From IMG/VR virus record IMGVR_UViG_3300004773_000018, positions 1 to 25,051 of that record: 25,051 nt of DNA; one strand, 5' to 3'. Source of the DNA: a virus. A program made the position numbers and the translations under genes. The notes under the pieces were generated by a model. The model saw nothing but the letters and a program-made list of their open reading frames with translations. It did no database searches and was not told where the DNA came from. Positions 1-25,051 of this stretch are shown one piece after another (the first letter of the stretch is position 1; every line of letters starts with the position of its first letter).

Positions 1-638
1 GGTGTGGTGGTGGGCGGATACTTTGCTAGGGATTCTGCTCTAGGCTTTCTTCGTCTCATTTGCTTGTGTCGAGGTTTAGGAGTTTTAGGTGTAAATGCTT
101 GTGGTTCTAGCGTTTCAGATTTGATACAATATTCAATTTGCGACTTATGAGTGGAAGTTGTTGCAATAGAAGGTATTTGCATTTTGGGCAGTGGAAGTGT
201 TTGCGTTTCAATCACTTCTGCTTTCTTCTCCTTCTTTCTGCCCGCGATGCCCGCGAGAAGCTGCGCCAGGTTACCGCTTATTCCATGCGTAACGTCTTGA
301 CTTACTTGGAGTCGCGCAGATGGGATTGCATGATTGTAAATGCGTTCCGCAAGCCATGCCTTAGCCTGCCAACTTTTCTCGCCCGCAAGTTGTATGTCTC
401 TCAGTAAGGATAGCTCATGCTTTTTTCGAGCCGTCTCCACTCTCTTTCCAAAATCGGGTTTACGTTGCGCCCACGTTCGAATGGTGGAAGGATTAACGCC
501 CACAAGCGCGCCCGCTTTCTCTAAAGTAAATCCACTTCCACAAGCTGCCACAATTTCATCCGCGATTTTGTCCGTAAATATGTCCCGCCCGTTCTTTGCC
601 TTTTCTATCGCGCTTGGAGCTGCGCAAGTTTCATCCAT
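1..638 (-). CDS. HTH protein resembling small terminase subunit (partial, runs off left edge)
   Basis: A leftward frame opens at ATG 638 and stays open to the left edge, giving 212 visible residues; the C-terminus is missing. Residues about 22-70 form a helix-turn-helix-like block (FTLEKAGALVGVNPSTIRTW) followed by a charged helical segment, then a Pro/Thr/Lys/Arg-rich tail from about 135. This order (N-terminal HTH, helical region, basic tail) is that of many phage small terminase subunits, which bind the packaging site and recruit TerL. No Shine-Dalgarno is obvious before the ATG. It is divergent from the rightward genes starting at 773. If it is TerS, TerL should follow just outside the window. 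It could instead be another HTH regulator. The open frame is clear; the function is an inference. Confidence 0.6.
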   Translation of the reverse strand, partial: MDETCAAPSAIEKAKNGRDIFTDKIADEIVAACGSGFTLEKAGALVGVNPSTIRTWAQRKPDFGKRVETARKKHELSLLRDIQLAGEKSWQAKAWLAERIYNHAIPSARLQVSQDVTHGISGNLAQLLAGIAGRKKEKKAEVIETQTLPLPKMQIPSIATTSTHKSQIEYCIKSETLEPQAFTPKTPKPRHKQMRRRKPRAESLAKYPPTTT

Positions 639-772
639 AAGTTGAACTTATATCATCAAATGAATGAAAAGAAAGTATTGATTAGGCCATCCGCTTGTAT
701 TAGATTGCTACTTGCCGAGGGAGAATCCGCTAGGAACTCCCAAGGCATAAAGAAAAAGAAAGGATACACAAT

Positions 773-1225
773 ATGGGAAATAGAGCAGTCATCACGTTGG
801 CAAAAAAGCCAACCTCAAACTCAGTAGGCATATATCTACATTGGAATGGCGGTGCGGAATCGGTCTTGGCGTTTGCTGAGGCTGCAAAGCACTTAGGTGT
901 TCGCCTATACGATGAAACCTACGCAACCGCAAGGCTCGCGCAAATCATCGGAAACTTCTTCGGTGGAACTCTTAGCGTTGGAGTTGGAATCCTAAAGCAT
1001 TTAGATTGCGAAAACTATGACAACGGGACATATAAAGTTTCATTCGAGAATGACGCAGTCGTTATAGAGCAATCCAAGGACGGAAAGAAGAATTGGAAAC
1101 GATTGAACAATGACGAAATACGCAAGCATGCATATTGGCAGGAGAAGGAAGAATCGAAAGGCATCCTCGCCGACATCATAGAAACGAATAAGCGAGCTTT
1201 CAAAGGTGAAGAGGTTGCAAAATGA
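773..1225 (+). CDS. Conserved accessory protein upstream of ArdC, unknown function
   Basis: 150 residues starting MGNRAVIT, with AAAGGA about 9 nt before the ATG. Visible blocks are VGIYLHWNGG near residue 18-27 and a hydrophobic, glycine-rich IIGNFFGGTLSVGVG around residues 58-72; the C-terminal third is charged. I recognise the pattern (MGNRAVIT, YLHWNGG, a GNFFGG block) from conserved hypothetical proteins on plasmids and phages near anti-restriction genes, but know of no assigned function. It heads a rightward unit and its stop codon overlaps the next start as ATGA. No catalytic motif is visible. The gene is confident; a role in the anti-restriction unit is inferred from position only. 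Confidence 0.85.
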   Translation: MGNRAVITLAKKPTSNSVGIYLHWNGGAESVLAFAEAAKHLGVRLYDETYATARLAQIIGNFFGGTLSVGVGILKHLDCENYDNGTYKVSFENDAVVIEQSKDGKKNWKRLNNDEIRKHAYWQEKEESKGILADIIETNKRAFKGEEVAK

Positions 1226-1302
1226 TTGACCTTACCCTAGCAATCCTATTCCTCTCGCCATGCGTTGTCTTTATGGCGATTGGGTATTTTGGCAAAAACT
1301 AA
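1222..1302 (+). CDS. 26-residue single-pass membrane microprotein
   Basis: An ATG inside the overlap ATGA at 1222-1225 opens a 26-residue frame that is almost one hydrophobic helix (MIDLTLAILFLSPCVVFMAI, then GYFGKN). Translation would depend on termination of the 150-residue gene, the pattern used throughout this genome. A single membrane-spanning segment with a short positive C-terminus is the only feature visible. A chance frame of this size is possible, but the exact 4-nt overlap and the membrane-like composition argue for a real microprotein. Confidence 0.5.
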   Translation: MIDLTLAILFLSPCVVFMAIGYFGKN

Positions 1303-1328
1303 ACAAAAGAAAAAGGAGAATACACACA

Positions 1329-2180
1329 ATGAAAACAGGGGATACAAAGAGGATAGTTGAAAAGATAGTGGAAGCACTAGGCAAGGGCGAGATTCCTTGG
1401 CGCAAGCCTTGGCGCAGTGTTGCCGCGCATAATGCAATCAGCGGATCAGAATATAGAGGAGTGAATGCGCTAGTGTTAAACTTGGCGAGTCACTATCCAG
1501 ATCCGCGTTTCTTAACCTATAAGCAAGCCGCCACACTTGGCGCGCAAGTTAAGAAGGGCGAGAAGGGTTGGCCTGTCATATTCTATTCCACAATCAAAAA
1601 GAGTGGAGAGAGCGAGGGAGGAGAAGGCACAGGAAGCGAGAAGGCGAAAACTTTTCGCTTCATGAAACACTACACGGTGTTTAATGCTTCTCAGTGTGAA
1701 GGGATGTCCGAACTAGAAGCAGCCGCTGCGCCTGTTGCTCAGATTGTTGAAGCTGATGAGATAATCAAGCGCATGCCGCGCGCGCCTAGGATAGTCGATG
1801 GCTCGCGTGCTTGCTATATCCCTAGCCAGGATATTGTAAACATGCCGCCCAAAACGGCACACTGGACAAGTGGAAGCGCATATTATGACACCCTATTCCA
1901 TGAATTGACCCACTCCACAGGCCATGAGTCGCGACTAGAACGCGATTTGGGCGGAAACTTTGGGAGCGAAAAGTATGCCAAGGAAGAGTTAGTTGCTGAG
2001 ATTGGAGCGCAATTCTTATGTCAATCATCGGGCATCAATCGCGCTGAAGTTGAGGAAAACGCTGTGGCCTATTGTCAGAATTGGTCACGCGTTCTAAAGA
2101 ATGATCCAAAAATGATATTCTACGCTGCTGCAAAAGCGCAAGCGGCTCATGATTACATCATGGGAAAGGAGAAAAGTTGA
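1329..2180 (+). CDS. ardC: ArdC-like anti-restriction protein (ssDNA-binding N-domain plus zincin metallopeptidase)
   Basis: 283 residues from ATG 1329, chosen because AAAGGAG lies about 10 nt upstream; an in-frame ATG at 1260 has no such site and would add 23 unlikely residues. Residues 1-125 match the ArdC N-terminal domain (GEIPWRKPW, GVNALVLNL, KGEKGWPVIFY). Residues about 140-280 are a zincin domain with HELTHSTGHESRL: His191, Glu192 and His195 as the HExxH site, and a downstream glutamate in EELVAEIGAQF (Glu224) as likely third ligand. ArdC of IncW plasmids counters type I restriction, and the family also occurs in phages, where the domain is classed with polyvalent-protein peptidases. 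Its position in a separate rightward unit fits early expression to protect incoming DNA. Family assignment is strong; activity in this phage is inferred. Confidence 0.93.
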   Translation: MKTGDTKRIVEKIVEALGKGEIPWRKPWRSVAAHNAISGSEYRGVNALVLNLASHYPDPRFLTYKQAATLGAQVKKGEKGWPVIFYSTIKKSGESEGGEGTGSEKAKTFRFMKHYTVFNASQCEGMSELEAAAAPVAQIVEADEIIKRMPRAPRIVDGSRACYIPSQDIVNMPPKTAHWTSGSAYYDTLFHELTHSTGHESRLERDLGGNFGSEKYAKEELVAEIGAQFLCQSSGINRAEVEENAVAYCQNWSRVLKNDPKMIFYAAAKAQAAHDYIMGKEKS

Positions 2181-2329
2181 AAACCTACCTAGTCGAAGTT
2201 TTCGACAAAAAGGATCAATATGGTGGCGGCATGCCTTGCCTTCAATTTGAGGCGACATGTGAAAAAGAAGCACATGAGATCGTCATGGAGAGCCTAGGGA
2301 TCTACATGAGAATGGAGGTAGCGTCATGA
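2177..2329 (+). CDS. Small protein of unknown function with TTG start
   Basis: 50 residues from TTG 2177, which overlaps the ArdC stop as TTGA. AAAGGAG lies 5 nt before the TTG, within the ArdC 3' end, so the unusual start is well supported. The protein begins MKTYLVEVFDKKDQYGG and has a mixed alpha/beta look with two Cys (MPCLQFEATC). Its stop overlaps the next start as ATGA. It is not recognised; the overlaps tie its expression to ArdC. Confidence 0.72.
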   Translation: MKTYLVEVFDKKDQYGGGMPCLQFEATCEKEAHEIVMESLGIYMRMEVAS

Positions 2330-2535
2330 GAGGTAAGGCAGGAAAGTATATGGGTATCGATTATTGCGTTTGGGAGGATTCCAAATATCCAATCTTTTAT
2401 TGGAGTTGGGGTGGATACGGCGGGCAAGTTGAAAACTTGGCGAAGTGTTGGGAATCAATTAGGCGCGCCGCAGGTATATGGGATAAGGATGGCGCAGGCA
2501 ATTGGAGACATTCAAGTGAGGCGATAACGTCATGA
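2326..2535 (+). CDS. Small aromatic-rich protein, unknown function
   Basis: 69 residues, rich in Trp, Tyr and Gly (KYPIFYWSWGGYGGQVENLA). The ATG lies in an ATGA overlap with the preceding gene and has GGAGGT 7 nt upstream, a strong ribosome binding site. No known motif is recognised. The aromatic content suggests a small folded or binding domain, but that is a guess. It belongs to the ArdC-led unit. Confidence 0.75.
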   Translation: MRGKAGKYMGIDYCVWEDSKYPIFYWSWGGYGGQVENLAKCWESIRRAAGIWDKDGAGNWRHSSEAITS

Positions 2536-2666
2536 CATCCTACGCCGTTTACAATTCAGTCGGTCAATTCCAGGCCCGCTTTTTGACCTGGAGAAGCGCA
2601 CTACGTTGGGCAATTCGCGAAGGCATGGAATGGACCGCAGTAATAAGAAAGGAGGTAGGCGAATGA
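2532..2666 (+). CDS. 44-residue basic/aromatic protein, unknown function
   Basis: Starts at ATG 2532 in an ATGA overlap with the 69-residue gene and ends in another ATGA overlap at 2663-2666. The sequence (MTSYAVYNSVGQFQARFLTW and on to RKEVGE) has several Trp and Arg residues and no membrane segment. It is one link in the coupled series of microgenes after ArdC. Not recognised. Confidence 0.65.
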   Translation: MTSYAVYNSVGQFQARFLTWRSALRWAIREGMEWTAVIRKEVGE

Positions 2667-2758
2667 ATTCCCCTCAAATATACGCCTTGGGTTTGCTCCA
2701 TGGTTGTTTGCTTTTTGGCTTTGTATGGCTGGTATGGCCGCGCAGTAAACGCAAATAG
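2663..2758 (+). CDS. 31-residue single-pass membrane microprotein
   Basis: Starts at ATG 2663 in an ATGA overlap. The best ribosome binding site in the unit, AAAGGAGGT, lies 6 nt upstream. Residues about 6-26 form one hydrophobic helix (IYALGLLHGCLLFGFVWLVW) followed by a basic end, PRSKRK, which predicts the C-terminus in the cytoplasm. This is a typical microprotein layout; function unknown. The site and overlap make it more credible than its length alone would. Confidence 0.65.
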   Translation: MNSPQIYALGLLHGCLLFGFVWLVWPRSKRK

Positions 2759-2769
2759 TCCCGCCTTGT

Positions 2770-2823
2770 CTCTCCCTTTAGCACGGGGAGAGCAAAGGAT
2801 GGATTAAACTGCTAGGTTTATCC
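2770..2823 (+). promoter_or_regulatory. Two adjacent hairpins after the ArdC-led genes
   Basis: CTCTCCC (2770-2776) pairs with GGGAGAG (2786-2792) across a 9-nt loop. Immediately after, GGATTAAAC (2801-2809) pairs with GTTTATCC (2816-2823) with one bulged T. Neither is followed by a T-run, so they are not classical intrinsic terminators. They may stabilise the mRNA 3' end, attenuate transcription, or structure the leader of the gene at 2886. The pairings are visible; the role is inferred. Confidence 0.45.
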
Positions 2824-2885
2824 ACTCCAAACGGCAGCGCAGTCTTATTGATTGCGCGAATGAAAGAAAGAAAGAGGAAATGAAA

Positions 2886-3059
2886 ATGAGTAAAGATGAA
2901 TTGAATAAAAAATATCGTGGAAAGTATGTTGAGATTACAAAGTCATACGATCATATTAAAAAATGTTATGAATATATCGTGTTGAAATCATATAGCAAAA
3001 TACGAGAGAACACTACACTTGGGGAAGATGTTGGAACGCCTATGGAATATTGCAGATAG
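2886..3059 (+). CDS. Small basic protein, unknown function, A+T-richer than neighbours
   Basis: 57 residues from ATG 2886 (MSKDELNKKYRGKYVEITK), with GAGG 8 nt upstream; an ATG 6 nt earlier is in frame but too close to that site. The protein is Lys/Tyr-rich and ends LGEDVGTPMEYCR. The central GKYVEI and C-terminal LGED...P blocks resemble small phage proteins I have seen, without known function. Its codons are visibly richer in A and T than the ArdC unit, which may mean separate acquisition. Repeat copies lie on both sides. Confidence 0.6.
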   Translation: MSKDELNKKYRGKYVEITKSYDHIKKCYEYIVLKSYSKIRENTTLGEDVGTPMEYCR

Positions 3060-3142
3060 GAAGCAACGCCAAGGGTTCAAGCTCCAACAGCTTTCGCGCT
3101 TGCCTATAAACGGCAGCTCAGCCTATAAGGAGCATATAAAAC

Positions 3143-3325
3143 ATGACAGAAGATGAAATCATAAAGGCTTACCTTTCGCGCCTAGGTAAGAAGGGCGGGA
3201 GCGTCAAAGGATCTTGCAAGGCTCGCAAGTTATCGCGGGAGCATTACCAAACGGTAGCGCAGGCACAGCGGGAGCGTTGGCAGAAGTGGCGGACCGAAAA
3301 CGGTAGGCCAGCTATCAAACGGTAG
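3143..3325 (+). CDS. Small basic protein, unknown function
   Basis: 60 residues, ATG preceded by AAGGAG at about 10 nt. The protein is strongly basic and mostly helical (SRLGKKGGSVKGSCKARKLS, then AQAQRERWQKWR). The KKGGxxKG...KARK pattern recalls small nucleic-acid-associated phage or plasmid proteins, but no family is certain. Copies of the dispersed repeat fall inside and just after the gene, so part of the coding sequence is shaped by the repeat. It is the last clear rightward gene before the converging leftward unit. Confidence 0.65.
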   Translation: MTEDEIIKAYLSRLGKKGGSVKGSCKARKLSREHYQTVAQAQRERWQKWRTENGRPAIKR

Positions 3326-3341
3326 CGTTAAGGTCTCTATA

Positions 3342-3371
3342 ATGACGCAATAAAGACGCATGTCCTATAAT
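3342..3371 (+). promoter_or_regulatory. Possible promoter with twin TATAAT boxes
   Basis: TATAAT occurs at 3338-3343 and again at 3366-3371 in similar context (CTATAATG). The second has ATGACG 18 nt upstream, matching TTGACA at four of six positions. No rightward gene follows; transcription would run into the hairpin at 3388-3413 and could only make a short RNA. This is a weak candidate based on motif matches alone. Confidence 0.22.
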
Positions 3372-3375
3372 GGCT

Positions 3376-3413
3376 ATATAAAAACAAGAGGCTAGGTTTT
3401 TACGCCTAGCCTC
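3376..3413 (-). terminator. Intrinsic terminator of the leftward unit
   Basis: GAGGCTAGG (3388-3396) and CCTAGCCTC (3405-3413) make a perfect 9-bp stem with an 8-nt loop. Read leftward, the stem is followed by TTGTTTTTATAT, a clear U-tract. It lies between the rightward gene ending at 3325 and the leftward genes ending at 3458 or 3645. It should stop leftward transcription and may also act weakly on the other strand, although no T-run follows there. Confidence 0.78.
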
Positions 3414-3457
3414 AAGACCGTCTTCCCTTTCGGTACTGGCGGGTTGTAATCGGCAGC

Positions 3458-3658
3458 CTAGCGTCCAATCCTGCAACAGCAAGCCCTATTACCTAACGGC
3501 AGGTAAGGCATTGGAAGCTTCTCTACCTTAAATTTGACGCTATAAGGCTTTTCTTGCTTTTCCCGCTGTCTCCTATCTGCCACTCCACAAAGACGCTTTT
3601 TAGACCCATCCTTGCGCTTTTGTGTGGCATCCTGTCGCATTGTTTTACCAATTGGCAC
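3458..3658 (-). CDS. Possible small basic protein (doubtful)
   Basis: A 66-residue frame starting GTG at 3658, overlapping the end of the upstream gene by 14 nt; an internal ATG at residue 7 is an alternative start. The product is very rich in Lys/Arg (KRKDGSKKRLCGVADRRQRE) and ends in a cysteine cluster, RACCCRIGR. Two weak copies of the dispersed repeat fall in its 3' part. There is no good ribosome binding site. It may be the last gene of the leftward unit or a non-coding stretch. Confidence 0.35.
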   Translation of the reverse strand: MPIGKTMRQDATQKRKDGSKKRLCGVADRRQREKQEKPYSVKFKVEKLPMPYLPLGNRACCCRIGR

Positions 3659-3887
3659 AGCTCCAGAAACGTGGGGTTAGCTTACTAGGAGGTTTAGAGT
3701 CGCACTGATGCCTAGCTCTGAAGCTCCTACGGCGGTCTGGATTGCTCTTCTTGATAGTCATCTTTGGATCTCCATAGCGGATAGTCTTGCTTTCACCCCC
3801 ACTACAAGCGCGCACCACAAACTTCTTGCGCTCTCCAGGTGTACGCCTTGTGCTGTTGCATGGCAGTTCTCTAGGATTCAAGGTCAT
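3645..3887 (-). CDS. Conserved phage Cys/His protein (FRARHxC...WSC type)
   Basis: 80 residues, ATG with GAGG just upstream (GAGGTAG ATG), overlapping the preceding gene by 17 nt. The core KKFVVRACSGG, then RYGDPKMTIKKSNPDRRRSF, ARHQC and PRFWSC matches a conserved block I recognise from many podoviruses and other phages, either stand-alone or near head genes; I know of no proven function. Cys28, His60, Cys62 and Cys77 could make a zinc site (inference). The first 20 residues look less conserved and the true start might lie nearer KKFVV. Confidence 0.8.
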   Translation of the reverse strand: MTLNPRELPCNSTRRTPGERKKFVVRACSGGESKTIRYGDPKMTIKKSNPDRRRSFRARHQCDSKPPSKLTPRFWSCANW

Positions 3888-4155
3888 CTACCTCATCTTG
3901 ATCCCAAACGTCAGGAATCGAGTCCTGGAGCGATTGGAGTGCCTTCTGGTGGCTTTCAAAGAACCCTGACAGCCTCTTGACCTGCTCTGTAAGGCTGTTC
4001 CATTGCACTTCAAAGACCTCATAGGAGCAGTTGGCATTCATATCGTCTACAAGTTGACCTAGCAAACGTAGCACGCCATGCAACTGTGCATTCTCACGTT
4101 GAAGCAGGGCAATGAACTTGTGCGCTACCTTCAACTGCTCTCTATCGTGATTCAA
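3871..4155 (-). CDS. Small coiled-coil protein with TTG start, unknown function
   Basis: 94 residues starting at TTG 4155; an in-frame TGA 21 nt upstream rules out an earlier start, and AGAAGG sits 6 nt before the TTG. The protein is helical with regularly spaced Leu/Val (AHKFIALLQRENAQLHGVLR), consistent with a coiled coil, and has an acidic end, DVWDQDEVDDLES. It overlaps the preceding gene (stop at 4142) and the following one (start at 3887), so the three are probably translated as a coupled set. Confidence 0.65.
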   Translation of the reverse strand: MNHDREQLKVAHKFIALLQRENAQLHGVLRLLGQLVDDMNANCSYEVFEVQWNSLTEQVKRLSGFFESHQKALQSLQDSIPDVWDQDEVDDLES

Positions 4156-4285
4156 ACCCGCCCTTCTTGGCTTTCATCATGCGCCACACCTTGGGGATGA
4201 TGGTGCTCCTAGACTTAGGACGGCTAGTGCCAGCCTTGCGTCTGGCGTTAATGTTTGCATACAAACCTAGTTTACTGTTGTTCAT
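4142..4285 (-). CDS. 47-residue basic protein of the GLYANINAKRK type
   Basis: An open frame from ATG 4285 (MNNSKLGLYANINARRKAGT) to TAG at 4142-4144. The GLYANI(N/H)A(K/R)R start followed by a Lys/Arg/Ser/Pro-rich tail is a recurring small phage protein that I recognise from many podovirus and siphovirus genomes, function unknown. It is too short for usual length cut-offs. Its end overlaps the TTG start of the next gene and supplies that gene's AGAAGG site. No strong Shine-Dalgarno lies before its own ATG. Confidence 0.75.
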   Translation of the reverse strand: MNNSKLGLYANINARRKAGTSRPKSRSTIIPKVWRMMKAKKGGFESR

Positions 4286-4291
4286 TTCACG

Positions 4292-4321
4292 ATTGTACCA
4301 CACCCACCACCTTATCACCAA
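4292..4321 (-). promoter_or_regulatory. Candidate promoter for the 4285-3458 genes
   Basis: Read leftward, TTGGTG (4316-4321) and TACAAT (4292-4297) are 18 nt apart, and TG before the -10 makes an extended -10. The start point would fall at about 4285, on the ATG itself, predicting a leaderless mRNA, which would agree with the missing Shine-Dalgarno. Motif match only. Confidence 0.35.
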
Positions 4322-4395
4322 CTCCGTCTCGGCAGGTGCGAACGTGTGCGAGCCAGCCCAGCCCAGCCCTGCCAGCCTTGTTTGTTTATTTGAGA

Positions 4396-4491
4396 ACGCT
4401 ACGGAAATAGCGTAGCGTAGTAGGGACAGGACGGACTAAGGAGTCCTGTTCCTACTTTTCCTTCGCGAATTATTCCTTATATATATAAGGA
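4396..4491. promoter_or_regulatory. Three consecutive inverted repeats in a gene-free stretch
   Basis: The 245-nt gap 4286-4530 contains no convincing gene. It holds ACGCTACG (4396-4403) pairing with CGTAGCGT (4411-4418); AGTAGGGACAGGAC (4419-4432) pairing with GTCCTGTTCCTACT (4443-4456), 14 bp with one G-T pair, followed by TTTT on the + strand; and the perfect 18-nt palindrome TCCTTATATATATAAGGA (4474-4491). The small palindrome TTCGCGAA lies at 4462-4469, and a CCCAG-rich tract at 4348-4376. Termination after the primase-helicase gene, an operator array or an origin are all possible; the sequence alone does not decide. Confidence 0.6.
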
Positions 4492-4530
4492 GTCTGACTG
4501 CTCAAGGAATGATAGTGTTTTGAAAGTGGA

Positions 4531-6489
4531 TTAGAAAGCAGTCTGATTGGCAATATACAAGCCGCTGTCAGACAATATCTTGTTGGCTTTATGGAGGCGT
4601 TTAAGATAGCGATAAAAGGTACTTTCGGATACTTCCAGCTTTTCAATGATATGACGACATAAATCACCCGCTTGCCACTGCTTGCTACCCATCTCAGTTA
4701 AGAACCTTTTATCGTCAACCGCCTTGTGTGCGCCTGGCTTCTTTAGTTTATCTGGATTGAGTGCAAAGTTGGCTTGGAACAGCGGGTAATGCCATTGAAC
4801 GACAAAGCTATCTACTGGCGGAAAGTTACGCAGTGTGATGTCACAAGTGTAAGTCTTCTCATCCTCCTCGTGGGCAGTCAGAACGACCAACGTATCTGGA
4901 TTACGGGCGAACACGCCCGAACCACTGAAGCGGTCAATCGACTCTGCGCCCGACTTGTTGCCCTTGCTGAAATGGTGGCTTAGGATGATCGACAAGTTGT
5001 GGCGTGTGGCTAGGTACTCAAATTCATTCATGAGACTTGACATATCGCCCGCGCTGTTCTCGTCCCTCTCGCCCATCAGCATATAGTTTGGGTCAAGGAT
5101 AATGGCTTGGTATCCCTTTCCTTCAATCTGCTTCTCGATCATAGGACGGATGAGAGTCAAGTCAGCAGCGTGACCTCTCAGTGTCCACACATCAAAGTCA
5201 TCGGCCTTGTCTTCTAGCCCCTTGGCTTTGATAACATCAGCTAAACGATTTCGGAACGACCATTCTTGAATCTCGAAATTGATAAACAATACCCGCGACA
5301 TCTTGCACTGCTGCCCCCACCACGGCACGCCAGCGTGTAACGAAAGGGCTAGGTCGATTAGACTCCAACTCTTAAACGCCTTGCTACCTCCACCCAGCAA
5401 CATCTTTCCGCCTCTGTGCAACATTCCATCAATTAACGTCTCTGGTGCGGGTAAGTCTTCCTTAACAAGTTGTGCATAAGATTTGATTGGCGGCCACTCG
5501 TCCGTCTTCGGTTTGATACCAAGTGCTACGGCGGGTTCAATCATCGGTAGTTCATTCATCTTTCCTCCCTTGTAGAACCATAACAGGCTCTGCATTTTGT
5601 CGTTTCTTTTTGCCCCAGGTATCCGAACTGGCTGACTAGGCTTGAATGTTGCTGGGTCACATCCAAGCGGAATAAGAAATGTTTTCAACTGGTCAATCAA
5701 TTCCTTGTTGGATGGCATATCAAACCATCCATGCAAACTCTTGCCACCAGTATCCACAACGGCACGCAACCGAAGCTTAAACAAGTCACGCATCAATTGG
5801 AACACCGCGCCCATCTGTGGCTTAGTTAGAACATCCGATTCGACAACCAAGAATATCCTATCCTCAACCGTATCGTTGGACCTACTGACTGTGCCTTGCT
5901 TGTAGGTCGCGCCAGTTGTGTACTGCCCGATTGGCTCATCCAGCTTCTTCCAATCGTAAGCCGTGCGGAAATTCTGCGGATGCTTTCCGCTATCCGTCAC
6001 ATTACCTATCCAGATGTTATCAACAGCGTTGAACAGCGACAGGAACAACTGATAGTCTTGGCTGGGATCGTCCAGCTTGGTCGGACTTTCCTCAAACATA
6101 TCAGCAGTCTCCCAATTGTAGTGCGTTAAGTAGCGTTGCTTGTTTGACTCAGCAATCGTCTTAATCCTATCCAACACCTCGGAGTGCGGGTCTTTCTTAA
6201 TTACCAACTTAGGTACGGCTGTGCCACCCGACATAATGTTTACTGGCTTGTAAAGCACATCGCTGGATATAGCTCGGCGCAACTTGCGATTGGCCTCATC
6301 CCGATACGGCGTGCAGGAAGTATGCCAGCAGAAGATAGTCGGCGCGCCATCTACGAACACCGTTGTATCTCTAATGCGAGTGTGGCTGGTATGCGCAGCC
6401 TCGCCTGGACACTTGCACAGCCCGTGGTTCTCAGACTGCCAATCCACTTGGCCTACGATCTCTTCAGCTTGCCGTTGTGCTGTGGTCAT
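4531..6489 (-). CDS. Fused primase-helicase (zinc-binding, AEP-like primase, RecA-like helicase, winged helix)
   Basis: 652 residues from ATG 6489; an in-frame TTG at 6498 would add three. In numbering from that TTG: residues 25-62 hold a Cys/His cluster (CKC ... HTSH ... FCWHTSC) that may bind zinc. Residues about 210-310 resemble an archaeo-eukaryotic primase core: VVESD (218-222), TGGKSLHGWF (250-259) and VRIPG (291-295). Residues about 355-560 are a RepA/AAA_25-type RecA fold with Walker A GGSKAFKSW (370-378), Walker B AIILDP (465-470) and a HH sensor (508-509). The last 60 residues look like a winged helix (VSESTFYRYLKRLHKANKI). It would unwind DNA and make primers at the phage fork. Phe replaces the usual Gly before the Walker Lys, a variant I associate with this phage family. 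It is the last gene of the leftward replication operon. Confidence 0.9.
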   Translation of the reverse strand: MTTAQRQAEEIVGQVDWQSENHGLCKCPGEAAHTSHTRIRDTTVFVDGAPTIFCWHTSCTPYRDEANRKLRRAISSDVLYKPVNIMSGGTAVPKLVIKKDPHSEVLDRIKTIAESNKQRYLTHYNWETADMFEESPTKLDDPSQDYQLFLSLFNAVDNIWIGNVTDSGKHPQNFRTAYDWKKLDEPIGQYTTGATYKQGTVSRSNDTVEDRIFLVVESDVLTKPQMGAVFQLMRDLFKLRLRAVVDTGGKSLHGWFDMPSNKELIDQLKTFLIPLGCDPATFKPSQPVRIPGAKRNDKMQSLLWFYKGGKMNELPMIEPAVALGIKPKTDEWPPIKSYAQLVKEDLPAPETLIDGMLHRGGKMLLGGGSKAFKSWSLIDLALSLHAGVPWWGQQCKMSRVLFINFEIQEWSFRNRLADVIKAKGLEDKADDFDVWTLRGHAADLTLIRPMIEKQIEGKGYQAIILDPNYMLMGERDENSAGDMSSLMNEFEYLATRHNLSIILSHHFSKGNKSGAESIDRFSGSGVFARNPDTLVVLTAHEEDEKTYTCDITLRNFPPVDSFVVQWHYPLFQANFALNPDKLKKPGAHKAVDDKRFLTEMGSKQWQAGDLCRHIIEKLEVSESTFYRYLKRLHKANKILSDSGLYIANQTAF

Positions 6490-6577
6490 AAAATTCAAAC
6501 TGGCTCTGATTCAAGGGGTAGACACACTGAGGAAACGCCCGATGCAGGATCTCCCTGCACACCACAACGCCAGTTAG

Positions 6578-7684
6578 TTATTTGCTTTCTAGTTCTATTG
6601 CTTTTTTGGATGCCTCAACAATATCCTGCGCTGTTATATTCCGCAAGGCGTTACACCAGTATTGAGTTTTCGGTGTGCGATTGCTCGCATCCTTACACTT
6701 AGCCTGTGGCAACCCAGCGTGCGGACGGCATGGCGCGTGTGGGCAGGTATCGGGTTTAAATACCGATACGTTCTTAGGATAATAAGTCATGCGATCCGCT
6801 GGATCGTAGCTGCCCCACAACGACACACACGGCGTATCCAACCCAGCAGCCATGTGGTTGACTGAACTATCTGGCGCAACAACGAAGTCAGCCCCGCTAA
6901 TAATCGGGAACAGCGAGCGCACAGCCTTGGTACAGTTGAATAGGTCAATCACTCGCGGATGATCCACCTTAAAGTTGTTGCTGTTATCCAGCCCAATAAT
7001 CACAGCGTGATGTTTGGGGTAAGCCTCAAGCAACCCCAGCACTGCCTCCTGCCCCATCGTTGGCGGGTAGGTACGGGTAGGACCGCTGGAAGAAACGTGG
7101 TAGGCAAAGAACGGACTAGGCAACGGCCACTTTCCCATCGCCTTTAGCTCTTCGTGGTCTGGCTCGATGAGATGTAGAACTGGCTTACAATACTTCGCCA
7201 TCGTCTTCTCATCCCATACGCCCATCCACTCGTAGATCCGCTGGTAGCAGTTGCCAGGACCAGTGCCTAGCTTCGTGTTGCCAACCTGCCCGCTGAATAA
7301 ATCATCAGTTGGCAAGTGAGCATCAAATGACCTCCATGCCTCCAGCGATGCAGGCAACGGCCACAGCTTTGCACCCAGCCCAGCGTAGAGAGGCAGGTTG
7401 CGGGCAGGAGCGTAAACCTCAACAACCCCACCCGACTCCTGCACCAAGTAGTTGACGAAGGCAGTAGCGATGATCGCGTCACCAATTGCCCCAGCGCGGT
7501 ACACTGCTGTTGCACCACCAGCAGCGCGCCCCTTGTAGTACGGCTTGATCTCGTGTGGGCAAGGGATTGAATCGTCCCAGGTTGGTCCAGTTAGCTCATC
7601 GGGCAACACATAGGTGTTGCGTGGGTAGAGCATATTGTCATCGACTTTGTGAATTGCGTTTGTGTTGTTAGTCCATAGTTTCAT
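6578..7684 (-). CDS. Glycosyltransferase family 9 (heptosyltransferase-like)
   Basis: 368 residues; ATG in an ATGA overlap with the preceding gene. After about 55 family-specific residues comes the GT9 N-domain start YRAGAIGDAIIATAF (62-76), the equivalent of the GDxxLxTP region. The C-domain holds IISGADFVVAPDSSVNHMAA (261-280) and TPCVSLWGSYDP, the nucleotide-sugar binding region shared with ADP-heptose:LPS heptosyltransferases such as RfaF. A Cys-rich C-terminal segment (CPHAPC ... CKD ... YWC, 314-344) is unusual and could bind metal. Size and domain order fit a complete enzyme. The substrate cannot be read from sequence: LPS, a virion protein and modified DNA are all open. A second glycosyltransferase lies in the same operon. 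Confidence 0.85.
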   Translation of the reverse strand: MKLWTNNTNAIHKVDDNMLYPRNTYVLPDELTGPTWDDSIPCPHEIKPYYKGRAAGGATAVYRAGAIGDAIIATAFVNYLVQESGGVVEVYAPARNLPLYAGLGAKLWPLPASLEAWRSFDAHLPTDDLFSGQVGNTKLGTGPGNCYQRIYEWMGVWDEKTMAKYCKPVLHLIEPDHEELKAMGKWPLPSPFFAYHVSSSGPTRTYPPTMGQEAVLGLLEAYPKHHAVIIGLDNSNNFKVDHPRVIDLFNCTKAVRSLFPIISGADFVVAPDSSVNHMAAGLDTPCVSLWGSYDPADRMTYYPKNVSVFKPDTCPHAPCRPHAGLPQAKCKDASNRTPKTQYWCNALRNITAQDIVEASKKAIELESK

Positions 7685-7863
7685 TTGTTATCCTCCAATA
7701 TTTCCTTTGCTATTAGTGCAGCCGCATCGACCATCGTGATTATTTGTATAATGTCAATCACTCTTCCATGAGAAGCGCGATCCCTCTCTATTGCCAGCTT
7801 ATCGCGAGCAATGAGAAGGATGTCGCGCCCCCACTTGAGCCTAGCCTTAGACTCAACTTGCAT
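7681..7863 (-). CDS. Small helical protein, unknown function
   Basis: 60 residues; the start overlaps the previous stop as TAATG at 7861-7865, and the stop overlaps the GT9 start as ATGA. The sequence alternates charged and hydrophobic residues (RLKWGRDILLIARDKLAIER, then VDAAALIAKEILEDNK), consistent with two helices. No family is recognised. The double overlap makes it a credible gene. Confidence 0.65.
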   Translation of the reverse strand: MQVESKARLKWGRDILLIARDKLAIERDRASHGRVIDIIQIITMVDAAALIAKEILEDNK

Positions 7864-8045
7864 TACGAACCAGATCGCATCCGAAACTTACGAGGCGATT
7901 TGTTGCTCTTTCCAGCAGCAGAGAGTGCTATCGCAATCATCTGCTGACGCGAGCGAGGCGTTCCACCAGCTCCACGCTCTTTGCCCTTCTTCTTATTATC
8001 CATTACCAACTCATGCATATTCTTCGATACGTCTTTTCCTAGCAT
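7863..8045 (-). CDS. DUF6496-like small basic protein
   Basis: 60 residues, ATG with AAGGAG 8 nt upstream. The pattern MHELVMDNKKKGK, then a Gly-rich linker and SRQQMIAIALSAAGKS matches the short phage/bacterial family that reads VMHEfkxGkLkSG...sRkQAIAIALSEA, which I know as DUF6496; its function is unknown. It is strongly basic, so nucleic-acid contact is possible (inference). It sits between a 75-residue protein and the TAATG-coupled next gene. Confidence 0.75.
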   Translation of the reverse strand: MLGKDVSKNMHELVMDNKKKGKERGAGGTPRSRQQMIAIALSAAGKSNKSPRKFRMRSGS

Positions 8046-8047
8046 AT

Positions 8048-8275
8048 TTATTTCTCCTTGTTGTTGTAATAGGGATTAGGCACTGATGGTGCTTGTACCC
8101 CGAAGCTTGGGTTCTCGCATCTGCGACAATCACGAATATCAAAGTCAAGTATCTCTCCAGTGTTAAGCATGACCGTGAATATCTTGTTATGATCCATGCC
8201 GTAATCCGTAACAATGAAGGCCAGGCCTTCACCCTTTGGAGTCATCATCCATAGTTCTGGATTGAGTTGGATCAC
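8048..8275 (-). CDS. 75-residue conserved-type phage protein, unknown function
   Basis: Starts at GTG 8275 in a GTGA overlap with the gene before it. The sequence reads as beta-rich (GLAFIVTDYG ... FTVMLNTGEILDFDIRDC) and contains CRRC, possibly half of a metal site. The last 20 residues are Pro/Asn-rich. No function is assigned. The partner upstream (196 residues) and this protein are probably made together. Confidence 0.75.
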   Translation of the reverse strand: MIQLNPELWMMTPKGEGLAFIVTDYGMDHNKIFTVMLNTGEILDFDIRDCRRCENPSFGVQAPSVPNPYYNNKEK

Positions 8276-8862
8276 GCTGTCTCCTCACCAACCACATCGT
8301 CCCATGTGGCTTCTTCCCCATTCCAAACCTGCGATTGCGTCCGCAACCACTTAGGCTTTTCGGATTGAGTGGTGAAGCTTGATTCGCGCCAAAGCACATT
8401 GTTACCTGGAACAGCCGTGATCCGTCCATTGTTAAGTGCAATAAAATGATGTGACTTAGTTTGGCTTGGCGACATAGAGAACCCATCTCCGTAAGGCTCG
8501 GCTGTGAATAGGTAGCGACCAATTTCCCAAGTCTTCTTGCTGGCAATCCAAACCTTGCAGGACAACCCCATAAGATAGTCGTATTCAATTGTAGTAAAGT
8601 TCCAGCCAAAACAATCCCAGCGTTGAGCATCGTTAATGTCCCAATCCACAATTGCAATCTCGCCATGAGCCAGAGCGTGTAGTGGCAAGCCTCGGTACAG
8701 CGCACCGCACTTGAGCATTACTGTGCAGCCCCAAGCTCTCCCAGGAACTGCTGTTAGGCCGAACCAAACAGCATCCTCTATGCCTTGCTTCTCGCCATCA
8801 GACACAAACTCCATATCGCACTTGACGTACAAGTGGCGAGGCAGGTTGGCAGCGTGTGTCAT
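8272..8862 (-). CDS. 196-residue protein of unknown function
   Basis: ATG at 8862 in an ATGA overlap with a 27-residue upstream frame. The protein is rich in Trp, Phe and Cys and looks mostly beta (AVWFGLTAVPGRAWGCTVML, HGEIAIVDWDIND, NNVLWRESSFTT). No signal peptide, membrane segment or catalytic motif is evident. The length and conserved appearance suggest a folded domain. It lies between the 2OG oxygenase and the 75-residue gene, all tightly coupled. I recognise no family. Confidence 0.8.
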   Translation of the reverse strand: MTHAANLPRHLYVKCDMEFVSDGEKQGIEDAVWFGLTAVPGRAWGCTVMLKCGALYRGLPLHALAHGEIAIVDWDINDAQRWDCFGWNFTTIEYDYLMGLSCKVWIASKKTWEIGRYLFTAEPYGDGFSMSPSQTKSHHFIALNNGRITAVPGNNVLWRESSFTTQSEKPKWLRTQSQVWNGEEATWDDVVGEETA

Positions 8863-8942
8863 TTATTTCCCCAAAGTAATGTCAACAGTCCAAGGCCAAT
8901 TTCCATAACTCCAACCAAACGGATTTTATCGTCAATACTCAT
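8859..8942 (-). CDS. 27-residue membrane-type microprotein
   Basis: ATG at 8942 overlaps the oxygenase stop as ATGA, and its own stop overlaps the start of the 196-residue gene as ATGA. The product MSIDDKIRLVGVMEIGLGLL continues with a hydrophobic stretch and ends WGNK: one short possible membrane helix. It exactly fills the gap between two genes, so it either encodes a real microprotein or acts as a coupling device. Confidence 0.55.
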   Translation of the reverse strand: MSIDDKIRLVGVMEIGLGLLTLLWGNK

Positions 8943-9502
8943 TTCCAAGCAGGTCCTGTAAACCAAGCCACCAACACCCAGCGCGTTCCCCATATAGGAG
9001 CACGCGCTCTATGCTCGATGTAGGATGGAAACCAGCAACCAGCTCCCTGCTCGCGGATGAACTTGGCGTTATCAAGATCAGCCTTAACCTGCAAGCCTCC
9101 ACCCAGATACTCGGATGGCTCGGAAAGATTAACCACAGCAGTCAGCTTGCGATCAGATCCAGTATAGGTATCGAAGTGCCACCAGAATTGCTGGAGTGGG
9201 TTGTACTTTAGGATCTGCAACTGTTGCACGCCAGTAATATCAAACCTCCAATGCTCTGCGTTAATTGCATCAGTAAGTTCACGCATGATATTATAGATCC
9301 AGTTGTTGTGCTTTGCGTAAGGTATCCAGCAGGACGAGCAACTTCTGGCAAACGACCTGCGCGTAGTGCCATCCTTCTTTAATACAGTCGCACGCTTCAT
9401 CCCGATCACTTCCGCATCCTGGCGCAGCATCTCGCACTGCGTATTGGTTAGGACGTACCGATCTACTGAAGCGGTCAATACCTTCTGTTTAAACTCGTTC
9501 AT
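8939..9502 (-). CDS. 2OG-Fe(II) oxygenase (prolyl-hydroxylase-like)
   Basis: 187 residues from ATG 9502, preferred over ATG 9517 because it sits in an ATGA overlap with the preceding gene and has AGGA 7 nt upstream. Residues 93-187 form the double-stranded beta-helix core: WWHFDTY gives His109 and Asp111, YIEHRA gives His164, and TRWVLVAWF gives Arg174 for 2-oxoglutarate. NLSEPSEYLGGGLQV is the strand typical of PKHD/P4H-type phage oxygenases. Such enzymes hydroxylate proteins, small molecules or bases; the substrate here is unknown. Its operon also holds two glycosyltransferases, so hydroxylation followed by glycosylation is a possible but unproven pathway. Confidence 0.87.
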   Translation of the reverse strand: MNEFKQKVLTASVDRYVLTNTQCEMLRQDAEVIGMKRATVLKKDGTTRRSFARSCSSCWIPYAKHNNWIYNIMRELTDAINAEHWRFDITGVQQLQILKYNPLQQFWWHFDTYTGSDRKLTAVVNLSEPSEYLGGGLQVKADLDNAKFIREQGAGCWFPSYIEHRARAPIWGTRWVLVAWFTGPAWK

Positions 9503-9696
9503 TTGAGTTCCTGGCATAGTTCAAGCAACGCCTTGTTCAGTGCGTACTCAAAGCAAGCCATCTTATCTTTAGCCAAGTGATGTCGACCAGCCTTGGCTAG
9601 TGCTTCGTAAAGATCATCGTCAATATCAACTATAACTCTGACTGCTGTTTGCTCAGATGTTTTAACTAAAGTTATCTTTCTGTTTTTCTTTTTCAT
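9499..9696 (-). CDS. Ribbon-helix-helix-like small protein
   Basis: 65 residues, ATG overlapping the previous stop as ATGA, with AAAGGA upstream in the end of the preceding gene. After a basic start (MKKKNRK) come a beta-like strand VRVIVDID and two helices (DDLYEALAKAGR and ACFEYALNKALLEL), the order of Arc/MetJ-type DNA-binding proteins. It may regulate phage or host promoters. The fold is inferred from pattern only; a short helical protein of another kind is possible. Confidence 0.65.
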   Translation of the reverse strand: MKKKNRKITLVKTSEQTAVRVIVDIDDDLYEALAKAGRHHLAKDKMACFEYALNKALLELCQELK

Positions 9697-9839
9697 AGAT
9701 CCAATTCCTTTCTTATGTAGTCAATCAGTTTGAAGATGATGAACAACGCGCAATAGATTGCCGACAATGTCATCGAGCTGTAAAGGATAAAAGAAGCAAT
9801 TACCCAAACTATTGCGCCGAGATCAAGTAGGCAGAACAT
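9693..9839 (-). CDS. 48-residue membrane protein, unknown function
   Basis: ATG 9839 to TGA at 9693-9695. The product is almost entirely hydrophobic, LLDLGAIVWVIASFILYSS then TLSAIYCALFIIFKLIDYI, followed by a charged tail RKELDL, so one long or two short membrane helices. It overlaps the preceding gene by 17 nt and the following gene as ATGA. A small membrane protein inside a replication operon could be an accessory lysis or membrane-modifying factor, but no holin family is recognised. Confidence 0.68.
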   Translation of the reverse strand: MFCLLDLGAIVWVIASFILYSSMTLSAIYCALFIIFKLIDYIRKELDL

Positions 9840-10143
9840 AGTCGTTTTCCTTTAGCTTCCGTAGCAACGTGCGATTGTCGATCTGCACACCGCTGGCTCT
9901 GCACCACCAGGAGACAACACCCGTCTTAAAGTCGCGCAGTAGCTTCTGCACCTCGTGCGAATTTTTATACTCCAGTGCATCGTTGAGTGGCACGCCAGTG
10001 TGATCCTTAACAATCTTCATGCCCTTAACCATCCCACGCTTGCGTAGCATCCGTAGGTCGCGAATAGCTTGCAATGCAACCTCCCCAGCCAACTGTTGCA
10101 CCCTATCATCGTAATCACCGCGACATAGCTGGGTTGACCTCAC
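9823..10143 (-). CDS. 106-residue conserved-type phage protein, unknown function
   Basis: Starts at GTG 10143 in a GTGA overlap with the glycosyltransferase. Visible blocks are VALQAIRDLRMLRKRGMVKG, a Ser/His-centred SHEVQKLLRDFK, and WWCRASGVQID near residue 80-90. I have seen this arrangement (AIRDLRML...HEV..LL..FK...WWC..SG) in other phage hypothetical proteins without known function. It is mostly helical and basic. Translation is likely coupled on both sides. Confidence 0.75.
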   Translation of the reverse strand: MRSTQLCRGDYDDRVQQLAGEVALQAIRDLRMLRKRGMVKGMKIVKDHTGVPLNDALEYKNSHEVQKLLRDFKTGVVSWWCRASGVQIDNRTLLRKLKENDYVLPT

Positions 10144-10805
10144 CGACCTAGCTCCACCAGCTTCGCTTCATCAGCTTCAATCTGGTTAGATAATCTAGTT
10201 AGATCGTTTGACTGCCCAGCGTAATGAATAATCATCGCGTCTTTGTAGCGGTCTAACCCGAAGTGCGACTCCACGCTGGTCATACAATTGAATGACGGGT
10301 CAAGCTCAGTCAGCGGGATGTTCCATAGGTGTGCCATTACGTTGAGCCAAGTCTGCTCGGCAAAGTGATTTGGGTGCAGGCCAATGGGTGGCATTGATAA
10401 AATACCAACGGCCTTTGTATGAACTACGAACACGCCAGTGTTGACGTAAAACTTAGGCTCAATCACGCCGCCGAAAGCTCCAGCCAGTTTGACCATATCT
10501 GGCTTACGGTCCAAGTAAGCTCCCTCGTCAAAGGCGCAGAACACGCCAGCGTCATCGGAAAGTTTTGGACAATCGGCTGCAATCAAAACATCAGCGTCAA
10601 CAAATGTTACCTGCTCGTATCCTTTCGTTGCAATGATGTTTCCAATGGCTGACTTGGAGTATTGGGATGGATGGGTTAGCGGCTTGTCAATCAGAATGAA
10701 GTCAGTGTTATGGCGTTTACAGTACGCCTCCATCCTCGGCCTAGTCAGATCAATAATCTTCTTCCAATCCTCGCCAAACGATTGTGTGACTAATGCTTGC
10801 TTCAT
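10140..10805 (-). CDS. Glycosyltransferase, GT8-like (DxD type)
   Basis: 221 residues; ATG in an ATGA overlap with a 58-residue gene. Residues 66-76 read VTFVDADVLIA with the DxD metal site Asp70/Asp72; YVNTGVFVVHT (120-130) matches the N(T/S)GV(F/M) block of GT-A enzymes; EQTWLN (150-155) corresponds to the DQ/EQ block; and MIIHYAGQ (191-198) to the C-terminal HxxG block of GT8-like enzymes. These use nucleotide sugars with Mn or Mg. The enzyme is cytosolic, without signal or membrane anchor. The acceptor is unknown. It may work with the GT9 enzyme and the oxygenase in this operon (inference). Confidence 0.83.
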   Translation of the reverse strand: MKQALVTQSFGEDWKKIIDLTRPRMEAYCKRHNTDFILIDKPLTHPSQYSKSAIGNIIATKGYEQVTFVDADVLIAADCPKLSDDAGVFCAFDEGAYLDRKPDMVKLAGAFGGVIEPKFYVNTGVFVVHTKAVGILSMPPIGLHPNHFAEQTWLNVMAHLWNIPLTELDPSFNCMTSVESHFGLDRYKDAMIIHYAGQSNDLTRLSNQIEADEAKLVELGR

Positions 10806-10978
10806 TTCTTTTTCCTCCGCCGTGGTTTAACTTCTTTCCATACATCAAACTTTTCATCTAGTTCAATCGACCAAAGCATAAATGTTTTATATAGTCCGTA
10901 TCCAATACCCGCACGCAAAAGCGTACGACTTATTGTGTCACCCAAAAAGTAGAACAATCGAGACAACGCCTGCTTCAT
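10802..10978 (-). CDS. 58-residue conserved-type small phage protein
   Basis: ATG 10978 to TGA at 10802-10804, both ends in ATGA overlaps. The sequence FLGDTISRTLLRAGIGYGLY, then KTFMLWSIELDEKFDVW and a basic tail PRRRKKK, matches a small phage protein type I recognise (GDxxSR...Y..LM.WS..LD...W), often adjacent to replication genes, function unknown. One moderately hydrophobic helix may contact the membrane. It is below usual length cut-offs. Confidence 0.75.
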   Translation of the reverse strand: MKQALSRLFYFLGDTISRTLLRAGIGYGLYKTFMLWSIELDEKFDVWKEVKPRRRKKK

Positions 10979-11112
10979 TTCTCAATCCTAACCCAAGCAT
11001 CCAGCGGTAGGTTCTCGCCGCAGAATCCAACTTGGATCTCTTTCTTTTCCTTTTCGGATATGCCGTAAAGCTCCCATCCTCCGTCAATCTTAACTATGCG
11101 AGTGATCTTCAT
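10975..11112 (-). CDS. 45-residue protein, unknown function
   Basis: ATG 11112 to TGA at 10975-10977, both in ATGA overlaps. The product starts MKITRIVKIDGGWELYGISE, has a Lys/Glu-rich middle and ends PLDAWVRIEK. It has a soluble, mixed alpha/beta character. No family recognised; credible because of its frame-perfect fit between neighbours. Confidence 0.62.
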   Translation of the reverse strand: MKITRIVKIDGGWELYGISEKEKKEIQVGFCGENLPLDAWVRIEK

Positions 11113-11279
11113 TCTCTTGGATACTTATTGTTTCCATCGTGATCGCAGAACTTCTGGAACGATTTATCTGTTTCAGATTCATCGCTGTCGCTTGATTTAT
11201 CTCCATAGTTTGAGTAAAGCCAAGGACGAGGTTTGCTGAAAAACTCATCCCAATCTTTGTCTATTTCTTCTTGGTTCAT
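11109..11279 (-). CDS. 56-residue acidic protein, unknown function
   Basis: Start taken at ATG 11279, which lies in an ATGA overlap and has AGAGG about 9 nt upstream; an in-frame ATG at 11324 would overlap the upstream gene by 49 nt. The protein is acidic (DKDWDEFFSKPRPW, then a Ser/Asp/Glu-rich stretch) and ends DHDGNNKYPRE. Highly acidic small phage proteins sometimes mimic DNA to block host nucleases; this one is only compatible with that idea. Confidence 0.6.
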   Translation of the reverse strand: MNQEEIDKDWDEFFSKPRPWLYSNYGDKSSDSDESETDKSFQKFCDHDGNNKYPRE

Positions 11280-11572
11280 AATCTTGTTACCTCTTTCTTT
11301 ATTTGTGCCAACGTGAACAGGCATCGTACCAGCGCACGCTCCAAGTGGTCAACACTTGTTTCTCCGTTGTTGTCGGGACAAGGCGATGACTTATGCAATT
11401 GCATCTGCGCCGTGGCTAGGTGACGAACAGCACGAGCAATATGGTAATCGTGAGTAGGCCGATCCTTCTCCAACCAATCTCCATAAGCAGACTTATCTGA
11501 TCCTTTGCCCATCACACGCCAGACTATCTCCTGTGCGGCGTTTCCCATCTCTTGGATTGTAGGTGCAGTCAC
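11276..11572 (-). CDS. 98-residue conserved-type phage protein, unknown function
   Basis: Start taken at GTG 11572, in a GTGA overlap with a 23-residue upstream frame and with GAGG 8 nt upstream; a TTG at 11617 would add 15 residues. The core WLEKDRPTHDYHIARAVRHL and ERALVRCLFTLAQI is helical, with His residues placed as in a metal or nucleotide-handling helical bundle, but I cannot assign a family. It sits just downstream of the recombination nuclease. Confidence 0.72.
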   Translation of the reverse strand: MTAPTIQEMGNAAQEIVWRVMGKGSDKSAYGDWLEKDRPTHDYHIARAVRHLATAQMQLHKSSPCPDNNGETSVDHLERALVRCLFTLAQIKKEVTRL

Positions 11573-11640
11573 TTTGCAAGCCTCATATAAAATTCGTCCA
11601 GCAATCCTTCTAGCCAAAGCACGTCTTGTGGGTCAATCAT
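11569..11640 (-). CDS. 23-residue coupling peptide between two genes
   Basis: ATG 11640 overlaps the nuclease stop as ATGA; the frame encodes MIDPQDVLWLEGLLDEFYMR plus LAK and its TGA overlaps the GTG start of the next gene as GTGA. It fills the gap completely. It may be a real micropeptide or simply a translational bridge that delivers ribosomes to the weak GTG start. Confidence 0.45.
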   Translation of the reverse strand: MIDPQDVLWLEGLLDEFYMRLAK

Positions 11641-12455
11641 AATTTCATCCCAGGAGGCGTGTAGCCTTTGACCCAAGCCCATACTTTCTGCATCGCGCAG
11701 AAGGCAATGCCAGCTTGGTAAAGTTCATCTTCGTCCCACACTTTTGTTTCAAGCTTGGTAGCATCGTTGGATGCTAGGACCACCGACACGCAGGCGCACT
11801 TAGGATTCTCGCTTGCGGCTCGGTATGCCCAAAGCTGGGCGCAATCCGTATCGTAGAAAGGATCGTACTTAGGATTAACTTTACGATTCTTTAGGTCGAT
11901 GATAGCGTCACCAACACCGCGTAGCTTGACGTAGGCATCACACCTGCCCGCATACCCTCCGCCGACAAGACCCTTTTCGCACCAGTATGTTTTCTCGACA
12001 TTCTTTTCTGCCCACTCGCTGAATGTTTTGATGTACGGAGCAAGTGTTTCATCTCTGGATACGGCTCTTCCAAGGAGGATGTTTTCCATTTCGGTGTGCA
12101 TTTTCGTGCCGTGTTCAGCTGCCTTCGTTGTTGACTCTTTAGAGTCCTTAACCACTCTTCGAGCGTAGGTTTCGAGCGTTTCATCTGCCTCCTTCGGAAG
12201 TGTGAGCGAGGACATAATTGCCTGCTCTATCTTCCACGCCGTCAATTGCGGCTTATCCATAATGCCAAGTACGCTGGTTACGGATGGGTACAATCCCATC
12301 TGGCGTGCATCGGCTACGGTTGTGTTTCTTTCTTTTCCGTTCTTGCCAATCACAACGTGGGCGGATTCACCCTCGGCTGTGTACCAATGTCCCGCCTGGT
12401 CAGTAGAGACCAGACGGGAATTAGTAGGCTCTTTCGCTGTGATTGTAAGAGCCAT
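11637..12455 (-). CDS. PD-(D/E)XK exonuclease (RecB/Cas4/lambda Exo-like)
   Basis: 272 residues. Residues 113-126 (AEHGTKMHTEMENI) are the helix with the H/E residues of motif I; YAGRCDAYVKL (168-178) gives Asp173; AIIDLKNRK (184-192) gives the D-x-K pair Asp187/Lys189; and CAQLWAYRAA (205-214) the QxxxY motif. This is the order in RecB-type phage exonucleases that resect double-stranded ends. An SSB-like protein lies just upstream, suggesting an Exo/annealing pair for recombination or genome maturation. The N-terminal 60 residues carry no clear motif. The next start overlaps its stop as ATGA. Confidence 0.87.
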   Translation of the reverse strand: MALTITAKEPTNSRLVSTDQAGHWYTAEGESAHVVIGKNGKERNTTVADARQMGLYPSVTSVLGIMDKPQLTAWKIEQAIMSSLTLPKEADETLETYARRVVKDSKESTTKAAEHGTKMHTEMENILLGRAVSRDETLAPYIKTFSEWAEKNVEKTYWCEKGLVGGGYAGRCDAYVKLRGVGDAIIDLKNRKVNPKYDPFYDTDCAQLWAYRAASENPKCACVSVVLASNDATKLETKVWDEDELYQAGIAFCAMQKVWAWVKGYTPPGMKL

Positions 12456-12460
12456 TTGAT

Positions 12461-13102
12461 TTAGAATGGCACTTGGTTGCCGTCTGCGTCCACCTCGACC
12501 TTAGTGGCCGTGGATTTGCCAGCAGCGGTAGCAAATTCTTTGGATGCGCGGATCTTCTCCTGCAACCAATCGGGCATATCGTTAAACTGACCAGCCTCAC
12601 CCTGCTCGATCTCGTAATACAACTGATCGTTGGTGGTGGTAGCTGGTGCTTTCATACCCTTGGGGAGTTTCGATGCACCTGCGATTGCGCAGTATTGCCG
12701 ACCCTGCTGGCTGGTCTTGTGGATCAATGTCAGCATTGCTGGCTTGCCAAGTAAATTCTTCAAGCTGAATGCTTGGAGTTCCTTGGCGGTGAAGGTCTGA
12801 CCGCGCCATTGTTCGAGAAGCTTGCGAAGGCTGGCTTTCTCGCCAAGGCTGCGGGTTTGCTCGATGGATACTACCATCGGCTTTTCAACCTTTGTCGTCT
12901 TGCCGTTCTCAACCACCTCAAACTCATCGGTTTGATCGGGCAACTCAAAGGTCAAGCGGACTTTAGGTGTCCACTTCTCTTGGTTGTCCCAATTGGTTTT
13001 CTGGTGGCCTAGATCGACTAGGCTGTAAAGAACGCCAACAGTTGCGCCAGCTTCGGGCAACTTGCGTTCCATTTTCTGCGATTCACTTATGGTTAATGCC
13101 AT
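12461..13102 (-). CDS. Phage single-stranded DNA-binding protein
   Basis: 213 residues; ATG with an excellent AAAGGAG site 9 nt upstream. Residues about 20-150 have the beta-rich layout of a family of phage SSBs: GVLYSLVDLGHQK, VRLTFELPD, SLGEKASLRKLLEQWRG and NLLGKPAMLTLIHKTSQQGR, then LPKGMKAP. The acidic, flexible C-terminus ends in an aromatic residue (VDADGNQVPF), as in T7 gp2.5 and bacterial SSBs, where the tail recruits partner proteins. It would coat ssDNA at the fork and work with the adjacent exonuclease. The sequence does not show whether it also anneals strands. Confidence 0.82.
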   Translation of the reverse strand: MALTISESQKMERKLPEAGATVGVLYSLVDLGHQKTNWDNQEKWTPKVRLTFELPDQTDEFEVVENGKTTKVEKPMVVSIEQTRSLGEKASLRKLLEQWRGQTFTAKELQAFSLKNLLGKPAMLTLIHKTSQQGRQYCAIAGASKLPKGMKAPATTTNDQLYYEIEQGEAGQFNDMPDWLQEKIRASKEFATAAGKSTATKVEVDADGNQVPF

Positions 13103-13115
13103 TGTAGTATCTCCT

Positions 13116-13577
13116 TTATTTATTTGGGTTTAGTTTTGGTTGTATGTATGGGGTAAGTTCGTCTTGATTGTGTACCCAAAATCCAGCACCGACCGTGGTT
13201 GACATAGGATTGTTTGGTACATACTCGATCTTCACATTTGCAGGCGCAATTTGTCGAGCTAATTCGCAGACGCTGTCTGCGGTCAGTATGACTAGCCACT
13301 CTTTGCGACCATTACGGCGGAAGAATACTGCTGGGATCTTGCCCTTCGGACAATCACGCTTGGATTGTTCCATCCACTCTTCGGGCTTGATGGCTTGGCA
13401 ACGCTTTCCCTCAATATGAAAAGGGAAGTTCTCGCAGACTACATCACCGCTACCACCCTCTGGATTGCCTGCGAACTGTTGACTACGGCGAGCCTTCTGC
13501 CAACCCTGCTCTCGCAGGTAGTTTGCTAATTCTCGTTCACCCGCTGCGCCTTTAGCCCGACTATTGATTTTGCCCAT
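13116..13577 (-). CDS. Holliday-junction-resolvase-like PD-(D/E)XK endonuclease
   Basis: 153 residues. The start GKINSRAKGAAGERELANYL provides Glu14 of motif I; SGDVV gives Asp45; FHIEGKR gives Glu56-x-Lys58; and EEWMEQSKRDCP follows at 66-77. These are the residues and spacing of archaeal Hjc-like and phage VRR/HJR-type nucleases. Such enzymes cut branched DNA, taking the place of T7 gp3 before packaging. No Shine-Dalgarno precedes the ATG, and the 54-nt gap upstream is A+T-rich with TTGACA on the coding strand (13592-13597), so a local promoter is possible. Confidence 0.83.
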   Translation of the reverse strand: MGKINSRAKGAAGERELANYLREQGWQKARRSQQFAGNPEGGSGDVVCENFPFHIEGKRCQAIKPEEWMEQSKRDCPKGKIPAVFFRRNGRKEWLVILTADSVCELARQIAPANVKIEYVPNNPMSTTVGAGFWVHNQDELTPYIQPKLNPNK

Positions 13578-13631
13578 TGGTTGGGTTTAGCTGTCAACCC
13601 ATATCAGTGTCGATATATATTTTAATCTATT

Positions 13632-13811
13632 TCAGTTCCGCCAGGTCTTATTAGCTCTGCTAATATCCTCATTAAATCGTCTAATCATTGCCATCATGGT
13701 CAGTTTCTCGACTATCTTCTTGTTCTTCTTGACCCAAGCCACAGCCTCATCAAAGGATTCTGCATCCTTCAGCCCTTCCTCGAACTTAGCCCACGCTTCT
13801 TTCTCGTTCAC
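13632..13811 (-). CDS. 59-residue helical protein, unknown function
   Basis: Start taken at GTG 13811, in a GTGA overlap with the preceding gene as at many junctions here; a TTG at 13853 is an alternative giving 73 residues. The product is charged and helical (NEKEAWAKFEEGLKDAESFD, then AVAWVKKNKKIVEKL, ending ANKTWRN). No family is recognised. Confidence 0.6.
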   Translation of the reverse strand: MNEKEAWAKFEEGLKDAESFDEAVAWVKKNKKIVEKLTMMAMIRRFNEDISRANKTWRN

Positions 13812-14191
13812 AAGCTTTGGAATACACGCCAGTTCTGGCCTGTCGATGGGCAAAGTTTAGTTGTTATGCTTTTGCACTTGGCGATTGGCAACAACCAGAA
13901 CAAATCATCATTCATGCCCCAGCACGCCACATAATCCACTCCACTGATAGCGCGCTTTGGGATATTGAATCCATTGCCACTGCTGGTAGTAAAGCGATAC
14001 TTGGTGCGCCCAGGTTCTACGGTCTGCGCGGTCTTAACTTGGATGCGGTAGAACTTATTGTTCTTCTCGGCCACCACGTCGTATCCCGCAAAATCCTCGT
14101 ATGGCGTAAGCACGTTGTACCCGCACCGCAGCAACGCGCCAGTAACGCGAGCCACCCCGACTGCTCCAACTTGGCGTGATGTTAATTTCAT
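13808..14191 (-). CDS. PD-(D/E)XK-type endonuclease (PDDEXK_5 / I-Ssp6803I-like)
   Basis: 127 residues. GAVGVARVTGALLRCGYNVL (9-28) matches the N-terminal helix of this nuclease group; AGYDVVAEKN gives Asp38; and YRIQVKTAQ gives Gln51-x-Lys53, the Q-x-K variant of motif III known from I-Ssp6803I-like enzymes. The C-terminus contains VDYVACWGMNDDLFWLLP, the usual beta-strand pair. As first gene of the leftward replication operon it may act as a structure-specific nuclease or a free-standing homing-type endonuclease; no intron is visible. The Shine-Dalgarno is weak. Confidence 0.75.
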   Translation of the reverse strand: MKLTSRQVGAVGVARVTGALLRCGYNVLTPYEDFAGYDVVAEKNNKFYRIQVKTAQTVEPGRTKYRFTTSSGNGFNIPKRAISGVDYVACWGMNDDLFWLLPIAKCKSITTKLCPSTGQNWRVFQSL

Positions 14192-14196
14192 GCTTG

Positions 14197-14207
14197 ACGG
14201 TTTCCGT
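14197..14207. promoter_or_regulatory. Short palindrome between divergent genes
   Basis: ACGGTTTCCGT (ACGG, 3-nt spacer, CCGT) lies in the 38-nt gap between the leftward operon start (14191) and the rightward gene (14230). TTGACG at 14194-14199 overlaps it and could be a -35 for the rightward gene, with a poor TAGAGA 15 nt on. Its position suits an operator acting on both genes; no function can be shown from sequence. Confidence 0.3.
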
Positions 14208-14229
14208 TTTGTGCTAGAGACTTTTTCCT

Positions 14230-14595
14230 ATGAAAGCAATAACAATGATAACACTGACGGCGATGCTGATGGCATCGGTGATGGCTGAAGATGATGACGC
14301 TGACGCTGCTGATTTTGTGGGAGCAGTGCTAAAACGCAACGGATTCTCGTGTGGTCGTGGATGCGTAATATCAGAGAATGGTGGAATGGCTTATTCATCG
14401 TCATCTGGTAGGTCAATAATTTCTACTGAAGGTTTCTATTTTAAGTCTGGAAGTAGTATTGTTGGGAAAGATGAAACATTCATATCGAAGTCTAGGAATT
14501 TCTTTTATGGAACTTCCGCAACGATTAAGGCTGGTTCTGCCTATATGAATGGAGACGCTGTTTGGGTTGGATCTCAAGAAGAGGATAATGATTAA
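14230..14595 (+). CDS. Exported small acidic protein, lone rightward gene (moron candidate)
   Basis: 121 residues with a clear signal peptide: MKAITMITLTAMLMASVMA then an acidic EDDDADAADF, so cleavage after residue 19 is likely. The mature part is Ser/Gly-rich and beta-like with two Cys close together (SCGRGC) that could pair in the periplasm; repeated short strands (SIISTEGFYF, SSIVGKDETF, SATIKAGSAY) suggest a small beta structure. It is the only rightward gene among some 20 kb of leftward genes and shares the TTAA of its stop with the converging gene. This fits a separately controlled moron affecting the host envelope. No Shine-Dalgarno is evident. Function unknown. Confidence 0.7.
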   Translation: MKAITMITLTAMLMASVMAEDDDADAADFVGAVLKRNGFSCGRGCVISENGGMAYSSSSGRSIISTEGFYFKSGSSIVGKDETFISKSRNFFYGTSATIKAGSAYMNGDAVWVGSQEEDND

Positions 14596-15359
14596 GCTCC
14601 AAATATTGCGAGCCTATTTCGTATTCTGCTTTCGAGTCCACCGATAAACTTCTTTCTGGCTGGATTGCGTTCAGCCATTCGGTATTCGTCTTCAAGTTGG
14701 GCTTGGCTGGCTGCACGCATTAACGCTTTTGGGTCAACTTGGTTAATTGCTTGCAATGTCTTCGGACCTAATCCTCCGTCAACAGCTACCTTCTGCCCTA
14801 GCGTGTTTAATCCTTGCTGGATGTACTTCGTTGCACCGCCCATCCCACGATTAAACGCGAGATCCTGCGCGAATGGCTGGACTGCTTCTGGCAACTTTGA
14901 GACGAATGGGCTGGTGTACTCCTTGACGTACTGCGCTGCAGCCTGCGCTCTTTCTTGCGCTGGGAGCGATGAGATTCTTTTGAAGGCATCTGGATGATAC
15001 TTGTCGTTAATACCAGCAACCTCAAAATTACCACCCATATCTCCTGCTGGCAATTTATAGACTTGCACGTTGCCCTGCTTGTCCTTCCTTGCCTCAAAAT
15101 CAATCGTCTTTAACGCTGCTGTTTGTAGCGCATCTTGCTCTGGTTTTGTTTGCATAGGTTGCTGTTCCTCTATAAATTCAAGTGTTGGTTGCTCTGGAGT
15201 GACTTGGGGCATTTGCTTGGCGTATTCTCTGGCCTTTTCAATTGGAGCGATCCTTCTTACCTCTTCTGGCACTGGCTCGTATCCAGTTCCAGTAAGCTCC
15301 CTAGCCACCATATCGTTTCTCAAGGAGACATCCTTGGATGGGTTTACTGAAAATCTCAT
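14592..15359 (-). CDS. Virion-associated muramidase-like protein (GH108/TtsA-like fold)
   Basis: 255 residues; ATG in an ATGA overlap with the 1298-residue gene. The first 80 residues are a linker rich in Pro, Gln and Glu. Residues about 84-215 follow the GH108/TtsA muramidase layout: IDFEARKD with Glu89 as candidate catalytic residue, GDMGGNFEVAGIND (107-120), LAFNRGMGGATKYIQQGLNT (167-186) corresponding to the conserved FDxxVNxGxxxAxxxLQ block, and VDGGLGPKTLQAIN (193-206) corresponding to DGxxGPxT. It would cut peptidoglycan locally during DNA injection. The lack of the usual EGG around the catalytic Glu lowers certainty of activity. Its stop overlaps that of the convergent exported-protein gene. 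Confidence 0.7.
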   Translation of the reverse strand: MRFSVNPSKDVSLRNDMVARELTGTGYEPVPEEVRRIAPIEKAREYAKQMPQVTPEQPTLEFIEEQQPMQTKPEQDALQTAALKTIDFEARKDKQGNVQVYKLPAGDMGGNFEVAGINDKYHPDAFKRISSLPAQERAQAAAQYVKEYTSPFVSKLPEAVQPFAQDLAFNRGMGGATKYIQQGLNTLGQKVAVDGGLGPKTLQAINQVDPKALMRAASQAQLEDEYRMAERNPARKKFIGGLESRIRNRLAIFGA

Positions 15360-18300
15360 TGTTTCTCGCCTCGCTTAATTCTATTGCCATATTTTGATAT
15401 AAACTGCTTCCGCACATCATCGCCAACTTGAGCATAGGCACTACGCAATACGATCACCTTGTCCTCGTCCTTCATTCTCTTGAAAGTCTTGTCATCAAAC
15501 ATAGCCTCTGCTGCCCTTCTGTTTGCCCTTCCGCGCATCCTTGCGTAATCCTCGTATAGCTCTGGATCAAGCCTATACTTAACATTATCAAGCGTGAAAT
15601 TACGAAGTGGTTTTGGGGGAACAACGTCACCATCATCCGTTGCCTTGAATATCTTGTAGATTCCAAGCGTGATTGGATCGTATGAAATCTCTCGGCCTTT
15701 CGTAACGTCAAAGAAATTGTATGCAATTGGATCTGCGCCTTCTGGAGTTTGAGGAACTTCTCTGCCCCAAATGTCAATCCTCCTTGGCATATCCTCATCC
15801 ATACTTGGCAACCTTCTGCTCAACACTTCTCCAAATACGTTAATCATTCTTTCAACACCATCTCCAGGCACATCCTTGATTTGGAACTTCTCTGGCATTG
15901 TTTCCCGCATAGACCTAGAAACTGCGGTAAGAGTGTTTGGGAATGGAATGGATGCTACAACTCCGTAGTAATCTGAAATCCATTTGTCAAGCGTTGCTCC
16001 ACTTCCATCCAACATTGCTGAAAGCAGGCTATTCGTACCCTTTAAGAAGCTTTGGTTAAATGCAAACGATAGTGTCTCTGGCAATAGTGATGAAAGTTCA
16101 AGACCACCTTCCTTGCCTTGCTTGGTTGCATCCATTGCAGAATTGATTATGGAAAGAATTGCTCCAGTGATACCCATTTTGTCCAATGATATAATTTTAT
16201 CACCAGGCTCAATTGCGGTGGATTCTCCATTTGCGAACCTATTCAACGCTGACATATTTATATTTCTTGGAGCAAGAGTTTGATATTGCACATCTCTTAC
16301 TTTTTCAGATGTTGCTGGCTTTCCACCAATGATTCCTTCATCTGATAGTGTTTTTGCAACTCCAATCAATACCGATCCTGTTAATGCCTTTCCAATCATC
16401 ATTTGAGATGTTCTGTAATCTTTTGATTGTGCGGCACGAACAGCCTTAACCAAAGCATACGGAGGAAGCGAGAACTCAAGCATTTCATCAATCACGTTTG
16501 CTGGTGTCTTTGCGTATGGAATGATTGATTTGCCAATCAATCTTGCTATTCCAGATTTGTTTCCAGCACCAAACAGATTGGCCGCGCTAAGTGCTGCCCT
16601 TGTCAATACTGTGTCTTGCTGAAATACTGCTTCTGCCGCCTCTTGCTCTATCTTTGACAACTGCTGTGTTGTCGGAAGACGAACCGCTGTTTGCAATGCT
16701 TTTCCAGTTAGGCCAGCTAATTGCGCTTGTTCCGATAGCAACCTAGCCTGGGCTATTCTTCTAAATGGAGCGTCACCAAGTTGCAACAAACGCAACATGG
16801 TTTCGGATGGAACTCCTAGTGTTGCTTCTGTTGCCAGCCTTAACCTATCCAATGCTTGAGTTGACGCACCTCTAAATCCTTTTTGAATTGGCTTTGCTAG
16901 ACCTTCTCCTGTCCAGAATTGCTTCAACGCAGTAAGAGGTTTGAATCCTTTAATTTTCTCGCCAGATAGCAGACCTTCCGCACTTAATCCACGCCGTACA
17001 CCAACAAGACCTTCACCAATCCCGCGTAGTCCAGCTTTGCCAGCTTCAATTGTTCTTGTTATTCCACCAGTTGGAGGAGCAATTAGCCTTGGTCCTAGCT
17101 CTTTGCCAGAAAGCTTTTGAAATGCTCTGCTAATTTCCTGCGTCAAGAATGCACCCTGTCTGCTAGCCATGCGAAGAGGCGCGTTAATTACATTGCTCCA
17201 AATATTTGTTGTAAGAGATATTGGGGAAAGAAGATTGCCTTGAATAATCGTTGGTAATGTTTCGGCGAATAGCTTCTTTGGGATAAGCCTACCTTCAACG
17301 ACTTGTAAATCATATAGTGATTTTGTGTAATTCTTTTCGGCATTGATTGCTGCCTTTATATCAACATCATTAAGGCTATTCCTAGCCTTTTCAGCCAATG
17401 AATTAAATTTATTTTCAGCACTATTGGAAAGTTTCTTTAGGTTGGCAATCCTTCCAGCCATAGCCTCATCTATTCTGTATCCACTCTTTTCAACAACCTT
17501 TGCAACCGCGCTTGCATAAGCAGTAGGTTGCATTTTGATTAACTTAAAAACATTAAGTCTTTGACCAAGATCAGTCCCAGGCTTGGTAACCATCTCAAGA
17601 TATTGGTTTGCACGAACAGCGTCACCAGCATCGGCGTACCGCTTGTACATAGTGACTTTTGCCACATCGCCAACAATGTCATTCCTTGAGTTTGCTGCGC
17701 TTATAACATCTTCGTTTGGAAGATCCAAGAATTGCTGTTCCAGTTCCTTAATTGATTTGGTCTTGTAAAGAACATCACCTTTAGCCACCTCGCGCATCGT
17801 TGCCTCTGGAGCTAACTTCTGCTCAATGATCCTCTGTGGGGTCTTTCTAATCTTCTCGCCAACACCTGGAGTTGGAAGCTGAATGGGTTTTGCCTCCTTT
17901 CCGACAGTTTGTGTTGCCTTGATTAAAGACTTGTCAAATACTGCAACATTTTTTTCACCAATAGCTCCAATTCCTCCAACATCCCTCATATAAATTCCGT
18001 CAAATCCAGCATTTTTTATTTTATTCAGCCAACCCGCATTTTCAATATAGGCTGCATCCCATAGTCTATCGGAATCTTCTGCCCCAATCTTTGCCAAATG
18101 TTGCGGGTTTTCTGCATCAAATATATTTTTTGCAGTTACTTCAACTGGAATAACTTTTGATGTTTTTGAACTTCCCGCATATATTTTTGCTTCAGCTTTT
18201 GATGGGCTTGCAAAAATTAGTCCTAACGCATTTGGTTTTAATTGATCTTCTATTGGCCTGCTTGTTCCGTGATAATATTGCGTTATTGGAGTTGTGATTG

Positions 18301-19252
18301 CTTCTGCCTTCGGAGCAACAGCCTCAACTGCCTTCGGCAAAGCACCCTCAACCGCTGGAGCAACAGCAGGCGCAACAGCTTCAGCAGCTTGAGTGGCTGG
18401 GCGAGTTAATGCACCAATTGCCCTTCTACCAAGTGTTGAAATTCCACTAACAGTAGGAGTGAGAATTGATGCTACTGTTGTTGTTACTGGATATTTTTGA
18501 ATATCACGCTCAAGCATTCCGCTGATTCGAGCAACTTGTTCTGGTGGTATCAATGCCCTTGCTACAGCCTCTTGTCCTTTTTGCCCTGCAATGTACCCGC
18601 CAATACCTGCAATCGCACCAGTGGCAAGTTTCGGAAGAATGCCTCCAGGGGTTAAAGCAGCGGCAGCTTCTGCTGCTGCAGCACCAGTTGTTGAAGGTAT
18701 TATTTGGCTCGCCACAGTGCGTGCAATCGCGCCCAGCCTGCTCGGTTCTTCTGGCTCAAGCTCAAATGAGTCAACATTGCCATCCTTGTCGGCCTCAAAG
18801 CGCACTACCTTTCCGTCCTTGTTTCTGCCAATCGCAAAGCCAACTCCAGTGGCCTTATCCGTTCCAGACGATACGGTTTCAATGCCAAGTCTCTGCGCTT
18901 CCTTTACGGCTGGTATTGCTGGTGTCTCAATAATGCCTTCAGCCAACGCCTGTGCTGTTGGTTTGTATCCTTCCGCTATCGTTCCATCTGGCCTGCGGAT
19001 CGTACCCATCGCATCCACAGCATTCCCAGACTCAATGGATGCTTGCTGTGGAGTTGCGCCAGCTTGTAGTTGACGCTGTGTCTCTTGGTCAAGAATCGCT
19101 TTGCGTTCTGGCGAGATAACGTCCTCTGGCTTTCCACCAGATGCAAGATATTCGGCCTTAGTTAAGTTTCCAGCTTCTTCTTGTGAAAGTGGAGCAAACT
19201 CTAAATCTTGTTCCTGCTCTGGAACGAACTCAAGCTCTGGCTCTATAGCCAC
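15356..19252 (-). CDS. Giant ejection-type virion protein with ADP-ribosyltransferase (ART-PolyVal-like) segment
   Basis: 1298 residues from GTG 19252, GAGG about 10 nt upstream. Residues 1-175 are charged and low in structure. Residues 188-235 form an Ala/Gly-rich hydrophobic stretch (TGAIAGIGGYIAGQKG) able to insert into membranes. Residues 325-446 resemble the ART domain of polyvalent proteins: QYYHGTSRPI, GLIFASPSKAEAKIYAG, IPVEVTAKNIFDA, AGFDGIYMRD and KNVAVFDKSLIKA. Helical regions fill 470-880. Around 912-920 IPYAKTPANV recalls the LPD38-type polyvalent-associated domain; the end is basic. It lies where T7 encodes gp16, so it is probably packaged and injected with the DNA, carrying an enzyme that could modify a host protein. 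No lytic transglycosylase motif was seen. The ART assignment is by pattern only. Confidence 0.82.
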   Translation of the reverse strand: MAIEPELEFVPEQEQDLEFAPLSQEEAGNLTKAEYLASGGKPEDVISPERKAILDQETQRQLQAGATPQQASIESGNAVDAMGTIRRPDGTIAEGYKPTAQALAEGIIETPAIPAVKEAQRLGIETVSSGTDKATGVGFAIGRNKDGKVVRFEADKDGNVDSFELEPEEPSRLGAIARTVASQIIPSTTGAAAAEAAAALTPGGILPKLATGAIAGIGGYIAGQKGQEAVARALIPPEQVARISGMLERDIQKYPVTTTVASILTPTVSGISTLGRRAIGALTRPATQAAEAVAPAVAPAVEGALPKAVEAVAPKAEAITTPITQYYHGTSRPIEDQLKPNALGLIFASPSKAEAKIYAGSSKTSKVIPVEVTAKNIFDAENPQHLAKIGAEDSDRLWDAAYIENAGWLNKIKNAGFDGIYMRDVGGIGAIGEKNVAVFDKSLIKATQTVGKEAKPIQLPTPGVGEKIRKTPQRIIEQKLAPEATMREVAKGDVLYKTKSIKELEQQFLDLPNEDVISAANSRNDIVGDVAKVTMYKRYADAGDAVRANQYLEMVTKPGTDLGQRLNVFKLIKMQPTAYASAVAKVVEKSGYRIDEAMAGRIANLKKLSNSAENKFNSLAEKARNSLNDVDIKAAINAEKNYTKSLYDLQVVEGRLIPKKLFAETLPTIIQGNLLSPISLTTNIWSNVINAPLRMASRQGAFLTQEISRAFQKLSGKELGPRLIAPPTGGITRTIEAGKAGLRGIGEGLVGVRRGLSAEGLLSGEKIKGFKPLTALKQFWTGEGLAKPIQKGFRGASTQALDRLRLATEATLGVPSETMLRLLQLGDAPFRRIAQARLLSEQAQLAGLTGKALQTAVRLPTTQQLSKIEQEAAEAVFQQDTVLTRAALSAANLFGAGNKSGIARLIGKSIIPYAKTPANVIDEMLEFSLPPYALVKAVRAAQSKDYRTSQMMIGKALTGSVLIGVAKTLSDEGIIGGKPATSEKVRDVQYQTLAPRNINMSALNRFANGESTAIEPGDKIISLDKMGITGAILSIINSAMDATKQGKEGGLELSSLLPETLSFAFNQSFLKGTNSLLSAMLDGSGATLDKWISDYYGVVASIPFPNTLTAVSRSMRETMPEKFQIKDVPGDGVERMINVFGEVLSRRLPSMDEDMPRRIDIWGREVPQTPEGADPIAYNFFDVTKGREISYDPITLGIYKIFKATDDGDVVPPKPLRNFTLDNVKYRLDPELYEDYARMRGRANRRAAEAMFDDKTFKRMKDEDKVIVLRSAYAQVGDDVRKQFISKYGNRIKRGEKQ

Positions 19253-19255
19253 TGC

Positions 19256-19987
19256 TTACTGCCTCGCTTGCAGTCTACCTGGTTTTCCGTTGATATAAAT
19301 AAGTTGCCCAGGCTTTACGCCTGCTGCTTTTGCTTCTTGCAGACTATTGAAATTCTTTGGTGCTTCTGGCTGTGCTGGTGCTTGCGCTGGAGTCTCTGGA
19401 GCAACTCTCGGTGTTGCTTGCGGTGTTGCTTGTAACGGCATTGCTTCAGATTGATAATCTGGAACATTGGTTTCCATCTGACCCGCTTGTCTGTTAAAGC
19501 CAAGTTCTGCAAGCTTGTTCTTGTAGACACCAGATTCAGCCTCTATGTCTTTTAGGACATCAGCGCGTGGTTTAGCTCCAACCAATCCAAGACCAGCTTC
19601 CATTGCAAATGTGCGTTTGTCACCCTTTGCCATCTCAATCTCTTGTTTTAATTTATCAGCAGAAAGCTTACGCAATCTCTCGTTGATTGCATCTCTTTGT
19701 GCTTGAATTTCCTCATTATCCAAAGAGTTTTGATTTGAAATTGTGCTTCCTATTCCAGCCAAATAAGGCGCAAACGCTGGGTCTTGGCTCAACGCTGGAA
19801 GATCCTTCAGCTTTCCTTTAACCTTCAATCCACCCTTTTCGAAACTGAAGTCAACGTCTGGTTGCTCCTTGAGTGCCATTGCGCGTTCTTCGAGGGCTTG
19901 CTTTCTCTGAGCATCAGCTACGGCTTGCTTTTGAAGCTCATCCTGCCGAAACATATTCATCAATTCTGGTACATCTAATACGGCCAT
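19256..19987 (-). CDS. Internal virion protein candidate, unknown function
   Basis: 243 residues; ATG with AAGGAG a few nt upstream. The N-terminal 45 residues are a charged helix (ELQKQAVADAQRKQALEERA). A second helical block lies at 100-165. From about 185 comes a Pro/Ala/Gln-rich linker containing QATPQATP and APAQAPAQPEAP-like repeats. A small C-terminal module (EAKAAGVKPGQLIYINGKPG) ends the protein. It lies between two ejection-type genes and probably forms part of the internal core or a chaperone for the giant protein. No enzyme motif. Confidence 0.68.
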   Translation of the reverse strand: MAVLDVPELMNMFRQDELQKQAVADAQRKQALEERAMALKEQPDVDFSFEKGGLKVKGKLKDLPALSQDPAFAPYLAGIGSTISNQNSLDNEEIQAQRDAINERLRKLSADKLKQEIEMAKGDKRTFAMEAGLGLVGAKPRADVLKDIEAESGVYKNKLAELGFNRQAGQMETNVPDYQSEAMPLQATPQATPRVAPETPAQAPAQPEAPKNFNSLQEAKAAGVKPGQLIYINGKPGRLQARQ

Positions 19988-19995
19988 AAATCTCC

Positions 19996-21513
19996 TTATA
20001 TCTTAACTAGGTTTCCAAGACCAGTAGCAATCTGACCGAATTGTTCAGCACCACTCGGCTGCCTAGAAATCGCACCAACCTGCGCGCCGTATGTGCTGGA
20101 CAAGTAATTAGCCTGCGATCCGTATAGGCTTGTAAACGCATTTTGAAGCTGAACAGGAATCTCTGGATTGGTTGTCTGATAGAAGTTAGCAGCCGTAGAC
20201 GGCTGTTGGTTAAACCCACCAGGCAAGGCTTGATTGGCTTGAACGTATTGTTGCATCGCACCTTGCTGTTGGGCTGTGCGCTGGCCTGCGAGGTTGTAGA
20301 TCGAAGGTCCGCCACCAATGAAGTTAGCTGCTGCTCCAAGTCTATTCTGACGCAATGCATCACGGAATGCTATGTCAGCTTTGAGCGCATCACCAGTTGA
20401 CTGACCAGAACCAAGGAAGCTCTGTGCCGCACCATAGCGTGCAAGCTTTCTGGCTTCGCCAGCAGCACCAATCTGTGCTGCTTCTTGTACTGCTGGTCCA
20501 AGGCCAAAGATATTACCACGCGCTGTCTGTGCTGCTCTTGCTGCCTGCTCGTATCCACGCCGTTCTTCCGCGCCAATAGTCGATCCAAGGCGTAATTGAT
20601 TAAGAGCCTCGTCTTCAAGAGTTTTTCTGATTTGCTCAGTCTCTGGCGTGGTTGTTGCACCAATTGGCTCAGTTGCCATCTGGCGATACTGCTGACCCAA
20701 GCCAACCGCTGTCTTATAGGATTCTGGATCAATCTGATAAAGCTGTTGCGATGCGCGTTCTTCTGGTAGCTGAACGTAGGATCTGAAAGAAGTAATTTCT
20801 TTTAGCCCTTCTGGGCTATCCATTGTAATAGGCGTGAAATTCTTTTGCATATCCTGCGCGCTTGTAACTGCGCTGGTTACGCTTTTTAAATCATTATTCA
20901 GTTGGTTAATAAAAGTCTCGGAAGAAGTGCGCCTAGCATCACCAGCAGGAAGATCGGCAAGAAGTTTATTAGCTGTATCAAGACGTTCCTTGATTCCAGC
21001 AATCTGAGCGTTGCCACGATCAATCACACTATTTAGGCGGGATAGCTTTGAGTTATTGTAATCGTCAATAATATTTTGATCTGATACTTGGAAATTTAAT
21101 TTTGTTGCAAGATCAGAAGATCCATAGTTACGACCAGCAGAAAGTTGAGCCAATGCGTCATTTACTCCTTGTCCAACATTTGGGTTATTTGTTCCCATTG
21201 CATTGCCAGTTAACTCTCTTATTTGAGAAGCTAAAGAGTTTTTATTTGCTTCGTCTGAAAGTTGTTTGTCTACATTTTCCTGTAACTTTGCAATCTTTAC
21301 TTCATTGCTTTTCTGTGCGGCAGAAGCGTAATCAACTTTATTTGCTTTTTCGATTGCAGAAAAGAATGCTTCTGGATCTTTTCCAGATCCAGTTACACCT
21401 GTTTTTGCGTCTTTCCATACTGGACCCCATGCTGTGCCATCATATCGCTTATTCGTTTCTACGATATTCCCATCCGCATCAACCGAATATTCTGTCCTGT
21501 TGTAAATAGCCAT
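19996..21513 (-). CDS. Internal virion / ejection protein candidate (T7 gp15 position)
   Basis: 505 residues from ATG 21513. The N-terminus is compact (MAIYNRTEYSVDADGNIVET); residues about 55-240 are long amphipathic helices (IAKLQENVDKQLSDEANKNS and similar), probably coiled coil; 240-360 are helical and Ala-rich; the last 120 residues are rich in Gln, Ala, Gly and Asn (AQQQGAMQQYVQANQ). Composition and place between the nozzle genes and the giant protein match the second ejection protein of podoviruses. No catalytic motif is visible. The assignment to virion core is from context. Confidence 0.7.
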   Translation of the reverse strand: MAIYNRTEYSVDADGNIVETNKRYDGTAWGPVWKDAKTGVTGSGKDPEAFFSAIEKANKVDYASAAQKSNEVKIAKLQENVDKQLSDEANKNSLASQIRELTGNAMGTNNPNVGQGVNDALAQLSAGRNYGSSDLATKLNFQVSDQNIIDDYNNSKLSRLNSVIDRGNAQIAGIKERLDTANKLLADLPAGDARRTSSETFINQLNNDLKSVTSAVTSAQDMQKNFTPITMDSPEGLKEITSFRSYVQLPEERASQQLYQIDPESYKTAVGLGQQYRQMATEPIGATTTPETEQIRKTLEDEALNQLRLGSTIGAEERRGYEQAARAAQTARGNIFGLGPAVQEAAQIGAAGEARKLARYGAAQSFLGSGQSTGDALKADIAFRDALRQNRLGAAANFIGGGPSIYNLAGQRTAQQQGAMQQYVQANQALPGGFNQQPSTAANFYQTTNPEIPVQLQNAFTSLYGSQANYLSSTYGAQVGAISRQPSGAEQFGQIATGLGNLVKI

Positions 21514-21516
21514 ATT

Positions 21517-21993
21517 TTAAGCAGTTAACTTTGGATTTGAAATATTTGTTCCAACTGTTCCATAGAAATCAACTGGTCCTGGTTGGCGGTTAAACGCTAC
21601 GTTCTGTTCAACTGAACTATATGGAGATGTTCCATACAAACGCTCGAACTGACGGGTCATCTGATCGCCCAATCCACGATTCAAAGCATACGCTTGTGGG
21701 CTAGTCTCATACTGCCTGCGAAGCGATTCCAAAGTGCGCTGTGGGCCGTATTGGCGTTCTAATTGCATCCCAGCCTGTACACCTGCTTGCTGGTCTAGGG
21801 CTGATAGCTGGCGTTCTAGGCCACGCTGTTGGGGCATATATTGGATACGAAGCTTATTTTCCAAAGCCGCCATTTCTGGGGCTTTCTCAATGTAGGTATC
21901 AATGTTCGTTCTGTACGCAGCGGCATTGGCCTGCGCTACCGCTGCTGGATCGGGCGGGGGCGGAGGCGCAGGAATTGAAGGTCCTCCACCCAT
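21517..21993 (-). CDS. Pro-rich helical virion protein candidate (T7 gp14 position)
   Basis: 158 residues starting MGGGPSIPAPPPPPDPAAVA, a polyproline N-terminus also found on small internal or tail-associated phage proteins, then an Ala/Gln/Arg-rich helical body (RGLERQLSALDQQAGVQAGM) and a short C-terminal tail. GAAAGG is 10-12 nt upstream in the end of the preceding gene. It may be the smallest ejection protein by position. No membrane helix is present. Confidence 0.68.
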   Translation of the reverse strand: MGGGPSIPAPPPPPDPAAVAQANAAAYRTNIDTYIEKAPEMAALENKLRIQYMPQQRGLERQLSALDQQAGVQAGMQLERQYGPQRTLESLRRQYETSPQAYALNRGLGDQMTRQFERLYGTSPYSSVEQNVAFNRQPGPVDFYGTVGTNISNPKLTA

Positions 21994-21994
21994 A

Positions 21995-22363
21995 TTAAAC
22001 TCTAGCCTTTCGCATAAATGTCATATAGTCGTAACTCCTTGGTTTACCAGAACGATTAAAGGTGATCCGCTTGCGAGGACCAAAACGCTCCCAAAGGAGC
22101 AACAGCAAGCATCTCAAGGATTTAGCACCTTTTGAGGAGATAGTCAAATCAACAAACACATTCTCTCCTTCTTCGCTATGCACATAATGATTAGGCTCTT
22201 GCCCATCTTTTATGCACCTAGCTAAAGCCAGGCCTGCAATCCCATCTTTATCCTCCACAATCCCAACCATACCCTGTTTCTCAAACCAGCTATACCAATC
22301 TGCCAGATTAGGCCACATACCTTCTGGAACACCGCTTTGCTCAATGTATTCAACAGCAGTCAT
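21995..22363 (-). CDS. GNAT-fold-like protein in T7 gp13 position
   Basis: 122 residues, ATG in an ATGA overlap with the nozzle gene. Alternating strands and helices (GIVEDKDGIAGLALARCI, ENVFVDLTIS, KSLRCLLLLLWERFG, RITFNRSGKPRSYDYM) resemble the central part of a GNAT acetyltransferase, but the acetyl-CoA P-loop (Q/RxxGxG/A) is not clear; SSKGAKSL could be its remnant. Acetyltransferase-like proteins are known in this position in some T7-like marine phages. It could be a structural derivative without activity. Confidence 0.65.
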   Translation of the reverse strand: MTAVEYIEQSGVPEGMWPNLADWYSWFEKQGMVGIVEDKDGIAGLALARCIKDGQEPNHYVHSEEGENVFVDLTISSKGAKSLRCLLLLLWERFGPRKRITFNRSGKPRSYDYMTFMRKARV

Positions 22364-24210
22364 ATTGTTTGTTGGATTTGGATTGTATCTGGATTGGCAG
22401 CAGCCGTGATCTGGCGAATAGCCATCTTGTTTGCTGGTGTGGAAATTTTAATATTAAGCAAACGCCACTTCTCGTACTTGCGCAGGTCGCTTGCCAGCTT
22501 CTTTTTGACTGATGTTGGAAGGACGGCTGGAAGCGTAAATGGAAGAGTTAATACCGAACTTGCAATGTCAATGTTTGAAGCAACATCAATATCTCCAACG
22601 TCAGTATCGCGCTGGATTGATACAGTGGAATCATTAGAATAAGAATTGTCAAAGATAACCTCAAAATGACTTCCATACTTTAGAGAGAAAGGATCTCCAA
22701 AGTTAAAGTCTTTAGTGCGAACATAAGAATCGTAGTCAGTTCCAGCGTCTTGATAATCTGCTGACGTAGTTCCAGCGGGAGATTTGTAGCCAGCGTACTT
22801 CTCGATGATGCCATTGGTCTTCTTGAACATCGCCCTAGAGCCTTCTTGATTAAAGTTCGTAAGTGTGAACTGCATTACCTGTGGACTCCAAGTTCCTTCG
22901 AATGCGCTTAATGCAGTATTGTAAACCAATAGCGTGTCGTTGTAATCATTTGATCCAGTGGGTATGGCAAGGAAGTAGCGGTTATCGTAGTAGATTGCGG
23001 TAGCTACCCTAATTGAATCCGTATTGATGCTTTGAATAACATTCTTCACAACCTCTGATATTGGTATGCCAACTGAGCTAAAGTCATCAGCTACAGACCG
23101 AACAAGCGATCTGATGCCGTTATCGGACAGAAATAGAATGTCGCTGCTTACTTGAACCGCAGTACCAGTTGCCACGCATCCAGTATTGTTTGAAATGATT
23201 GAAACAATCCAATCCGCACCAGAAGTAGCATCGCTAGGAATATCAAGCTGAAACACCCTGCGTTTCTTGAATACGATCAGCCTATTCTTGTAGTAAGGAA
23301 CAACCGCAGTAATTGCATCTCCGTCATCTCCGTTGACTACGATGCTATTCGTTGCATCCCACACGGAAGGATCAAGAATATCTGATGCGTAAATCGTGTT
23401 TCTGTTTGCACCAGATCCAACGCCAAATAATCTATTTTCAGCGTTAACTAAAATCCTAATACCCGCTGGTGGCGCGCTGACTGTTGCTGTAGCCGTAGCA
23501 CCAGAGCCGTCACCAATTATTGTAACAGTAGGTGCAGTTGCGTAACCAGACCCACCACTAACAACCGTAACTCCAGTAACAGCCCCACCAGCTACCAGAG
23601 TAATCAGTTCTGGCATTGTGCCACCAAGCGTAGGGCCAGTAATAATTGCAGTCGCGCTGGTATATCCAGTACCACCAGTTGTTACTGTGATCGCCCTAAC
23701 CTTCCCACCCTGCCTCTCAACAGCAGTTCCATCCCAAAAGTGTAGGTCGCTATCGGAATCAGATAGAAACATTTTGTCAACAAATTGTGCAAAAGATACC
23801 TCAATGTCTTCTGCCACGCTGTAGCCATCTCGCCATTGGCTGGAGGCTGCTGTCCAATTTATATTTGTATTTGCCCATTCCGTATATGGAACGTGGGCTG
23901 TCGCGCTACCGTCTGATTCAATGCTGTAAAATTTTCCAGCAGTAACAGTCAATAATTGTTGGTATGCAGATGTCTCGTAGTAGCGCATCCCGCCTACTGA
24001 AGTTAACCCGCTGGTTGCTCCAGTTGCAAAGCTTGTTGTGCCTACGCGAGTTTCAAGATTACCCTTTGGTGAAAGGGTCATATTGTACAACTCTTGTACT
24101 TGGTTTTCTGCTAGTAGGTCAGATTGTAGACCGCTGGCTTGACCTCCAGTAAAATTACGTATTCCGTCAAAGGACAGAACATCGTCCAAATTGTCGCTGT
24201 AATAAGGCAT
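22360..24210 (-). CDS. Tail nozzle / tail hub protein (T7 gp12 or P22 gp10 type)
   Basis: 616 residues; ATG with a perfect AAAGGAGG site. Starts YYSDNLDDVLSFDGIRNFTG and GLQSDLLAENQVQELYNMTL (27-46), a block typical of podovirus nozzle proteins. The body is beta-rich with propeller-like strands (LLTVTAGKFYSIESD, NRLFGVGSGANRNTIYASDI, RLIVFKKRRVFQLDI, DILFLSDNGIRSL, NRYFLAIPTGSNDYND). Residues 171-246 are a Gly-rich repeat insert, listed separately. The protein would form the end of the short tail through which DNA leaves. It lies directly after the adaptor gene, as in T7 (gp11-gp12). High confidence that it is a tail protein; the exact homologue is less certain. Confidence 0.83.
   Translation of the reverse strand: MPYYSDNLDDVLSFDGIRNFTGGQASGLQSDLLAENQVQELYNMTLSPKGNLETRVGTTSFATGATSGLTSVGGMRYYETSAYQQLLTVTAGKFYSIESDGSATAHVPYTEWANTNINWTAASSQWRDGYSVAEDIEVSFAQFVDKMFLSDSDSDLHFWDGTAVERQGGKVRAITVTTGGTGYTSATAIITGPTLGGTMPELITLVAGGAVTGVTVVSGGSGYATAPTVTIIGDGSGATATATVSAPPAGIRILVNAENRLFGVGSGANRNTIYASDILDPSVWDATNSIVVNGDDGDAITAVVPYYKNRLIVFKKRRVFQLDIPSDATSGADWIVSIISNNTGCVATGTAVQVSSDILFLSDNGIRSLVRSVADDFSSVGIPISEVVKNVIQSINTDSIRVATAIYYDNRYFLAIPTGSNDYNDTLLVYNTALSAFEGTWSPQVMQFTLTNFNQEGSRAMFKKTNGIIEKYAGYKSPAGTTSADYQDAGTDYDSYVRTKDFNFGDPFSLKYGSHFEVIFDNSYSNDSTVSIQRDTDVGDIDVASNIDIASSVLTLPFTLPAVLPTSVKKKLASDLRKYEKWRLLNIKISTPANKMAIRQITAAANPDTIQIQQTI
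23473..23700 (-). repeat. Two-copy Gly-rich beta repeat inserted in the nozzle protein
   Basis: Codons 171-246 encode two related units: VRAITVTTGGTGYTSATAII and VTGVTVVSGGSGYATAPTVT, each followed by a Gly/Ala-rich strand. This GGxGYxxAPTVTI repeat is known from many phage tail and fibre proteins. It interrupts the propeller-like body and probably forms an exposed lobe. Confidence 0.65.
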
Positions 24211-24219
24211 AAGCCTCCT

Positions 24220-24918
24220 TTACGCCGAGAACATTTCTTCTATGGTTAGCTCGCCAAGACTTTGAGGTGTGATTTGCTTTACTCCACCAACCTGGCTCAA
24301 CTCGTAGTTAGCCATCAAAGCAAGATCGGCATTTGCAGTCTGCGTAATTGCTTGTGCTTTTGCATACTGTCGTTCGCGCTCTAGTGCATCAGAATGCGTC
24401 AAAGCTAAAACCAAGTGATGAACGTGTGGCAAGCGAAGTTCGTCATCCAACGCAGCTTGTGATGGAGGAAAGTCAACAATGATGTTTGTACGAGTAAGAC
24501 ATTTCAACTTCTCCACAACCCGCAACGGGGTTGTTCCTGCGGTTTTAAGTCTTGGATAAAGATTTAATTCCGCAACTCCATTGCTGTTGCGACCCGTGAA
24601 ATGATAGGTATCTGGATCTCCAGTACGATCATCGGACAGCAAGCCTGGGTCTTGGCTAATGATTGTGGCTAGATCAATCGGGTCAACCTCTGCATCGTTA
24701 TAGGCTACTGACAGAGGAGTTTCTACATTGCTTCCAAGCGTAATTAAACGAGTTGTTCCAACTGAATATGTAGAATTTGTGACAGTCTCACGCCAAGGGG
24801 CAAAGTCCCATACGCGCCGATAGGCTAGGCTCGCTGCCTTCTGCAAAAAGGTAAGCGTATCCGAGTCGGTCTTTCCAACCTTCTCGCCTGCATATTGGGC
24901 GATTTCAGTTAGGGTCAT
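24220..24918 (-). CDS. Tail adaptor / tail tubular protein A-like (T7 gp11 position)
   Basis: 232 residues. Starts MTLTEIAQYAGEKVGKTDSD, then AASLAYRRVWDFAPWRETVT (28-47): the helical start followed by a conserved W-x-x-A-P-W-like block is typical of phage adaptor proteins of the gp11/gp4 class that bridge portal and nozzle. The middle is beta-rich with LLSDDRTGDPDTYHFTGRN; the end is helical (HVHHLVLALTHSDALERERQ, ending ELTIEEMFSA). It directly precedes the nozzle gene. No strong Shine-Dalgarno. It could also be a head-completion protein. Confidence 0.73.
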   Translation of the reverse strand: MTLTEIAQYAGEKVGKTDSDTLTFLQKAASLAYRRVWDFAPWRETVTNSTYSVGTTRLITLGSNVETPLSVAYNDAEVDPIDLATIISQDPGLLSDDRTGDPDTYHFTGRNSNGVAELNLYPRLKTAGTTPLRVVEKLKCLTRTNIIVDFPPSQAALDDELRLPHVHHLVLALTHSDALERERQYAKAQAITQTANADLALMANYELSQVGGVKQITPQSLGELTIEEMFSA

Positions 24919-24921
24919 TGA

Positions 24922-25051
24922 TTACTCTTGGTCTGGAGGAAGCGGAGTGTTACCTTCTGAAAGCCATTTAAGATAGGCTTGGTAGTCGATGTTTTCCATG
25001 TCAAATGGAATGAATGCATTATCTTTAACTCTGATAATAATAGTATTTATT
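24922..25051 (-). CDS. Partial C-terminus of a small tail-module protein (right edge)
   Basis: The leftward frame is open from the right edge to TAA at 24922-24924 and gives 43 residues: IIIRVKDNAFIPFDMENIDY then QAYLKWLSEGNTPLPPDQE. The block IP.D..N.DYQAYL.WL.EGNTP is a familiar small phage protein motif, often seen in tail-region genes or at the end of tail proteins. The start lies outside the window. It ends 3 nt before the adaptor start, so it is the previous gene of the virion operon. Confidence 0.72.
   Translation of the reverse strand, partial: INTIIIRVKDNAFIPFDMENIDYQAYLKWLSEGNTPLPPDQE

Follow-up and report, generated by a model that had tools for sequence, protein, structure and literature searches.

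The ArdC proteins of R388 and pSa are known from conjugation, in which DNA enters single-stranded, whereas a tailed phage injects double-stranded DNA. The N-terminal domain of these proteins (ArdC-N) binds single-stranded DNA (ssDNA), is typical of conjugative elements and has been proposed to protect the ssDNA of invaders (PMC5512222). Ocr of phage T7 inhibits type I restriction and BREX (PMC7261183, PMC10149784). Here we describe a phage locus in which ArdC occupies a position that an Ocr-like protein takes in relatives.

The window analysed comprises 25,051 bases of the virus record IMGVR_UViG_3300004773_000018 and contains a rightward gene run between the terminase small subunit gene (terS, minus strand) and a leftward gene block that begins at approximately 3,650. 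Relatives were gathered from IMG/VR via MGNR, ArdC and m60, and 76 distinct complete islands (terS to m60) were kept. Our reading, which we hold to be probable, is that of an island in which small genes form a fixed frame for interchangeable modules, including a single-occupancy counter-restriction slot. The features of the island are as follows (dN/dS values are medians):

3..638, minus strand: terS, terminase small subunit (PHROG 4102, E 1e-12), divergent, the left border of the island
678..706, plus strand: sigma-70-like promoter TTGATT-17-TAGATT, which would drive the island
714..747, plus strand: leader hairpin GGGAGAATCCGCTAGGAACTCCC, which precedes the first gene and folds in the window (z -2.1)
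773..1225, plus strand: MGNR-family protein of 150 aa, one of many alternative first genes (dN/dS 0.11)
1222..1302, plus strand: m26, hydrophobic protein of 26 aa, ATGA overlap with the first gene (dN/dS 0.17)
1329..2180, plus strand: ArdC, occupant of the one-gene slot (Pfam, PHROG 7245, PDB 6I89/6SNA; dN/dS 0.04)
2177..2329, plus strand: m50, overlapping partner of ArdC, TTG start and TTGA overlap (dN/dS 0.08)
2326..2535, plus strand: m69, optional microgene ahead of m44 (dN/dS 0.14)
2532..2666, plus strand: m44, conserved flank downstream of the slot, in 57 of 76 islands (dN/dS 0.24)
2663..2758, plus strand: m31, hydrophobic microprotein (YALGLLHG), last of the overlapping train, in 55 of 76 islands (dN/dS 0.14)
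2759..2829, plus strand: R element, a structured spacer with a long irregular hairpin and a second hairpin (covariance model match 58.5 bits)
2836..2858, plus strand: third spacer hairpin, GCGCA-loop-TGCGC, with an AAACGGYAGCG repeat at its base
2886..3059 (start 2880 or 2886), plus strand: m59/F31, variable gene 3' of the R element, in 3 islands only
3143..3325, plus strand: m60, the right anchor of the island, 76 copies, universal in the lineage (dN/dS 0.23)

Hypervariable in content and directed rightward, this accessory island lies between terS, its left anchor in the 76 islands, and the primase side, where a primase/helicase gene (4531-6498) lies on the strand opposite to the island. Across the 76 islands a TTGAC-like box with 16-18 nt spacing recurs about 38 nt from the terS start; 13% reached a promoter score of at least 10, as against 1.6% of shuffles, while the window's own copy is weak (8 of 12) and promoters internal to the islands occur at 0.04 per kb. 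The island would be transcribed rightward, and probably early, from one sigma-70-like promoter beside terS. The leader hairpin was present in 21 of the 76 islands, ahead of differing first genes; an apical CCGCTAGG-type loop and an A-rich internal loop are common to this hairpin (714-747) and the second hairpin of the R element (2800-2829), and the two are possibly one recognised motif. Several genes in the first position (e.g. L089:237, L094:4778, L133:1145, L114:1514, L120:1507) have unrelated bodies and a common N-terminal TEASAVKVTR-like stretch immediately downstream of the promoter, as though new genes had been joined to a conserved start. Elsewhere in the window, a strong terminator-like hairpin that reads leftward lies just right of m60 (3388-3413), where the two gene blocks converge, and a single rightward ORF of 121 aa with a signal-peptide-like start (14230-14595) is found inside the leftward structural gene block.

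The gene order was found to be the first gene (MGNR or alternatives), m26, the slot, m69 where present, m44, extra genes, m31, the spacer, variable genes and m60. Islands held approximately 7.6 called genes each, and among the roughly 121 families, a count from an imperfect gene caller that missed GP88 and DUF7227 genes in gaps of 620-740 nt, 55 occurred in one island. Divergence of m26 and of ArdC was hardly correlated with that of terS (rho 0.03 and 0.12, respectively), and m26 copies that are nearly identical adjoin terS genes with differences at 30-47% of their sites. This weak correlation indicates exchange of modules rather than descent of one cassette. Among the variable genes we found a sliding-clamp-like protein (F49, DNA_pol3_beta_2; L094:6487-7020 and L120:3066-3611) and a RadC-like protein (L008:5979-6434); a PADLOC scan of 96 island families returned weak matches only.

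The initial annotation of this DNA had described an intact ArdC followed and preceded by a train of five overlapping microgenes, and both descriptions are borne out. All five 4-nt overlaps are present, at 1222, 2177, 2326, 2532 and 2663, those at 1222, 2326, 2532 and 2663 being ATGA and that at 2177 being TTGA with a TTG start; a gap of 26 nt, with no overlap, separates the end of m26 (1302) from the start of ArdC (1329). The overlaps recur in relatives: an NTGA overlap start was found in all 37 homologues of m26, each of which is 26 aa long, in 16 of 16 copies of m50 and in 47 of 56 copies of m31. The optional m69 was found in 6 islands, with m44 always next to it. In relatives, pN/pS of the microgenes was 0.21-0.43 in frame and 0.90-2.14 in the other two frames, with an excess of changes at third codon positions of the microgene frames; over all gene alignments, including ArdC, MGNR and m60, the corresponding values were 0.07-0.43 and about 0.9-3.3. 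The microgenes are thus protein-coding, with purifying selection confined to the annotated frame; unconserved frames in relatives, which the initial annotation had named as evidence against them, were looked for and did not occur. Judged by hydrophobicity only, m26 and m31 have membrane character.

The window's ArdC contains both Pfam domains above the cut-offs, ArdcN (PF08401, 8e-33) followed by MPTase-PolyVal (PF18818, 1e-37), and matches the solved ArdC structures 6I89 and 6SNA at 4e-46. Its HExxH zinc motif (HELTHSTGH) aligns with HEATHWTGH of these structures, and an EEL(V/I)AE motif downstream of the zinc motif is common to all of them. Directly 3' of ArdC, m50 was found in 15 of 15 islands, with a TTG start in 16 of 16 copies, and among the microproteins it is the only one tied to ArdC. 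No match to m50 was obtained in phage records outside the lineage, and the ArdC-m50 unit was found only within this phage lineage. We propose that ArdC would bind the phage DNA via its ArdC-N domain and shield it from restriction enzymes, as proposed for plasmids, although its target may differ, because the DNA of a tailed phage enters double-stranded and conjugative DNA single-stranded. m50 would be translated from the ArdC message, probably at a lower level owing to its TTG start within the overlap, and is likely to assist ArdC or to regulate it.

Six larger families were found between the first gene/m26 and m44, and their occurrence was determined by tblastn. Among the 76 islands, GP88 was present in 19, ArdC in 15, DUF7227 in 15, the Ocr-like F24 in 5, DUF7222 in 5 and F30 in 4; exactly one of the six families occurred in 63 islands, none in 13 and two in none (permutation p = 2e-4, no such case in 5,000 random reassortments, related phages not being independent samples). 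Pfam matches were obtained for DUF7227 (1e-84), GP88 (5e-31) and DUF7222 (4e-7), and none for F30. All five F24 members matched PHROG 2568 (Ocr-like anti-restriction; best E 1e-5) and are strongly acidic (pI 4.1-4.4), a composition like that of a DNA mimic, and in a single BLASTP comparison F24 was 34% identical to T7 Ocr over 58 residues (E 3e-6). The Pfam ocr match (0.011) lay below the cut-off, no sequence match was found in the PDB, and with a model of pLDDT 69.7 Foldseek listed Ocr (6r9b) as the third match at an E-value of only 2.8, so the assignment of F24 to Ocr is a distant one made at the sequence level. The anti-restriction role first suggested for this region is supported by ArdC here and by the putative Ocr-like protein that fills the slot in some relatives. 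As ArdC and the Ocr-like protein occupy one slot, the other occupants (GP88, DUF7227, DUF7222 and F30) are predicted, by position, to be candidate counter-restriction proteins. No mention of DUF7227 or DUF7222 was found in the open-access papers searched, nor was GP88 described there in this sense.

A single slot at a given locus may seem exclusive even where its occupants are not functionally equivalent. It is conceivable that the island is an exchangeable accessory region with no common theme, in which recombination between the fixed flanks m26 and m44 produces the exclusivity and the occupants are functionally unrelated; the non-defence genes elsewhere in the island (the beta-clamp-like F49 and the RadC-like protein) and the 13 islands with none of the six families would fit such an origin. 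We consider this unlikely, given that two of the six occupants belong independently to known anti-restriction families and that no annotated function other than anti-restriction appears in the slot. A role of ArdC and its alternatives in phage DNA replication or ssDNA handling instead of counter-defence would agree with the ssDNA-binding nature of ArdC-N (PMC5512222), with the primase/helicase gene nearby on the other strand and with the beta-clamp-like module of two islands, but an Ocr-like DNA mimic is implausible as a substitute for a replication factor, and the replication genes are stable, in contrast to the exchanged genes of the slot, which makes such a role very unlikely.

The initial annotation had also compared the genes for MGNR and ArdC to a cassette from the leading region of plasmids, and this part did not hold. 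MGNR (AF2 model, pLDDT 92.7) gave no significant fold match in the PDB and only uncharacterised phage proteins in BFVD; its relatives were found in a range of phages and in 42 contigs of bacteria and archaea, many of which are from gut or rumen genomes. Among the 76 islands MGNR occurred in 10 and ArdC in 15, and the two coincided in 3; at distant MGNR loci they coincided in 8 of 113. On these low counts a functional pair was rejected, and MGNR and ArdC are separate modules. Of 72,556 plasmid records, 5 contained MGNR, and the slot alternatives were nearly absent from plasmids: GP88 had no match and DUF7227 had two, both in non-mobilizable records, one of them adjoining the viral-type recombinase YqaJ. 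These counts for MGNR, GP88 and DUF7227 do not support a plasmid origin of the island, which is a phage structure. Capture of the cassette from the leading region of a conjugative plasmid, in which MGNR and ArdC would have moved together and the microproteins would be extra anti-defence factors, could draw on the association of ArdC-N with conjugative elements (PMC5512222) and on two Acinetobacter MOBQ plasmids examined, in which MGNR lies in a run of small genes near the TraD/relaxase end; no annotated ArdC was found near MGNR in either of the two. Set against the rarity of the pair, the plasmid counts and the restriction of the ArdC-m50 unit to this phage lineage, such a capture is very improbable.

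Our preferred reading, an island of interchangeable modules in a fixed frame, also takes in the 127-nt spacer 3' of m31, which would separate the overlapping train from independently exchanged genes. The segment 2752-2885 folds into three hairpins (-44.1 kcal/mol, z -3.67). In an alignment of 47 copies of the R element (~70 nt), 17 pairs were supported, 13 of them with changes on both sides; standard pairs made up 99.1% of cells, as against 47-63% when the partner was slid by 1-3 columns, covariation was 0.49 as against 0.11-0.22 in the slid controls, and G-U pairs were kept in 14 and 23 cells at two pairs. With a covariance model the R element was found once or twice in each of the 76 islands; except for weak echoes of the palindrome, the matches lie on the coding strand. 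The genes upstream of it belong to 26 families and those downstream to 42, in 77 combinations. A pattern scan of 2.9 million IMG/VR contigs retrieved 45 contigs, all 45 with markers of this lineage. No Rfam family reached its gathering score in the window, and the only match in a scan of 600-3700 at E<=1 was a chance one that did not involve the R element; an RNA known to Rfam was thereby rejected. In the same spacer a repeat, AAACGGYAGCGCAG, was observed at 2829-2842 and again at 3108-3121, 3249-3262, 3298-3311 and 3317-3330; its core, AACGG[ACT]AG, has a coding-strand density of 1.96 per kb in the 76 islands, as against 0.011 outside them and 0.04 on the other strand, with 152 of 414 copies inside m60, and an iteron, a processing site and homology for swapping are candidate roles.

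A strong, palindromic hairpin right after a stop codon and at module boundaries could act as a rho-independent terminator; alternatively, it could function in the DNA only, as a site of recombination or of protein binding, and play no part in the mRNA. An ordinary terminator was ruled out, as no U-tract follows the hairpin. G-U pairs are kept, it is always the coding strand that gives the best matches, and the gene run continues downstream with no promoter-like site found on the plus strand of the window spacer, all of which leaves either version rather doubtful. Most likely, the R element processes or stabilises the mRNA, a role that we liken to that of the hairpins in T7 early mRNA; at the DNA level it probably has a second role as a boundary for homologous exchange, a block of homology by which gene modules would be swapped.

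Counter-restriction proteins are small, evolve fast and are difficult to detect via similarity, and the slot would provide a position-based rule for finding more of them, with DUF7227 and GP88, two functionally uncharacterised Pfam families, as candidates. The prediction for DUF7227 is testable at once, because its relatives, found in 186 phage records and mostly in Pseudomonas phages, include cultured ones such as PAK_P1. The conserved structured spacer would offer a concrete case of how phages swap small genes while the operon keeps working. The strongest form of the proposal, that DUF7227, GP88, DUF7222 and F30 are four undescribed anti-restriction families replacing ArdC and Ocr one for one and, in addition, that the R element, as a new phage RNA, both acts on the polycistronic message and marks a swapping boundary, is put forward tentatively; if true, it would make the island a natural screen for counter-defence genes.

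Compared with ArdC of pSa and R388 (6I89, 6SNA), the window's protein shares the ArdcN and zincin metallopeptidase domains over 270 aa and the HExTH and EEL(V/I)AE motifs; it differs in being phage-borne, in always being followed by the overlapping, TTG-started m50 and in lying in a slot that unrelated families also use. With T7 Ocr (gene 0.3) and the T7 early region the lineage has in common a putative Ocr-like protein, in the slot of 5 relatives, a host-type promoter and small overlapping genes as in 0.3/0.4, whereas the likeness of F24 to Ocr is limited to those 58 residues, the window has ArdC instead of Ocr, and the island adjoins terS and the primase side. The anti-defence islands of large phages, e.g. 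Schizotequatroviruses (PMC12028318), are likewise replaceable blocks of counter-defence genes, whereas the island described here measures approximately 2-3 kb and combines a fixed frame with one single-occupancy slot in dozens of relatives. The SAS/ESAS repeats of cluster K mycobacteriophages (PMC3203893) resemble the R element in being phage-specific, in containing inverted repeats, in lying between genes and in mostly sharing one orientation; SAS are linked to the starts of translation and to certain genes, whereas the R element starts at the upstream stop codon and precedes many gene families. As described in PMC4503421, which cites Arbiol 2010 and Comeau 2014, the PeSL promoter-terminator cassettes of T4-like phages share with the R element a recurrent stem-loop between small shuffled genes of a hypervariable region. 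The R element has the stem-loop at the boundaries of shuffled genes and lacks the early promoter within the element; in the window spacer no U-tract follows it and the coding strand holds no promoter-like site, so that it is not an ordinary terminator and, strictly, not a PeSL either. Relative to the PeSL cassettes, it is a strongly covarying two-hairpin structure present in one or two copies per genome in a different phage group.
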